The notes under the pieces were generated by a model. It was given only the letters and a program-made list of their open reading frames with translations. It did not search any database and had not been told where the DNA came from. A stretch of DNA of 64,000 nt from an uncultured Nitrospira sp. (lineage in GTDB: Bacteria; Nitrospirota; Nitrospiria; Nitrospirales; Nitrospiraceae). Each line of letters starts with the position of its first letter. Within the stretch, counting starts at the first letter, position 1. The DNA lies in assembly GCA_902500995.1 (NCBI GenBank), contig CABVSR010000004.1, positions 124,001 through 188,000 on the forward strand, in the 5' to 3' direction. The position numbers and the translations under genes are program-made. This document shows positions 1-64,000 of this stretch, in pieces.

Positions 1-1414
1 CCGTCGTTTGCGCGAAATTGCGGCGGCTGGACGCATCGATGCCGCCGAACCGGAGATGGTCCTGCACCTTGAAGCGCACCTGGCTGTACCGCACCCCGCC
101 GACCAACTCGATCTGCTCGGTGACCTTGAATTCGTTCTGCAGGTAGACCCCGTCCTGGTTGATCCGTTCCTGGGTAAAGGTTTGTAGCGCGCCCGGCGAA
201 CCCAACACATTCGCGTAGTTTTTATTGACGGAGTTCTGGTCCTGCCAGTCGTACCCGACGATCAAGCGATTGTCATGGCCCAGGATCGGCACGGTATTCG
301 TGTATTTCGCGAAGGCTGCATTCTCGATCCGGCTGAGCGTGATGAAGCTGCTGTTGAAGCAGCAGAGCGGATGGTGCAGGTCGCGGGTGGCGAAGAATCC
401 CGTGAGCGTGATTTCCTGATGTTCGCTGATCTGGTTACGGTAGGTCAGGGCGGGGCGAAACCGCTCGTCTTTGCGAAACGGCTGGAACGCCCCATAGGGC
501 GTATTCGCCGGGAATAACGCGGGGGGCACGGCATGCCGAGTCTGCTGTTGCAGCCGCGGACTGTTTTCGAACTCCGATCGAAATAGACTGCCCGGAATAT
601 CGCCGTCCATTTGCCCGTAGGTCATCACCAGGGACAGGTCTGAGTGGTCGTCGAGGGTATACTTGAATTTGCCCAGAAACCGCTGGTTTCTCGTCACCGA
701 TTGATCGCGATATCCGCCGTAATCCATGAAGGAGTAATTCGCCATCCAACTGAACTTGTCGTTGGCGCCGGCGGCTTTCACCCGGTACTTGGAGAAATCG
801 TACGACCCGAAGACGAACCGCGGTTCGACATAGCGATGGTCCTTGTTGCCCTCCTCCAACACGTAGTTGATCACGCCCGCCGAGGCGTTGCCGTATAAGG
901 TCGAGTTCGGGCCGCGCAGCACTTCCACGCGAGCCACGGCATCCAGATCGATGGGCTCCAGCCTGGTCTGCCCATCGACTTCGGTGAGCGGAATCCCGTC
1001 GATCAGGACGCGCACGCTGCGCACCCCGAAGGTGGAGCGCACGCCGCTGCCGCGGATGGAAATGCGCACGTCGTCCGGACCGAATCGCCGCTCCGTCTGC
1101 ACACCCGGCACGATCCGCAACGTTTCATCCACGCCGACGGCCGGGCGTCCCTGCAGGATCTGCTTTTGATCGATCACCGACACCGCGCCGGGCACTTGCG
1201 TGAGTTGCTTCGGCGCGCGCGTCGCCGTCACCACGACCGGGTCCATATACACGAGCGGCGCGTCGCGGTCGGCGCTCCCACGAATTTCCTTGTCGTATTC
1301 TTCCTGCAACGTCGGATGCGCCGGGCCGCCCGCTTCCTGGGCCCTGGCCATCACGACCATCGACAGCGACCACGCACACAACAGCGCTCCGCTGCACAGC
1401 GCGACTTTTCGCAT
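1..1414 (-). CDS. TonB-dependent outer-membrane receptor, C-terminus outside window
   Basis: The reading frame is open from an ATG at 1414 to the window edge, giving 471 residues, so the C-terminal half of the barrel is missing from view. A signal peptide ends near AQEAGG. A TonB-box-like stretch (DPVVVTATRAP) is followed by a plug domain with SVIDQKQI, RIVPGVQTERR, SIRGSGVRSTFGVR, RVLIDGIPLTE and VARVEVLRGPNSTLYGN, all classic TonB-receptor plug motifs. A GAGG ribosome site lies just upstream of the ATG. Such receptors import iron chelates, cobalamin, copper or other nutrients with energy from TonB; the ligand cannot be read from sequence. It is the third receptor of this minus-strand block and lies 110 bases downstream of the S9-like gene. 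Confidence 0.93.
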   Translation of the reverse strand, partial: MRKVALCSGALLCAWSLSMVVMARAQEAGGPAHPTLQEEYDKEIRGSADRDAPLVYMDPVVVTATRAPKQLTQVPGAVSVIDQKQILQGRPAVGVDETLRIVPGVQTERRFGPDDVRISIRGSGVRSTFGVRSVRVLIDGIPLTEVDGQTRLEPIDLDAVARVEVLRGPNSTLYGNASAGVINYVLEEGNKDHRYVEPRFVFGSYDFSKYRVKAAGANDKFSWMANYSFMDYGGYRDQSVTRNQRFLGKFKYTLDDHSDLSLVMTYGQMDGDIPGSLFRSEFENSPRLQQQTRHAVPPALFPANTPYGAFQPFRKDERFRPALTYRNQISEHQEITLTGFFATRDLHHPLCCFNSSFITLSRIENAAFAKYTNTVPILGHDNRLIVGYDWQDQNSVNKNYANVLGSPGALQTFTQERINQDGVYLQNEFKVTEQIELVGGVRYSQVRFKVQDHLRFGGIDASSRRNFAQTT

Positions 1415-1524
1415 GCCACACCTCGAGACGTCCTGGTTGGTTGACGCAAACGGGGTGGACGGTAACAAAGCCCGCCTTGGTGCGCTACCGACGCGCGCTC
1501 GCAGATGCTCCAAATGTGACAGAA

Positions 1525-3498
1525 TCAGTCGAGATGGCTGGAGAGAAAGGCGTCCAGTTCGGAGAACACCTGCTGGCGGTCCTCCTCGCGGCGTAAGGCT
1601 TCATCGGCGAGAGGCAGTTCCACGTATCGTGAGGTCGTCACCTTCGCATCGTTCAAGGCCCGGGCCATCGCACGACCCTGGGAGACCGGCACGGAGCGGT
1701 CCATGAGGCCGTGCATCAGCAGCAGCGGCGTACGGATCTCACCGGCATGCGCGATGGGGGACGTGTCGCGCAGCCGTTCCGGATCGTTCCACCAGGAGGC
1801 GACCCGCGACTCGACTACCGGTTTCTGAGTCAAATACCCGCGGCTGTCGGACAGCACCTGCGGCAGATCGGTCACCCCGCCGAGACTGGCGACGCACCGG
1901 TAGAGATCCGGCGTCTTCACGGCGCCCATCAGGGCCGCATATCCTCCATAGCCCGATCCCACGATGCAGATGCGCTTGGCGTCGGCGAGACCGGCGCGAA
2001 CGGCGTACTGCACGATGTCGGTCACATCATCCTGCATCTCCAGCCCGCGGCGTTGAAATCCTGCGCGCAAGGCCTCGTCGCCATAGCCTTCGGTGCCTCT
2101 GAACCGCGGCTCCAGCACGGCCCATCCGCGACTCACAAACCATTGTGTCCAGTAGTTGAATTCGCCGGGCATGCGCGCGGCCGGCCCTCCGTGGGGAAAC
2201 AGGATCATCGGCAGGTGGCGCGGGTCCCGATTCTTGGGCAGGGTGAGGAACGCGGAAATTTCCTTGCCGTCCCGCGCTGTGACATACACCGTCGTGGGCA
2301 GGGCCAACGCGGCCGTCTCCAGATCGGGGTACGACCTCCCGAGCAGCGCCATCCGTCCATCGTGCTCATCGAAGATCGACCAGCGCGGGGCCTGCGCCGC
2401 GCCGCTCGACTTCACGACATGCAGCCGCCCGTCGTCGCTGCTGCTGTGAATGACATTGACCGACCCGGGAAGCGCCCGATCGATCCTCGCCTGCAGGCGT
2501 TGCGCGTCGAAGTCCCAGAAGAGCACCCGCTCATCCGCCGCGTTGTAGCGGACGCCGACCACCTTCTTGCGGCCCGGCGCATAGACCAATTCCCCGTTCA
2601 GGTCAAATTTCGGATCGGCAACCACGAGCCGGCGATCCGCGGTGCGGTCCGCCACGTTGAGTTTAAAGACCGCCGCCTTGCCCCGATGTTGATCCCTCAC
2701 ATACAACCAGGCGGGATCGCCATCGAATGCCAAGGGCACCGGGCCGGTTTCCTTGGCCAAGTCGTACTCGGCCAGTTCCCGCCAGAGGCTGGACTCCGGC
2801 GGCCTCACAATCGCATGCACGGCGGTCTGGAACTGCCCCACCCCCGCGCGCACCGTGCCCGCGCGGTCGGCAATCCAGCGCGATATCGCGCGTGCGTCCG
2901 GTTGTGAACTGGGATTCGCCTGCACTAACTGCCGCTGGCCGGAATACACGTCGACCTTGTAGACATCGGGAGCATCGGGATGTTCGAGATCGAGCGCCAG
3001 CAACACGTGCCTGGGATCGCCGGGGATCGTGCCGACGAGCCGATCTTCGAACAGGGGGACATGTTTCGGCCCGAACACTGATGACAAGGCGCCCTGCTTG
3101 AGCAGGTTGGCGATCGGCTCCGTGCCGTCGCGGTTCACCGCCAACAGGCGCGTTTCGATCCGGTCGCCGGCGTCTTCCGGCGCCGTCATCCGCGTACTCA
3201 CCAGCAACCGCTCGTCATTGACCCAGCGAAACCACGTGATGAGGGACTCGTGATTGTCTGTCGAGACGACAGGGTGTACGTCTTGACCCGAGACGGTCTG
3301 CGTTTCGAGAAACGTGCGCCCGTCAAGATTGCGGAGCACGGCCAGATGCCGGCCGGAGGGGGACAGTTGAACGGATTCAATGCGGGGGAGCGCGGCGAAG
3401 ACCGCGGTGGGCGGTGAAACGGCCCCGGTCTCGGCGTAGACCGGGGCCATGCTCCAGACGAGTAGCAGAACAGTGACAAGTCCGTAGATGGCCGGCAC
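1525..3498 (-). CDS. Secreted S9-family prolyl oligopeptidase homologue, catalytic triad degenerate
   Basis: The 657-residue protein has a signal peptide (ends near PVYAETG), an N-terminal beta-propeller-like region and a C-terminal alpha/beta hydrolase domain, as in S9 peptidases. The nucleophile elbow, normally GxSYGG, reads GSGYGGYAALMG, so residue 516 at the Ser position is Gly. The Asp is kept (HGLMDRSVP, D600). The His region, normally ELPGEDHWL, reads ELPLADEALRR, so the His position (about 633) is Glu. Two of three triad residues are therefore gone while the fold signature is intact, which points to a non-peptidase role such as peptide or ligand binding in the periplasm. It sits between two TonB-dependent receptors and reads in the same direction. 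Confidence 0.88.
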   Translation of the reverse strand: MPAIYGLVTVLLLVWSMAPVYAETGAVSPPTAVFAALPRIESVQLSPSGRHLAVLRNLDGRTFLETQTVSGQDVHPVVSTDNHESLITWFRWVNDERLLVSTRMTAPEDAGDRIETRLLAVNRDGTEPIANLLKQGALSSVFGPKHVPLFEDRLVGTIPGDPRHVLLALDLEHPDAPDVYKVDVYSGQRQLVQANPSSQPDARAISRWIADRAGTVRAGVGQFQTAVHAIVRPPESSLWRELAEYDLAKETGPVPLAFDGDPAWLYVRDQHRGKAAVFKLNVADRTADRRLVVADPKFDLNGELVYAPGRKKVVGVRYNAADERVLFWDFDAQRLQARIDRALPGSVNVIHSSSDDGRLHVVKSSGAAQAPRWSIFDEHDGRMALLGRSYPDLETAALALPTTVYVTARDGKEISAFLTLPKNRDPRHLPMILFPHGGPAARMPGEFNYWTQWFVSRGWAVLEPRFRGTEGYGDEALRAGFQRRGLEMQDDVTDIVQYAVRAGLADAKRICIVGSGYGGYAALMGAVKTPDLYRCVASLGGVTDLPQVLSDSRGYLTQKPVVESRVASWWNDPERLRDTSPIAHAGEIRTPLLLMHGLMDRSVPVSQGRAMARALNDAKVTTSRYVELPLADEALRREEDRQQVFSELDAFLSSHLD

Positions 3499-3633
3499 GG
3501 TCTATCCCTACTATAACCAGGACATGCCCATCCGGGGACAACCCGACGGAGTCAGTTATCACATGTTCGCCCGACGGGCGTCTAGCCCTTTCTGTCGGCC
3601 CCTGCTCGTCCCCGATCCTCTGCAGCGTCGCCC

Positions 3634-3653
3634 GGCGGGATGACCCGCCGGAC
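3634..3653 (-). terminator. GC-rich hairpin after TonB receptor gene
   Basis: CCGGCGGG, loop ATGA, CCCGCCGG forms a perfect 8-bp stem 26 bases past the stop codon of the receptor gene at 3679. There is no T-tract, so it may be a stem that protects the 3' end or a weak terminator. The rest of 3499-3678 shows nothing else clear. Confidence 0.4.
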
Positions 3654-3678
3654 GACATGTGCAAGGATCGACCGCCGC

Positions 3679-5937
3679 CTAGAATTTGTATTCCACGCCG
3701 GCGAACGCGCTGATGCCTAAGGCCGGGTTGGCATAACGATTCAGGGAATCGTTCACCACGACCGCTCCCGCGTAGGTCTTGTCGGTGAGGTTCCGCCCTT
3801 CGGCGAAGAGGATCCAATGCTCGTTGATGGTGTAGCCAGATCGCAGGTTCACGACGAAATAGGACGGGTTCTTCACCGTGTTCTGATAGTTGACGTAGAA
3901 GCCCGACAACGACCATTCGACATTCGGCGCGATCCACCAGCCGGCCGGATGGTCGTATCGGAGTTCCAGGCTCATGGCGTGTTCCGGCGCACCGGCCACC
4001 GTATTGCCGTCCTTCGCAATCAGGACGTTCGGTCCCACCGCGCCGCCCGCGCGCACATCGTCGGTAAACTTAAACCGTGACCAGGTGTAGGCGACTCGCG
4101 TCTGCAGGCTGTCTTCCTTGCCCTGTCCGCCCTGAGCAAACAGCCCTTTGGTCAGCACCATGGCACCTCCGGCCTCGACCCCGGTATGCCTGGTGCCGTT
4201 GGCGTTTTGAAAGGTGCCCTGATTGTTGATGTTGGACGCCAGGATCTCCTTCTGCATTTCCAAGTTATAGACCGTCAGGTCCCAGCTGTAGCGGCGGTCC
4301 GCCGAAGTCCCCCGATGCCCCAACTCCAATTGCCAGGCACGCTGTGCATCGAGATTGAGAAAGCCGGTGTTCGGCGTGCCGTTGGCATTAACCGAGGACA
4401 GCAGCTCGAGATTGAGCGGCGCCTCATAGGCCCGGCTGGCGTTGAAATACAATTGGGATGTCGGCGTCGTGCGATACACGAATCCCAGCTTCGGGCTGAT
4501 CGCGTCGAAATGTTGCAACGGCCGATTCGTGCCGGTCGGCGTGGACGGCGTATTGGGGTTGAACGGATTGCCCGCCGGCCCGAAGTTATCCACCGTCGCC
4601 TGACGCCCCGTGTAGTCCCATCGACCGCCGATCACGATCGTGAAATCTTTGGTGGCATCGAACGCGTCTTCCGCATACATGCCGAAATAGGTCGTCTTGG
4701 CGGTGTAGTTCTGCGCCAGGGCCCCGATGCTGCCGTTGATGTTCACGAACCGCTGCTGCCGCTGATTGCCATACCGTGGCTGGAACCCCGCCACGAAAGA
4801 GTTGTTCTTGCCGAACAGCGGGTTCGAATTCACATACCGAAACTCTCCGCCGACGTTGTTATTCTCCTGCCGGATCGTCTGGAAAATCGGATGATCCACG
4901 AACTGATTCGAAAAGTACGGAATGATTTCAAAGTATTGATTGGGCGCGAACTCATTGTGGTACGCGATGCCGATGCGCTGGAGGTTGTAATATCGCCCAT
5001 AGTTACAGGTCTGATTGTTCAGGTTACACGCAAAAAACGGCGGCGTTCCTGGGGGGCTTTGTCCGCCCGCCTGCTGCCGGTTGAAAAACAGTTGCTGAGT
5101 CGTCAGAGAACCGGGTATCCGTTCCGCCACGTTGGCCTGCAGGAAGTAGGCGCGGATTTCCTGATGGTTGCCGAGCTGGATGCCGATGTTGGCATTGATG
5201 CGCTCGCGGGCCTGCTGGCTGTTGTCCTGAAACCCGTCCTGCCGGTTGCCCGATACGCTGATGTAATAATCCATCGTCGCGCTCATGTTGCCGACCTGAA
5301 AGGGCTGGGTCACCTTCCCGCTCGACACCTGCCCGCTCACCATGCCGAAGCTGCCGGCCAGCATGCGCATCTGCAACGTCGAGGCGCTATAGCCGGTGCG
5401 CGGGACGAAGTTGATCGCGCCGCCGATGCTGTTGGCGCCGTACCGGAGCGCGTTGGCGCCCTTATAGACTTCGATCCGTTCGTAGGCCATCAGGTCGATG
5501 GACTCGAAATCCGAAAACCCGTCCGCATCGCCGAAGAAAATGCCGTTGATCAGGATGTTGATGCCGCGATGATGAAAATTATTGCGCAATGAGGTCCCGC
5601 GGATCTGGAATTGGCCTTCGTCGGCGCCGAAGCGCGACTGAAAGCGCACACCCGGCGCGAATTGCAGCACGTCCTGCAGGTTGATGGCCCGCGTCTCTGT
5701 GATTTGTTTTTCTTCGATCAAAATATTGCTGCCGGGACGGCGGGCGAACTCCCGCTTCACATCCTCGACGTTTTCGATGCGCTTGCCGCTCACTTCCACC
5801 GGCTCCACTGCGATCACCGGCGCGTCCTGCTCTTGTGGTTCCTCGGCCGCGCGCGTCGCCGGCGGCTGCGTGACGCCCCACCACACCACCGCTACGAGCC
5901 CCATTCCTACGATACCGACACGTTCACTCCACTTCAT
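3679..5937 (-). CDS. TonB-dependent receptor, FecA-like
   Basis: From the ATG at 5937 the protein has 752 residues. This start is preferred over the longer frame to 6042 because it gives a clean signal peptide (MKWSERVGIVGMGLVAVVWW, cleavage near TRAAEEP) and follows a GAGGG stretch. A TonB-box-like region (VEPVEVSGKRI) precedes a plug with QDVLQFAPGVRFQ, FQIRGTSLRNNFHHRG, ILINGIFFGDADGF and YERIEVYKGANALRYGANSIGGAI. The barrel ends in YKF, the usual aromatic last residue for outer-membrane assembly. Plug spelling resembles ferric-citrate or siderophore receptors, but the ligand is not determined. It starts 74 bases after the amidohydrolase stop, so the two are probably cotranscribed. Confidence 0.93.
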   Translation of the reverse strand: MKWSERVGIVGMGLVAVVWWGVTQPPATRAAEEPQEQDAPVIAVEPVEVSGKRIENVEDVKREFARRPGSNILIEEKQITETRAINLQDVLQFAPGVRFQSRFGADEGQFQIRGTSLRNNFHHRGINILINGIFFGDADGFSDFESIDLMAYERIEVYKGANALRYGANSIGGAINFVPRTGYSASTLQMRMLAGSFGMVSGQVSSGKVTQPFQVGNMSATMDYYISVSGNRQDGFQDNSQQARERINANIGIQLGNHQEIRAYFLQANVAERIPGSLTTQQLFFNRQQAGGQSPPGTPPFFACNLNNQTCNYGRYYNLQRIGIAYHNEFAPNQYFEIIPYFSNQFVDHPIFQTIRQENNNVGGEFRYVNSNPLFGKNNSFVAGFQPRYGNQRQQRFVNINGSIGALAQNYTAKTTYFGMYAEDAFDATKDFTIVIGGRWDYTGRQATVDNFGPAGNPFNPNTPSTPTGTNRPLQHFDAISPKLGFVYRTTPTSQLYFNASRAYEAPLNLELLSSVNANGTPNTGFLNLDAQRAWQLELGHRGTSADRRYSWDLTVYNLEMQKEILASNINNQGTFQNANGTRHTGVEAGGAMVLTKGLFAQGGQGKEDSLQTRVAYTWSRFKFTDDVRAGGAVGPNVLIAKDGNTVAGAPEHAMSLELRYDHPAGWWIAPNVEWSLSGFYVNYQNTVKNPSYFVVNLRSGYTINEHWILFAEGRNLTDKTYAGAVVVNDSLNRYANPALGISAFAGVEYKF

Positions 5938-6011
5938 GCCCTCGCTTCCGATCTGCCCAGACCGTCCAGAATGATGAATAATGACGCGATGCCGGTTGAG
6001 TGCACCACGTA

Positions 6012-7448
6012 CTACTGACTCGACTGACTCGCTGCCGACCAAGCAGCGTCTTTCAGCTGAGCGCCGCTGAGCGGCACCCCCTGTTTGAACCTTTGGCGGA
6101 TAGCCCGCACCTGCTCGAAATCCTCAAGAGGATTCCCGGCCAGTGCGAGAAAACTGGCTTCGTATCCCTCGGCGAACCGTCCGATCGCTCGACCGGCAAA
6201 GATCGCCGCCGGCGTCGCCTCGCACCACAGTTTCAGTAACGTGAGATTGTCGAACAGATCGAGCGAATGAATGTGGAGCGCTTCGGCCAGCGACGTCTCC
6301 GCATGGTCGCTGCCGATCAGCAACACGACTCCCGCCCGGTGGAGCAGCCGGAGATTGTCCGTGAGCACCTGAGTGGCCATCCCCGCCGACTCCGGTTGCC
6401 CGTGCCCTGTTGCGGCATGGTGACCATGGCTCTGATGCGCCGCGGCGCCCGGCATGGCACGGCCTGCCACGGTCGTGGTCACCACCCGCACCTTCCGTTC
6501 CGCAGCCAATCGCGCATCTTCCTCCGTCAGCCGGACGCGCTCCACGTCGGTGGTCCCTTCGATTAACCAGCCCGGCACATGCGCGAGTTCATCGACACCT
6601 CCCTGAATCGCATGGCGGAAGTCGGCGGCCGTTTCCACATGGGCCGTCACTTCCAGCCCAGCCGCATGGGCCTTGGCCACAATGGCAGGGACCAGCCGGG
6701 GATCGAGGCCGGTGCGGCCCGTTTTCGGCGGTTGCTGCCGCTCTGTTTCTGAATGCGCGAGATAGATTTTCACGAAGTCCGGCCGGCCGCTCGTGATCAA
6801 CGGCCACTTGGCCTCCAGCTCGGCCTCTGTCTCGACGACCACGTACGACCGATTCTCGAACCAGCCCCTCTCAACTGGCCCGATGGCCGGTTCATACCGG
6901 CTCAGCCGTAACACATCCTCATACAAGGCCACGGGATGCCCGCCCTGTCCCGTGAGGCCGGCATGGGCAAATATGGCGTCGATGCTCGTCGGCACGTTGA
7001 CGATGGACCGGATCTGCAACGCAAAGTCCCGCACGTTGTTGGGATTCTTCACATAGAACACGCCGTCCCGGAGATACCGTTCCGCAACTGCGCGCACATT
7101 CCATGGCCCTTCGAGGTTGTGATTGTGCGCTTCCCCGAACGGCGGGACCACATAGAGACCGGAAAGATCCACGGTTTCAACCGGAGCCGCCGGACGCTGT
7201 TGCGTCAGGCGTCCCTGCACCGCATACCAGGTGGCGGGCTGGAACCCCTGCCCGTCGAACCACCGGCCGTTGATGAAGGCAGAGGACTTGGCCGACGGCT
7301 GAGCCGGAGCGCCTGCAGCACCCGCGCAACCGGCTGCCATCGCCAGAAGCACCGGCGCGAGCAGACAGAGCATGGCCCTCGTGCCACGCATGACGGGGGC
7401 CGCGAATCGCCTCCCAACCACTCTTAGCCCCGCCCCTCTTCCTCTCAT
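6012..7448 (-). CDS. Amidohydrolase-family lipoprotein with His-rich insert
   Basis: 478 residues. A lipobox (LLAMAAGC) follows an Arg-rich n-region, suggesting an envelope-anchored lipoprotein. Amidohydrolase features in order are the HxH metal pair (FGEAHNHN), DFVKIYLAHSE with the usual bridging-Lys region, VTAHVETAADF, DELAHVPGW and the GSDHAETSLAEALHIH metal-Asp region, ending in a typical AIGRFAEGYEASFLAL barrel exit. An insert near residues 345-365 (AHQSHGHHAATGHG) is very rich in His and could bind metal. The ATG at 7448 overlaps the stop of the HTH gene as ATGA, implying translational coupling; an internal ATG at 7391 would give a shorter signal peptide. The substrate is unknown. Confidence 0.85.
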   Translation of the reverse strand: MRGRGAGLRVVGRRFAAPVMRGTRAMLCLLAPVLLAMAAGCAGAAGAPAQPSAKSSAFINGRWFDGQGFQPATWYAVQGRLTQQRPAAPVETVDLSGLYVVPPFGEAHNHNLEGPWNVRAVAERYLRDGVFYVKNPNNVRDFALQIRSIVNVPTSIDAIFAHAGLTGQGGHPVALYEDVLRLSRYEPAIGPVERGWFENRSYVVVETEAELEAKWPLITSGRPDFVKIYLAHSETERQQPPKTGRTGLDPRLVPAIVAKAHAAGLEVTAHVETAADFRHAIQGGVDELAHVPGWLIEGTTDVERVRLTEEDARLAAERKVRVVTTTVAGRAMPGAAAHQSHGHHAATGHGQPESAGMATQVLTDNLRLLHRAGVVLLIGSDHAETSLAEALHIHSLDLFDNLTLLKLWCEATPAAIFAGRAIGRFAEGYEASFLALAGNPLEDFEQVRAIRQRFKQGVPLSGAQLKDAAWSAASQSSQ

Positions 7449-7639
7449 AGACTCAGATTCATTTCCTGCGTCTTATTGCTTTGGACCAATCGATCCAGCG
7501 ACGCCCGAAACACCCGCAAGCTGCCGCGTCCGATCTTGGTCCCTTCCAATCGCCCTTCTTCCACCCAGCGGTAGATCGTCCACCGGCTCACCGCCAGCAC
7601 ATCCGCCGCCTCACCGACGCGCAACAGTTGCTTGTTCAT
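7445..7639 (-). CDS. Small excisionase-type helix-turn-helix protein
   Basis: 64 residues: LLRVGEAADVLAVSRWTIYR followed by WVEEGRLEGTKIGRGSLRVF is the standard excisionase/MerR-like winged HTH of about 55 residues. A strong GAGGAGG site sits before the ATG. It is coupled by an ATGA overlap to the amidohydrolase and lies between two TonB-receptor genes. There is no integrase, att-like repeat or phage gene around, so a local regulator of this uptake block is more likely than an excisionase. Known relatives of this size act as DNA-binding regulators in many contexts; the target is not visible. Confidence 0.85.
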   Translation of the reverse strand: MNKQLLRVGEAADVLAVSRWTIYRWVEEGRLEGTKIGRGSLRVFRASLDRLVQSNKTQEMNLSL

Positions 7640-7666
7640 GGCAACCTCCTCTCGAATGGGTGCGCA

Positions 7667-7683
7667 GGCGGCACGGCGCCGCC
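7667..7683 (-). terminator. GC-rich hairpin after TonB receptor gene
   Basis: GGCGGC, 5-base loop, GCCGCC with further near-matching flanks lies about 20 bases past the stop of the receptor gene (7704) and before the HTH gene. It lacks a T-tract; it may terminate or attenuate transcription between the two genes. Confidence 0.35.
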
Positions 7684-7703
7684 CTGCCGCCCGCGCCCTG
7701 TGG

Positions 7704-10067
7704 TTAGAACAATCCCAAGGTCACGCCGCCATAGATCGCCCGGCCGTAGCCGGCAAAGAAGGCCGCTTGATTCGCGGCCTGCCCGTATGTCTCCCCGCCT
7801 AGCACCTGCCCGGAGGCGGCGTACTTCTTATCGGCGATGTTATCGACTTCGAGGTAGAACCTGGCGAAGCGCACCCATTTGTTGTTCGACACCTCGAAAT
7901 TCTTGTGCACGTTCACGTTGGCAATCATGTAGGAGGGGATGCCGAACGTGTTGCTGTTGTTCAGGAAGTAGCTGTTGTAATAGCTCCCCTCGACCCAGGC
8001 CCCCCACCCCGTCGCCTCATGATCGTAGGCGATCTTGGAGTTCAGCACGTCAGTCGGCACGTTGGGGACTTTTTTCCCGTCGCGCACCAGCGTGGACGTC
8101 GCCGTGACATCGTTGAAGTTGATGTACCGCGCATCGATATGCGTATAGGCGCCGGAAAGTCTCAGCCCGGAGACCGGCCGCCAGTCGTAGAACACCTCCA
8201 CGCCGCGATACTCCGAGGAGTCGGCATTGGAGGAGAAGGCGCGCTGCGTCAATTGATTCGTGACGGAGATGATTTCGTCCCGGTAGAAGGTCCAGAACCC
8301 GACCAACTGCATGAAGAAGGTTTTGGTGATCTTCCCTTCTGTCCCGATTTCGAAGTTCACATTTTTTTGTGGCTTCAAATTGAAGTTCGTCCCCGGGTTC
8401 CCGTCGATCCCGGTCGTCAGCTGGCCCAACTGAGGAATCCCGTATCCGGTCGACGCGCGAATCCAATGCCGCGTCGCGTCGGACGGCCGCCACGAGAGCG
8501 ACATTTCAGGCGCCCAGTTCCAGAACGAGCGCTCGGCGCCCGTTCTGGTCGTCGAGGCCACATTGCCCGCGCCATACGCGTGGTTGGCCGCTTGAACACT
8601 GAGCAAGGATTGCTCCATGCCAAGACCGGCGGCTAACGTCCATTTGGGGACCACTTCCAGCTCCTCACGGATGCGACCGCCGATATTGCGAATCGTCGCC
8701 CGGCTGTTTTGCAACAGCAGGCCTCGTGTGCCGAATCCATCGGCGAGATTTTGAAAGCTGTTCCCTTCTTGCTCCATATTGTTCACAAAGAAGCCCACAT
8801 AACTGCGCAAGGGCCGATCCAACAACCGGCCGTCGTGCCGCAAATCGGCATAACTTTTAAAGTTCGGATTGATATTGTCGCTGATCGTCGTAAAGGTCTG
8901 GTTGATGTCCTTCACGTCGTAGTCGCCTTCGATCGTGAGTACCGTGTTGGCGTCGATCTGGCGTTCGTAGATACCGCCGACGATGGTCCGGCGGTCCAGC
9001 CGCCGCTGCGCCAGCTGTTCGGCGTGGTTACAACCGTTGGATTGGTTATTGAACACGCAGGCGCCGGTGCCTCCTGCCTGCCGGTCGTTGGCATGGAATT
9101 GCCCCTGCGTCAGGCGGGTCGGCACCCTGGCATCCAGGAAATTCGTAATGGCCTTGAAATAGAAGTTCTGCTTGTCGTCGATCTTGAACCGCATGTTCAG
9201 GTTGATCGTCTGGGTGCTGTAGTTGCTGTTGCGGATGTAGCCGTCTTCCGCCACGTTACTGGCGAACAGAGAGATATCGAGATTCTCGTATTGTTTGCCG
9301 ATCGCAAAGGCCTGCTTGTGGTACCCGTAGGATCCGCCGGAGAGAAAGGTTTCAAATCCGTTGATGTCGCTCCCGCGGCGCGTCCGGAAGTGCACCATGC
9401 CGCCGAGCGCGTAATTGTCATAGAGCGACGAGGAGGCGCCGCGCGTGACTTCCACACTCCGCATGAACCAGGGATCGTGGATATCCAGTCGCGACAACCC
9501 GTCGGACTGCGTTTGAATGAAGCCGTCTTCGTACATCTTCACATCCCGCACGGCGAAGGCGGTCTTGGCGCCCTGGCCGCGAATCATCAGGCTGAAATCG
9601 CGCGGACCGTTCGCCTGCCGCATGACCACGCCGGGGAGGGATTCCATCGATTCTTTCATCGTCCTGGTGGGCTGCGATTCGGTTTCCGACTGTTCGGTGG
9701 CCGACAGCGTGATGCCTTCCGGCCGCCGCTGGACCCGGGTGCTGACGATACTCACGTCGGACAATTCGTACTGCGGGATCGGTTCTGCCGCAGCCGACGC
9801 GGGTGATTCCGCTTCCGTCGCCGGCTGAACCGGCGTCACGGGGGACACGACCGCGCCTTCCGCGGGTCGCTGCTGGATTTCCTCCAATTCGTGCAGAATC
9901 TTCTGCAGCTGATCTCTCAGGTCGCGCTCCCGCGCGCTTTTCTCCACCACGGCTCCGGCCGCCGTATCTTCTTGCGCAGACGCTGTACCGGCAATCACCG
10001 GCACAGCCGACAAGAAGGCAAAACACACACACCCATAAAGATTGAATGAATGACGGCGGGCCCACAT
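7704..10067 (-). CDS. TonB-dependent receptor with N-terminal coiled coil
   Basis: From ATG 10067 the protein has 787 residues. This start follows GGGAGG by 6 bases; the ATG at 10073 sits directly on the site. After a signal peptide (ending near GTASAQED) comes a short coiled coil (ARERDLRDQLQKILHELEEI), then a Pro/Ala linker, a plug domain (RTMKESMESLPGVVMRQ, LMIRGQGAKTAFAVRD, SVEVTRGASSSLYDNYALGG) and a 22-strand-type barrel ending in LGLF. The coiled-coil extension plus plug is shared with the truncated gene at 12378-12740, showing that they are paralogues. It lies directly downstream of the TlpA and His-rich genes. Ligand unknown; the neighbours suggest a metal. Confidence 0.93.
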   Translation of the reverse strand: MWARRHSFNLYGCVCFAFLSAVPVIAGTASAQEDTAAGAVVEKSARERDLRDQLQKILHELEEIQQRPAEGAVVSPVTPVQPATEAESPASAAAEPIPQYELSDVSIVSTRVQRRPEGITLSATEQSETESQPTRTMKESMESLPGVVMRQANGPRDFSLMIRGQGAKTAFAVRDVKMYEDGFIQTQSDGLSRLDIHDPWFMRSVEVTRGASSSLYDNYALGGMVHFRTRRGSDINGFETFLSGGSYGYHKQAFAIGKQYENLDISLFASNVAEDGYIRNSNYSTQTINLNMRFKIDDKQNFYFKAITNFLDARVPTRLTQGQFHANDRQAGGTGACVFNNQSNGCNHAEQLAQRRLDRRTIVGGIYERQIDANTVLTIEGDYDVKDINQTFTTISDNINPNFKSYADLRHDGRLLDRPLRSYVGFFVNNMEQEGNSFQNLADGFGTRGLLLQNSRATIRNIGGRIREELEVVPKWTLAAGLGMEQSLLSVQAANHAYGAGNVASTTRTGAERSFWNWAPEMSLSWRPSDATRHWIRASTGYGIPQLGQLTTGIDGNPGTNFNLKPQKNVNFEIGTEGKITKTFFMQLVGFWTFYRDEIISVTNQLTQRAFSSNADSSEYRGVEVFYDWRPVSGLRLSGAYTHIDARYINFNDVTATSTLVRDGKKVPNVPTDVLNSKIAYDHEATGWGAWVEGSYYNSYFLNNSNTFGIPSYMIANVNVHKNFEVSNNKWVRFARFYLEVDNIADKKYAASGQVLGGETYGQAANQAAFFAGYGRAIYGGVTLGLF

Positions 10068-10176
10068 ACACATCCTCCCGGCACAACTGTGCACACGACA
10101 GAAGAGACAACCTCCTCGCACCCCTGTCTGAACGGGCGAGAAGAGAAGCTAGACGACCTAGCGATATGAAAGGGAA

Positions 10177-10497
10177 TTACGAATGAAACGGAGGCGCGCG
10201 AGACGCGGGGTAGAAGCCGCCGCCTCCCGTGATGATGGAATGGCTACGCTCGACCACGAGCGCCGCCACAAAAAACGGCTGCAGTGAGAAGGCCACCGGG
10301 CCGGCATCCGAGGTCGGATTCGCCTGGCAGGCCCAGGCACAGGAACTGGAGTGCGAAATCGTTCCGCCATGGTGGTGGCCGCCTGGTGCCGGCTCCACAT
10401 GATCAAAGGCGCAGGAAATGGCGAACAGCGAGAGGGCCAGATAGGCGAAGGCCAAAACCGAGGCCAGGCCGCCGAAGGATTTCGCGCGACGACTCAT
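10177..10497 (-). CDS. Small His/Cys-rich membrane or periplasmic protein (CAWAC)
   Basis: 106 residues from the ATG at 10497, which overlaps the TlpA stop as ATGA. One hydrophobic segment (residues about 8-27) is followed by a metal-ligand-rich stretch, GGHHHGGTISHSSSCAWACQAN, read here as two short motifs HHH and CAWAC, then a second hydrophobic segment (VAFSLQPFFVAALVV) and a basic tail ending RAPPFHS. The protein at 15977-16282 has the same plan: signal segment, HH repeats, CAWMC, GP, RAPPVFV tail. I know of small DUF2946-like proteins near copper-receptor genes with a similar look, but this is only a resemblance. Likely a metal-binding accessory. Confidence 0.75.
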   Translation of the reverse strand: MSRRAKSFGGLASVLAFAYLALSLFAISCAFDHVEPAPGGHHHGGTISHSSSCAWACQANPTSDAGPVAFSLQPFFVAALVVERSHSIITGGGGFYPASRAPPFHS

Positions 10498-11027
10498 GGC
10501 AGCATTCCCTGCAGCGCCTGCACGGCCTTGGGTGTGTCCCACTCACGCGGCCCGACGGCGCGACCGACCAACGCCCCCTGCCGGTCGATGAACACCGTGG
10601 TCGGCAAGGCGCGCACCAGATAGGCCTGCGACACCTCTTGCTGCTCGTCGAACAACACCGGCAGTTGCACGTTGAGATTGGCCAGGAACTGCTTGATGCC
10701 CGCACGCTGCAAGTCGGTCGTAATCGTGAGCAAGACCACCCGCTCGGGATCGAGTTGCTGCCGCAGCCGTTCGAAGGCCGGCATCTCTTCCTTACAAGGC
10801 CCGCACCAGGTGGCCCAGAAATTGACGACGACGGCCTTGCCCTTCAGATCGGCAAGCTGCACGGACCGGCCATCCAACGACTGAAGGTCGAAGGCCGCGG
10901 CCGCCGTACCGGGAGCAACCCGGGCAATTTTCAACGCGGAGAAGGGATCGTCCGCCCATACGGGACCGACCGTGGCGGCCGCCACTACAGCAAGGATGAA
11001 CCCTCTGAAGAATCCCGCGAGCATCAT
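10494..11027 (-). CDS. TlpA/ResA-type periplasmic thioredoxin
   Basis: 177 residues from ATG 11027 (an ATG at 11024 and a TTG at 11057 are alternatives). A signal peptide ending near GPVWADD is followed by a thioredoxin fold with the active site FWATWCGPCKEEMP and the cis-Pro loop RALPTTVFID. This family reduces disulfides in the periplasm, typically for haem or copper-site maturation. It lies 3' of the CVCC-containing propeller and overlaps the CAWAC protein, so keeping their paired Cys reduced for metal loading is a reasonable inference. Confidence 0.93.
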   Translation of the reverse strand: MMLAGFFRGFILAVVAAATVGPVWADDPFSALKIARVAPGTAAAAFDLQSLDGRSVQLADLKGKAVVVNFWATWCGPCKEEMPAFERLRQQLDPERVVLLTITTDLQRAGIKQFLANLNVQLPVLFDEQQEVSQAYLVRALPTTVFIDRQGALVGRAVGPREWDTPKAVQALQGMLP

Positions 11028-11060
11028 CGTTCGTTCACAACTCACCGCACCAAGCAACGG

Positions 11061-12338
11061 CTACCGGATCGGTTCAGCCGCCACCGCCACCGGCGGGACC
11101 CGCACCGTCTGCACGACGATTTTGTGACCCGGCATGCCATGCTCCATCCAGGCCAGGGCAAAGAGTCCCTGCTGATTGACGGCTACGACCGGCGTCTGGC
11201 TTTTCTTCTCGTTGACCTTGCGCGGCGCGGTAAACGTGGCACCCCGATCCGTGGAGACGCTCATCACCACGTCGCGCTTCACGGGCGCTTGCTCTTCCCA
11301 CACCACCGCGATCCGGCCCTCCGGATCGACCGCGATCTGCGGATGGTCCGGAAAGGTGTTTTTCGCCACATTCAATTTCCGCTTTTCGGAAAAACTCTTC
11401 CCTTGATCGTCGGAGTAGGCGAGATAGACGGCAGGAATTTCATCGGTGCCCTCGGTGTACCAAACCACGTAGAGGCGGCCTTGGCGATCGACACCCATGG
11501 AGGCCGGACGATGCGGGCAGGCGGGGAACACCCATTGGTCATGCCCGACGATCACCGGAGCCTCAAAGGTTTCTCCGTGGTCCGTTGAACGGGCCACGAC
11601 GGTTTCCCGGACATTCCCTTCAAAAATCTTGCGCCAAGCCACATAGACCATTCCGTCCGGGCCGCTGGTGACCGCCGTGCGGCAGCAGACGCAGGTACCT
11701 TCATCGACTTTCAGATTTTTCGTAATGGTCGCGCCCCGGTCCAACGAGCGGGCCACGTAGGTGCCGGGCTCCTTCTTGCCCTCACGCGCGTCGATCCACG
11801 ACAGGTGCAAGCGGCCCTCCGCATCCCGGTGCAGCGCATCGAAGGTATGCTGAATCACGCCCGGATCGTCATTGACCGCAATGGAAGGCTCGAATGCCTT
11901 GCCGCCATCGGCCGAGCGGCTCAATCGCAGCTCGGTCGCCAGAGGTTGTTGCGGGGTGGCTTTCGGATGGGTCAACCCCCAGGTGACGAACACGTCATCA
12001 CCCGCGACCGTCAAGGCCGGCGCTTCCTGCCGCCAATAAGGGATTTCCTCGGGGCGATTGATCCGCACCGGCGATCCCATCGGCCCGCCCGGCGCGGTAC
12101 TGCGCGCATAGAGCACCGATCGCACATCCTTGTCCTCTTCCATCCAGGCCAGGGAAATGATGCCCGCCTCGTCGATCTGAATGGACGGACCGACCAGGCT
12201 CTTGACCTTGTGCTCCGTGACCAGCTTGGGGCTGAACTCCAAAGATCCGGCCGTCTCTGCCTGCACGGTTGCAAGTGGGCAGGCTACGGCAAAGCAGATG
12301 GCCAACAGACCGCCGAGACTCGGTTCAGACAGTCTCAT
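11061..12338 (-). CDS. Secreted BNR/sialidase-like beta-propeller with CVCC motif (copy 1)
   Basis: 425 residues. AAGGAAGG precedes the ATG. A signal peptide ends near TVQAETA. Several Asp-box-like repeats are present (SADGGKAF, STDHGETF, SDDQGKSF, STDRGATF), the hallmark of six-bladed sialidase-type propellers. The catalytic Arg triad and Tyr/Glu pair of true sialidases cannot be confirmed. Special features are GTCVCCRTAV, WRKIFEGNVRETVVARS and FPACPHRPAS, all conserved in the paralogue at 14573-15847. The CxCC and ACPHR segments look like metal or disulfide sites. The likely role is an extracytoplasmic binding protein of the TonB block, not a glycosidase. Confidence 0.8.
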   Translation of the reverse strand: MRLSEPSLGGLLAICFAVACPLATVQAETAGSLEFSPKLVTEHKVKSLVGPSIQIDEAGIISLAWMEEDKDVRSVLYARSTAPGGPMGSPVRINRPEEIPYWRQEAPALTVAGDDVFVTWGLTHPKATPQQPLATELRLSRSADGGKAFEPSIAVNDDPGVIQHTFDALHRDAEGRLHLSWIDAREGKKEPGTYVARSLDRGATITKNLKVDEGTCVCCRTAVTSGPDGMVYVAWRKIFEGNVRETVVARSTDHGETFEAPVIVGHDQWVFPACPHRPASMGVDRQGRLYVVWYTEGTDEIPAVYLAYSDDQGKSFSEKRKLNVAKNTFPDHPQIAVDPEGRIAVVWEEQAPVKRDVVMSVSTDRGATFTAPRKVNEKKSQTPVVAVNQQGLFALAWMEHGMPGHKIVVQTVRVPPVAVAAEPIR

Positions 12339-12360
12339 GAGTGCGCCTTCCTTGCCGCGT

Positions 12361-12394
12361 TCATTTTCCGGATCCTCTCATTTTCCAGATCCTC
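12361..12394. repeat. 17-bp tandem duplication at the truncated receptor's end
   Basis: TCATTTTCCGGATCCTC (12361-12377) is followed at once by TCATTTTCCAGATCCTC (12378-12394), one mismatch. The second unit contains the stop codon of the truncated receptor, so the duplication marks the break point. Confidence 0.85.
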
Positions 12395-12740
12395 GGATAG
12401 AAAGATCGACGGCTCGCCCACCCGGCCCCGGTGTCACCACCATCCCAGGCGCCAACTCCAGCGATTCCTTCAGCGATCGAGTGGGCTGATCACTCATTTC
12501 TGACCTGGGCACCGTCGACCGGCTGACGCCTTCCGGTTGCTGCTGCAGTTGCTTCAACTCGCGCTGGATGCGATCGCGTTCCTTCTTAAGCTCCTCGATC
12601 CGCTGAGACCGAGCCGCATCGGACGACAGGCCGGCCTGCCCATCTCCAGCGCAGGCAGCGCCCGCAACAATCGACCAGGCCGCGAGAATTCCCGCGCAGG
12701 TCAGACTCAGGAAACCTGTAAACCGCACAACTTGCCTCAC
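12378..12740 (-). pseudogene. 5' remnant of a TonB-dependent receptor gene
   Basis: From a GTG at 12740 (GTG 12728 also possible, after GAGG) this encodes about 120 residues: signal peptide, coiled coil (RIEELKKERDRIQRELKQLQ), TonB-linker and the first part of a plug (RSLKESLELAPGMVV, VDLSIRGSGK) that stops exactly where receptor plugs continue. The same order occurs in the complete receptor at 7704-10067. No barrel follows; the next gene begins 40 bases downstream. The frame is intact up to the stop, so a small expressed plug-only protein cannot be excluded, but a deletion remnant is more likely. A 17-bp tandem repeat sits at the break. Confidence 0.75.
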
Positions 12741-12763
12741 TCGGTCCTTTGTAAAAGCGCCGA

Positions 12764-12885
12764 GGGGATGATCAAAATGGTCCTGCCAGCGCGGCCGCAG
12801 CAAGCGAGGCAGCGAGGCGTACCGCCGTACGTTGAGCTGCTGAGCGCTGCGAGAACAAAGCTGGAGGCCATTTTCATCATCCCCC
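12764..12885. repeat. 122-bp imperfect palindrome
   Basis: The outer arms GGGGATGATCAAAATGG (from 12764) and CCATTTTCATCATCCCC (to 12885) are inverted copies. Inner arms CGCAGC...GCTGCG and a central CGTAC-CGCC-GTACG hairpin (12818-12831) are symmetrical around 12824. It fills the gap between tonB and the receptor remnant and ends on the tonB stop codon. It has the look of a MITE or REP-like element; there are no obvious target-site duplications and I find no second copy in the window. Confidence 0.75.
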
Positions 12886-14048
12886 TACCGGTTCAAACTG
12901 TAACTGACCGGTAGATGCAACACGACCATCGGCGCAGTCAACTCATGCTTCATGTGCAGCGGGCAGGCGCGCCGCACCGCTTCCATGGCCGCTTGATCCA
13001 ACGATTCGTGCCCGGAGCTTTTCACGACTTCCACATCCTTCAGGTGGCCATCGTTACGAATGGAGACCTTGAGGACCACCTTGCCTTCCCATCCGTTCAA
13101 CCGCGCCGTGCTGGGATAATGCCTCAGTTCGATGATGCGGCGATGCAGGGATTCGGCCAACCAGCCGTAATCAGCCTTCGCGGCAGGCCGGGCGACGGCG
13201 GCCTGGGCCACGACCTGATGTTCACGCAACGTCGCCGGATCGGGCTCTGTAGCGGCCGGGGCGGTGGGAACGACCACAGCCTCCACCGGAGCCGGCGGCG
13301 CAGACAGGGCCTCACTGGCGGCGGTCGCAACAGTCGGGGCCGCGGGCCCGGGATCTGCGGGAGCCGGAGGGGCCGCCGCGGCTTCGACAGCCGGCGCGCT
13401 GCGCGTCACCGGTGCGCTCGCCGTCACCACTGGCTCAGGGACGGTTTCGACCGCCGCCGGCGCGTTGACCACCGATTGAGCCTGATAGGTCTGGGCCGTG
13501 ACAGGCGCCGTTTCCATGACCTGCTGTTCAACCGCCGCGGCGACTTCGCGCTGCACTTCTGCGGGCGCCGTGGCCTGCACCACCGGTGCCGTCTGATGGA
13601 TTTCCTGCGGTTCCACCGGCTTCGCCTGCACTTCCACTCGTTCCTGTGTCGGCTGGATCTGCTCCTGCGGACGCACCGTTTCGACGACCGGCTGCACCTC
13701 GCGTTGGATCGCCTGCGGGACGACGCGCGTTTCGACCTGGCGTTGCACCGGCTGTGGAGGCGGTTGCACAGTGCGCACCGGCTCAAGCCGGGGCTTGACC
13801 GGAGCCGGAACGGGAGGCGGAGGCTGCACCTGCGGCGCAGGGGCCGGCTCTTCCTGACGAACCACTTCGCGCAGCGGCTCGACGAGGGCGACATCCCACT
13901 TGAAGGGCTCCTTTTCGACCAGCGTGGCCATCTTCGGCATCAGCCCGAAGGCGGCCAGCGCAAGACAGGCATGCAGCAGGAGCGAGGCTCCCCACCCTGT
14001 CACCGCCTGTTTAGGTTCCCACGATCGCGCCACGAGCACATTGTCCAT
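12885..14048 (-). CDS. tonB: Energy transducer TonB
   Basis: 387 residues. An N-terminal membrane anchor (GASLLLHACLALAAFGLM) with the conserved His, a long Pro/Gln/Val/Glu-rich periplasmic spacer (about residues 60-290) and a C-terminal TonB domain (LNGWEGKVVLKVSIR, VEVVKSSGHESLDQAAMEAVRRA) are all seen. It carries proton-motive force from the inner membrane to TonB-dependent receptors. The spacer is longer than in E. coli TonB (239 residues in total). No exbB or exbD is nearby, so these must be encoded elsewhere. AAAGGA precedes the ATG by 8 bases. Its place among receptor and metal-binding genes suggests a dedicated transducer. Confidence 0.95.
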   Translation of the reverse strand: MDNVLVARSWEPKQAVTGWGASLLLHACLALAAFGLMPKMATLVEKEPFKWDVALVEPLREVVRQEEPAPAPQVQPPPPVPAPVKPRLEPVRTVQPPPQPVQRQVETRVVPQAIQREVQPVVETVRPQEQIQPTQERVEVQAKPVEPQEIHQTAPVVQATAPAEVQREVAAAVEQQVMETAPVTAQTYQAQSVVNAPAAVETVPEPVVTASAPVTRSAPAVEAAAAPPAPADPGPAAPTVATAASEALSAPPAPVEAVVVPTAPAATEPDPATLREHQVVAQAAVARPAAKADYGWLAESLHRRIIELRHYPSTARLNGWEGKVVLKVSIRNDGHLKDVEVVKSSGHESLDQAAMEAVRRACPLHMKHELTAPMVVLHLPVSYSLNR

Positions 14049-14081
14049 GGGGCACGTCCTTTCGAAACGACCGATTCCGCC

Positions 14082-14528
14082 TTACTTGAAAATGACCTTG
14101 GAGACCGAGCCGATCGGCACTTCCACCTGCCCGAAATCCGACTCGCCCTTGAAGCTGCCGCTGACGGCCGGCGTAAACTCCCCGTTCTTGCCGTTGGCCA
14201 AGGTCACGGTCATGGCCGGGGCGTTCTTGTCGGCGCCGGGCTTGACCTCAATCTGCTTGATCTGGTCGAACTTGATATTGACCGTCGCCGTGCCCCGTTT
14301 AGCCGGCAGGTGCCGCAACTCATGCGGGACGAACGAGGTCTCGCTCATCTTTTCTTCCCAATAGAAAATGCCGTTCTTCAGTTCGGTTTCGACTCCCTGC
14401 TGGTCGGTCACCGTAATGGTGAACGATTTCTCGGCGGCGGAGAGTCCCGGCGCCCAGAGCACGAGCGCCAATCCCACCACGCCAACCTGTCCGATGCCTT
14501 TCACCCACCGCTGCACCTGCGTCTTCAT
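14082..14528 (-). CDS. Small secreted protein of unknown function
   Basis: 148 residues with a signal peptide (VGVVGLALVLWAPGLSAAEKS). The mature part is predicted mostly beta, with FTITVTDQQGVETELKN, a central basic stretch ELRHLPAKRG and a repeated VNIKFDQIKQIEVKPG / QVEVPIGSVSKVIFK pattern that suggests two similar beta units. I do not recognise a family. It lies 33 bases upstream of tonB and 44 bases downstream of the CPCC propeller gene, in the same direction, so it is probably part of the uptake operon. Confidence 0.8.
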   Translation of the reverse strand: MKTQVQRWVKGIGQVGVVGLALVLWAPGLSAAEKSFTITVTDQQGVETELKNGIFYWEEKMSETSFVPHELRHLPAKRGTATVNIKFDQIKQIEVKPGADKNAPAMTVTLANGKNGEFTPAVSGSFKGESDFGQVEVPIGSVSKVIFK

Positions 14529-14572
14529 GACTCCTCCCCTTGCCTCGTCCTGAATGGAGATCGCTTACCGCG

Positions 14573-15847
14573 CTAGGGTGTTCCTACGCGAGGCAACCGT
14601 CCCTGTTGCACCATGATTCTGTTGTGTGGAAATGCATGTTCCGTCCACCCGAACGCCACCGCCCCGCTGTCGTGAATGGCCAGGGTCGGGTGCTCTCCCT
14701 TGGACCCGCTGCTCAAGGTCTGCATCGCGCCGAAAGTCTGTCCACGGTCGGTCGAGACCCGCACCACCACCCGCTTTCGCACACCGGTCACCTCCTCCCA
14801 GACAGCGACCACCTGCCCGTCCCGATGGACGGCCAGCTGCAAGTTGTCGGGCAACGAGGTCGTGGCGGTATGTAACGCGACCGGGGTGGACCAGGTTGCG
14901 CCCTGGTCGTCCGAGGTGGAGACGAACAGGCGGGGCTGTTCATCTTTTCCTTCCGTGTACCATCCGACATACAATCGCCCGCCTGCATCGAAGGCGACGG
15001 ACGGCCCGCGATGGGGGCAGGCATCAAACACCCACCCGTCCTGGCTCACCAGCATGGGAGTCGAGAAACTGCGCCCGTGATCGGAAGAGCGGGCGACCAC
15101 GATATCGCGGACATTGCCCTCGAAGGTCTTTCGCCAGACGGCCCAGAGACCGCCGTCCGGCGCCTGCGCCAGCATGGGACGACAGCAGGGACAGGCCATG
15201 CCGTCGAGGACGAGATTCTTGCCGACCGTGGCGCCGTGATCCCTGGAGCAGGCGAACAGGATGCTCGCCCCGCTGCGGTCCTTGTTCCGCCCGTCCAGCC
15301 AGGCGATGGAGACCTCGCCGTCTTTTCCAGCCAGGACATGCTCAAACGTGTGAGAAATCGCCAACCCGTCATCGTTCACCTGCACCGGCGCCTGAAACTG
15401 CTCGCTTCCGGCGGCTGATCGCGCCAGGCGAAGATCCGACGCGAACAAGGCACCGGGAACTTTGTTGGCAGTGGACCAGGTGACGTATTGGCCTCCGTCG
15501 AGGCCAATGGCGAAGCCGGGTGATTGATGAAGAGCTTCTGGTCCCCCGCCAGGGGCATTGACCGCAATCTGCGCGACCGGCGAGCGATCGGCGGGGACGG
15601 CAGCCGTTTTGACCTCTCCCTGACTGCCGGATTTTTCGATCCATGCCGCGTGCAAGCGGCCATCTCGCTCAAACTGAAGCGCGGGCGGCGAAAGCGCCGT
15701 CGTGGACTGCGCCAGCGTCAACGGCGTTCCGTTCAGGATAATGCCGGAAGATTCCGTGCCGGCGCCGGCAATCCCGCACAAGCCGACCAACGTCAGCATG
15801 GCGGTCGCGCCACACACCAGCACATTACAATGGACCACTGGCTGCAT
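14573..15847 (-). CDS. Secreted BNR/sialidase-like beta-propeller with CPCC motif (copy 2)
   Basis: 424 residues from ATG 15847, chosen because it begins a normal signal peptide (VVHCNVLVCGATAMLTLVG, cleavage near GAGTES). Asp-box-like repeats SRDHGATV, SSDHGRSF, SDDQGATW and STDRGQTF mark a propeller. The segment MACPCCRPMLAQAPDGG is followed by WRKTFEGNVRDIVVARS and FDACPHRGPS, matching the same motifs in the protein at 11061-12338. Together with the duplicated CAWxC proteins this shows that a two- or three-gene module was duplicated. No sialidase active site can be assigned. The probable role is a periplasmic or surface metal-handling protein. Confidence 0.8.
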   Translation of the reverse strand: MQPVVHCNVLVCGATAMLTLVGLCGIAGAGTESSGIILNGTPLTLAQSTTALSPPALQFERDGRLHAAWIEKSGSQGEVKTAAVPADRSPVAQIAVNAPGGGPEALHQSPGFAIGLDGGQYVTWSTANKVPGALFASDLRLARSAAGSEQFQAPVQVNDDGLAISHTFEHVLAGKDGEVSIAWLDGRNKDRSGASILFACSRDHGATVGKNLVLDGMACPCCRPMLAQAPDGGLWAVWRKTFEGNVRDIVVARSSDHGRSFSTPMLVSQDGWVFDACPHRGPSVAFDAGGRLYVGWYTEGKDEQPRLFVSTSDDQGATWSTPVALHTATTSLPDNLQLAVHRDGQVVAVWEEVTGVRKRVVVRVSTDRGQTFGAMQTLSSGSKGEHPTLAIHDSGAVAFGWTEHAFPHNRIMVQQGRLPRVGTP

Positions 15848-15976
15848 CACCGTATTCCGCCTGCTCGAGAAGCTGAAGAACCTGTGCCCACAGCATGCGA
15901 GACCTCTCGCCAAACTGTTTATTCACCCTCCGCGACCGTACTGTCGCGGAATGGAAAGCGGGACAAAAAGACGTGT

Positions 15977-16282
15977 TTAGACGAACACAGGGGGTGCGCG
16001 AGGGCGGCTGAGGATGAGGAACTGCGGTAACAGGATCGTGTCGGCATACACCGACGCATCACCAGTGACGGCGAAGAGGTGCGCGAAATGAATAGGCCCG
16101 GCGGCATGCGCTCCGTCTGTCGCGCACATCCAGGCGCAAATGCCTGAACCATGCATGCCGGCGCCATGATGCGCCGCATGTTGAAGCTCATGGGCGACGG
16201 CGCTACCGGTCGTCACCGCCAGGAGGACCATGACGGCAAAGATGACGACCCAGGCAATGTGGCTGAAACTGCGACTTCGCAT
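15977..16282 (-). CDS. Small His/Cys-rich secreted protein (CAWMC)
   Basis: 101 residues. A hydrophobic N-terminus (IAWVVIFAVMVLLAVTTGSAVA) is followed by HELQHAAHHGAGMHGSG and CAWMCATDG, so at least five His, one Met and two Cys lie within 30 residues. A second hydrophobic stretch and a RAPPVFV tail follow. It is the paralogue of the protein at 10177-10497. Met and His ligands with CxxxC are typical of copper-binding peptides, but the metal is an inference. No good Shine-Dalgarno site is seen; a promoter lies 25-54 bases upstream of the ATG. Confidence 0.75.
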   Translation of the reverse strand: MRSRSFSHIAWVVIFAVMVLLAVTTGSAVAHELQHAAHHGAGMHGSGICAWMCATDGAHAAGPIHFAHLFAVTGDASVYADTILLPQFLILSRPRAPPVFV

Positions 16283-16306
16283 AAGAAGGGTCCGGTTCTG
16301 GCGGGC

Positions 16307-16336
16307 ATGCTAACAAACTGGCCGACAAGGCGTCAA
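16307..16336 (-). promoter_or_regulatory. Sigma70-type promoter for the His-rich/propeller/tonB genes
   Basis: On the minus strand TTGACG (16336-16331), an 18-base spacer and TAGCAT (16312-16307) match the -35/-10 consensus. Transcription would start near 16300, about 18 bases before the ATG at 16282. Confidence 0.6.
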
Positions 16337-16367
16337 CGCAACTTTTCGCCCGCTGCGGTCTTTCCGA

Positions 16368-17447
16368 CTACGGCCCGCCCACGCCGATGATGCGCTCCAC
16401 CCGTTCGTCACGCCCGCCCAGGTCACGATACCGGCGATATTGAGCTAAGGCCCTCGCCATGTCTTTCCGGTGGAGTTCGTAAAACACACCCAGGTTGTAA
16501 TGGGCCTCGGCAGAGGTGGGTTTGAGCGCCACGGCCCGTTCATGTTCCTTTTCCGCCTCCTCCAGCCGGTTCAAGCTGGTGTAAACCATCCCTAAGTTCA
16601 AGTGGGCTTCGGCGTACTCGGGACGATACCGAATCACTTCCAGAAATTCTCGCTCGGCTTCGGCGAGCAGCCCCTGGCTCCGGTAGACAAACCCCAGATT
16701 ATAATGGGCATCGACCAGATCGGCTTTCACCGCGATGGCTTCCTTGAAGGCGGCGGCGGCGGCGTTCAGGTCATTGCCCCGTTCGGCCAGACGCCCCAGG
16801 AGATACCAGGCATCGGCATGGCCGGGATTCGCTTGCGTCAGCCTGGATAAATACTCGCGGGCCAGCTTGAGATCGCCCTGGCCGTCATAGAGACTCGCCA
16901 GGTGATAGAGCGCGTCCGCATGGTCCGGTCGCACGCGCAGGAGGGATTGATACATCTTGACGGCATTCGCGCGGTCGCGCCGCTCTTCGTACAGCCGGGC
17001 CAAATCCAGATGCGCTTCTTCGTTTCCGGGCGCGATGTCGAGCACCTGCCGCAAGACCTGCTCCGCCTCGGCCCCCCGCCCCTGGGCGAGATAGACGTCG
17101 GCCAGGTCGTTGAGCAGTTCGCCCGAGGGCGCACCCAGTTTCATCGACTGCTTGTACGCGTGAATCGCCTCATCGGGATTGCGTTTGCTTTGAAAGTAGA
17201 CCAGTCCCAGCACATGGTACGCCTCGGCTAACTTGGGATTGTGGGCGAGCGCTTTCTTCAGGGCTTCGATGGCGCCGTCGGCATTGCCTTCGCGAAAGAG
17301 GGTCACTCCTCGCTCGTAATTGCGCCGCGCTGAGTCCGAGGAAGCGGTGGACGCCGCCAGTGATTCGGCACCGGTGCCGGACACCAGCAGGCACCAGAGC
17401 GGAAGGCTCACGAGAAGATGGCGCGACCAGCAGGCCCCTTGCCGCAT
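16368..17447 (-). CDS. Secreted TPR-repeat protein
   Basis: 359 residues from ATG 17447 (a TTG at 17459 is the longer option). A signal peptide (LLVSLPLWCLLVSGTGAESLA) precedes about eight to nine 34-residue tetratricopeptide repeats from residue about 40 to 345, with typical AEAYHVLGLVYFQ, AEAHLNLGMVYTSLNRLEEAE and AEAHYNLGVFYELHRKD spelling. TPR arrays are protein-binding scaffolds, here periplasmic. It has its own promoter and is followed by an independent promoter, so it need not belong to the metal cluster. Confidence 0.92.
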   Translation of the reverse strand: MRQGACWSRHLLVSLPLWCLLVSGTGAESLAASTASSDSARRNYERGVTLFREGNADGAIEALKKALAHNPKLAEAYHVLGLVYFQSKRNPDEAIHAYKQSMKLGAPSGELLNDLADVYLAQGRGAEAEQVLRQVLDIAPGNEEAHLDLARLYEERRDRANAVKMYQSLLRVRPDHADALYHLASLYDGQGDLKLAREYLSRLTQANPGHADAWYLLGRLAERGNDLNAAAAAFKEAIAVKADLVDAHYNLGFVYRSQGLLAEAEREFLEVIRYRPEYAEAHLNLGMVYTSLNRLEEAEKEHERAVALKPTSAEAHYNLGVFYELHRKDMARALAQYRRYRDLGGRDERVERIIGVGGP

Positions 17448-17509
17448 CGAAGTCCGCAATGGAATCCGTGGGTGATTTCGCCGAGACAGTCGGCGAAGTG
17501 GTGCGGCTC

Positions 17510-17538
17510 ACTATAGATCTCACCGCATCCGAAAGCAA
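17510..17538 (-). promoter_or_regulatory. Promoter for the TPR gene
   Basis: Minus-strand TTGCTT (17538-17533), 17-base spacer, TATAGT (17515-17510). The start point would be near 17503, giving a leader of about 56 bases before ATG 17447. Confidence 0.6.
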
Positions 17539-17626
17539 CGCGGCAAGGCGCGGTCATTCACCGTTCTATAAGGAAAGGGTTGAGTCCCCGGGCGCTGTTT
17601 CGGTAGGATTCCCTTTTCGATTCCTG

Positions 17627-17632
17627 TATACT
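17627..17632 (+). promoter_or_regulatory. Possible -10 element of secA promoter
   Basis: TATACT preceded by TG lies 72 bases before the secA ATG. No convincing -35 hexamer stands 16-18 bases upstream, so this is tentative. The gap 17460-17703 is divergent between the TPR gene and secA. Confidence 0.4.
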
Positions 17633-17703
17633 CCGCCGCCGAGCCCTGCGCCGCGAGGAGAGCCTCGTGCGTAGCCGGTTCGCGAGAATAAAGGTACGCC
17701 CGC

Positions 17704-20409
<2,706 letters not shown>

Positions 20410-20735
20410 CGGACGAGAGCTCGCCAGCCGCGCCGCACTCGCACTTCCACGTGCGCGCGCACATTGACTCCTATCATTCCCCTCCCGGTTTCCTTTGTAT
20501 AGAGCGCACAACGCTTGTGAAGTGCAGGTGCAGATTGGCAGGGAGCCGGCTTGATCAAATCCTCCGTCCTCAAGCCCGTCCTCACCTCCATCGAACCGAC
20601 CCTCGTCCTCAAAAAGCTTGATTGACTGACTGCGACCGATCAGGCCGCCCTCGGACAAGCCCCCCTTACGATTTTCGGATAACAGCGCGCACCCTCTCCT
20701 CCACCACATCCAAGACCGCATCGCGTATTGAGGGT

Positions 20736-20819
20736 GGATGAGGGGACCTCCAACTGCGCGCGTCGAACGAGGGCCTTCCGAGGCCGCGCGTTCCGCGAGC
20801 AACGGAGGTTCCCTCATCC
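20736..20819. repeat. Structured palindromic repeat, copy A
   Basis: Outer arms GGATGAGG...CCTCATCC and ACCTCC...GGAGGT enclose a core with a GGCCT-TCCG-AGGCC hairpin (20772-20785). On the minus strand the core matches copy B at 24950-25019 (shared GCTCGCG, AACGCGCGG, CCCTCGTT and GACGCGCGCAG). Differences between copies are compensatory (C-G for T-A in the hairpin; G-C for C-G beside AACG/CGTT), so the folded form appears to be under selection or inherited as a hairpin. Confidence 0.8.
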
Positions 20820-20854
20820 GCCCGCTCCACCGCGCCATTCTTCCCCTTTTCGCC

Positions 20855-20884
20855 TTGACTTGCCGCAGAGGCAGCGGCTAATCT
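20855..20884 (+). promoter_or_regulatory. Promoter for midA-nuo operon
   Basis: TTGACT, 18-base spacer, TAATCT. The start point would be near 20891, about 88 bases before the TTG at 20979. No other clear promoter is seen before nuoA, so this may serve the whole operon. Confidence 0.5.
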
Positions 20885-20978
20885 AACCCACTCTTTTCCC
20901 TGAAGAATCCGGTAGAAGAGCGGTTTTTTGCGATGGCGCCTGAAACCGCGGTCGACTACCGACAAGGGTGGTGTCACT

Positions 20979-22223
20979 TTGAGCACTGGGCATCCTCGAC
21001 TCCTGGCGGAAATCAGCGCTGAAATCGCAGCGACGGGACCAATTCCCTTCGCCCGGTTCATGGAACTTGCGCTGTATCATCCGCAATACGGGTACTACGT
21101 GCGTCCCGTGGAGAATCCGGCGCAGGAACGTATCGGATGGTCCGGTGATTTCTATACGAGTTCCGATGTGCATCCGATTCTCGGCCGGGCGCTTGCCAAA
21201 CAGGCGCAGCAACTTGATGCCTACCTCGGGCATCCCGATCCGTTCACCGTCGTCGAGATGGGGCCGGGCAAAGGATTGCTGGCCCGTGACTTCCTCACCG
21301 CCTGCCGGAACGCTCCCGCCAATCTGAGCGAACGGCTTCGGTACATTCTGATTGAACGTAGCGCCTCGATGCGCGCGCTCCAGCATCACCACCTCGCGCC
21401 TTGGATCGGCCGGGCCGGTCACGTGGCCTGGCTCGATCGCCTGGAGGATCTTCCACCCGCAAGTGTGACGGGGCTTTTTTTCTCCAACGAATTAGTCGAT
21501 GCCTTTCCCGTGCATCGCCTCGCGGTGATCAACGGGCGCCCACAAGAGATTTATGTGGACGCTCACGACAATGGCTTCACCGAAATCCATCGCCCTCTCT
21601 CGGATGACTTGGCGGCGTATCTGCGGGAGGGCAACATCAGCCTGCCCGATGGATACCGGACGGAAATCAATCTCACGGCGCTTCAGTGGATGAAGCAGGT
21701 GGCGCAAGCGATGGCGCGCGGCCTGGTGATGACGATCGATTACGGCCACACGGCCGAAGACCTCTACGGACCGGAGCGCAAAAACGGCACCTTCCTGTGC
21801 TATTACAGCCAGACCACCTCGGAAGATGCCTACGAGCGAGTCGGCGAACAGGACATGACGGCCCACGTGGACTTCACCGCCCTGGCGCGAACAGGACAAC
21901 AGGCCGGACTGGACGTCACCGGATTTACGAATCAAATGAGTTTCCTGATCGGCCTGGGCGCCGAGCAATTCCTGGAGTCCCTGGAGCCGGAATCGGCGGA
22001 ATTTTACGCCGCCATTCACCTGCTGCGGCCCGAGGGGATGGGCCGGACCTTTAAGGTCCTCGTGCAACACAAGGGCATGGACAAGCCCGAGCTGGACGGA
22101 TTGAAATTCAAGCCGTTCTTCGGATCGATTTTGAATACGAGCGGGGCGTCATCCGTCAATCGTCATACGCCGGCCGACGCTTCACGAACGACGCTTCACG
22201 ATTCACAGGTCTGCCATGGGTAA
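20979..22223 (+). CDS. midA: MidA/NDUFAF7-type SAM-dependent protein arginine methyltransferase
   Basis: 414 residues from a TTG at 20979, which follows AAGGGTGG; an in-frame TTG at 20928 would add 17 residues. Motifs of the DUF185/COG1565 family are clear: GPIPFARFMELALYHPQYGYY, GDFYTSSDVHPILGRALA, VVEMGPGKGLLARD (SAM loop), FFSNELVDAFPVH, MTIDYGH and GTFLCYYSQ. In mitochondria NDUFAF7 dimethylates an Arg of the NDUFS2 (NuoD-type) subunit for complex I assembly. Here the gene sits at the head of the nuo operon and its end overlaps the nuoA start by 8 bases. The last 25 or so residues (after SGASSVNRH) are encoded by TTCACG-type repeat DNA and are unlike a protein tail. Confidence 0.92.
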   Translation: MSTGHPRLLAEISAEIAATGPIPFARFMELALYHPQYGYYVRPVENPAQERIGWSGDFYTSSDVHPILGRALAKQAQQLDAYLGHPDPFTVVEMGPGKGLLARDFLTACRNAPANLSERLRYILIERSASMRALQHHHLAPWIGRAGHVAWLDRLEDLPPASVTGLFFSNELVDAFPVHRLAVINGRPQEIYVDAHDNGFTEIHRPLSDDLAAYLREGNISLPDGYRTEINLTALQWMKQVAQAMARGLVMTIDYGHTAEDLYGPERKNGTFLCYYSQTTSEDAYERVGEQDMTAHVDFTALARTGQQAGLDVTGFTNQMSFLIGLGAEQFLESLEPESAEFYAAIHLLRPEGMGRTFKVLVQHKGMDKPELDGLKFKPFFGSILNTSGASSVNRHTPADASRTTLHDSQVCHG

Positions 22224-22587
22224 TGAAGCCGCGCCACTGAATTACATCCCGATCCTGATTTTTATCGTGATCGCGTTTGGATTCGGGGCGATACAAATCC
22301 TCCTGGGGCGCATTGTGCGGCCGAGCCGGCCCTATCGCGCCAAACTCGCGCCCTATGAAAGCGGCAGCCCCTTGTTCTCGGACGCGAAGATCCAATTCCC
22401 GATTCGCTATTACATCATCGCGATGTTGTTCGTAATCTTCGATATCGAAATTATCTTCATGTTTCCCTGGGCCGTCGCATTCAAGAAGCTGGGCTTGGTA
22501 GGGTTAGTGGAGATGGTGGTGTTTATCGGCATCCTGATCGTCGGGTTCTGGTACGCGTGGAAAAAGGGAGCGCTCGAATGGGATTGA
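22216..22587 (+). CDS. nuoA: NADH-quinone oxidoreductase subunit A
   Basis: 123 residues with three membrane helices (IPILIFIVIAFGFGAIQILL, YYIIAMLFVIFDIEIIFMF, VEMVVFIGILIVGFWYAW). YESGSP and FDIEIIFMFPWAV are NuoA signatures, the first near the quinone-site loop. It is the first structural gene of complex I here; its ATG lies inside the last codons of midA. Confidence 0.97.
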   Translation: MGNEAAPLNYIPILIFIVIAFGFGAIQILLGRIVRPSRPYRAKLAPYESGSPLFSDAKIQFPIRYYIIAMLFVIFDIEIIFMFPWAVAFKKLGLVGLVEMVVFIGILIVGFWYAWKKGALEWD

Positions 22588-22593
22588 AACTAA

Positions 22594-22690
22594 ACCGTCG
22601 ACCGTCTCTCGTGAAGCGTGAAGCGCAGGCCTTTGGGAACCTGACTCCGCTTCGGACGAACGACGCTTCACGAACCACGAGATACGCATT
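22594..22690. repeat. TTCACG/CGTGAA-type degenerate array (nuoA-nuoB gap)
   Basis: The gap contains CGTGAAGCGTGAAGC, GGACGAACGACGCTTCACG and AACCACGAG units, related to those at 22150-22210, 25586-25676, 27017-27058, 34327-34386 and 41434-41606. No ORF or normal operator is apparent. Confidence 0.7.
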
Positions 22691-23170
22691 ATGAGCTTTC
22701 TAGAACGACAGCTGGACGCAAATATTCTGACGACGAATCTCGACGCCTTTGTCGGCTGGGCGCGCAAGTCGTCCTTGTGGCCGATGACGTTCGGATTGGC
22801 CTGCTGCGCCATCGAAATGATCGCGAGCGTCTCCTCGCGGTACGACATCGATCGATTCGGCGCCGGTGTGTTTCGCGCCTCGCCCCGCCAATCGGACCTG
22901 ATGATTGTCGCGGGCACGGTATCCCGCAAGATGGCCCCGGTCATTCGCCGCATTTACGATCAGATGGCGGAGCCGCGGTACGTCATTTCCATGGGGTCCT
23001 GCGCGACATCCGGCAACCATTACAACAGTTATGCCGTCGTGCAGGGCGTCGACCAGATCGTGCCGGTCGATGTGTATATTGCCGGCTGCCCGCCGCGTCC
23101 GGAGGCCTTGATCGACGGGCTCTTGAAATTGCAGCAAAAAATTCAGCGCGAAAAAATCTTCGTCAAATAA
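22691..23170 (+). CDS. nuoB: NADH-quinone oxidoreductase subunit B
   Basis: 159 residues. The four Cys for terminal cluster N2 are present: GLACCAIEM, then MGSCATSG and [11 protein letters not shown]. Full length for a bacterial NuoB. It docks to NuoCD and passes electrons to quinone. Spacing to nuoCD is 15 bases. Confidence 0.98.
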
Positions 23171-23185
23171 TCCGTTCTTCGTAGG

Positions 23186-24937
23186 ATGCAACCGCTGCTT
23201 GAACGACTGATGACCACCTTTCCCGACGCCGTCCGCGGCGTGGAAGTGGATGCCGCTCGAAACGAGGTGACCGCTCGCGTGGCCGCCGCGCGTATCGTCG
23301 ATGTCGCGCGCTGGCTGCACGACACCCCGGAAGCGGCCTTCGATCACATCACCGATATTTGCTCGGTGGACTACCCGAACGATACGGAACGGTTTGAGGT
23401 CATCTATCAGCTGCTGTCGCTTGCGCATCGGCGGCGCATCAGACTCAAGGCGCGCATCACCGAAGAGCATCCGGAAATACCGTCCGTCACCGGCATCTGG
23501 AAGGGCGCGGATTTCATGGAGCGCGAAGTCTACGACCTGATGGGGATCACCTTCGTCGGGCACCCGGATCTCCGGCGCATTCTCCTGCCGGAAGACTATG
23601 GAGAAGGGCACCCGCTGCGGAAGGATTTTCCTGCTGAAGGGCGGGGCTGGCGCAGCGAGTTTCCGTTCATTCCCCGGTTGGACGAAGCGCCTGAGGAGCA
23701 ATCAGAGGGCGACATTCCCGAATCGGAAAAGCAGGTCTATCGGGCAGCCGAACCACCAAGCGGCACGCGCCGGCGGGAAGAACTCCTGTTGAACATGGGC
23801 CCCCAGCATCCCAGCACACACGGGGTGCTGCGGGTGGTGCTGGAACTGGACGGCGAGCGGATCGTCAAGGCCACTCCCGATCTCGGCTATCTCCATCGCG
23901 GCGTCGAAAAGTTGTCGGAAGGCCTCCACTACATGCAGGTCATTCCCCACACCGACCGCCTCGACTATGTCTGCGCGATGACCAACAACTACGCCTACGT
24001 GCGCGCCGTGGAAAAACTGCTGGACATCACGGTGCCGGAACGGGCGGAGTATATCCGCACCATCGTGGCGGAGATGCAGCGCATCGTCGGCCACCTGTTC
24101 TGGCTCGGCACCCAGGCGCTGGACATCGGCGCCATGACCGTCTTCTTCTGGACGTTTCGCGAGCGCGAAATCCTCCTGGACATGTTCGAAAAGCTGTGCG
24201 GCGCGCGCCTGACGCTGAACTACTACCGCATCGGGGGCGTAGACAGCGATTTTACCGCCGATCTGGTCACGCGCTTGAAAGCGTTTCTGCACACCTTTCC
24301 GGATAAGGTCAACGAATACAATCAGCTACTGATGTCCAACCGCATCTGGGTCGGGCGCACGAAGGATATCGCGGTGATCTCGGCTGAAGACGCCATCAAT
24401 TTCGGCCTCACCGGTCCCACCTTGCGCGGGTCGGGGGTCGATTACGATGTGCGTAAGTATGAGCCCTACGGCGCTTACGACAAGGTCGAATGGGAAGTGC
24501 CCGTCGGCAAGCGTGGCGACACCTACGATCGCTACTGGGTCCGCATGGAAGAAATGCGGCAAAGCGCCCGGATCGTTGCGCAATGCCTCGACCAGATGCC
24601 GGAAGGCCCGATCATGTCGGATGTGCCGCATGTGATTCCTCCGCCCAAGGCGAAGGTCATGCGCGACATGGAAAGCCTGATTCACCACTTTATTATTTTC
24701 ACCCAGGGATTCAAGCCGCCGAAGGGTGAAACCTATTGCGGCACGGAAGTCCCGAAAGGCGAGCTCGGGTTTTTTATCGTCAGCGACGGCAGCCCCCGCC
24801 CCTATCGGCTCAAGATTCGCGCCCCTTCCTTCATTCACATGGGCGCATTCGACCATATGGCGCGCGGGTACCTCATTTCGGACATCATCACGATCTTCGG
24901 CACCTACGACATCGTGATGGGAGAATGTGATAGGTGA
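23186..24937 (+). CDS. nuoCD: NADH-quinone oxidoreductase subunits C and D, fused
   Basis: 583 residues. The first 160 or so are NuoC (30-kDa; FEVIYQLLSLAHRRR, FMEREVYDLMGITFVGHPDLRRI), then a charged linker (about 165-195) and NuoD (49-kDa; NMGPQHPSTHGVLR, GYLHRGVEKL, YCGTEVPKGELGFF, IVMGECDR at the C-terminus). The fusion is known from E. coli and other groups. R238 in YLHRGVEKL is in the conserved loop close to cluster N2 where the mitochondrial homologue is dimethylated by NDUFAF7, which fits the upstream midA; the exact residue correspondence needs an alignment. Confidence 0.97.
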   Translation: MQPLLERLMTTFPDAVRGVEVDAARNEVTARVAAARIVDVARWLHDTPEAAFDHITDICSVDYPNDTERFEVIYQLLSLAHRRRIRLKARITEEHPEIPSVTGIWKGADFMEREVYDLMGITFVGHPDLRRILLPEDYGEGHPLRKDFPAEGRGWRSEFPFIPRLDEAPEEQSEGDIPESEKQVYRAAEPPSGTRRREELLLNMGPQHPSTHGVLRVVLELDGERIVKATPDLGYLHRGVEKLSEGLHYMQVIPHTDRLDYVCAMTNNYAYVRAVEKLLDITVPERAEYIRTIVAEMQRIVGHLFWLGTQALDIGAMTVFFWTFREREILLDMFEKLCGARLTLNYYRIGGVDSDFTADLVTRLKAFLHTFPDKVNEYNQLLMSNRIWVGRTKDIAVISAEDAINFGLTGPTLRGSGVDYDVRKYEPYGAYDKVEWEVPVGKRGDTYDRYWVRMEEMRQSARIVAQCLDQMPEGPIMSDVPHVIPPPKAKVMRDMESLIHHFIIFTQGFKPPKGETYCGTEVPKGELGFFIVSDGSPRPYRLKIRAPSFIHMGAFDHMARGYLISDIITIFGTYDIVMGECDR

Positions 24938-24949
24938 GTCGATGAGCCG

Positions 24950-25019
24950 GATGCTTCCTGTGCTCGCGCAACGCGCGGTCTGAGAAGACCCTCGTTGGAC
25001 GCGCGCAGTGGGAAGCACC
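24950..25019. repeat. Structured palindromic repeat, copy B
   Basis: GATGCTTCC ... GGAAGCAC arms surround the core, which contains a GGTCT-GAGA-AGACC hairpin with a GNRA-type loop (24977-24990). The core is the reverse complement of copy A, with paired substitutions; the outer arms differ. It lies in the nuoCD-nuoE gap and is therefore transcribed within the operon, where it could act as an mRNA stem. Confidence 0.8.
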
Positions 25020-25061
25020 CGACTCACGCCTCACTGGAGTTAAAAACGTGGAGTGCGAGAG

Positions 25062-25589
25062 ATGCTGAAGGATACGCATCAAACGGAAATCGACGAGATT
25101 CTGAACCGCTATCCGGTCAAGCGGTCGGCGCTGTTGCCGCTGTTGTACCTGGCACAGCGCGAGGAGGGGTATGTCACCGAAGCGGCCATGCAGGAAATCG
25201 CCGGCATCTTGAAGCTGACCCCGCCGCAGGTGTATGAGACGGCCACGTTTTACACCATGCTGAACCTGAAGCCGGTGGGGAAATTCCACCTGCAGGTCTG
25301 CAAGTCGTTGATGTGCGCCTTGGTGGGCTCGGATACGGTCATCGGGTGGATCGGCACGAAGCTGGGTATCAAGCCGGGGCAAACCACTCCGGACAAACTG
25401 TTCACTCTGAGTATCGTCGAATGCCTGGCCGCCTGCGGAACCGGCCCGATGATGCAGGTGAACGACGATTATTATGAACGGCTGACGGAAGAGAAGCTGG
25501 ACCGCATCTTGGCGGATTTGCGGCAAACGGGCACCTCTCCGCTGAAGACCGGGCCCTTCATGTGGCCGGAGCCGGCGAATAAACCGTGA
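25062..25589 (+). CDS. nuoE: NADH-quinone oxidoreductase subunit E
   Basis: 175 residues from ATG 25062, preferred over GTG 25053 because GGAG lies 8 bases before it. The thioredoxin-like [2Fe-2S] fold binds cluster N1a with Cys in VCKSLMC and ECLAACGTGPM. The N-terminal helical domain (LPLLYLAQREEGYVTEAAMQEIA) is typical. Part of the NADH-input module with NuoF. Confidence 0.97.
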   Translation: MLKDTHQTEIDEILNRYPVKRSALLPLLYLAQREEGYVTEAAMQEIAGILKLTPPQVYETATFYTMLNLKPVGKFHLQVCKSLMCALVGSDTVIGWIGTKLGIKPGQTTPDKLFTLSIVECLAACGTGPMMQVNDDYYERLTEEKLDRILADLRQTGTSPLKTGPFMWPEPANKP

Positions 25590-25676
25590 AACGTGAGATG
25601 TGAAACGTGAGACGATACAACATGAGAGCTGCCTTCAACCTTTCACTTTTCACCTTTTACGTTTCACGCTGAAGCT
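25586..25676. repeat. CGTGAAACGTGAGATG-type array (nuoE-nuoF gap)
   Basis: Contains several copies of GTGAAACGTGAGA on one side and TTTCACTTTTCACC, TTTTACGTTTCACG on the other, so the two halves are loosely inverted and could fold. It has no ORF. Confidence 0.75.
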
Positions 25677-26984
25677 ATGAAGACTTACGAACCGATTCTT
25701 TTGAAGAACATGTTGCAGCCCGGTTATGCCGGTTCGCTACCGGAGTATGAACGCGCGGGCGGCTATCAGGCGCTGCGAAAGGTGCTGGGGAAAGTCACCC
25801 CTGCGGAAGTGACCGCCGTGGTGATGAAGTCAGGCTTGCGCGGGCGCGGCGGCGCCGGCTTTCCGACCGGCGTGAAATGGGGGTTCTTGCCCAAGGATTA
25901 TCAGGGCCCTCGTTACCTCTGCTGCAATGCCGACGAAAGTGAACCGGGCACGTTCAAGGATCGCCAGCTGATCGAGCGTGACCCGCATCAAATTCTTGAA
26001 GGCATGTTGCTGGCCTGTTATGCCATCGGCGCGGCCAGTTCCTACATTTATATTCGCGGTGAATTTGTCCTGGGAGCCAAGATTCTGGAAGCCGCCATCA
26101 AGGAGGCTCGCGCCGCCGGTTATATCGGCAAGAACATTCTCGGCACGGGTGTCTCCATCGATATCTGGGTCCACCGCGGAGCCGGCGCCTATATTTGCGG
26201 TGAAGAAACCGCCTTGCTGGAATCGCTGGAAGGCAAACGCGGTCTGCCCCGCGTGAAGCCGCCGTTCCCGGCCACGCACGGCCTCTACAATAAGCCGACC
26301 GTCGTCAACAACGTCGAGACCCTCGCCAATCTGCCGCATATCATGAATCGCGGCGCCGAATGGTTCGCTTCGATCGGGTCTCCCCCGAAAAGCACCGGCA
26401 CGCGAGTCTTCTGCGTGAGCGGTCACGTGGCTAGGCCCGGCAACTACGAAGTGCCGATGGGGATCACCTTTCGCGAGTTGATCTATGAGCAAGCCGGCGG
26501 CATGCGGTCTGAGAAGCCGCTTAAGGCCTTCATTCCCGGTGGTGCGTCCGCACCGTTTCTGACACCCGACCATTTGGACGTCAAATTGGACTTCGAATCC
26601 GTGGCGCTGGCCGGATCGATGCTCGGATCAGGCGGGGTGACGGTGATGGAAGAAGGGACCGATATGGTCTGGGCCGCCCTGCGGCTGATGGAATTTTTCT
26701 ATCACGAGTCCTGCGGCAAGTGCAGCCCCTGCCGGGAAGGCAGTTCCTGGCTTGTCCAGATCATGCGCCGGATCGTCAACAAGCGCGGGCAGATGGCCGA
26801 CCTTGAAACCCTGACCGACCTGTGCAAAAACATCGCCGGTCGGACGGTCTGCGCATTCGGCGACGCCGAGGTCTCCCCGATTTTAAGCACGCTGAAACAC
26901 TGGCGGCACGAATATGTGACCTTGATTCACGCGGCAGAGGCCGCGAACTTGATCCGGCCGGAACCGGCAGGAGCGAAGCATTGA
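25677..26984 (+). CDS. nuoF: NADH-quinone oxidoreductase subunit F
   Basis: 435 residues. FMN and NADH motifs GLRGRGGAGFPTGVKW, CNADESEPGTFKDR and GAGAYICGEETALLESLEG are present, followed by the N3 [4Fe-4S] ligands (ESCGKCSPCREGS and a later Cys in GRTVCAFGD). This subunit oxidises NADH. All ligand residues are kept, so complex I here is likely NADH-linked. Confidence 0.98.
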   Translation: MKTYEPILLKNMLQPGYAGSLPEYERAGGYQALRKVLGKVTPAEVTAVVMKSGLRGRGGAGFPTGVKWGFLPKDYQGPRYLCCNADESEPGTFKDRQLIERDPHQILEGMLLACYAIGAASSYIYIRGEFVLGAKILEAAIKEARAAGYIGKNILGTGVSIDIWVHRGAGAYICGEETALLESLEGKRGLPRVKPPFPATHGLYNKPTVVNNVETLANLPHIMNRGAEWFASIGSPPKSTGTRVFCVSGHVARPGNYEVPMGITFRELIYEQAGGMRSEKPLKAFIPGGASAPFLTPDHLDVKLDFESVALAGSMLGSGGVTVMEEGTDMVWAALRLMEFFYHESCGKCSPCREGSSWLVQIMRRIVNKRGQMADLETLTDLCKNIAGRTVCAFGDAEVSPILSTLKHWRHEYVTLIHAAEAANLIRPEPAGAKH

Positions 26985-27016
26985 CGTATCTCCTGAAGCA
27001 TATCTTGTCGGGTCCC

Positions 27017-27058
27017 GGCAGTTCACGTTTCACGCTTCACGAGCGACGAACGACGTAG
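27017..27058. repeat. TTTCACG/ACGAACGACG array (nuoF-nuoG gap)
   Basis: GTTCACGTTTCACGCTTCACG followed by AGCGACGAACGACG; same family as the other nuo-gap arrays. Written here in two parts; total about 40 bases. Confidence 0.7.
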
Positions 27059-27061
27059 ATT

Positions 27062-29731
27062 ATGCCTGATCAAAAACCAGACACCGTCCGGCTGACCATC
27101 GACGGTACGACAGTTGCGGTTCCCAAAGGCACCCTGGTGATCGAAGCCGCGCGCCGCGTCGGGGTGATGATTCCGCATTTTTGTTACCACCCCAAACTGA
27201 AGCCGGATGCCAATTGCCGGATGTGCCTGGTCGAAATCGAAAAGATGCCCAAGCTGCAAACCGCCTGCAGCACGCCTGTTGCCGAAGGCATGGCCGTGCG
27301 GACCGCCACCACCACGGTCGATGACGCACACAAGTCGGTGCTGGAATTCATCCTGGCCAACCACCCGCTGGATTGCCCGGTGTGCGATCAAGGCGGCAAG
27401 TGCGACCTGCAGGATTTCTCGCATCAGTACACGCCGACCACCAGCCGGTTTGCGGAAACGAAACGCATCTTTCAGAAAGAGTACTTTAGCCCGCTCATCG
27501 AAACGCAGATGAATCGCTGCGTGCAGTGTTTGCGCTGCGTGCGGTATTGCGACGAAATCATGGACGTCAAAGCGCTGGCGCCCGTCGGCCGCGGCACGAT
27601 GACCGAAATCAAGCACTTCGGCCCGCATGAACTCGATTGTGAATTCTGCGGCGGCTGCATCCAAATCTGCCCGGTGGGGGCGATCACGAGCCGGCTGTCC
27701 ATGTATGAATACCGGCCCTGGATGCTCAAACGGGCCGACACCATCTGCACCTTCTGCGGCGACGGCTGCCGCATCACCGTGCAAACCAAAGGAAACGAAC
27801 TCATCGAGGTCAATTCCTCGCACGGGGCCGGCCGGAATAACGGCGATCTGTGCGCTCGCGGATTCTTCGGTTTCCATGCCAGCACCCATGCCGAGCGCCT
27901 GACCCATCCGCTGATCCGCCGCGACGGCATCCTGGTGCAAACCACCTGGGAAGAGGCGCTGGAATATGTCGCTGAACAGGCGCTCCGGGTCAAGCTGGCC
28001 AACGGCCCCGATGCGTTCGGAGGTCTCATCACCTCCCGCTGCACCAACGAAGACCTCTACGTGTTTCAAAAATTCATGCGCCAGGTGATCGGCACCAACC
28101 GGATCGATAGCAGCGCGCGATATGGCCACCTGAACGGGATTCAGGCCTTGCGCCGCGTGCAAGGCACACACCGGTGGACGATCGCTTTTGAAGATATCGT
28201 CGCCGCGAACGCCCTGCTCTTAGTCGGCACCAATATCACGGAGACCAGCCCGATTACCGGGCTGAAGGTGAAAGAAGCCGTCAAGAAACGGCAGGCCAAT
28301 CTACTCACGATCGAATCTCTGGAACCGGCGGTCGACACCATCAGCAATATCGCGAACCTGGCCACGCAGCATTTTGCGACCCACCCCGAGCAGATCGGCA
28401 ATACGGTCTTGGGCCTGATCAAGGCAGTCATCGACGGCAATCTGATGGACTCAGGTCTCGCCGAACAGTCCCCGGCCTTCGTGCAACGGCTCACCGCCGC
28501 CGTGCAACAGACTTCCTGGGAAGCCCTTGAAGGCGCGACCGGCCATACTCGCGCGCATTGGGAGGAGTCCGCCAAACTCCTGGCCGCAGCGAAACGAGTG
28601 GTGATCCTGGTCGGAAACGGCGTCCTGCGGCAACCCGACGGGGAAGGCACGACCACGAATCTCCTGGATCTCCTGATCCTGCTGGGAAAACTGAATCAGC
28701 TTGGTTGCGGGGTTGGACCGCTGGCCGAAGAAAACAACGATCAAGGCGCGGTCGAAATGGGCGCCGTGCCGGAGTTTCTCCCTGGACCGGCCCCGCTCAT
28801 GGATCAAGCATCCAGGGATCGCCTCGCAGCAGTGTGGCGTGAAGAACTGCCTCGGACGCCCGGCCTCTCCATGATCGAGATGCTTGCCGCCGCCGATAAG
28901 GGTAGCCTCAAGGCCTTGTTTGTGGTCGGCGAGAATCCGGTCGGCACCTTGCCGGCCGCGGCCCGAGCCAAAGAGGCCCTGGCCAAACTGGAACTGCTGG
29001 TCTGTCAGGAGTTATTTCTCACCGAAACGGCGGCCATGGCCCATGTGGTCCTCCCCGCCTGCTCTTACATGGAAAAAGACGGCACCTTCACCAACTCCGA
29101 AGGACATGTGCAAGCCGTCCGGCAGGCGATTAATCCGATCGGTGACAGTCGCCCGGATTGGGAAATGTTGTCGGCCGTCTCCGTCTTGATGGGCGCGCCA
29201 CTGGAATATGGCGATGCGCGCGAGATTCTGAAGGAGATTCGCAGCATCATTCCCGGCTATGGCCTATTGGGACCGACGCCCACGTCTCCCAAAGTCGACC
29301 AGGCCGCCTTGAACCGGTATCTCGCGGAGGGCGCCGCTGCCGACATGGCAGCGCGATACGCGCTGCGCCAGGTGCCCAAGACCGATGAGACGTCATTGAC
29401 GCTGATGTTCACCCAATCCCTGTTCCATTCAGGAAAATTGTCCACCCGCTCCAAGGGCCTGCTGCAACTGCAGCAGGATGGCTGTCTGTCCATCAATCCG
29501 GCGGATGCGGCCAAGCTGGGACTGGCGGACGGCGAGAAGGTGCAGGTGTCGAACCAGCGCGGCTCCATGACCACCAGGACGAAGATCCGCGAGCGCGTGC
29601 CGGCCGGCCTGGTGTGGTTTCCTGAACATTTCGACGACGAGGCCAAACAACTCGCTGAATGGACGATTGATCCCCGGACGCAAATCCCCTATTTTAAGCT
29701 CGCGCACGTGTCTCTCGCGAAGGTCTCGTAG
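27062..29731 (+). CDS. nuoG: NADH-quinone oxidoreductase subunit G
   Basis: 889 residues. N-terminal [2Fe-2S] N1b (FCYHPKLKPDANCRMCLVE, TACSTPV), the His/Cys N4-N5 region (DCPVCDQGGKCDLQD, CVQCLRCVRYC, CEFCGGCIQICPVG) and an additional CTFCGDGC...GDLCARG site matching cluster N7. The rest is a molybdopterin-oxidoreductase-like domain without an evident Mo ligand, as usual for NuoG. N7 is found in only part of bacterial complex I, such as E. coli and Thermus. Confidence 0.97.
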   Translation: MPDQKPDTVRLTIDGTTVAVPKGTLVIEAARRVGVMIPHFCYHPKLKPDANCRMCLVEIEKMPKLQTACSTPVAEGMAVRTATTTVDDAHKSVLEFILANHPLDCPVCDQGGKCDLQDFSHQYTPTTSRFAETKRIFQKEYFSPLIETQMNRCVQCLRCVRYCDEIMDVKALAPVGRGTMTEIKHFGPHELDCEFCGGCIQICPVGAITSRLSMYEYRPWMLKRADTICTFCGDGCRITVQTKGNELIEVNSSHGAGRNNGDLCARGFFGFHASTHAERLTHPLIRRDGILVQTTWEEALEYVAEQALRVKLANGPDAFGGLITSRCTNEDLYVFQKFMRQVIGTNRIDSSARYGHLNGIQALRRVQGTHRWTIAFEDIVAANALLLVGTNITETSPITGLKVKEAVKKRQANLLTIESLEPAVDTISNIANLATQHFATHPEQIGNTVLGLIKAVIDGNLMDSGLAEQSPAFVQRLTAAVQQTSWEALEGATGHTRAHWEESAKLLAAAKRVVILVGNGVLRQPDGEGTTTNLLDLLILLGKLNQLGCGVGPLAEENNDQGAVEMGAVPEFLPGPAPLMDQASRDRLAAVWREELPRTPGLSMIEMLAAADKGSLKALFVVGENPVGTLPAAARAKEALAKLELLVCQELFLTETAAMAHVVLPACSYMEKDGTFTNSEGHVQAVRQAINPIGDSRPDWEMLSAVSVLMGAPLEYGDAREILKEIRSIIPGYGLLGPTPTSPKVDQAALNRYLAEGAAADMAARYALRQVPKTDETSLTLMFTQSLFHSGKLSTRSKGLLQLQQDGCLSINPADAAKLGLADGEKVQVSNQRGSMTTRTKIRERVPAGLVWFPEHFDDEAKQLAEWTIDPRTQIPYFKLAHVSLAKVS

Positions 29732-29755
29732 GACGGGACGAGGAGTATTGCTGTT

Positions 29756-30823
29756 ATGGAAATCGGATTACGACTGGCGGTGTCGTTAGCGCAAATCGCC
29801 GCGGTAATGGGAGTGGTGATGCTGACCGTCATGGTCCTGACCCTCGCGGAGCGGAAGGTCCTGGGCTGGATGCAGGATCGCATGGGCCCTATGGAAGTCG
29901 GTCCCTACGGCGTGCTGCAACCGATCGCAGACGGATTGAAACTCTTCTTCAAGGAAGACATCATTCCGGCCGGCGCGAACAAGTTCCTCTTCACGCTGGC
30001 GCCGATCCTCGCGCTGGTGCCGGCTATGATCGGGTTTGCCGTGATTCCCTTCGGGCCGACCATGACCATCGAGCTGTTCGGCATGCAGGTCAAGCCGTTC
30101 GTCATCAGCGATATCAACATCGGCATCCTCTATATTCTGGCCTTCGCCTCCATCGGCGCCTACGGCATCATCCTTGGCGGCTGGTCTTCCAACAGCAAAT
30201 ACTCCCTCCTCGGCGGGCTCCGTTCCGCCGCGCAGGTGATCAGCTACGAATTGAACGTCGGCCTCGCAATCGTAGGCGTCATCCTCCTGTCCGGATCCTT
30301 GAGCTTGGTGAAAATCACGGAGGCGCAGTCCGGAGGATTCTGGAACTGGTTCATCATCGCCTTGCCGTTCCCGCAGATTTTTGCCTTCGTGGTCTATGTC
30401 ATCTCGTCGGTGGCGGAAACCAACCGGGTGCCCTTCGACCTACCGGAAGCGGAGAGCGAACTCGTGGCGGGATTCTTCACCGAATACAGCGGCATGCGGT
30501 TTGCGTTTTTCTTCATCGCGGAATACGCGAACATGATTCTGGTGTCCTGCGTGGCAGCCGCCCTCTTCTTGGGCGGGTGGAACGCGCCCTATCCCGGCAC
30601 CCTCCTCGGCCACCTCGGCCTGGACGCCCTCGCCTGGATTGAAAACGTCGTCTGGTTCGCCGCCAAGGTCTACTTCTTCCTGTTCCTGTTTTTCTGGTTA
30701 CGGGCCACGCTGCCCCGCCTGCGGTATGACCAGCTGATGCGGTTCGGGTGGAAGGTGATGTTGCCCATCGCCCTCGGCAACATTGTGTTGACGGCCATCG
30801 CCGCCTACTTCTTCCCGCGGTAA
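29756..30823 (+). CDS. nuoH: NADH-quinone oxidoreductase subunit H
   Basis: 355 residues with about eight helices. Signatures are [16 protein letters not shown] near the N-terminus, [16 protein letters not shown], and the quinone-channel loop [20 protein letters not shown] (split here as known NuoH motifs). It joins the peripheral arm to the pumping arm. Confidence 0.98.
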
Positions 30824-30833
30824 ACGGAGCGAG

Positions 30834-31409
30834 ATGAACGTCGCCATCACGGCACAACCGAAACGGAAACCGTCATTCAGCGATTGGCTGAAAACGTTGA
30901 CGTTCTATGAGCTGCTCGTGGGCATGAAAGCCACGCTCAAGCACCTGCTCAACTATAAACCGATCACCTTGCAGTACCCGCATGAGAAGCGGCTCCTCCC
31001 TGAAAACTATCGCGGGATGCTGGCCTTGTTGCGCTATGACGACGGCACGGAAAAATGTGTCGGATGCGACCTCTGCGAAGCGGCTTGCCCGTCGCGCGTG
31101 ATCCGGGTCGTCAGTGGCGAAGTTCCCGGGGAGCCGACCAAACGGTACTCCAAGGAGTACTACATGGATATGACGCGCTGCCTCTTCTGCGGGCTCTGCG
31201 TCGACGCCTGTCCCGTGGACGCCCTGGGCATGACCCGCGAGTTCGAATGGGCCGTGTACGACAAACGCCAGCTCCATCTCAACAAACAACAGCTGCTGGC
31301 CATCGGTGATCGCGCCTATCCCGTCCGGGAAAAGCGCCTTGAACTGCAGCACCCGAACGTGGCGTTTTTTAACGTGACGTTCAAACACCTCCCGCAAAAG
31401 GAGCACTAG
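30834..31409 (+). CDS. nuoI: NADH-quinone oxidoreductase subunit I
   Basis: 191 residues with two [4Fe-4S] ferredoxin motifs, CVGCDLCEAACP and CLFCGLCVDACP (N6a and N6b). An amphipathic N-terminal helix region packs on the membrane. It starts 10 bases after nuoH. Confidence 0.98.
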   Translation: MNVAITAQPKRKPSFSDWLKTLTFYELLVGMKATLKHLLNYKPITLQYPHEKRLLPENYRGMLALLRYDDGTEKCVGCDLCEAACPSRVIRVVSGEVPGEPTKRYSKEYYMDMTRCLFCGLCVDACPVDALGMTREFEWAVYDKRQLHLNKQQLLAIGDRAYPVREKRLELQHPNVAFFNVTFKHLPQKEH

Positions 31410-31537
31410 GCCTTCCGCCTCGTCCTCCGTGCTGGCCTTCCACACAGAGACGAACGCGGCGAATAGACTGCCACCGGTCAGAGAGCCAGGGCGACAGGGG
31501 GCAAGGTTTCAGTTGGGTCGGACGAGATAACGGACGC

Positions 31538-32053
31538 ATGGATCACATCTTTTTCTTTTATTTTGCTGCGGTGATCGCCACCACTTCCGTACTGGTGGTC
31601 GCCTTGCGCAACCCCGTGTACAGCGCGCTGGCGTTGTTGATCATGTTTTTTCATGTCGCGGGCCTCTACGTCACGCTCCACGCGGAGTTTCTGGCCGCGG
31701 TTCAGATCGTCGTCTACGCCGGCGCCATTCTCGTGCTCTACCTGTTTGTCGTCATGCTCCTGAGCATCAAATCCGAAGAGCGTTATCACAACCAGCTCCC
31801 CGTGGCGGGACTCCTGGGTGTCATGTTGTGCACCGAAGTGATTCTCTTGCTCATTCAATCCCGCACCGCCGCCTCGGCCCCGGCGCCCGCCGCCGATCCC
31901 GTCGCCGGACCGGGCAATACTGAATTGATCGGGGAAGCCTTGTACTCGACCTATTTGTTTCCCTTTGAAGTCGCCTCGCTGATCCTGCTCGTAGCCATGA
32001 TCGGGGCGATCATTCTGGCAAAAAAAGATCTCAACGAACAGGCGCAGCAATAA
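31538..32053 (+). CDS. nuoJ: NADH-quinone oxidoreductase subunit J
   Basis: 171 residues, five predicted helices; [20 protein letters not shown] and [18 protein letters not shown] are the NuoJ core. The 128-base gap from nuoI is the longest unexplained gap in the operon; I see no palindrome, repeat or promoter in it. Confidence 0.96.
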
Positions 32054-32063
32054 CGGTACGTCC

Positions 32064-32369
32064 ATGGCTGTTCCCTTATCCTACTATCTGATCCTGAGCG
32101 GGTTTGTGTTCCTCACCGGTGTGGTGGGCGTGCTCATCCGGCGAAACATCATTGTGATTTTGCTTTCGGTCGAGCTGATGTTGAATGCCACGAACATCAA
32201 CTTCGTGGCCTTTTCGGAGTACTTTCACAATGTCGCGGGGCAGGTCTTCGTGTTTTTCGCCCTCACCGTGGCGGCGGCGGAAGTCGCCGTCGGCTTGGCC
32301 ATCATCATTGCGCTTCACCGGACCAACTCATCGATCTATATCGACGATCTCAATTTGTTGAAACGATAG
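32064..32369 (+). CDS. nuoK: NADH-quinone oxidoreductase subunit K
   Basis: 101 residues, three helices, with the membrane glutamates of the proton path ([15 protein letters not shown] and [15 protein letters not shown]). Full length. It follows nuoJ by 10 bases. Confidence 0.97.
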
Positions 32370-32385
32370 GCCGACCATCCCGACC

Positions 32386-34284
32386 ATGATGTACGCGCTG
32401 ATTCCATTGCTTCCCCTGTTCTCCTTTCTGATCGTCGGTATCGGCGAGCAATGGATCAAGGATCGCGCGCATCTGGTGGCCGTCCCGGCGATGGTGGGTT
32501 CATTCCTGCTCTCCCTGCTGGCCCTGCACGACGTCGCCACCGGCCAATCCATCAATGTGACCCTTTACACCTGGCTGACCTCGGGCAACCTGGATATTCA
32601 CATCGGCATTTCCATCGATCGCCTGACCGCCGTCATGCTGATCCTGGTCACCACCGTCAGCACGCTGGTGCACATCTACACGATCGGCTACATGCACGGG
32701 GAGCCAGGGTACGCCCGATTCTTCGCCTACATCGCCCTCTTCACCTTCTCGATGCTGATGCTGGTGATGGCAGACAATCTGTTGCAGTTGTTCGTATTCT
32801 GGGAAGCGGTCGGCCTCTGTTCCTACCTGCTCATCGGACATTGGTACGAGCGGCCCAGCGCCTGCGCCGCCGCGACGAAGGCCTTCCTGGTCAACCGCGT
32901 CGGCGACTTCGGGTTCATCCTCGGCCTGTTCCTCGTCTGGTACTCCTTCGGCTCGCTCGACTATGCGACGATCTTCGCGCAGGCCGGACAACTGGCCGCG
33001 AAGACCACGAACCTTCTCGGGCCGTTCGGCGGCACCTGGGACGTCTCGGTCATGACGATGATCTGCCTCCTGCTCTTTACCGGAGCGGTCGGCAAATCCG
33101 CGCAAGTCCCGCTCCATGTCTGGCTTCCCGACGCGATGGAAGGCCCTACGCCGATTTCGGCCTTGATCCATGCCGCCACCATGGTCACGGCCGGCGTGTT
33201 CATGGTCGCGCGATTGGCCCCGCTGTATAACCTGTCGCCCACGGCGATGACGGTCGTCGCGCTGGTCGGCGCAATCACGATGATGCTGGGCGCCACGATC
33301 GCCCTGACCCAGACGGACATCAAACGCGTGGTGGCCTATTCCACGATGAGCCAGCTTGGGTACATGGTCATGGCCTGCGGCTTGGGCGCATACGGCGCCG
33401 GCATGTACCACCTGCTCACCCACGGCGCCTTTAAGGCGCTGCTCTTTTTGGGCTGCGGCTCGGTCATCATCGCGCTCCATCACGAACAAGACATGCGCCG
33501 CATGGGTGGCTTGAAGGACACACTTCCGGTCACCTATTGGACCTTCCTGGTGGGCTCGCTCGCGCTGGCCGGATTCCCGCTGACCGCCGGGTTCTTCAGC
33601 AAAGATGATCTGCTGGTCTCCTCTTGGTCGGCCGGTCCTTTGGGCCAGGTGCTGACCATCTGCGGATTGCTGACGGCTGGGTTAACCGCGTTCTACAGTT
33701 TCCGGCTCGTGTTCGTGACCTTTTGGGGCGCATCCCGCGTGGATCCGCACCATGCGAGCCATGTGCACGAACCTTCAACCACGATGACGGCGCCCTTGAT
33801 GGTGCTGGCGGTGTTGAGCATTGTCGCCGGCTACCTGGGTATTCCTGCGTTTCTGGAGCCGGTCTTTCACGGCGAGGGAGCGGCGGGGCATCATGAAGGA
33901 TCGGCCGCCTACACCATTATGGCGCTGGCCACGTTGATGGGACTCACAGGAATCGGTGCGGCCTATTATCTCTATGTGCTGAATCCCGGCCTGCCGGATC
34001 GCCTTGCGCAGCAGTGGCGCGCCGCGTACGAGTTGTCGCTGCACAAGTGGTATATCGATGAAGCCTATGACCGTTCCCTGGTCCGTCCGACGTTGGCTGC
34101 CGCACAGGGGCTGTGGAAGCATGTCGATGTGGCCATTATCGACGGCGCCGTCAATGGCGTAGCCCGTGCGATTGCCTGGGGCGGCTGGTTGATCCGGCTG
34201 ACCCAAAGCGGGCAAACGCAGCATTACGCGCTCGGCATGACACTGGGCGCCGTGGTCATTCTGACGGTGTATCTGCTGCTATAG
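32386..34284 (+). CDS. nuoL: NADH-quinone oxidoreductase subunit L
   Basis: 632 residues, antiporter-like subunit with about 16 helices. FWEAVGLCSYLLIGHWYE, VPLHVWLPDAMEGPTPISALIHAATM (shown as the standard motif, positions about 245-270) and the lysine-bearing KAFLVNRVGDFGF are present. The C-terminal extension forms the lateral helix along the membrane arm. It ends with a further helix (YALGMTLGAVVILTVYLLL). Confidence 0.97.
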   Translation: MMYALIPLLPLFSFLIVGIGEQWIKDRAHLVAVPAMVGSFLLSLLALHDVATGQSINVTLYTWLTSGNLDIHIGISIDRLTAVMLILVTTVSTLVHIYTIGYMHGEPGYARFFAYIALFTFSMLMLVMADNLLQLFVFWEAVGLCSYLLIGHWYERPSACAAATKAFLVNRVGDFGFILGLFLVWYSFGSLDYATIFAQAGQLAAKTTNLLGPFGGTWDVSVMTMICLLLFTGAVGKSAQVPLHVWLPDAMEGPTPISALIHAATMVTAGVFMVARLAPLYNLSPTAMTVVALVGAITMMLGATIALTQTDIKRVVAYSTMSQLGYMVMACGLGAYGAGMYHLLTHGAFKALLFLGCGSVIIALHHEQDMRRMGGLKDTLPVTYWTFLVGSLALAGFPLTAGFFSKDDLLVSSWSAGPLGQVLTICGLLTAGLTAFYSFRLVFVTFWGASRVDPHHASHVHEPSTTMTAPLMVLAVLSIVAGYLGIPAFLEPVFHGEGAAGHHEGSAAYTIMALATLMGLTGIGAAYYLYVLNPGLPDRLAQQWRAAYELSLHKWYIDEAYDRSLVRPTLAAAQGLWKHVDVAIIDGAVNGVARAIAWGGWLIRLTQSGQTQHYALGMTLGAVVILTVYLLL

Positions 34285-34326
34285 CGGGACAGGATGGATG
34301 GAACTCCGAATGACTGACACATCCTT

Positions 34327-34386
34327 TCACGCTTTACGTTCCCGTTTCGCATTTCACGTTTTACCTTTTACGTTTCACGTTTTACG
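34327..34386. repeat. TTTCACG/TTTTACG array (nuoL-nuoM gap)
   Basis: About nine TTTCACG-, TTTTACG- or CTTTACG-like units run in one direction (TTTCACGCTTTACG, CATTTCACGTTTTACC, TTTTACGTTTCACG, TTTTACGC). This is the clearest tandem array of the family in the window. Confidence 0.85.
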
Positions 34387-34416
34387 CACTCCGTATCACC
34401 TCTGGAGCAGACTTTC

Positions 34417-35976
34417 GTGACGTCGTTTCCCTGGTTGAGCCTCATCGTATTTTCCCCGCTGATCGGCGCGGTGCTCTGCTTGCTGGTCAAGGCCGAGTCC
34501 TCCCGCCTGGTGGCGCTCGGTTTCACAGTCGGCAACTTCTTGCTCTCTTTGCCGCTCTGGTGGTTGTTCGACAGCTCCACCGCCAACATGCAGTTCGTAG
34601 AACGGGCCTCCTGGATCAGCTCTCCGCCGGTGAACTATAGCCTGGGCCTGGATGGCATCAGCTTTCCGCTGGTGCTCATGACCACGTTCCTCATGCCGTT
34701 CTGCGTGACGGTGTCCTGGACGGCGATCGAGAAACGCGTACAACTGTTTATGTCCATGCTGCTGGTCATGGAAGCGGCCATGGTGGGCGTCTTCGTCGCG
34801 TTGGACTTCGTGCTGTTCTACGTGTTCTGGGAAGTCATGCTGATCCCGATGTATCTGCTCATCGGCGTCTGGGGCGGTCCCAATCGGCTGTATGCGGCCA
34901 TCAAATTTTTTCTCTACACGCTGGCCGGCAGTTTGCTCCTCCTGGTCGCCATCCTCGCGCTGTATTTCCATGGCGGGCATACCTTCGACATCCTGGAACT
35001 GAGCCGCGGAACCTACGGCGCATCGCTCCAGATGTGGCTGTTCCTGGCCTTCTTCGCCGCCTTCGCGGTCAAGGTCCCCATGTTTCCCTTTCATACCTGG
35101 CTGCCGGACGCCCACGTGGAAGCTCCCACGGCAGGCAGCGTCATCCTGGCCAGCGTGTTGCTGAAAATGGGGACGTACGGATTCCTTCGCTTCACGTTAC
35201 CGATGCTCCCTGATGCCACAGTGGCCTTCACGAAACCGATGATCGCGCTCTCGATCGTGGCCATCATCTACGGGGCCTACATGGCGCTGGCGCAGAGCGA
35301 CATCAAGAAGCTCATTGCCTACTCCAGCGTCAGTCACATGGGCTTCGTGACATTGGGCATCTTCGTCCTCAACATCCAGGGCATCGAAGGGGCGGTCATG
35401 CAGATGGTCAATCACGGGATCACCACGGGTGGACTCTTCCTCTGTGTGGGCATCGTGTATGAGCGAACCCATAGCCGCCAGATTCTGGACAATACCGGCC
35501 TGGCCGGCCCCATGCCGCGCTACGCGATCTTTCTGATGATTTTCGCCTTGTCCTCGTTGGGTCTTCCGGGCACCAACAGTTTCGTCGGCGAATTCCTCGT
35601 CTTGGCCGGCACATTCGTCTGGAGCCAGTTTGCCACGGCCTTCGCCGCGCTGGGGGTGATTCTCGCCGCCGCCTATATGCTCTGGCTCATGCAACGGGTC
35701 GTCTTCGGCACGCCTGCTCCCGCGCATCGCGCCCATCTCCTGGACCTCAATGCCAGAGAGACGGCCACGCTCGTGCCGCTCATCGTTCTGGTATTCGTGC
35801 TGGGAATCTTCCCGAATCCGCTCTTGACCCGCATGCATGCCAGCGTGACGAATCTCTTGAACGGACAAAAGGCCCCCGCATACGCCACGGTGCCTCAGCC
35901 GACCACTTTGCCGAACAAGACGGCCACGGTGGCTGCGATTGCTCCTTCATCCTCTGACCAGGCGGCGGCACGATGA
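34417..35976 (+). CDS. nuoM: NADH-quinone oxidoreductase subunit M
   Basis: 519 residues from a GTG preceded by GGAG at 9 bases. FWEVMLIPMYLLIGVWGG, FPFHTWLPDAHVEAPTAGS and KMGTYGFLRF are NuoM signatures. It overlaps nuoN by four bases (ATGA). Only one NuoM is present here, so this operon is the standard form and not the two-NuoM variant. Confidence 0.97.
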   Translation: MTSFPWLSLIVFSPLIGAVLCLLVKAESSRLVALGFTVGNFLLSLPLWWLFDSSTANMQFVERASWISSPPVNYSLGLDGISFPLVLMTTFLMPFCVTVSWTAIEKRVQLFMSMLLVMEAAMVGVFVALDFVLFYVFWEVMLIPMYLLIGVWGGPNRLYAAIKFFLYTLAGSLLLLVAILALYFHGGHTFDILELSRGTYGASLQMWLFLAFFAAFAVKVPMFPFHTWLPDAHVEAPTAGSVILASVLLKMGTYGFLRFTLPMLPDATVAFTKPMIALSIVAIIYGAYMALAQSDIKKLIAYSSVSHMGFVTLGIFVLNIQGIEGAVMQMVNHGITTGGLFLCVGIVYERTHSRQILDNTGLAGPMPRYAIFLMIFALSSLGLPGTNSFVGEFLVLAGTFVWSQFATAFAALGVILAAAYMLWLMQRVVFGTPAPAHRAHLLDLNARETATLVPLIVLVFVLGIFPNPLLTRMHASVTNLLNGQKAPAYATVPQPTTLPNKTATVAAIAPSSSDQAAAR

Positions 35977-37448
35977 CCTTTCCCCTTCAAGACCTCATGG
36001 CCATTCTGCCGGAACTCCTCGTCATCGGCACGGCCTGCCTCATCCTGGCTCTTGACCCTGTCCTGGCCGCAGACAAAAAGGACCTGCTCGCCTGGTTGAC
36101 GCTGGGCGCCCTGGCCATGTGCATGGGCTTGACCTCGGCCCGCCTGACCGGCCAAACCTATGCCTTCAGCAACCTGGTGGTGCTCGATTCGTACGGCGCT
36201 TTCTGGAAGCTCCTGCTGTACATCGTCACCGGCCTCACCGTCCTCTTGTCTCTGGCCTATCTCAAAGCCGAACGATTGAGCATCGGCGAATATTACGGCT
36301 TCATTCTGCTGGCCTTGGCCGGCATGATGGTCATGGTCTCCGGCGCCGATCTGCTCACCATTTATCTCGGCACCGAACTGATGTCCCTGTCGCTCTATGT
36401 CATGGCCGGGTTAAAGCGGACGGAAGCGCGCTCGCTGGAAGCGTCGGCCAAATATTTTGTGCTGGGTGCCTTTTCCTCCGGCGTCTTGCTGTACGGCATT
36501 TCGCTGCTCTTCGGGGTGGCGGGCAGCACCAGGCTGTCCGTGATCGCGGAGGCCATCGCCACGCAGGGTACTGCCAATCCCATGTTGTCCCTCGCGCTCG
36601 TGCTGCTGGCCGTCGGATTCGGATTCAAATTAGCGGTCGTCCCCTTTCACATGTGGACGCCGGACGTCTATCAAGGCGCGCCGACCTCGGTCACCGCCTT
36701 TATGGCCGTGGCTTCCAAAGCCGCGAGCTTCGGGGCGTTCCTCCGTGTGTTCGTCGATGGGTTGGGCGGGGCCAGCGCCGACTGGTCGGTCCTGTTTACG
36801 ATCATCTGTCTAGCCACCTTGGCGTTGGGAAATCTGGTCGCCATCGTCCAAACCAGCATCAAGCGCATGCTGGCCTATTCCAGCATCGCCCATGCAGGAT
36901 ACGCCCTGATCGGCGTCGTCGTGGCCGCCGGGCACAGGGGCGACGGAGCTTCCAGTGGGTTTCCCAGCGTATTGCTCTATATCGCCGTGTATTCCTTCAT
37001 GACGCTGGGGGCGTTCGCGCTTGTCGGCATGTTACGCAAAGAGGGGCAGGAGAGTGAGAACATCGAGGATTACGCGGGACTGGCGAAACGCGAACCACTG
37101 GCGGCCTTTTTCATGCTTGTCTTCCTGGTCTCGCTGGCAGGCATTCCTCCCACCGCAGGCTTCATCGGCAAATTTTACATTTTCATGGCCGCCGTCAACA
37201 GCGGCATGACCTGGCTGGCGGTCGTGGCGGTCATCTTCGCCGCCATCTCGGCGTTTTATTATTTGCGGATCGTGATGGTGATGTACATGCGCGAGGCCGA
37301 AGGGTCCCAAGCCAGTCACTCTCGGCTGGAAACTTCTCCCGCGCTGTCGTTTGTTCTCGCATGTGCCCTCGCCGGCGTGGTCCTCCTCGGCCTTTTCCCG
37401 AACGGCCTGTGGTCGCTGGCCACCCATGCGGCACCGTTATTAAAATAA
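35973..37448 (+). CDS. nuoN: NADH-quinone oxidoreductase subunit N
   Basis: 491 residues. Antiporter-like, with LGTELMSLSLYVMAGLKR, VPFHMWTPDVYQGAPT and MLAYSSIAHAGYALIG. It closes the operon; the next gene is unrelated. Confidence 0.97.
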   Translation: MTFPLQDLMAILPELLVIGTACLILALDPVLAADKKDLLAWLTLGALAMCMGLTSARLTGQTYAFSNLVVLDSYGAFWKLLLYIVTGLTVLLSLAYLKAERLSIGEYYGFILLALAGMMVMVSGADLLTIYLGTELMSLSLYVMAGLKRTEARSLEASAKYFVLGAFSSGVLLYGISLLFGVAGSTRLSVIAEAIATQGTANPMLSLALVLLAVGFGFKLAVVPFHMWTPDVYQGAPTSVTAFMAVASKAASFGAFLRVFVDGLGGASADWSVLFTIICLATLALGNLVAIVQTSIKRMLAYSSIAHAGYALIGVVVAAGHRGDGASSGFPSVLLYIAVYSFMTLGAFALVGMLRKEGQESENIEDYAGLAKREPLAAFFMLVFLVSLAGIPPTAGFIGKFYIFMAAVNSGMTWLAVVAVIFAAISAFYYLRIVMVMYMREAEGSQASHSRLETSPALSFVLACALAGVVLLGLFPNGLWSLATHAAPLLK

Positions 37449-37461
37449 CCTTCCGGCGCCA

Positions 37462-37491
37462 GGCTCGTCGCGTCACCTTCTCCCGAGCCTC
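37462..37491 (+). terminator. Inverted repeat after nuoN
   Basis: AGGCTCG, 16-base loop, CGAGCCT starts 14 bases after the nuoN stop. No T-tract; weak candidate terminator. Confidence 0.3.
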
Positions 37492-37584
37492 GATATCCGA
37501 TGATGGGCCGACCGGCTTTGTCCGGCTTTCCTCCGAGTGGGATCAGTCATCGCACCGCATCGGCACTGGTTCACGCAGGCTTGC

Positions 37585-38436
37585 ATGACCGAATTGCCGT
37601 TCTTCTCCAACGTCTTTGACACCTTTCGGCGGCGCGGCTGCCCCAGCCTCGCGGCTTCCCTGGCCTTCTATTCCCTGCTGTCCCTGTTCCCCATGGTGTT
37701 CCTGGTGCTTTATGGCATCAGTTTCATCGTCAGCCAGGACGTCATCGGCTACCAATTCCTGCTAGGCTTTCTGAAAGGGTTTCTCCCCAGCATGGGCGAA
37801 CGCCTCGCCAGGGATATTCGCCGCGTGGCGGAACAGGAAGAAGTGCGGTGGGCCGTCTTCCTGGCCTTCGGCTGGTTCAGCGCGCTGGTGTTTTATGAGC
37901 TGGACTATGCCATGAATACCGTGTTCGGCACGGCAGCCAAGCGGCATCCATTGATCTCTACCCTGGTCGCCGTGGCGCTGGTCTGGATGTTGGGGTTTCT
38001 GACCCTCATTTCTTTTGTAGCCACCCAGGCCATCGAGTTACTCACCACCTATGCACCCCACTTTCTCGGCATGAACCTCGTTGCGCTCGCGGCCCATGAT
38101 TTTCTGCTCACCTATACGCTGCCGTTCCTGCTCGCGTTCGCCTCCGTCACTTGCCTATACCGCTTTCTTCCTCACCAACGACCCACCTGGCGGGAGGCGA
38201 CGATCGGCGGCGCCGTATTCAGCCTCTTGTGGGTCTCCGCCAAGGTGCTCTTCGTCACCTATCTGGAAGACGCGGCCGTCTACACACAACTGTATGGTTC
38301 GCTCCTTGAGGTCGTGTTGTTATTGCTGTGGGTGTACTACTCCTCGGCATTGGTCCTCCTGGGAGCCGTAGTGACGTACGAATGCCAATGCCGCCGCCCG
38401 ACCATACTGGATGACTCCGCGACGCTCCCCGGGTGA
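37585..38436 (+). CDS. YihY/BrkB-family inner-membrane protein
   Basis: 283 residues from ATG 37585 (GTG 37537 would add 16 residues that lack similarity). Family features: FFSNVFDTFRRRGCPSLAASLAFYSLLSLFP, six helices, ELDYAMNTVFG, and GSLLEVVLLLLWVYYSSALVLLGAVVTYE. Written as short pieces of one conserved protein. Members are mis-annotated as ribonuclease BN; the function is unsettled. It is separated from nuoN by 136 bases. Confidence 0.93.
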   Translation: MTELPFFSNVFDTFRRRGCPSLAASLAFYSLLSLFPMVFLVLYGISFIVSQDVIGYQFLLGFLKGFLPSMGERLARDIRRVAEQEEVRWAVFLAFGWFSALVFYELDYAMNTVFGTAAKRHPLISTLVAVALVWMLGFLTLISFVATQAIELLTTYAPHFLGMNLVALAAHDFLLTYTLPFLLAFASVTCLYRFLPHQRPTWREATIGGAVFSLLWVSAKVLFVTYLEDAAVYTQLYGSLLEVVLLLLWVYYSSALVLLGAVVTYECQCRRPTILDDSATLPG

Positions 38437-38515
38437 TGCCCCGATGCGATCTCCCGCAGATCACCGTCGATGATTGAGTTGATGCGGGTCACCGATGAGG
38501 AAGGGCAGGGTCCGG

Positions 38516-39691
38516 CTACGAAGAGGGCGCGCTCATGCCCGACGGATGGCGTTGTTCAATGAAATGGCCGATGGAGGCCCGCGTCACCAGGCCCAGCAAC
38601 AGCCCATCCTGCACCACAACCAGTCGTTCGGCTCCGGCCGCCATCATCTGCTCCAAGGCCTGCATGGCTGACAGGTCGGGCGAAACCACCATCTCGTCGT
38701 TGGCCGGCTGCATGATCTCGGCCACCCGCCGAAAGGCCCAGAGGGAATTTTTCACGGACTGAATGTCACGGACCGCCACCACGCCCACCAGACGGCCTTC
38801 GTGCACGACCGGAAATCCTCCATAGCCGTAAGGAAGGAAGTACTGGTTCACGGCGTCTTCCAGCGACAGGTCCGGAGAGAGGGCGACCACATTCCTCACC
38901 ATGAGCTCGCGAACCGGCACCGACGCCAGCGAGGCGCGAATGACCGCCTGCTTCCGGCTCCCGCGCGCCGCCGTAAACAAAAAGGCGCCCAGCAACACAA
39001 TCCACCCTCCGCTGCTGGCCAGAGCGCTGGAGGCCGTGCCCGACAAAGCCCCAAACAGGAGCAGCGCGCCGAAGAGCCCGAACGTGACTCCGAAGAGGAG
39101 TCCAACCAGGGCCGCCTGGCTCGTCGCGCGATAATAATCCTTGCTCCAGGCCCACAGTCCCGCCCGCAAGGCACGGCCACCGTCCAGCGGAAACCCCGGC
39201 AGCAGATTAAACAGGCCCAACTGCGTATTGACCATGCCGAGCAACGTGCCCAAGGCCATCAATCCGTGCAGGGAGGATTCGGCCGGAAACGCTTCCAGCA
39301 CTGCGACGAACCCCAGGCAGAGGCCGGCCAGCACAAAACTGACGATCGGACCGGCAATGGCAATGAGAAATTCCGCGCGGGGATGGGGTGGCTCCTTTCG
39401 CATCTGCGCGACCCCGCCGAAGATGAACAGCGTGATCTGCCCGATCGGAATACGGTAGCGCAGGGCCACCAGCGAATGGCCGAGCTCGTGCAGCAAGACG
39501 GAGGCAAACAACAGGAGCGCCGCCACGCCGCCCATCGCCCAATAGCGGGGCTCCGAGAGGCCGGGAAGCATGTCCGGCAGATAGCCGGTGGCCAGCGACC
39601 AGGTCACGAAGAAAAACACGAACAGCCAGGAGGCATGCACATGGATGGGAATGCCGAACATCCGGCCGATTTTCCAGTCTGGACCTTGCAT
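38516..39691 (-). CDS. Site-2-type M50 zinc protease with two CBS domains
   Basis: 391 residues from ATG 39691 (TTG 39727 is the longer frame). The HELGH zinc site lies in SVLLHELGHSLVALRY and the third ligand in NLLPGFPLDGGR. Multiple helices are followed by a CBS pair from about residue 265 (VRELMVRNVVALSPDLSLEDAV and the second copy AEIMQPANDEMVVSPDLSAM). Such proteins cleave membrane-bound substrates; the CBS part may sense adenine nucleotides. It is divergent from the deacetylase gene with 71 bases between them. Confidence 0.93.
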   Translation of the reverse strand: MQGPDWKIGRMFGIPIHVHASWLFVFFFVTWSLATGYLPDMLPGLSEPRYWAMGGVAALLLFASVLLHELGHSLVALRYRIPIGQITLFIFGGVAQMRKEPPHPRAEFLIAIAGPIVSFVLAGLCLGFVAVLEAFPAESSLHGLMALGTLLGMVNTQLGLFNLLPGFPLDGGRALRAGLWAWSKDYYRATSQAALVGLLFGVTFGLFGALLLFGALSGTASSALASSGGWIVLLGAFLFTAARGSRKQAVIRASLASVPVRELMVRNVVALSPDLSLEDAVNQYFLPYGYGGFPVVHEGRLVGVVAVRDIQSVKNSLWAFRRVAEIMQPANDEMVVSPDLSAMQALEQMMAAGAERLVVVQDGLLLGLVTRASIGHFIEQRHPSGMSAPSS

Positions 39692-39751
39692 GAATTCACC
39701 GTAGCAGCCGTCCGGATAAAGCGTCAACTATCGCGGATCCCTGCCATCGGG

Positions 39752-39757
39752 TATACT
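39752..39757 (+). promoter_or_regulatory. -10 element giving a near-leaderless mRNA
   Basis: TATACT stands 6 bases before the ATG at 39763, so transcription would begin at or beside the start codon. The -35 is poor. If used, the deacetylase mRNA would be leaderless. Confidence 0.4.
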
Positions 39758-39762
39758 GCGCC

Positions 39763-40485
39763 ATGCGCGGGACGGCTGGGTGGATCGGGATCGCGGTGCT
39801 CTGCGGAGTGACCCTCGCCATGGAGGCGTGGCCTGCATCGGCGCAGGTCGTGAAATCCGGCCCCGCCTCCTGCCCTGCCGTGGCGCTGACCTATGACCTG
39901 TGCCCGGTTCGCACGGCCTCGGGCTTCGATCGCGAGTTGATCGATTTCCTCATCGAACACCAGGTCCCGGCCACTTTCTTCATGTCCGGTCGTTGGATGG
40001 CCAAACACGAAGCCGAGGTGAAGCAACTCCTGGCCGTGCCCTTTTTCGAGATCGGCACACACGGCGAGGTCCATGCCCACCTCCCCATGCATGAGTTAGC
40101 GGAGCAGCAGCAGGAAATCATGGGGCCTGTGCGTCATCTCAAGACCAAGTATGGCCGCCCGGCGACGCTGTTTCGTCCACCCTACGGGGAATACAACGAC
40201 GTGACGGTCGAGGCCGTGAAGGCGCTCGGCCTGCGCTTCATTCTGTGGAATATCGAATCCGGCGATCCCGACCCCACCTTGAGCGCGGAGGCCATCCTGA
40301 CGCGGGTTCAGAAGCGGCTCAAGCCGGGCAGCGTCATTGTCTTGCATGCCAATGGAAAAGGGAAACATACCCGTGAAGTGACCGAATCCCTGGCCGGACA
40401 ACTGTTGCCCGGCAAGGGCTTGACCGCCATGACCGTATCGGATCTCTTGCGATGCACCCAATCGACCACCCTGCCCGCGCCATAA
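39763..40485 (+). CDS. Secreted polysaccharide deacetylase (NodB fold), variant motif 1
   Basis: 240 residues with signal peptide (cleavage near PASAQVV). NodB motifs: motif 1 reads LTYDLCPVR in place of TFDDGP, keeping the first Asp but replacing the metal Asp by Leu; motif 2 is GTHGEVHAHL; motif 3 FRPPYGEYN; motif 4 ILWNIESGDPDP; motif 5 IVLHANGKG. A TFDLC-type subfamily is known and appears functional in some bacteria, so activity on a cell-wall glycan is still possible. It overlaps the next gene by 34 bases. Confidence 0.88.
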   Translation: MRGTAGWIGIAVLCGVTLAMEAWPASAQVVKSGPASCPAVALTYDLCPVRTASGFDRELIDFLIEHQVPATFFMSGRWMAKHEAEVKQLLAVPFFEIGTHGEVHAHLPMHELAEQQQEIMGPVRHLKTKYGRPATLFRPPYGEYNDVTVEAVKALGLRFILWNIESGDPDPTLSAEAILTRVQKRLKPGSVIVLHANGKGKHTREVTESLAGQLLPGKGLTAMTVSDLLRCTQSTTLPAP

Positions 40486-40943
40486 TCCGCGACATGCGTG
40501 AAGCGGATCGCGATGCCGTGATCCGCATCCTGACCAGCTCCGACCCATGGAAGCGCCTGGGGTTTACCGCTTCCGACTGGTTACGCATTTTTGCGCCGCT
40601 GCCTGCCGGGCGGGACACCTTCATTCTCGAAGCGGACGGAGCCGTGCTGGGCATTGCCATTGTGCGGAGGAAGTTTTTGTTCGGCGACTATCTGGAATTG
40701 CTCGGGATCGCCCCGTCGGCGACCGGTCGCGGCTTCGGCAGCAGCTTGTTGGCCCATATCGAATCGCTCACCTTCGCGCGAGCCCCGAACCTCTTCGCCT
40801 GCGTGTCGGACTTCAATGACGCCGCCCGCGCGTTTTACCGCAAGCAGGGGTATAAGGAAATCGGTCCCATGCCGAATTTTCTGATCCCCGGATACGCCGA
40901 AATTCTCTTGCGCAAAACGGCCGGCCCGGCACGAACAAGCTAA
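40452..40943 (+). CDS. GNAT-family N-acetyltransferase
   Basis: 163 residues. IRDMREADRDAVIRIL at the N-terminus and the acetyl-CoA loop LELLGIAPSATGRGFGSSLL, then NDAARAFYRKQGYKEIG, are standard GNAT motifs. An in-frame ATG at 40494 is the alternative start. Substrate unknown. Confidence 0.9.
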   Translation: MHPIDHPARAIIRDMREADRDAVIRILTSSDPWKRLGFTASDWLRIFAPLPAGRDTFILEADGAVLGIAIVRRKFLFGDYLELLGIAPSATGRGFGSSLLAHIESLTFARAPNLFACVSDFNDAARAFYRKQGYKEIGPMPNFLIPGYAEILLRKTAGPARTS

Positions 40944-41032
40944 TGGCAAAAGCCGCTGGCAAAATAAACTTGCAGCAATCCTCAGTTCTTCTCTTGCCAT
41001 CAGCAATAGGCCATCTGCTATAAGCTCCTTGT

Positions 41033-41431
41033 ATGAGAGTCACCAAACTTCTCCACACTCGCATGCGCGTCAGCGATATGGATCGCACCATCCGCTTCTA
41101 CCAGCAGGTGTTGGGGTTGGAGGTCTTGGAACGCAAGGTGTCTCCGCGCGGTTCGCACCTGGCCTTTTTGAAAGTCCCCAACAGTGAGGAACTGATCGAA
41201 CTGTGCAGCTTTCCCGCGAGCGGGCCGGTGACGGTGCAGGAAGATCTGGTCCACCTCGCCTTCCAGGTCGAGAATCTGGACGACACCATCCGGAGCCTGG
41301 AATCCAACGGCATCCCGATTACCGATGGTCCCACGCGCACGTCATCCGGCAGCCGGTTTATCTTCATCGACGCGCCGGACGGGTATGAGGTCGAACTCAT
41401 CGAACGCCCGCCCGGCACGGCGCTCGTATAG
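41033..41431 (+). CDS. VOC-family protein, glyoxalase I-like
   Basis: 132 residues with two betaalphabetabetabeta modules. Metal ligands of glyoxalase I are conserved: His in LLHTRMRV, Glu in EELIEL, His in VHLAFQV and Glu in GYEVELIE. FYQQVLGLEVLERK is typical of lactoylglutathione lyase. Methylglyoxal detoxification is likely but not certain, as other VOC enzymes share this pattern. Confidence 0.85.
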   Translation: MRVTKLLHTRMRVSDMDRTIRFYQQVLGLEVLERKVSPRGSHLAFLKVPNSEELIELCSFPASGPVTVQEDLVHLAFQVENLDDTIRSLESNGIPITDGPTRTSSGSRFIFIDAPDGYEVELIERPPGTALV

Positions 41432-41433
41432 TG

Positions 41434-41606
41434 ACCGTCGTTCGTCGCTTGTGAAGCGTCGCTCGCCGTTCGGACACGAATACCTTGTACCCCTGATTGT
41501 CATCTTCACGTATTATCCCCGCATGTGAACCCATTGACGAAATCAAATCCGCCCACGTATTGTGCCTTCGCTTCACGATTCACGAGTGACGAACGACGAA
41601 CAAGGA
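41434..41606. repeat. Degenerate CGTTCGTCGCTTGTGAAGCG / TTCACG array with promoter inside
   Basis: Starts with GACCGTCGTTCGTCGCTTGT and ends with CTTCACGATTCACGAGTGAC, so the two ends are related as inverted copies around the dapF promoter (41534-41563). Same repeat family as in the nuo operon. Confidence 0.65.
41534..41563 (+). promoter_or_regulatory. Promoter for the dapF-like gene
   Basis: TTGACG, 18-base spacer, TATTGT. Transcription would start near 41570, about 45 bases before the ATG at 41615. Confidence 0.5.
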
Positions 41607-41614
41607 GCGCGCAG

Positions 41615-42484
41615 ATGAAGAACGGGTTTTTTCGCGGGCATGGACTCGGCAACGACTATCTGGTCATGGATCCCAAGGAGCTGAGCTTTACCCTCTCTCC
41701 CGGGAGAATCCGCGGCATTTGCGATCGCCACTGGGGACTCGGCAGTGACGGCATCCTCGCGCTGGTCCCCTCGAAGAAGGCTGATTTCGGGTTGCGCATC
41801 TACAATCCGGATGGCAGCGAAGCGGAGAAATCCGGCAACGGGCTCCGCATCTTCGCCCGCTACCTGCATGCCACCGGCAAAACGAAAAAACGCGCCTTCA
41901 CGGTCGAGACCAAGGGCGGCCTTGTCTCGATCACGCTCCATGTCGATCGCCACGGGGATGCGGCGGCGGCCACGGTCGAAATGGGCCAAGCCACGTTCCA
42001 ACCGGCGGCCCTTCCCTGCACCTTGCCCGTCGATGAATTGATTCAGGCTCCCATTCAAGCCGCAGGGCGGTCATTGGAATTTACGGGAGTCAGCGTCGGC
42101 AATCCCCACTGCGTGGTCTTCAAAAAAGCCGGAGAGGCCTGGACGCGTGAGGCCCTACTCGAACTGGGACCTGCGCTCGAAAACCACGCCCTGTTTCCCA
42201 AGCGCACCAATGTTCAACTCGCCGTGCCGACCGGGCCGAAAGAAATCTTTATCCTGATCTGGGAACGCGGCGCAGGGGAAACCCAGGCTTCCGGCTCCTC
42301 TTCCTGCGCGGCGGCGAGCGCCGCCGTGAAGCTCGGGCTGGTGAAAGGTCCGGTCACGGTGAAGATGCCGGGGGGCACACTGAACATCGAGGTCGCGCGC
42401 GATTTCAGCCTGACCATGAAGGGGCCGGTCGCGGAAGTGGCCAGAGGGACACTCAGTCCGTCATTTGTACGTGGGCTTCGCTAA
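41615..42484 (+). CDS. dapF: Diaminopimelate epimerase homologue with Ser in place of both catalytic Cys
   Basis: 289 residues from ATG 41615, which has AAGGAG at 7 bases. The two-lobed DapF fold is clear: HGLGNDYLVMD, RHWGLGSDGIL, YNPDGSEAEKSGNGLRIFAR, VSVGNPHCVVF, FPKRTNVQL and ERGAGETQASGSSSCAAA (segments given separately). The active-site thiols of DapF are normally CGNG and ACGSGA. Here residue 73 is Ser (SGNG) and residue 226 is Ser (ASGSSS). Residue 73 matches the numbering of the known catalytic Cys73. Proton shuttling by a Cys pair is therefore not possible as usually described. Either a Ser pair works, or the protein has another substrate. It is upstream of uvrC. Confidence 0.88.
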   Translation: MKNGFFRGHGLGNDYLVMDPKELSFTLSPGRIRGICDRHWGLGSDGILALVPSKKADFGLRIYNPDGSEAEKSGNGLRIFARYLHATGKTKKRAFTVETKGGLVSITLHVDRHGDAAAATVEMGQATFQPAALPCTLPVDELIQAPIQAAGRSLEFTGVSVGNPHCVVFKKAGEAWTREALLELGPALENHALFPKRTNVQLAVPTGPKEIFILIWERGAGETQASGSSSCAAASAAVKLGLVKGPVTVKMPGGTLNIEVARDFSLTMKGPVAEVARGTLSPSFVRGLR

Positions 42485-42521
42485 TCAGCGATCAGCCGTC
42501 TGCCTTCAGCCGTGAAAGCCA

Positions 42522-42553
42522 CGTTGCAGTGAATTTGCAACGGCCATTAGAAT
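42522..42553 (+). promoter_or_regulatory. uvrC promoter overlapped by an inverted repeat
   Basis: TTGCAG (42524-42529), 18-base spacer and TAGAAT (42548-42553) form a good promoter. CGTTGCA, 7-base spacer, TGCAACG (42522-42542) covers the -35 and half the spacer, so a repressor bound there would block uvrC transcription. The sequence is not an E. coli-type or Gram-positive SOS box. Confidence 0.5.
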
Positions 42554-42609
42554 AATTCGCAGCGGAGGCGGTTGATGGCTTCCCGCTCATGGCTGAACGC
42601 TGACCACTC

Positions 42610-44424
42610 ATGACTGACACCCGCGACGCGCTCCAATCCAAGCTCGATCATCTTCCCGCGCAGCCGGGCTGCTATCTGTTCCGGAATGCCGGCAAAGAAA
42701 TTTTGTATGTCGGCAAGGCTGCCGTGCTGTCCGACCGGGTGCGCTCCTATTTCCAGCAGGGGCATGACCAGACACCCAAAACCAGTCTGCTGGTCAGCGA
42801 AATCGCCGATCTCGAAACCATCGTCACCCGCTCCGAGCTGGAAGCGCTGATCCTCGAAAGCAATCTGATCAAGCGCCACCGCCCGCGGTTTAATATCGTC
42901 CTGCGCGACGACAAGCAGTACCCCTATCTGCGCTTGCCGATCAAGGAAGACTTCCCCCGCCTGTCCATCGTCCGGCGCGTTCACAGAGACGGGGCGCTCT
43001 ATTACGGGCCCTACACGCCGGCGGGCGCGCTCCGGGAAACGTTGAAGGTCATTCGCAAAGCGTTTCCCCTGGCCACGTGCGATATCGACATCGACGGCAA
43101 GGCCGAACGAGCCTGCATCGAATTCGAAATCAAACGGTGCATGGCGCCCTGCACCGGCAATCAGTCCCGCGAAGACTATCACCTGATCGTCAAACAGGTC
43201 CGCCAGTTTCTCGAAGGCCGGGACCGGGAACTCCTCGACAGTCTGCGCCAGGCCATGGAGTCGGCGGCGGAACGGGAGGAGTTCGAGGAAGCCGCCCGGC
43301 TGCGCGATCGTCTCTTCAGCGTCGAGCGCACGCTCGAAAAACAGCGCATCACCCAGGTTGCCACCACGGATCAGGACGTCATCGGGATTGCGCGGCAGGG
43401 CACGGCCGCAGACCTCCAGCTGTTGTTCGTGCGCGGAGGCCTGCTCATCGGCAGGAAAGATTTCTTCTGGCCGCAATCCGCCGACTCCCCCGATGAGGAA
43501 CTGGCCCGCTCCGCGATCGAGCAGTTTTACAACAAGGAAGGGCAACCGCCGAAAGAGCTGCTGGTGCCGACTGAACTGGGCGACGCCCCGCTGATCGAAC
43601 AATGGCTGAGCGAGAAACGCGGCGAGGCCGTGCGACTTCTGGCTCCGGAACGGGGGACGAAACATCAGCTGGTGCTGCTCGCGGAAGAAAATGCCGCCGC
43701 CGCCATTGCCGACCATCTCCGGAACGAGGCCTTGGACCAGCAGGCCACGGCCGAACTCAAGCGGCTGCTCCGCCTGGAGACCAGGCCTCGCCGCATCGAA
43801 GGGTTCGACATTTCAAACATCATGGGCAATCAATCGGTCGCCTCCCTCGTCGTCTGGGAAGACGGGCAGGCGAAAAAATCCGACTATCGCAAATTCCGCA
43901 TTCAGACCGTGGAAGGCGCCAACGACTTTGCCAGCATGCAAGAGGCCGTGATGCGGCGATACGGCGCCGCGGAGGATCTCGCCCGGCCGGATCTGATTCT
44001 GATCGACGGCGGCCTTGGCCAATTGAGCGCCGCCCTCGAAGGATTGAAACAAGTCGGCCAGGAGCACATCCCGATCATGGGGCTGGCCAAAGCGCGGGGA
44101 GAAAAAGAGGAACGGATCTTCCTTCCGGGCCGCAAAAACCCCATCCTGTTGCGTCCGACCTCGCCCGCCACACATCTGGTGCAGCGAATCCGCGACGAAG
44201 CCCACCGGTTTGCCGTGACGTATCACCGGAATTTACGGGGCAAGGCTTTGCTGTCATCCGAACTGGACCAGATTCCCGGGATCGGCAAGGTCCGCCGCGC
44301 GCGTCTCCTCAAACAATTCGGCAGCCTGTCACACATCGCCGCCGCCACCGATGATCAACTCAAGGCCGCCGGCCTCGCCCCGGCCACCATCACCGCACTA
44401 CGTACAGCCCTCAGCCCATCCTGA
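42610..44424 (+). CDS. uvrC: Excinuclease ABC subunit C
   Basis: 604 residues. GIY-YIG domain at the N-terminus (GCYLFRNAGKEILYVGKA), UVR motif (AAEREEFEEAARLRDRL), the RNase-H-like C-terminal nuclease domain (RRIEGFDISNIMGNQSV, LILIDGGLGQL) and a double helix-hairpin-helix at the end (IPGIGKVRRARLLKQFGSL). Makes both incisions in nucleotide excision repair together with UvrAB. Confidence 0.98.
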   Translation: MTDTRDALQSKLDHLPAQPGCYLFRNAGKEILYVGKAAVLSDRVRSYFQQGHDQTPKTSLLVSEIADLETIVTRSELEALILESNLIKRHRPRFNIVLRDDKQYPYLRLPIKEDFPRLSIVRRVHRDGALYYGPYTPAGALRETLKVIRKAFPLATCDIDIDGKAERACIEFEIKRCMAPCTGNQSREDYHLIVKQVRQFLEGRDRELLDSLRQAMESAAEREEFEEAARLRDRLFSVERTLEKQRITQVATTDQDVIGIARQGTAADLQLLFVRGGLLIGRKDFFWPQSADSPDEELARSAIEQFYNKEGQPPKELLVPTELGDAPLIEQWLSEKRGEAVRLLAPERGTKHQLVLLAEENAAAAIADHLRNEALDQQATAELKRLLRLETRPRRIEGFDISNIMGNQSVASLVVWEDGQAKKSDYRKFRIQTVEGANDFASMQEAVMRRYGAAEDLARPDLILIDGGLGQLSAALEGLKQVGQEHIPIMGLAKARGEKEERIFLPGRKNPILLRPTSPATHLVQRIRDEAHRFAVTYHRNLRGKALLSSELDQIPGIGKVRRARLLKQFGSLSHIAAATDDQLKAAGLAPATITALRTALSPS

Positions 44425-44589
44425 CTCATACCGCCGTCGAGGCCGGCCCCAGGCTGTATGCGGTTCGATACACCCGTATCTGAATGGGTACGCTGATGCA
44501 ACCAGCCCGCTTCGTCGGAGATCTGAGGGAGGCCTATTTTCTCCTTGCAGGACGGTCGTTTCATCGTTAGGCTGTGTCTCCGTCATTCC

Positions 44590-44608
44590 CTACGTATCAG
44601 GTACGTAG
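44590..44608 (+). promoter_or_regulatory. 19-bp inverted repeat upstream of the amine-oxidase-like cassette
   Basis: CTACGTA-TCAGG-TACGTAG, a perfect 7-bp inverted repeat, lies 54 bases before the first gene of the cassette (44662). It has the size of a dimeric regulator operator. TAGATT right after it could be a -10 with a poor -35. The remaining part of 44425-44661 holds a small GATAC-ACCC-GTATC hairpin after uvrC. Confidence 0.45.
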
Positions 44609-44661
44609 ATTGCCTCTTCCAACGAGTAATCCGTCTTTTACGCTTACCAGGAGGCATCCCG

Positions 44662-45294
44662 ATGAGGATGTGGCCCATCGCCGGCATACTGACCCTCGTG
44701 CTTCTGTCCGCCTGCACGACCCCACCGGAAATCAAACAGGCGCTCGCGACGAAAGATCAAGCTTACGCCGACAATGAACGGCTCATGCAGCAGTACCGCG
44801 AGCTCGTCAGCCGGATCACCACGCGGCATCAACTCTGGTACCGGCATATCCAAACCAGACTCAAACTGAATCTCGCGCTGGAGTGGGCCACGACCAACCC
44901 CAGACGCATCGAAGTGGCGGATCCCGAGCTGGCACTGGATGATGCCGCACTGCTGGGCCCCGAGGTGATGGCGGTCGTCAACGACATCCGCCTGAAATCG
45001 TTGCCCGAGCGCAAGGGGCCGAACGGCCAGCCGGTCTTCCTGGCGGGAACGGGCGACATGAGCCATCTGATCCAATCACTTCCCGAATTGATCACCCGTG
45101 TCGAGCGCCTGGTCGCCCAGAGCTCGCAGAAGCCCTCCTCACTCGATCTTTCCGCCTTCGACCGTTACCGCACGAACGTCCAGGCCTTGCGCCGGATCAA
45201 CGGCATGATCAAACACTATCTCGATGTCGATGTCACCCTCGACCGCGGCGAGGTTCAGTCACTGGCCGAGTCCCTGCAGCAGGTGCGCCGATGA
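44662..45294 (+). CDS. Lipoprotein of unknown function (cassette gene 1)
   Basis: 210 residues from ATG 44662, which has AGGAGG at 7 bases; the longer frame to 44545 is not needed. A lipobox (LVLLSAC) gives Cys at about residue 17. The mature protein is mostly helical with heptad-like stretches (IKQALATKDQAYADNERLMQQYRELV) and no known domain. It overlaps the next frame, and the cassette is tightly spaced, so all five genes are likely one operon. Confidence 0.85.
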   Translation: MRMWPIAGILTLVLLSACTTPPEIKQALATKDQAYADNERLMQQYRELVSRITTRHQLWYRHIQTRLKLNLALEWATTNPRRIEVADPELALDDAALLGPEVMAVVNDIRLKSLPERKGPNGQPVFLAGTGDMSHLIQSLPELITRVERLVAQSSQKPSSLDLSAFDRYRTNVQALRRINGMIKHYLDVDVTLDRGEVQSLAESLQQVRR

Positions 45295-45329
45295 CCCCGC
45301 GAACCGAGCGCAACCAGAAGGAGGCTCCG

Positions 45330-46040
45330 ATGGCCGGACGCAATGTCTCGTGGCTCGCCCTCGCCGCGCTTCTCCTCATAGCCCCGGGATGTCATTCGAT
45401 CCACAGCGGATCGGTCCGCGACCTCATCCAACTCGAAGGCACGAAGATCGATGCGGCTCAAACGAACATCGATACGTTTCAGAAAGAGACGGAGGAGCGG
45501 ATCAAACTGCTGGAGAAGGCGCGCGCCGAACTGAATGTGAGCTTCAAGTCTCTGCAGACCATGGAAGCCAAACATCGTTTTTCCCTCGGAGCCTTCCGCC
45601 AGGTGACGAACAAGAAGGGCGAAGCGGCCTATGCCGCCGCCTACCTCCTGAGCCTGATTCATATGGCCGAGGCGCAGGGCCTGGAGAAGGCCGTCTGGGA
45701 TCAATTCGAAGAGGATTTCTGCGGCCTGCGCGATTCGGCCAACGCGCTCAACGATTCCTGGAAACGGACCGCCACCCTGCATGCGGAAATCCAGCGGTTT
45801 GCCAAGAAATCCGCCCTGGCGTCCGTGGATCCTGAGTTGGTCACCGCGCTGATGGAGCAGGCGCCCGGCGGCTCGGACCGGATCATGGAAATCCTAGACC
45901 ATTCCCGCACCGTCAACGACGCGCTGGAGGAAGTGGTCGGGGCGCGGATACTGCGGATCGGCGGATTGGACCGCGCGCAGGGCGTCACGGCCGATCTGGT
46001 GGAACTCCTCGACCGGATGCACACAGAAGAAGGACCGTAA
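45330..46040 (+). CDS. Coiled-coil lipoprotein of unknown function (cassette gene 2)
   Basis: 236 residues from ATG 45330 with AGGAGG at 5 bases. Signal and lipobox (LLLIAPGCHS). A coiled coil follows (residues about 35-75; DAAQTNIDTFQKETEERIKL), then helical segments. No recognisable catalytic domain. Probably envelope-anchored on the periplasmic side. Confidence 0.85.
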   Translation: MAGRNVSWLALAALLLIAPGCHSIHSGSVRDLIQLEGTKIDAAQTNIDTFQKETEERIKLLEKARAELNVSFKSLQTMEAKHRFSLGAFRQVTNKKGEAAYAAAYLLSLIHMAEAQGLEKAVWDQFEEDFCGLRDSANALNDSWKRTATLHAEIQRFAKKSALASVDPELVTALMEQAPGGSDRIMEILDHSRTVNDALEEVVGARILRIGGLDRAQGVTADLVELLDRMHTEEGP

Positions 46041-46051
46041 CGGAGGCCTCC

Positions 46052-46573
46052 ATGAACCGCAGCATCGACGGCATCGTCACCTTTCTTCAGGACAACGACA
46101 ATCTGATCAAACAACTGATGGAGACCGCGGAATCCGCCACGACGGAGATCGAGGCCTTGTCTACACAGGTGGACCATGCCCGCGAGGAGGCCCAAATTCT
46201 GGTGGACCAACTCGGCACGGCGGAGTTCAGCGTCGGGCGCGACGATGACACCAAGGTCCGGCAAACTGCGCTGCTCGAAGCGGTAGCGACATTGCGGAAG
46301 AAGTTCGAAACCTATAAGAACGATCCTTTGCGGCGCGGCATCTATGCAGCCGAGATCTCCAACCTGTACCTCCAGTTGGCCAATACGTACAACAATGAGA
46401 CCGTCGCCCGCATCGTGCCCTTCGAGGCCGAGGAGATCAGCACATACAAGGATCTGCTGAACAAGGCGGTCCTGGACGCGGCCACGCGCAAGCGGCGCGC
46501 CGCCGTCATCAAGGCGGCTGCGCATGTCTCAAAATTGGCGCTCGGTGTGGCCGGCAAGGTGGCCCTGGTCTGA
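46052..46573 (+). CDS. Coiled-coil protein (cassette gene 3)
   Basis: 173 residues, no signal peptide. N-terminal half is helical with a heptad pattern (LIKQLMETAESATTEIEALS), and the C-terminus is a basic helix followed by a small hydrophobic segment (HVSKLALGVAGKVALV) that could touch the membrane. Function unknown. It starts 11 bases after gene 2 and ends 1 base before gene 4. Confidence 0.82.
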   Translation: MNRSIDGIVTFLQDNDNLIKQLMETAESATTEIEALSTQVDHAREEAQILVDQLGTAEFSVGRDDDTKVRQTALLEAVATLRKKFETYKNDPLRRGIYAAEISNLYLQLANTYNNETVARIVPFEAEEISTYKDLLNKAVLDAATRKRRAAVIKAAAHVSKLALGVAGKVALV

Positions 46574-46574
46574 C

Positions 46575-47363
46575 ATGATGAACCCTGACACTCCGAAATG
46601 GATCGCGTTGCCATTGCTGCTCGCACTCGGCGCCGGCTGCACGCTCGATGCGGGATCGCGGGGGCCGTTCGGTCCTGAAGATCCTGAAACGGCCATTCCG
46701 AAACAGGCGCTTCCCGCGCAGCCGCCGGCCAGGCATGCGCTCGCCTTTACGGCCGATGAAACTCCCGGCCGCCACCTCAAGCCCAAAATGGCCGGCACAG
46801 TCGCGGACACGGCGTTGAAACGGTCGGCGAATCCTGGCGCGATGCTCACGACGACCGACATCGCCGCCTTGCGTAAAGCGGCCGAGGCCGATCCGCGTGT
46901 GGCCGGGCTGCTGGGCAGCCGCTGGGGCTTCGTGGAGGCAAATCGAGTCGCGCCTGAGGGCAAGGTTTCGTTCGGCTGCTGCCGGGACGAGGCACGGTTC
47001 GCCAGGCTCACCTACTTCAGCTACAGCCAGAATGTCGCGGTCGAGGTCCGCATGAAGGAGCAGCTGGTCGTCGATGCCGGACGCCGCGAGAGCTACCTCC
47101 CGCCCGAGGGGCCGCAGGATGTCGAACGGGGCATCGCCTTGGCCCGCGCCGACTCGCGGCTCGCAGGCCAGGTGGAATCCCTCCAGGGTCACGGGCTGTT
47201 GATGCAACCCGATATCGGCTTGTTCAGAAACGATCCTGGATACGGGCACCGCACGATCTGGATCACCTTTTCCCAGGGGCAGGATGGGGATCCGAAATTC
47301 TGGGCCGTCGTGGACCTGACCGACGACCGCGTGTTGGACGCGGGACAGGAACCGCCCCGCTAG
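46575..47363 (+). CDS. Lipoprotein resembling copper amine oxidase N2/N3 domains (cassette gene 4)
   Basis: 262 residues. Lipobox LLLALGAGC, then a low-complexity linker. The region LRKAAEADPRVAGLLGSRWG, with VNQ-type follow-up FARLTYFSYSQNVAVEVRMK and LVVDAGRRES, resembles the N2 domain of copper amine oxidases (ADPRV, RR...Y.R, VVD) and the part DVERGIALARADSRLAG resembles the start of N3. The similarity is by eye and weak, but the next gene encodes a protein like the catalytic domain, which supports it. A split enzyme is inferred. Confidence 0.7.
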   Translation: MMNPDTPKWIALPLLLALGAGCTLDAGSRGPFGPEDPETAIPKQALPAQPPARHALAFTADETPGRHLKPKMAGTVADTALKRSANPGAMLTTTDIAALRKAAEADPRVAGLLGSRWGFVEANRVAPEGKVSFGCCRDEARFARLTYFSYSQNVAVEVRMKEQLVVDAGRRESYLPPEGPQDVERGIALARADSRLAGQVESLQGHGLLMQPDIGLFRNDPGYGHRTIWITFSQGQDGDPKFWAVVDLTDDRVLDAGQEPPR

Positions 47364-47378
47364 GCGAAAGGAACCGGA

Positions 47379-48359
47379 ATGAATCGGATGGCACTCGGCT
47401 TAGCCCTCTGGCTCGGCATCCTCACGCTCCCCCTGACCGCTTCGGCGGATCCGGCCGCGGAGCATGTGGAATGGGGGCGCTGGACGCTCGATTACGAAGT
47501 GCGGGACAACACCGGCCTCACGCTACGCAATGTGTCCTATGGCGGGGAATTGGTCCTGGGCAAGGCCAGCATGCCGGTCGTACGCGTTAAGTACGTGAAG
47601 GAAATGGTCTGGTGGAATCCGTTCACCTGGTTCGGCTCCCGCGCCGAGAGCGGCCGCTGCGGCCCTTTCCAGGATCGATTACGCTGGCAAGATCTGGCCC
47701 CCATCGCCAATTGCGCCGACAACAAGGTCTGCGTCGAGCGCGCGACTGTGAACGGGGTGCAGTGGCTGGAGATCGGCATCTATGCGCGGATCGGCGAATA
47801 CCACCTCTACCAGGCCTGGCATTTCTCCGAAGACGGCGAGTTGCGCCCCACCCTCCACAGCCGCGGCCTCTCCTGCAACACCGACCATCATCACCATGCC
47901 TACTGGCGACTGGACTTCGACGTGAACGGGAACGGCCAGGATCAGGTCTTCGTCCACGATGGCGGAGGCCCGGACAAGGGATGGGGAGCAGGCTGGCGAA
48001 AATATACCAACGAACGGAACGACGTCAAAAGCCCCGCCACCCAACGTGTCTGGTTCGTGCGTGACCAACCGACGGGGCATGGCGTGTGGATCCTGCCGGG
48101 CGACGGCTACCTTCCCCTGAAAGATGACGGCGAACGGGATAAGTTCGGCGACCTCGATGTGGCCATCCGGCGCGCCAGCCCGGCGGAAGATCTGCCGTGG
48201 ACCTTCGGCGCGCGCGGCCAACTGGGATATGACGAAGACAATCAAGGCGTCCAGGAACAGGATGTCGTGGTCTGGTATGTGGCGCACCTCCCCCACATGG
48301 CGGCGCTCGGCCCGACCAAGTGGCTGACCCTGGGACCGACTCTGAAAATTCAGCGCTAG
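47379..48359 (+). CDS. Secreted copper amine oxidase catalytic-domain-like protein (cassette gene 5)
   Basis: 326 residues with a signal peptide (cleavage near TASADPA). Family segments in order: WTLDYEVRDNTGLTLRNVSY (compare GLVLxNVxY), VKEMVWWNPFTWFG, GEYHLYQAWHFSEDGEL with Tyr141 at the position of the TPQ cofactor Tyr, DHHHHAYWRLDFDVNG with H170 and H172 as the HxH copper pair, and DVVVWYVAHLPH with H303 as the third copper ligand. Full enzymes have about 650 residues; this is half as long and lacks the usual NYD spelling (EYH here) and a clear catalytic Asp. It may be an oxidase with altered activity or a copper-binding relative. Confidence 0.72.
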   Translation: MNRMALGLALWLGILTLPLTASADPAAEHVEWGRWTLDYEVRDNTGLTLRNVSYGGELVLGKASMPVVRVKYVKEMVWWNPFTWFGSRAESGRCGPFQDRLRWQDLAPIANCADNKVCVERATVNGVQWLEIGIYARIGEYHLYQAWHFSEDGELRPTLHSRGLSCNTDHHHHAYWRLDFDVNGNGQDQVFVHDGGGPDKGWGAGWRKYTNERNDVKSPATQRVWFVRDQPTGHGVWILPGDGYLPLKDDGERDKFGDLDVAIRRASPAEDLPWTFGARGQLGYDEDNQGVQEQDVVVWYVAHLPHMAALGPTKWLTLGPTLKIQR

Positions 48360-48418
48360 CGGGCCTCGTCGCCCCGGCGCTCTCCATCCGCCGTTCCAAA
48401 CGGCCCTATTCTTCCCCG

Positions 48419-48448
48419 TTGCGATTCATACCTTAAGCACTCTATACT
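48419..48448 (+). promoter_or_regulatory. Promoter for the LuxR-type gene
   Basis: TTGCGA, 18-base spacer, TATACT. An inverted repeat AGCAC...GTGCT (10-base spacer) lies over the -10 and could be an operator. The leader to ATG 48610 would be about 155 bases. Confidence 0.55.
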
Positions 48449-48609
48449 AGGTGCTGTTCTCCCTAGCTACCGTTCCTTCGGTCGCAGTACAATCAGCTGA
48501 TCTCACGATGGTACAGCTGCCTCATCATGAACCACGGCAGAATTTCTAAGCGCCTCCGGTTGCTTGTGATCCCTCCGGCAACAGCGCGCGCTCACCGGAA
48601 AGAACGAAC

Positions 48610-49407
48610 ATGAGTCAGCCGGCATTTTCCGCCAAGGAATTTCAGCGGCTCGGCGAGATCATGTATCACGCGCGCTCCGTCGATCGAAACGACGGGGTGT
48701 GGCAACTGGTGTCGGCCGTGCAACGAGTCGTGCCCTATGAATTTTCGGGATGCGGCGCGGTGGATCTTCTGCATGGCATCGATCCGTCTCTCGGACATTC
48801 CACGTATCCCCGGGAATTCTGCCAACTGTACATGGGCCAGGGCCTCGCGGCGGATCCGGCCGTCCACCGTCTGCTCACCTCCGGCCAAACCGTCACCTCC
48901 AGCGCCGATGAACCAGTCGGCCACGAGCCGAAAGACATCACGTCGCTCAAGCTCGATTTCGGCATCAAAACCTGCCTCTCGGCCGGCGTGCGCGGCGATC
49001 ACGGAGCCTGCTCCTACTTTGCCTTCAGCAATTTTGACGCCAAACAGGCGGAGAAATTGCGCCTCCTCCTCGACATTCTGACGCCGCATTTCCACTTGAG
49101 TTATATGCGCTGCAAATCGGCCTGGCGCCCTATCCGGCCTGTCCAGTCCGCTGCCCTGCTCAGCAAACGGGAAGAAGAAATCCTCCGCTGGGTGGCGGCG
49201 GGCAAGACGAACTGGGAAATCTCGGTCATTCTCAAAGTCAGTTTGAACACGGTCAAATTTCATCTCAAGAATATTTTCCAGAAGATCGGCGTCGAAAACC
49301 GATGGAGCGCCATTGCCTACTGGCAAACCGGTGAGCAGCATCGGACTATTCCATCCTCGGCGCCCAGTGACGATCGACTCACTGCCGATTCCAAGGCGCC
49401 GGACTAA
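48610..49407 (+). CDS. LuxR-family regulator, EpsA-like, with autoinducer-type sensor domain
   Basis: 265 residues. The N-terminal domain resembles LuxR autoinducer-binding domains (REFCQLYMGQGLAADPAVHRLL has the Y-x6-DP pattern). The C-terminal HTH is LSKREEEILRWVAAGKTNWE, then IVILKVSLNTVKFHLKNIFQKIGVENR-type spelling, like EpsA regulators of exopolysaccharide genes. No luxI-type synthase is in the window. Since no cognate synthase is seen it would be a solo regulator. The downstream palindrome at 49480-49497 is a candidate target. Confidence 0.85.
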   Translation: MSQPAFSAKEFQRLGEIMYHARSVDRNDGVWQLVSAVQRVVPYEFSGCGAVDLLHGIDPSLGHSTYPREFCQLYMGQGLAADPAVHRLLTSGQTVTSSADEPVGHEPKDITSLKLDFGIKTCLSAGVRGDHGACSYFAFSNFDAKQAEKLRLLLDILTPHFHLSYMRCKSAWRPIRPVQSAALLSKREEEILRWVAAGKTNWEISVILKVSLNTVKFHLKNIFQKIGVENRWSAIAYWQTGEQHRTIPSSAPSDDRLTADSKAPD

Positions 49408-49479
49408 CGCTCATCATGCATGTCGAACCGCGACCCGCCCCGTCCGCCACTCGCTGACCGACCAGGAACCGAACCTTCG

Positions 49480-49525
49480 CCTACCCCGACGGGTAGGTGA
49501 CGGCGACCCATACCTCTCGTAAAGT
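49480..49525 (+). promoter_or_regulatory. Lux-box-like palindrome with downstream -10
   Basis: CCTACCCCGACGGGTAGG (49480-49497) is a palindrome with CT-N12-AG spacing, as in lux/las boxes. TAAAGT (49520-49525) would give a start near 49532, placing the box centre at about -43, the normal spot for LuxR activation. No -35 hexamer is needed or seen. It would control the nitroreductase-like and ketosynthase genes. Confidence 0.5.
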
Positions 49526-49533
49526 CTGCTCAA

Positions 49534-49553
49534 CCACGCCGCCGCCGGCGTGG
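49534..49553 (+). terminator. Leader hairpin before the nitroreductase-like gene
   Basis: CCACGCC, 6-base loop, GGCGTGG, directly after the predicted transcription start. It may be an mRNA 5' stem or attenuator; it might also terminate readthrough from the LuxR-type gene. Confidence 0.35.
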
Positions 49554-49635
49554 CATGTCAGTCAATACAACACTACTGCCATTCACATGACCGGCCAGGG
49601 CCGAATGGCCCCAGGAAACCGGAAGGAGAGGCCCT

Positions 49636-50907
49636 ATGAAGCAGCTTGCCGCACATCCTGCAGCAATGGACGCCACATTCACTCTGCTCGACCTCCTACA
49701 ACAGCGAAAGACGCGCCGATTCGGCCGCGGCATGACCCTGCCGGGCGGCCCGCTTCAATACGCCAGTCACCATGAACCGCTCCCGCTCAGCCGGGACGAG
49801 GAACGGTTCCTGATCTATGCGGCGGTCGGCCGCACGGGACGCAATCTCGGCGACATGCAGTTTGCCGGACGCCCGGGAGCCGGCGCAGGGCAAGGCAATG
49901 CGCTGATGAATTTCAACAGTCGCACTGTCCCCAGCCCCTGCTCCGCGCAAACCACGCAGCTGTTTTATACCAATGATGACGGGGTCTTTTTTGTCGCCGG
50001 CGCGTCCGGGCCGGACCACCCCTGGGACCTGGACGTCATACAACTGCAGTCGTCCCGTCTGGACATTCCCCGCGAAGCGCCGTTCATGCTCCCCTTCAAC
50101 CAGTGGTATACGAATCGCCCCGGCACCACGCTCTTCATGCCCGTGACCAATATCGCGCTGTTGTATCTGAACCTTCTGCTGATGATGTTCAGCGAGGAGC
50201 CCGGCTATTTCATCGTCGATACGGACAACGGCAACGCCGGATGCGGGCTCGATGCCTTCCGGAAAAGCGCGGGCGGGCACCTGCATGACGACCTGAGCGC
50301 GCGCCGGATGTTCAGCTTGCGTGAACTCGACGCGGCGATTTGCGAAACCGCCATCCAAGAACAGGGCATCATCTGCGAGCATATTTCCTTGATGCAGCAA
50401 GCCCTGGGGCTCGGGGGCGGGATCCAAAGCGTGGGAAGCGGGCGCCATCTCCTGGGCCTGGAACCCCACATCTATCCCGGGCTCGGATTCCATTTCGTCG
50501 TCCCGCCGGGCAAACCCATGCGCGCAAATCCGGTCGGCATTCCAGACGTCTGGGAAGGTCCCACGCCGCCGTTCGTGCCGTCGATGAAGGACGCCGTGAC
50601 CCGTCTGGTCACCAGCAAATTCGGGCCCGACGGCACCTTCAGGAAACCGCAGGAACAGCCTTGGGTACAGGCCACCACGGCGCAACAGGTGCCGCAGCAC
50701 TCCGAACGGGCCATCGAAGCGACGATCGCGTTCACCGACTATGTGCTGAACACATACGGCCGGTTTCCAGCGCATGCCGACGCCTGCAAATCGATCGTGG
50801 CGTGCCAGACCCATCATCTGGACGAAGACTTTTACGCGACCTGTTATCCCGACTCCGCCTTGCCGGATGCGCATCGCGAACACATGCAGACGTGGCATAC
50901 CCATTGA
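49636..50907 (+). CDS. Nitroreductase-like protein of unknown function
   Basis: 423 residues, no signal peptide. LLQQRKTRRFGRGM, PLSRDEERFLIYAAVGRTG, MNFNSRTVPSPCSAQ, FPFNQW-type PFNQWYTNRPGTTLFMPV, EEPGYFIVDTDNG and the later MQQALGLGGG region match a group of nitroreductase-fold hypothetical proteins that I recall from actinobacteria and others. Whether FMN is bound is unknown. GGAAGGAGAG precedes the ATG. Located 41 bases before a ketosynthase gene in the same direction; both may be steps of a small biosynthetic route. Confidence 0.72.
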   Translation: MKQLAAHPAAMDATFTLLDLLQQRKTRRFGRGMTLPGGPLQYASHHEPLPLSRDEERFLIYAAVGRTGRNLGDMQFAGRPGAGAGQGNALMNFNSRTVPSPCSAQTTQLFYTNDDGVFFVAGASGPDHPWDLDVIQLQSSRLDIPREAPFMLPFNQWYTNRPGTTLFMPVTNIALLYLNLLLMMFSEEPGYFIVDTDNGNAGCGLDAFRKSAGGHLHDDLSARRMFSLRELDAAICETAIQEQGIICEHISLMQQALGLGGGIQSVGSGRHLLGLEPHIYPGLGFHFVVPPGKPMRANPVGIPDVWEGPTPPFVPSMKDAVTRLVTSKFGPDGTFRKPQEQPWVQATTAQQVPQHSERAIEATIAFTDYVLNTYGRFPAHADACKSIVACQTHHLDEDFYATCYPDSALPDAHREHMQTWHTH

Positions 50908-50948
50908 CGACAAACATTTTCACGCTCTAGCGAGCAGAGGAGGGTTTT

Positions 50949-52274
50949 ATGACACCGCAGACCTCTCGTCGAGTCGTCATTACCGGAATGGGAGTGGTTT
51001 CTCCGTTGGGTTCGACCGTCGATTTGTTCTGGCATTTGCTGAGCCGTGGAGAAAGCGCCGTGCAACCGATCACCTCGTTCGATACCACGCCGTTCCAGGC
51101 CTGCCTGGCGGCGGAAGTGCGGGACTTCGATCCTGAAGATTTCCTCCACCGCAAACAGGCGCGCCGTATGGGCCGGGCGACCCAGTTTGCAGTGGCCTCC
51201 GCCATGATGGCCGCACGCGATTCCGGCATCGATCTCGAGCAAGAAGACCGCGGCGCGATCGGCATCAGCATCGGCACCTCCATCGGCGGCATGAAAGAAG
51301 CCTTCGAATTTCACGACGCGGCTAAGATCACCGCCTATGAACGGGTCAATCCGTTCACCATGGGCATGACTTTTCCCAATGCGATTTCGTCGGAAGTCGC
51401 CATCGTGCTCGGCCTGCATGGCCCCTGTGAGACCTATTCGATCGGCTGTTCGTCCACGGCCAATGCCATCGGCCGCGCCTATGAATGGATCAGATCGGGG
51501 CAGGCCTCGCTGGTGGTGGCAGGCGGCACGGAAGCGCCGCTGCACCCGAGCGTCTATGCGGCCATGAACGCCGGACGCGCGCTGGCGCCGGATGAACGGG
51601 GGGCGATCAGGAACCTGCCGCGGCCGTTCGACAAAACCCGTTGCGGCATGGTGCTGGGCGAAGGCGCCGGCTCGTTCATCCTCGAAGATTACGAACATGC
51701 CCGCGCGCGAGGCGCCCATATGTATGCCGAACTCGAAGGCTGGGGGTTTACGTGTGATGCCCATTCCATGGTGAAAGCGGCCACCACGGGCCAGGAACAG
51801 CAACGGGCGGCCAGGCTGGCGCTCTCGACGGCCCACTGGTTCCCGGAAGAAGTGGACTACGTGAACGCCTGCGGTCTCGGCACCCTGGAATTGGACGCGA
51901 TCGAAACCCAGACGGTCAAGCAGGTATTGGGCAACCATGCCTATCGTGTTCCGGTCAGTTCGTTTAAAGCGGCGCTGGGGCACGCCTTCGCCGCCAGCGG
52001 CGCCTTTCAACTCATCGGCACGGCCAAGGCCATGGAACATCAATTCATTCCACCGACACTGAATCTGACGACGCCGGACCCGACCTGCGATCTGGATTAT
52101 GTCTCCGGTGAAGGACGGGCAGCGCATGTCGACCGCGCGCTCATCAATAGTTTCGGATTCGGCGGTAAGAATATCGTGCTGGCCCTGTCTCGCGTCGATG
52201 CCAGGGCCGCGACGGCCGGCCAGGCCGCGGCCACACCGGGATATGGACTGCATCATTTGGCAGGCGTGTCGTAG
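50949..52274 (+). CDS. FabF-type beta-ketoacyl synthase with altered His
   Basis: 441 residues. Thiolase fold of KAS II: VVITGMGVVSPLGSTVD, active Cys167 in YSIGCSSTANAIG, PFDKTRCGMVLGEGAGSFILE, GHAFAASGAF and INSFGFGGKN. FabF uses Cys163, His303, Lys335 and His340. Here C167, K340 and H345 fit, but the first His is Cys308 (VNACGLGT for NAHGT). Decarboxylation normally needs both His. The protein may use another acyl donor or be a partner subunit. AGGAGGG precedes the ATG by 4 bases. There is no acyl carrier protein in the window. Confidence 0.9.
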   Translation: MTPQTSRRVVITGMGVVSPLGSTVDLFWHLLSRGESAVQPITSFDTTPFQACLAAEVRDFDPEDFLHRKQARRMGRATQFAVASAMMAARDSGIDLEQEDRGAIGISIGTSIGGMKEAFEFHDAAKITAYERVNPFTMGMTFPNAISSEVAIVLGLHGPCETYSIGCSSTANAIGRAYEWIRSGQASLVVAGGTEAPLHPSVYAAMNAGRALAPDERGAIRNLPRPFDKTRCGMVLGEGAGSFILEDYEHARARGAHMYAELEGWGFTCDAHSMVKAATTGQEQQRAARLALSTAHWFPEEVDYVNACGLGTLELDAIETQTVKQVLGNHAYRVPVSSFKAALGHAFAASGAFQLIGTAKAMEHQFIPPTLNLTTPDPTCDLDYVSGEGRAAHVDRALINSFGFGGKNIVLALSRVDARAATAGQAAATPGYGLHHLAGVS

Positions 52275-52330
52275 GCTCAGGATATGAGAGACCGCAGGCA
52301 CATGTCAGCACCTCGCAAAGGCGACGGCTC

Positions 52331-52363
52331 CTGCGGCCCGGTCTGTTCCACGCCGGGCCGCAG
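52331..52363 (+). terminator. Strong hairpin after the ketosynthase gene
   Basis: CTGCGGCCCGG, 11-base loop, CCGGGCCGCAG: a perfect 11-bp stem 57 bases after the stop. Likely ends the nitroreductase-ketosynthase transcript. The rest of 52275-52517 contains a GCATTCAC direct repeat (52451, 52467), nothing else. Confidence 0.6.
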
Positions 52364-52517
52364 CATGCCGCATCAGCCGCTTCCCTCCGACATGGCCGGC
52401 AGGGTGGACACCGACCGCCGTGCGCCTTTTCTCAGAGGTTTCCGGACATCGCATTCACGGGCGCAGGCATTCACAAGCACTACCAGGCATCCATCCACAT
52501 TGAGGTGAGAGTCGACT

Positions 52518-53174
52518 ATGAACGAACCATCATATAGCCCAACACGAGTGTTCATCATCAATCCGCAGGAATTAGTTCGCGTCGGCATGCGGACGCTGCT
52601 CAATTCCGTCCCGGACTTTACCGTGGTCGGGGAGGCGGCGACGCAAGGCGACGCGATTCCGCTCGTGCTCCAACACCACCCCGACATCGTCATCGTGTAT
52701 CTGCGCGTGCAAGACGGCACCGGCATTGAGACCGCCCGGGAAATCCTAACCCATCTCCCAGGCACGCGCCTCCTGTTCCTGGCCGACACGCTCAATGACA
52801 GCATCCTCCTGTCGGCCGTCTCCACCGGCGCCCATGGATATGTCCTGCAAGACGCCGGATCCGAAACCCTGATGCATGCACTGCGCAGTATCACCAAAGG
52901 GCAGTCGTACCTCGACCCGGGCGTCACCCGCCATACCTTCGCCTATCTTCGCAAGGTCGCGGATCGGGAACCGGAGCGAGGCCGGCACCTGTTGTCGCCG
53001 CAAGAACGGCGCCTCCTCCCGCTCATCGCCCAGGGCAAAACCAACAAGGAGATCGCCGCCGAACTGGGACTCAGCGATAAGACCATCAAAAATTATCTCG
53101 CCAACGTCTATTCCAAGCTTCATCTCACCAGGAGGTCTCAAGCTGCGGCCTTTTACCTCAAGACCATTCCTTGA
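52518..53174 (+). CDS. NarL/LuxR-type regulator with degenerate receiver
   Basis: 218 residues. The N-terminal receiver fold is recognisable (TRVFIINPQELVRVGMRTLL, AVSTGAHGYVLQDAG) but the acidic pair is Asn-Pro, the phospho-acceptor position is Tyr61 (VIVYLRVQDG) and the Lys is Gln (YVLQDAG). It should not be phosphorylated. The C-terminal HTH is intact (LLSPQERRLLPLIAQGKTNK, EIAAELGLSDKTIKNYLANV). It precedes two hybrid kinases, so the usual phosphorelay partner is not this receiver. GAGGTGAGAG lies before the ATG. Confidence 0.9.
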   Translation: MNEPSYSPTRVFIINPQELVRVGMRTLLNSVPDFTVVGEAATQGDAIPLVLQHHPDIVIVYLRVQDGTGIETAREILTHLPGTRLLFLADTLNDSILLSAVSTGAHGYVLQDAGSETLMHALRSITKGQSYLDPGVTRHTFAYLRKVADREPERGRHLLSPQERRLLPLIAQGKTNKEIAAELGLSDKTIKNYLANVYSKLHLTRRSQAAAFYLKTIP

Positions 53175-53277
53175 CGGGCAGGTCGCCTGACATCGACCGG
53201 TGCATGGCTCAAGTTCTCCCGCGCGAGCGCCGACAGAGTATCGACCGACTCTCTCGCCTCCGCGGGATCACTCAAGT

Positions 53278-56200
53278 ATGTACCACCTGCGATCGCTTCA
53301 GCTCCGTGACATGACCGCCTGCGGAGCCGCCCTCCGCCGGATGGGCGCGGGAGCCACCACCTTCGACGACGTGGCCGACCGCCTCGTTCGCCACCTCTAC
53401 ACATCCTTCACCATGGCCCAGACCGGAGAGCCGGCCTGCGTCCTGGTCCGGCTCTTTACAACCGCCTCCTACAACCTCCTGTCGCCGGATCTCAAGGCTC
53501 AGGCCGATCAACGCCTGGGCGGGACGCCGGCGGTGGCATCCATGACTTGTCTGACCCTTTCGGCCAGCGCCGGCATGTTCCCGGGCTGGAATGACCCCGC
53601 GCAGTCCAGCCGTTTTCGCGTCATCCCCCTCGGCACGGCCGATGACCTGGACAGGCTCCCCATGTTCAGCCAGTTGTTTCACCAGTTGGGCGCCCAGTTG
53701 CCTCATCTCGTGGAACCGGAACAGAACCTGCTCGTGGCCCCCGGCGAGCACGCTTTTAACGTCTTCCATGTTCAGGAGGCGGCCGGAAGCCCCTATGTAC
53801 CGGCGCAAGAAGCGTTCGTCCTGAAATATGGCATCCGCTCCGTCCTGGGATTCGGCGCGCCGCTGCCCGATGGACAACTCTTCTCCATCATTCTGTTCAG
53901 CCGGGACCTCATCCCGGAGACCACCGCCCAGCTGTTTAAACCCCTGGCCATTTGCGCGCAGACGGCGCTGTCCCCCTTTGCGGCGAGCGCGCCCCCGGCG
54001 GCCCGCGGTCGCGACACATCTCGGGCCGCCGGCCATTTGACAGCGCGCATCGCCGAGCTCGAACGGCTTCTCACAGTGCAGGAACAAACCGTGGCCTCCC
54101 AGGCGGAACGGATGGATCTGGTGATCAAGGGCGCAGAAATCGGCACCTGGGATTGGCACATCGGCACCGGGCACGTCACCTTCAACGAACGCTGGGCGGC
54201 CATGCTCGGCTACCGCTTGGACGAGATTGAACCCCACGTTCGCACGTGGGAGCAGCTGGTTCATCCGGAGGACCTGCCGGCGGTGATGGAACAGGTTTCC
54301 GCCCATCTCCGCGGTGACACGTCCCTCTATTCCAGTGAACATCGCCTCCGGACCAAGACCGGAACCTGGTGCTGGGTCTTCGACAGCGGGCAGGTGGTCG
54401 AACGGGATGCCAACGGCGCCCCGGTACGCGCCGCCGGCATCCATCTCGACATTTCCGCGCGCAAGGAATTGGAAGCCGCACAAGCCCGCGCTCAGCGAGA
54501 GCTGCACACGAAACAGCAAGCGCTGGATGAAGCGCAAACCCTCGCCCATCTCGGCTTCTGGGAGTGGGACATTGCCACGGGGGAGGAGCAATGGTCGGAC
54601 GAGCAATGCCGGATCTTCGGATTAGATCCCGGCAAGATCACACCGACTTATGCCACCTTCCTCTCGGCCTTGCATCCCGATGACAAAGCCCTCGTGCAGC
54701 AGGCGGTCGACGCGACGATTACTGACGACTCCCCTTATAACATCGACTGCCGGATTCTCCGACCGACCGGGGAAGTGCGCCACATCAACTGCCGTGGAAT
54801 CGTCCGTCGACAGATCGACGGCTCGCCCCTCTCCATGAGCGGAACGGTGCAGGATATCACGGCCTACAAACAGGCCGAATCGGCTTGGCGTGAGAGCGAA
54901 ACCAGGATGCGGTCGATCTTTGAAACCGCGATCGAGGGCATTGTGGTCATCGATGAGGAAGGGCGCATCGAATGCGCGAATCATGCGCTGCTCAAGTTGT
55001 TGGGATACGAGGCGCACGAACTGATCGGGCAAAACGTATCCATCCTCATGCCCTCGCCCTACCGGGAACAGCATGATGCGTACATGGCGAACTACCTTGC
55101 CACGGGGAAGCGGACAATCATCGGCATCGGTCGGGATGTTCCGGCCATGCGGAAAGACGGCAGCGTGATCGATGTTCATCTGTCGGTCAGCGAAATGCAG
55201 ATCGGCGGGGCAAGAAAATACACGGGTATGATCCGTGACATTTCCGAACGAAAGCAGATGGAGGAAGCAATCCGCGAGAGCGAAGAGCGTTTCCGGCAGT
55301 TGGCCGACCATATTGAAGCGGTCTTTTGGCTCACCTCGCCCGACAAAAGCCAGATCCTGTATGTCAGCCCCGCCTTCGAGACCATTTGGGAAGTTCCGAA
55401 AGACATGCTCTATGCCAATCCGACCCTCTGGATGGATCACATTCATCCCGAAGACCGGAAACGCGTCGCGACGGCCGCCGCCTGTCAGGCCCACCTGCCC
55501 TACGACGAAGAATATCGGATCGTCACCCCCAGCGGGCAAACCCGGTGGATTCGCGACCGCAGCTTCGCGATCAAAAACGCCCACGGCGAGACCCATCGCA
55601 TTGCGGGCATCGCCGTCGAGATCACTGCGGCCAAACAGATGGAGGGACAGATCCGCGCCAGCGAACGCTGGCACCGGGCTCTCGTGGAATTGTCGCCCCA
55701 CGCCATTTTCGTCAATTGCGATGACCGGATCGTGTTTGCCAACCAGGCCTGCGTGAAGTTGCTGGGCGCGTTCGAGCCTTCACAGCTGGTGGGCAAACGC
55801 GTGCTCGATGTCATTCATCCGGACTCCCAGGAGAAGGTTCGGGAACGAGTGGCATCCATTCGCGCCACGAACCAGGCGGTCCCGACCATCGAAGAGCGCT
55901 TCGTCGGCCTCGATGGCCAGCCCGTCGAGGTCGAGGTGACGGCGGCGCCGATCAGGTTCGAAGGAAACCCGGCCATTCAGGTCATCGCGACCGATATTCG
56001 AGCCCGCAAACATCTGGAACGGGCGCTGTTGGCCACCAACGTGCAGTTGCAGACCATTCTCGACAGCGCGACCAATGTGTCGATCATCGCCGCCGACAGC
56101 GACGGCATCATTACGACCTTCAACACCGGCGCGGAAGAATTGCTCGGGTATTCCGCCAGAGAGATGATCGGGCAACACTCGCTCACCAGGCTGCATCTGC

Positions 56201-58086
56201 CGGAGGAACTCGACCGCCACGCCAGGGAATTGAGCGAGTTCTATCAGCGGCCCCTGCATGGTGTCGAGGCCTTGATCGAACCGGCGCGACAAGGCTGGTC
56301 CGATGAACGGGAATGGACCTACCAGCAAAAAGACGGCACCCGGATTACGGTCCTGGTCACCATTACTGCTCTCCGAGGCAGCCAGGGCGCCGTCATGGGG
56401 TACCTGGCGATCGGCAAGGATATCACCAGGCGCAAGGCCGCGGAACTCGCCCTCGCCCAGGCGCGGGATGAAGCCCTTCGCGCCGCGCAACTCAAAGCCG
56501 ATTTCCTCGCGACCATGAGCCACGAAATCAGAACGCCGATGAACGCGATCATCGGCATGACCGGGCTCTTGCTGGATACCGCGCTCACTCCGGAACAGCA
56601 CGACTTCGCCGATACCGTCCGGCGCTCGAGCGACGCCCTCCTGACGATCGTCAACGACATCCTCGATTTCTCGAAGATCGAAGCCGGGAAACTTCACTTT
56701 GAACAAGTGGCCTTCGACCCCCGGCTGGCGGTCGAAGACACCCTGGAGCTGATGGCCGAACAGGCGCAGACCAAGGGACTCGAATTGATCGCCCTCGTCG
56801 ATGCCGCTGTTCCCGCCAGCGTGCTGGGCGATCCGGGCCGGCTGCGGCAAATCCTGGTCAATCTCGTCGGCAATGCCGTCAAGTTCACTTCTACGGGCGA
56901 AGTCTTTATCCATGTCAGTCGCGAGCCGGGGGAAGGCCCCAACCACCTGCGATTTGCCGTCACTGATACGGGCATCGGCATCCCGGAGGAGGTGCAGAAA
57001 AAATTGTTCCAGGCCTTCGTTCAAGCCGACAGTTCAACCACCCGCCGCTTCGGGGGAACCGGTCTCGGACTCGCCATTTGCCAACGGCTCGCCCAACAAA
57101 TGCAGGGGCGTATCGGCATCGAGAGCAAGCCGGGACAAGGCAGCACGTTCTGGTTTACCGCCCAACTGCCGGAGACCGCTCTCAGTGCCCCCCCGTCGCC
57201 GCTCTCGTGGGAACAGTTGAAAGGGCGCCGCATTCTACTGGTGGATCCGAATCACACCGTCAGGAAGGTGGTGCAACAAGACCTGGCTGCCAAGGGCTTG
57301 CAGTGCAGCGGCGCCAGGAACGCCGCGGAGGCCGTGGATCTGGCGCAAGCAGCCGCCGGCATGCAGCAGCCCTTCGACATGGCCTTGATCGAGTTGCACC
57401 TGCCGGACAAGGATGGATTCGAAACGGCCGCCTTGCTCAAACACAATCCCATCACCAGCGCCATGCGCCTGGTGATCTTGACCCACGTCGGCCGGCGAGG
57501 CGACGGGGAGACTGCGCGCGCGCGCGGCATCGACGCCTATCTCACCAAACCGCTCCGGCCCACGCAATTGCTCGAATGTTTCTGCCAGCTGCTGACTATC
57601 AATCAGCCGGACACCGCTTCCCAGTCGGCCTCCTCCGGCGCGCCGCCGCTGATCACCCGCCATACCTTGAGCCAATCTCCGGCGGCAGGCACCACGCGCC
57701 TGCTCCTGGCGGAAGATAATCCGGTGAACCAGAAGGTCGCCAGCAAGATGCTGGAGAAACTCGGGTATCGCGTTGATATCGCCGGGAACGGCCAGGAGGC
57801 CGTGGCCGCCCATGAACGCATGCGGTACCCGCTGATTTTCATGGATTGCCAGATGCCCGAGGTCGATGGATTCGAAGCCACCGCGCTGATCCGCAAAATG
57901 GAAGGCCGATCGGCTCATACGCCCATCGTCGCCATGACCGCCAATGCCATGCAAGGCGATCGCGAGCGCTGCCTCGCGGCCGGCATGGACGACTATATCG
58001 CCAAGCCAGTCCGGCCGAAGGATCTTCAGACCGTATTAGACACCTGGCTCGGAAATAGCGCCGACAAAACCGGCACCACCGGCTAA
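53278..58086 (+). CDS. Hybrid sensor histidine kinase with six PAS domains
   Basis: 1602 residues from ATG 53278 (GTG 53200 is the longer frame). An N-terminal region of about 270 residues has no clear family; then PAS-like domains near 279, 420, 544, 672, 800 and 926, HisKA with H1082 ([11 protein letters not shown]), HATPase ([28 protein letters not shown]), and two receivers. Receiver 1 (about 1317) is degenerate with Glu for Asp ([12 protein letters not shown]) and DP in place of DD. Receiver 2 (about 1474) is intact ([24 protein letters not shown]). No membrane segment: cytoplasmic sensor. The PAS near 544 is FixL-like but lacks the haem His. Confidence 0.93.
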
Positions 58087-58099
58087 CAGAAAGAGCATC

Positions 58100-60955
58100 A
58101 TGTCCGTCCATCCGCTTCGCACCCGACATCGTCATGACCCGGCGCTGGATTCCAGCATCCTGCATGTCCTGCCCGCGAATATCGCCGTGCTGGCTGCCGA
58201 CGGAACGATTCTCGCCGTCAACGAAGCCTGGGAACGGTTCGGAGCCGCCAACGGGCTCACGGCGGAAGCCTATGGCGTCGGCGTGAACTACCTGGATGTG
58301 TGCGACCGCGCCGGAAACCACCCTGATGCGGTGCATGTCGCCGAAGGCATCCGGCATATTCTGGACGGCACCATTCGCGCCTTCTCCTACGAATACGAAA
58401 GCTCGAGTCCCTTTCTCCGCCGCTGGTTCCGCGTCATCGTCACGCCCATGCAAGGGCACGGCCGTTACGGCGCGGTCGTCATGCATATCAATGTGTCCGA
58501 CCTGAAGCAGGCGGAAGCCGCCATGCAGCGCAGCGAGGTTCGGCTGCGGGCGATCGTGGAAACGGCGGTGGACGGGATCGTCGTGATCAATGAGCGCGGG
58601 ATCATCGAATCGATCAACCCGGCGGTCACCAAAATGTTCGGCTACACGCCGGAACAGTTGCTCGGTCAAAACGTCAAAATGCTCATGCCCGATCCCTATC
58701 ATTCGGAGCATGACCAATATCTGCGCAATTATCTGGCGTCCGGCCAGAAGAAGGTCATCGGCATCGGCCGGGAAGTGCTGGGTCGGCGGTGCGACGGCGC
58801 GTCCTTCCCGATCGAACTGGCCGTCAGTGAAATGCTGGTCGATGGAGCGAGGAAGTTCACCGGCATCGTGCGTGACATCTCCTCCCGCATGCAGGCCGAA
58901 ATGCAATTCCGGCAGGTGGTCGAATCCGCCCCGAACGGCATGCTGATGATCGATCCGCAGGGCACCATCACACTGGTCAACAAGCAGGTCGAAACCATGT
59001 TCGGCTACAGCCGGGAGGAAATGCTCGGCCGGCCCGTCGAAATGTTGATTCCCGAACGGTTTCGCCCCAACCACCCGAGCCATCGCACCGGCTACTTCAC
59101 CGCCCCCACGTCGCGCGCCATGGGGGTGGGACGCGAACTCTTTGGACTGCGCAAGGACGGCACCGAATTCCCGGTCGAACTCGGGCTCAATCCGATCGAT
59201 ACCCCCAATGGCAAACTCGCCCTCGCGTCCATCGTCGACATTTCGTTAAGAAAAAAGACGGAGAATGCGCTGGCAAAAGCGGCGCAAGACCTCGAATGGA
59301 AAAATTGGGAGTTGTCCGAGGCGCGCGACCAGGCGGTCCGGGCCGGTCAGGCCAAGACCGATTTCCTGGCGACCATGAGCCACGAGATCCGGACCCCCAT
59401 GAACGGGGTGCTGGGCATGACGACCCTGTTGCTCGATACCAGCCTGACTGCGGAGCAGCGGGATTATTTGCAGACGCTCCGGCACTCCAGCGAATCCTTG
59501 TTGCGCATCATCAACGACATTCTGGATTTTTCGAAGATCGAGGCGGGGAAATTCACGATCGAACATATTCCGTTCGATCTCCGGCTGACGATCGAAGATA
59601 CCCTGGACATCCTGGCGCCGACCGCGCAAGGACGGCAGCTCGAACTGGTGGGCTTGATCGACGCGCAAACGCCTCGCACGGTCGTCGGCGATCCCGGGCG
59701 CATTCGGCAGATCCTCACCAACCTGGTCGGCAACGCGATCAAATTTACCGAACATGGCGAGGTGCTGATTCAAGTCTTGCAGACCGACGAAGATCCGGGC
59801 TCCGTCGCGCTTCGCTTCGAGGTGATCGATACCGGCATCGGCCTCAGCCCCGAGGCGCAGGCCAAAATGTTCCAGGCGTTTACCCAAGCCGACAGCTCCA
59901 CGGCCCGGAAGTATGGCGGAACCGGCCTCGGCCTCACGATTTGCAAACGGCTGGTGGAGTTGATGGGGGGACAGATCGGTCTACAGTCGATCGCCGGCCA
60001 GGGAACCTGCATTTGGTTTACCATCCGGTTCGGCACGCAAGCCGACGCCGCGCCCGCCCTTCCGCCGTCCCCGCCCGTCAAGAACCTCACCGGCCTGCGG
60101 GTCTGTCTGGTCGATGATAACGCGACCAACCGGAGCCTCCTCCAATACCATGTGTCGGCCTGGAACATGCACCACGAAAGCGCGGTCGATGGCCCGTCGG
60201 CCCTGGCCCTGCTGCGGAGAGCGGCTGAGGAAGGGACCCCGTTCGATCTCGCCGTTATCGATATGTATATGCCGGAGATGAATGGTCTCGAACTGTGCCG
60301 ATTGATCAAGCAGGATCCCGCGATCCGATCCACACATGTGATCATGCTCACCGCCTCCGGCCAGCGCGGCGACAGCCTGGCCGCACAGGAAGCCGGCGCC
60401 GCCGCGTACCTGACGAAACCGATTCGAGAACGCCACCTGGCCGATTGCATCCGTCTTGTCTTCAGCCGGTGCGATACTGAAGCCCAAGCCGTCCCGGTGA
60501 TTACGCGTTATACCATTACCGAAACGGTCGCACGCGCGGCGCCGCGGGTGCTGGTGGTGGACGATAATCCGGTCAATCAAAAAGTCGCCGTCAAGATGCT
60601 GGAGAAGTTGGGATGCCGCGTGGATTTGGCCGGAAGCGGCATGGAAGCGCTGGCCGCCATATGCCGGCATCAATACCCCTTGGTCTTCATGGATTGTCAG
60701 ATGCCGGATCTCGACGGACTCGAGACCACCCGGTTGATTCGATCCCAGGAGAAACCGGGCGAACATCTCCCGGTGATTGCCATGACGGCCAATGCGATGG
60801 AAGGCGATCGCGAAACGTGCCTGACAGCCGGAATGGACGATTTTATCAGCAAACCGATTATTTCCTCCGAGCTGAAGAACATCCTGGCCCGATGGATTCC
60901 GCAAAGCGGGGCGGAGGGTGAAGCAGCCGCCTCGCCTGAAGCACCGGCGGCCTGA
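58100..60955 (+). CDS. Hybrid sensor histidine kinase with three PAS domains
   Basis: 951 residues, 13 bases downstream of the first kinase and clearly its paralogue. PAS-like domains near 20, 150 and 270, HisKA with H428 ([11 protein letters not shown]), HATPase, then receivers near 666 ([18 protein letters not shown]) and 816 ([20 protein letters not shown]), both intact. The second PAS is FixL-like ([25 protein letters not shown]) with Lys where FixL has the haem His. Soluble. Probably acts in one relay with the upstream kinase. Confidence 0.93.
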
Positions 60956-61033
60956 TCGACCGGTCGGCCGAAAAGACCGTGCTCCAGCCACTCCCCGCTC
61001 CCACCGGCATCACCCGTCTCAACCGTCTCGCGA

Positions 61034-61062
61034 TTGACAGGAGCCGGCGCGCCCACTAGGAT
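61034..61062 (+). promoter_or_regulatory. Promoter for the UPF0114-type gene
   Basis: TTGACA (perfect -35), 17-base spacer, TAGGAT. Start near 61069, with AAGGAGG at 61074-61080. Confidence 0.7.
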
Positions 61063-61092
61063 ACGCCCTCAACAAGGAGGGTGCGTACAGTC

Positions 61093-61650
61093 GTGAGTCA
61101 TCCGTCTCCGCCCGGTCCCGCGCCGGCAGCGTCCATCCCCCACAACCGTGTTGAACAGGCCTTTGAGTTCCTGGTCTTCGGCAGCCGATGGATTCAAGCT
61201 CCGCTGTATGGCGGGCTCATCGTGGCCGAGCTGCTCTATGCCACCAAGTTCATCATGGAGCTGTGGGAAATGGCCAAACACTTTAAACAACTGGAAGAGA
61301 CGAAATTCATGCTGGGGGTGCTCGGCCTGATCGACGTGACCATGGTGGCGAATCTGCTGACCATGGTCATCATCGGCGGCTATGCCACATTCGTCAGCAA
61401 ACTTGATCTCGAAACTCACCCGGACCGGCCGGAATGGCTCACCCACGTGGATCCCGGCACCATCAAAATCAAACTCGCCGCGTCATTGGTGGGAATTTCC
61501 AGCATTCACCTGCTGAAATCGTTCGTCGATATCGCCAATGAAAATCCCGAGCATGTGAAATGGAAAATCTTCATTCACGTGACCTTCCTGGGGTCGGCCA
61601 TTTTTCTCGCCTATACGGACAAACTGATGCAGCGGGACCGGAAACACTAA
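61093..61650 (+). CDS. UPF0114 (YqhA-like) inner-membrane protein
   Basis: 185 residues from GTG 61093; GTG 61081 is the alternative but sits directly on the AAGGAGG site. Three to four helices with family motifs FLVFGSRWIQAPLYGGL, MLGVLGLIDVTMVANLL, VSKLDLETHPDRPEW and KIKLAASLVGISSIHLLKSF. Function not known for the family. It has its own promoter. Confidence 0.9.
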   Translation: MSHPSPPGPAPAASIPHNRVEQAFEFLVFGSRWIQAPLYGGLIVAELLYATKFIMELWEMAKHFKQLEETKFMLGVLGLIDVTMVANLLTMVIIGGYATFVSKLDLETHPDRPEWLTHVDPGTIKIKLAASLVGISSIHLLKSFVDIANENPEHVKWKIFIHVTFLGSAIFLAYTDKLMQRDRKH

Positions 61651-61690
61651 GGGCCTGCTGGACACGTCAGGGCTCGAGGTGGTTCCACCG

Positions 61691-61725
61691 TATCGAGAGA
61701 GATACGAGTTGTATCTCTTCCGATA
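61691..61725 (+). terminator. Hairpin after the UPF0114 gene
   Basis: TATCGAGAGAGATAC, loop GAGTT, GTATCTCTTCCGATA pairs at 13 of 15 positions, 41 bases past the stop. Good terminator candidate though without a long T-tract. Nothing else is evident in the gap 61651-61927. Confidence 0.55.
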
Positions 61726-61927
61726 ATGGCTCATCCATGCCGCCAGATATCTCCGCCCGACTCCTTGGCCTTGCCGCGCCGCCGGCGGCTTTGTGCTGGT
61801 TGCACCTCATCCCACTGCTTCACAGCCAACAGGGCACGGGCTTTGCCTTTTCCTCACGTCGGAGGACCATCCGCGCCATCCCTCGGTTGATACTCCATCA
61901 CCCCAAGATCGTCCATACGGAGTCCCG

Positions 61928-64000
61928 ATGACCGATCCCGCGCCTCCGAAAGATAGCTATCTCAAGCTGGCCGACATCCTGCGCGAGGAAGCTGAACTGC
62001 TTCACGGCCCCTTTCCTGACGATCATCCGCTGAAGGTGCTCGAACGGGCGACTCCCGAACAGCTGTCGGACCAGCAGTATCTCGAGGCGCTCACGCGCTA
62101 CATCCACGCCTGCCATCCGAAGCGCGCGGGCCTCTGCCTGTCCGGCGGAGGTATCAGGAGCGCCACCTTCGGACTGGGCGTCCTGCAATCCCTGGCACGT
62201 CTGCAGCTTCTGGACAAATTCGATTACCTCTCCACGGTCTCGGGCGGCGGATATATCGGCAGCTGGTTGACGGCCTGGATCCATCGCCATCGCCACGGCC
62301 TCACAGGCGTCATGAAGGATCTCAGCCACCCGCCGAAAGCCGGCGAGGAAGAGGCCGCACACCCGGTCCGATGGCTCCGCAACTACAGCAATTACTTGAG
62401 CCCGCACCTGGGATTCTTCTCGGCCGATTCCTGGACCTTACTCGGCATCTATTTACGGAACCTCCACTTGAATTGGTTGGTCCTGTTGCCGTTGCTCATG
62501 ATGCCGCTGCTCGCGCCGCGCTGGATCATCGCTGTCGCCCAGCTCAACCCCAAAGAATCCCCGTCGCTGTTCATGTCTCCTTCCTTGTTTCTGACCCTCG
62601 GGATCGGCTTTGCGGTCATGGCGTTGATCTATTTACACCTCTGCCGGCCCACGCTCCGGGCGTTCCGCCGCGGCACCTGGTGGCAAACTCTTGAGAGCCA
62701 ACGCTGGTTTCTGATCGCCGGCCTCTGCCCGTTGATTCTTTCGGTCTTCTGCCTCACCACCGCCTGGGCCTGGTTTCGCAACGGCGGGGGGACAGCCGAC
62801 GCATTCACACTGAGTCATGCCATCCTTGGCGGCGCGATCATTCATACGACCAGCTGGCTGTTTTCCGCCGTCGCCCTGAAACGATTCCAGGCGTTCACCC
62901 GCTGGCTTGTGTGGGAAACCCTGGCCGTGGCGCTGACCGGCGCGCTGGGCGGATGGTTTCTTCGTGCGGCGCTCATCAAGACCGCCGACCATACAAGCCT
63001 CACCGCTCACGCAGAATGGTTTGCCACACTCGCCGTTCCCTCGGTGCTGGCGATCTTTCTCCTCACGGCGACCATCTTCATCGGCCTCGCCAGCCGATTC
63101 ACTGAAGAGCAGGATCGCGAGTGGTGGGGACGCACCGGTTCATGGGTGCTGATCGCCATGGTCATGTGGCTGGGCCTCTGCGCGATCGTCAGCTTCGGGC
63201 CCCGGCTTCTGCACCAGATGACGCCCACAGTCGCCGCCTCGGTCGGCGGCCTCTCCGGTCTGCTCACCCTCTTGCTCGGATTCAGCGCCAAGACCACCGC
63301 GCAAGAACAGGAAGAACGCTCGCGCACGACGATCCTCTCGGATTTGGCCGTCAAGGCCGCCGCGCCGATCTTCATGCTCTGCGTCTTCATCGCGCTCTCG
63401 CTGGGCACGAGTTGGGAATTGGACCTGCTCGCCGAGCAATATGGGCAGGCGCCTCTTGGCAGCCCCACCGCTCCCCAGGAGGCTGCAAACGCAGGCTGGA
63501 CCGATCCTTGGGGTCACGAACGGGTGCTCCACCATACGCCGATGTGGTTGTTGTTCCGGTTCACGGCGACGGTAGCCCTGTTGGGGTTGCTGATGTCCTG
63601 GCTGATCAACATCAACCGGTTTTCGCTCCACGCGATGTATCGCAACCGGCTCATCAGAGCCTATCTGGGAGCTTCCCGCCGGCGGACTGACCGGGAAAAA
63701 TCGTTCAACCCGTTTACTGGCTTCGACAATCTGGACAACCCGGCCATGGGCGACGTGCGATTCGACGAGGTGCGGCTGGCGCGCTGGATGGTCGAGAAAG
63801 AATTTACGGCGGAGACCCGCACGTTACTCGACGCGTTTCACAAACTTCCCAGCCCGTCACCGGGCGAGGTGGAGGCGCTGACGGCCCGGCTGGCGCAGGA
63901 ACTGTCCGAGGCCCTGGCCAGGAACCAGCTCGGCCTCATTGTCGACCATTTGCGCATCGGACCTGCCTGCCGCACGAATGTCGCCGCGCTGGAGCAACCG
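61928..64000 (+). CDS. Patatin-like phospholipase with multiple membrane segments, open at window end
   Basis: ATG 61928 follows GGAG by 5 bases and the frame is open to the right edge, giving 691 residues so far. Patatin motifs: oxyanion loop LSGGGIRSATFGLGVLQ (about 71-87) and nucleophile STVSGGGYIG with Ser105. The catalytic Asp (DGG/DGA) is not seen and may lie beyond the edge. From about residue 175 there are several hydrophobic helices (LNWLVLLPLLMMPLLA, LFLTLGIGFAVMALIYL, FRFTATVALLGLLMSWL). Such long membrane patatins are known in several phyla with unclear substrates. Confidence 0.85.
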   Translation, partial: MTDPAPPKDSYLKLADILREEAELLHGPFPDDHPLKVLERATPEQLSDQQYLEALTRYIHACHPKRAGLCLSGGGIRSATFGLGVLQSLARLQLLDKFDYLSTVSGGGYIGSWLTAWIHRHRHGLTGVMKDLSHPPKAGEEEAAHPVRWLRNYSNYLSPHLGFFSADSWTLLGIYLRNLHLNWLVLLPLLMMPLLAPRWIIAVAQLNPKESPSLFMSPSLFLTLGIGFAVMALIYLHLCRPTLRAFRRGTWWQTLESQRWFLIAGLCPLILSVFCLTTAWAWFRNGGGTADAFTLSHAILGGAIIHTTSWLFSAVALKRFQAFTRWLVWETLAVALTGALGGWFLRAALIKTADHTSLTAHAEWFATLAVPSVLAIFLLTATIFIGLASRFTEEQDREWWGRTGSWVLIAMVMWLGLCAIVSFGPRLLHQMTPTVAASVGGLSGLLTLLLGFSAKTTAQEQEERSRTTILSDLAVKAAAPIFMLCVFIALSLGTSWELDLLAEQYGQAPLGSPTAPQEAANAGWTDPWGHERVLHHTPMWLLFRFTATVALLGLLMSWLININRFSLHAMYRNRLIRAYLGASRRRTDREKSFNPFTGFDNLDNPAMGDVRFDEVRLARWMVEKEFTAETRTLLDAFHKLPSPSPGEVEALTARLAQELSEALARNQLGLIVDHLRIGPACRTNVAALEQP

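Follow-up and report, generated by a model that had tools for sequence, protein, structure and literature searches.

A DapF homologue with serine at both catalytic cysteine positions is probably the diaminopimelate epimerase of Nitrospira

The window analyzed here, a stretch of 64,000 nucleotides from an uncultured Nitrospira sp. (GenBank assembly GCA_902500995.1, contig CABVSR010000004.1), carries between a glyoxalase-family gene and uvrC an open reading frame for a homologue of the diaminopimelate (DAP) epimerase DapF (Table 1). In textbook chemistry, enzymes of the DapF type work with a pair of cysteines, as thiolate and thiol. A first-pass annotation of this DNA had claimed that both are replaced by Ser in this protein, at residues 73 (SGNG) and 226 (ASGSSS), and reading the codons bore this out (TCC in both cases). 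It had also described a gene with intact fold motifs, a good ribosome site, and a promoter. The fold motifs are indeed intact and the ribosome site is well formed, whereas support for the promoter is weak: there is one plus-strand match to the consensus at 9 of 12 positions, and scanning both strands together gave 2 matches versus 0.4 expected in shuffled sequences. Further along the window, downstream of uvrC (44545–47363), 3 proteins were tested (starting at 44599, 45327, and 46524), and none matched Pfam at E<=0.001.

Table 1. Features at the Ser/Ser dapF locus (window coordinates).
Feature	Position	Strand	Evidence
Glyoxalase-family gene, conserved upstream neighbour	41033..41431	+	PF00903
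Weak sigma-70-like promoter match, TTGACG-18-TATTGT, 9/12	41534..41563	+	consensus match only
Shine-Dalgarno-like AAGGAG, 7 nt before ATG	41602..41607	+	sequence read directly
Ser/Ser DapF homologue, 289 aa	41615..42484	+	ORF, PF01678 and TIGR00652 matches
Lys72 codon AAA, directly before Ser73	41828..41830	+	sequence read
Ser73 codon TCC (first catalytic Cys position of DapF)	41831..41833	+	sequence read; context EKSGNGLR
Ser226 codon TCC (second catalytic Cys position of DapF)	42290..42292	+	sequence read; context ASGSSS
uvrC, conserved downstream neighbour	42610..44424	+	TIGR00194

The protein scored 178.9 bits against PF01678 (cut-off 34.7) and 225.8 bits against the DapF model TIGR00652 (cut-off 114.65). 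Neither the PhzF profile (PF02567) nor the proline racemase profile (PF05544) matched it at E<=0.001, PF01678 being the only match. Its AlphaFold2 model (pLDDT 91.3) has the two-domain DapF fold, and in a Foldseek search DapF structures ranked first (best PDB match 8qzy_A, E 1.7e-34). The matches include the engineered H. influenzae DapF mutants C73S (2q9h) and C217S (2q9j), each with one of the same substitutions; these are single and man-made, whereas the Nitrospira pair arose in nature, is fixed, and comes with further invariant changes. Helices start in the model at residues 74 and 227, so that Ser73 and Ser226 would lie just before the two central helices of a DapF-like fold, which is also where the HisR catalytic residues are described to lie (PMC11602996). 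The 2 catalytic Cys are missing from all 129 Nitrospirota Ser/Ser rows. Likewise, the PROSITE signature N-x-(DN)-(GS)-(SENGFT)-x(4)-C-(GI)-N-(GA)-x-R, used as printed in PMC8225329, is absent from all 130 Ser/Ser and all 22 Ser/Cys rows and occurs in 87 of 97 Cys/Cys rows (residues given in the order first/second catalytic position); with Ser allowed, 130, 22, and 87 rows carry it. The window protein thus resembles canonical DapF (TIGR00652, PF01678; e.g., 8qzy, 1bwz) in HMM scores, fold, length, DAP-binding residues, and occurrence as the sole copy in a DAP-pathway genome, but both catalytic Cys are Ser, the active-site signature fails, the Ser/Ser clade is remodelled around the Ser73 helix, and the gene lies at uvrC, outside the lysA operon. 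Because it lacks the defining Cys pair, we filed it apart from canonical DapF, as a DapF-family variant that is most likely a DAP epimerase.

The Ser pair is a property of the lineage. All 81 rows from 80 related genome loci were Ser/Ser, as were all 129 rows of the Nitrospirota Ser/Ser clade, so the pair is neither chance nor sequencing error. The relatives from the genome scan are labelled Nitrospira, Nitrospiraceae, or Nitrospirota, and 2 are labelled uncultured Nitrosospira. The 2 Ser do not vary in any of the 129 rows, the window's among them, and neither do Lys72, Tyr15, and Ser44. Ser226 is encoded by TCN in 128 of 128 rows; at Ser73 the codon is TCN in 108 and AGY in 20 of 128, with no row showing Cys or Thr, although single-base routes between the 2 codon sets pass via Cys or Thr. 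The dN/dS of the window gene against nine relatives is 0.03–0.08, in agreement with the earlier claim that the gene is not decaying. Sequencing error, frameshift, and relic are ruled out by these values together with the Ser/Ser pair in all orthologue rows. The neighbourhood is also conserved: uvrC follows the Ser/Ser gene in 80 of 80 loci, and the glyoxalase gene precedes it in 76 of 80, some loci ending before that point. In one genome (locus L242, G219:C22, 4920–7134), the glyoxalase gene and the Ser/Ser dapF are duplicated in tandem before uvrC, which accounts for the one locus with 2 rows.

To place the Ser/Ser gene among other DapF types, both residues were read in 157 distinct genomes (138 plus 19 more), mostly from the matches of a phylum sample (148 genomes, 132 with a PF01678 match) and a class sample (156 genomes, 148 with a match); a few came from lysA stretches. 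In family f1, to which the window's genome belongs, 47 genomes were read: 34 have the Ser/Ser gene outside the operon, 11 a Ser/Cys gene inside it, and 2 are cut at contig ends; no genome has both, and none has Cys/Cys. The 10 genomes of f2 and the 12 of f14 are Ser/Ser, 5 of f31 are Ser/Cys, 3 of f11 carry both a Cys/Cys and a Ser/Ser gene, and the remaining 80 are Cys/Cys. Six f1 or f2 genomes of the class sample (G070, G246, G266, G216, G251, G273) gave no match at all, which we take as assembly gaps. In the window's genome, 97.6% complete, a PF01678 search found the Ser/Ser gene and no second one, so the second canonical dapF that the first-pass annotation had named as an argument for a relic is rejected. 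The Ser/Cys genomes, from other Nitrospiria, are G141, G060, G149, G150, G153, G157, G159, G160, G168, G172, and G173 in f1 and G177, G180, G184, G187, and G191 in f31; their gene, in which only the first Cys is replaced, adjoins lysA and is the sole DapF matched in those that were HMM-searched. On a tree built without the catalytic columns the Ser/Cys type needs 2 changes, which suggests 2 origins. Among viral contigs, 66 pattern matches included no relatives of the Ser/Ser DapF.

In relatives with a Cys/Cys or Ser/Cys gene, the operon order is lysA-dapF-dapA-dapB. Of 46 loci with an operon-type dapF of these 2 types (some genomes counted twice), 44 have lysA beside it; the 2 exceptions, L201 and L229, have short flanks, and in f31 dapA was not detected beside the lysA-dapF pair. 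In the Ser/Ser genomes, dapA is the next gene after lysA, and dapF is missing from the operon. This holds for 32 genomes in which both residues were read (17 of f1, 9 of f2, and 6 of f14, the last retaining a gap of approximately 480 to 570 bp between lysA and dapA). The f1 total with this arrangement is 18, among them G018, whose only DapF gene is cut, and 2 more f1 genomes, G156 and G166, outside the count of residue-read genomes, also have an operon without dapF. In f11, the operon holds the Cys/Cys gene (2 of 2 genomes examined), and the Ser/Ser gene lies elsewhere, beside rpe- and fmt-like genes recognised by eye. On the tree without catalytic columns, which left out 48 of 144 rows (near-duplicates and a Streptomyces plasmid row), the 32 Nitrospirota Ser/Ser rows form one clade (100/100) on a long stem (0.92); a LysA tree places the Ser/Ser f1 and f2 genomes close to the Ser/Cys genomes. 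The best explanation of this pattern would be that the Ser/Ser gene displaced an older, operon-borne dapF, an order of events that we infer from gene order and trees.

A DAP epimerase is needed for lysine and the cell wall, and Nitrospira grows autotrophically on mineral medium. The window's genome encodes LysA, DapA, DapB, DapL (621 bits, cut-off 593), and a MurE with the DNPR motif, which we take to mark the mDAP type. DapL makes LL-DAP, whereas LysA and mDAP-type MurE consume meso-DAP; therefore, an epimerase is needed. DAP dehydrogenase (Ddh) was not found in this genome, which rejects a Ddh bypass there, and a single weak match (G009) appeared among 41 family genomes. The window gene thus sits in a genome that needs the conversion of LL- to meso-DAP. 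That the protein is inactive or vestigial, its loss of function being tolerated through uptake of lysine and DAP or through Ddh, is extremely improbable: the missing Cys are all that was found in its favour, and against it stand the lack of Ddh, the retention of LysA, DapA, DapB, and DapL, the strong purifying selection, and the fixation of the Ser pair across f1, f2, and f14.

We also looked for another enzyme of the same fold that could act as a hidden epimerase. Of the 19 genomes searched, 18 carry a PhzF relative, with Ser/Ser and Ser/Cys types alike, and G019 lacks one; G081 is the only searched genome with a full-length proline racemase, and the other weak PF05544 matches, in 14 f1 genomes, G081, and G214, hit the PhzF gene. 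Both candidates were rejected on this distribution. The PhzF-family protein of the window's genome (G000:C34:2548-3426) is distinct from the Ser/Ser gene and conserved in Nitrospirales with either DapF type. In G019, a complete, single-contig f14 genome, the Ser/Ser DapF is present and neither PhzF nor proline racemase was matched, which leaves the Ser/Ser protein as the one protein of DapF fold detected in that genome.

None of the 156 class genomes has a MurI match that reaches the cut-off, and PF01177 had no match in the window's genome. The lack of MurI throughout the class raises the idea that the Ser/Ser protein doubles as glutamate racemase, like the bifunctional DapF of Chlamydia (PMC5885031), with which it shares the DapF fold and a host without MurI. 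This we consider very unlikely, since MurI is missing whatever the DapF type, the window protein reaches 49.9 bits against a cut-off of 350 for the bifunctional model NF038284, and the chlamydial racemase activity needs both Cys (Cys72 and Cys207; PMC5885031).

We then compared the active sites of the 2 types. At 14 positions, a residue found in at least 97% of Ser/Ser rows occurs in under 10% of Cys/Cys rows, 11 of these positions being at residues 15–101, around the Ser73 helix; Tyr15, Ser44, Lys72, Leu77, and Ile79 are among them. PhzF uses Glu and Asp as bases in the same fold. The remodelling could thus mean that the protein is a DAP epimerase whose base is Lys72, Tyr15, the Ser44 region, or an activated water rather than Ser73 and Ser226, a reading we find improbable. 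Ser/Ser relatives on plasmids have Met or Arg at 72 and keep both Ser, which weakens Lys72 as a universal new base and leaves Ser as the shared element; Tyr15 is also found in a Bacteroides Cys/Cys DapF; and Ser/Cys lineages, which share only Ser73 of the pair, lack Lys72. The invariant Cys36 is not supported as a substitute base, since 83 of 97 Cys/Cys rows have Cys at this position too. The loop that precedes the first catalytic residue is described as making no direct hydrogen bond to the ligand (PMC12039745).

The residues that bind DAP are kept. N13, N64, N75, N163, H165, N199, E217, and R218 are invariant in 129 of 129 Ser/Ser rows. Substrate contacts of H. influenzae DapF are N64, G74, N75, N157, N190, E208, R209, G218, and S219 (PMC8225329), and the equivalents N64, G74, N75, N163, N199, E217, R218, and G227 are invariant, with Ser or Thr at 228, in the same rows. 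The sole checked DAP contact that has changed is the equivalent of Gln44, which is Gly in the Ser/Ser set; 49 of 90 Cys/Cys rows also have Gly there.

The main evidence against a DAP epimerase with a Ser pair comes from engineered relatives. Single Cys-to-Ser mutants of PddB keep <0.1% activity, and the PddB paper cites the same for Mt-DapF (PMC8225329); activity is greatly reduced by such changes in HisR (PMC11602996) and almost lost in C83A and C221A of CgDapF (PMC5296763). Cys-to-Ser changes are stated to hinder catalysis (PMC12039745), and a review explains the preference for Cys over Ser by its lower pKa and easier desolvation (PMC8142540). An analogy in support is the proline racemase superfamily, in which Ser-Cys and Ser-Thr types are listed (PMC4364671): a 4-hydroxyproline epimerase with a natural Ser/Cys pair, and thus Ser for the first Cys in the same two-base fold, is active (PMC4113996). 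It is a precedent from another family with another substrate; in what is available of PMC4113996, only the Ser/Cys pair is an epimerase, the Ser/Thr pair is a dehydratase, and no Ser/Ser enzyme appears.

The loss of activity in engineered enzymes (PMC11602996, PMC8225329) and the Ser/Thr dehydratase (PMC4113996) would also fit a protein with some other function, such as a one-base elimination, the epimerisation of a different amino acid, or binding without catalysis, with meso-DAP supplied by an unrelated epimerase that has escaped recognition, for instance a PLP racemase of relaxed specificity. Two further observations point the same way and may count against the DAP-epimerase reading. The 3 f11 genomes retain a Cys/Cys DapF beside the Ser/Ser gene, so the 2 types may not be interchangeable, and outside the phylum, where the search covered plasmids, Ser/Ser genes sit in non-lysine clusters. 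These genes, on plasmids of Streptomyces sp. NBC_01216 (L309) and Agrobacterium vitis (pRvVAT039a, L310), share with the Nitrospirota set the Ser pair, Tyr15, and SGNG(L/I)R, but differ in residue 72, in a best identity within the set of 38–43%, and in their gene cluster. That cluster consists of an iron-containing redox enzyme, a 2OG-Fe dioxygenase, the Ser/Ser dapF-like gene, a molybdopterin oxidoreductase, and an aldo/keto reductase, and perhaps serves specialised metabolism. On a tree without motif columns 15, 72, 73, 77, 79, 226, and 228, both plasmid genes, each a long branch, join the Nitrospirota clade at 91/83, which is suggestive of a single Ser/Ser clade. Plasmids of Sphingomonas morindae (L316) and Pantoea dispersa (L317) carry DapF-like proteins of a fourth active-site type, in which the first residue is Cys and the second Ser (GSGSC motif).

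We nevertheless consider another function unlikely. It would require an unknown enzyme in every Ser/Ser lineage without an operon dapF, G019 has no other DapF-fold protein detected, and each f1 genome has one of the 2 types, Ser/Ser or Ser/Cys, as would be expected if these were equivalent. Moreover, DAP-specific residues are kept here, whereas PddB, whose substrate has changed, is without the distal-contact Asn and Arg set (PMC8225329). The first-pass annotation had left the choice between a new epimerase chemistry and a new function. New chemistry is favoured, because the Ser/Ser protein has no other DapF beside it where dapF has gone from the lysA operon and because its DAP-binding residues are kept; an activity deduced in this way and the plasmid relatives in other clusters temper the choice.

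Altogether, the Ser/Ser protein is probably the working DAP epimerase of Nitrospira, a DapF variant in which both acid/base Cys are Ser. This reading is based on computed evidence: the sequence itself, the lack of a second copy, the loss of dapF from the operon, purifying selection, the predicted fold, and the conservation of the binding residues. Its activity on DAP would follow from these, and the Ser pair (or a rebuilt pocket) would epimerise LL- to meso-DAP in place of the Cys pair, with Ser rather than Lys72, Tyr15, or water as the presumed base. Going further, we tentatively suggest, with rather less than even confidence, an ancient Ser/Ser DapF subfamily that epimerises amino acids without cofactor or thiol by means of 2 hydroxyl bases and that replaced the Cys enzyme as housekeeping DAP epimerase in Nitrospira and an outlying Nitrospirota family, perhaps for resistance to nitrosative, oxidative, or metal stress. 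The idea that a thiol-free enzyme suits nitrite oxidisers draws on the redox sensitivity of CgDapF (PMC5296763). In the CC-licensed PMC literature, as far as its texts were available, we found no description of a naturally Cys-less DapF.

The only recognisable DapF of Nitrospira, a key nitrite oxidiser, is thus Cys-less, which implies either cysteine-free chemistry or an undiscovered replacement enzyme. A family model labels such a protein a DapF equivalog without an active-site check, and Cys-directed DapF inhibitors are not expected to act on Ser/Ser organisms. The lineage offers a natural test of hydroxyls in two-base epimerisation across a whole group of globally important nitrite oxidisers: if hydroxyls fail, a missing DAP epimerase is indicated, and if the two-hydroxyl reading is true, Cys would not be obligatory for two-base amino-acid epimerases.
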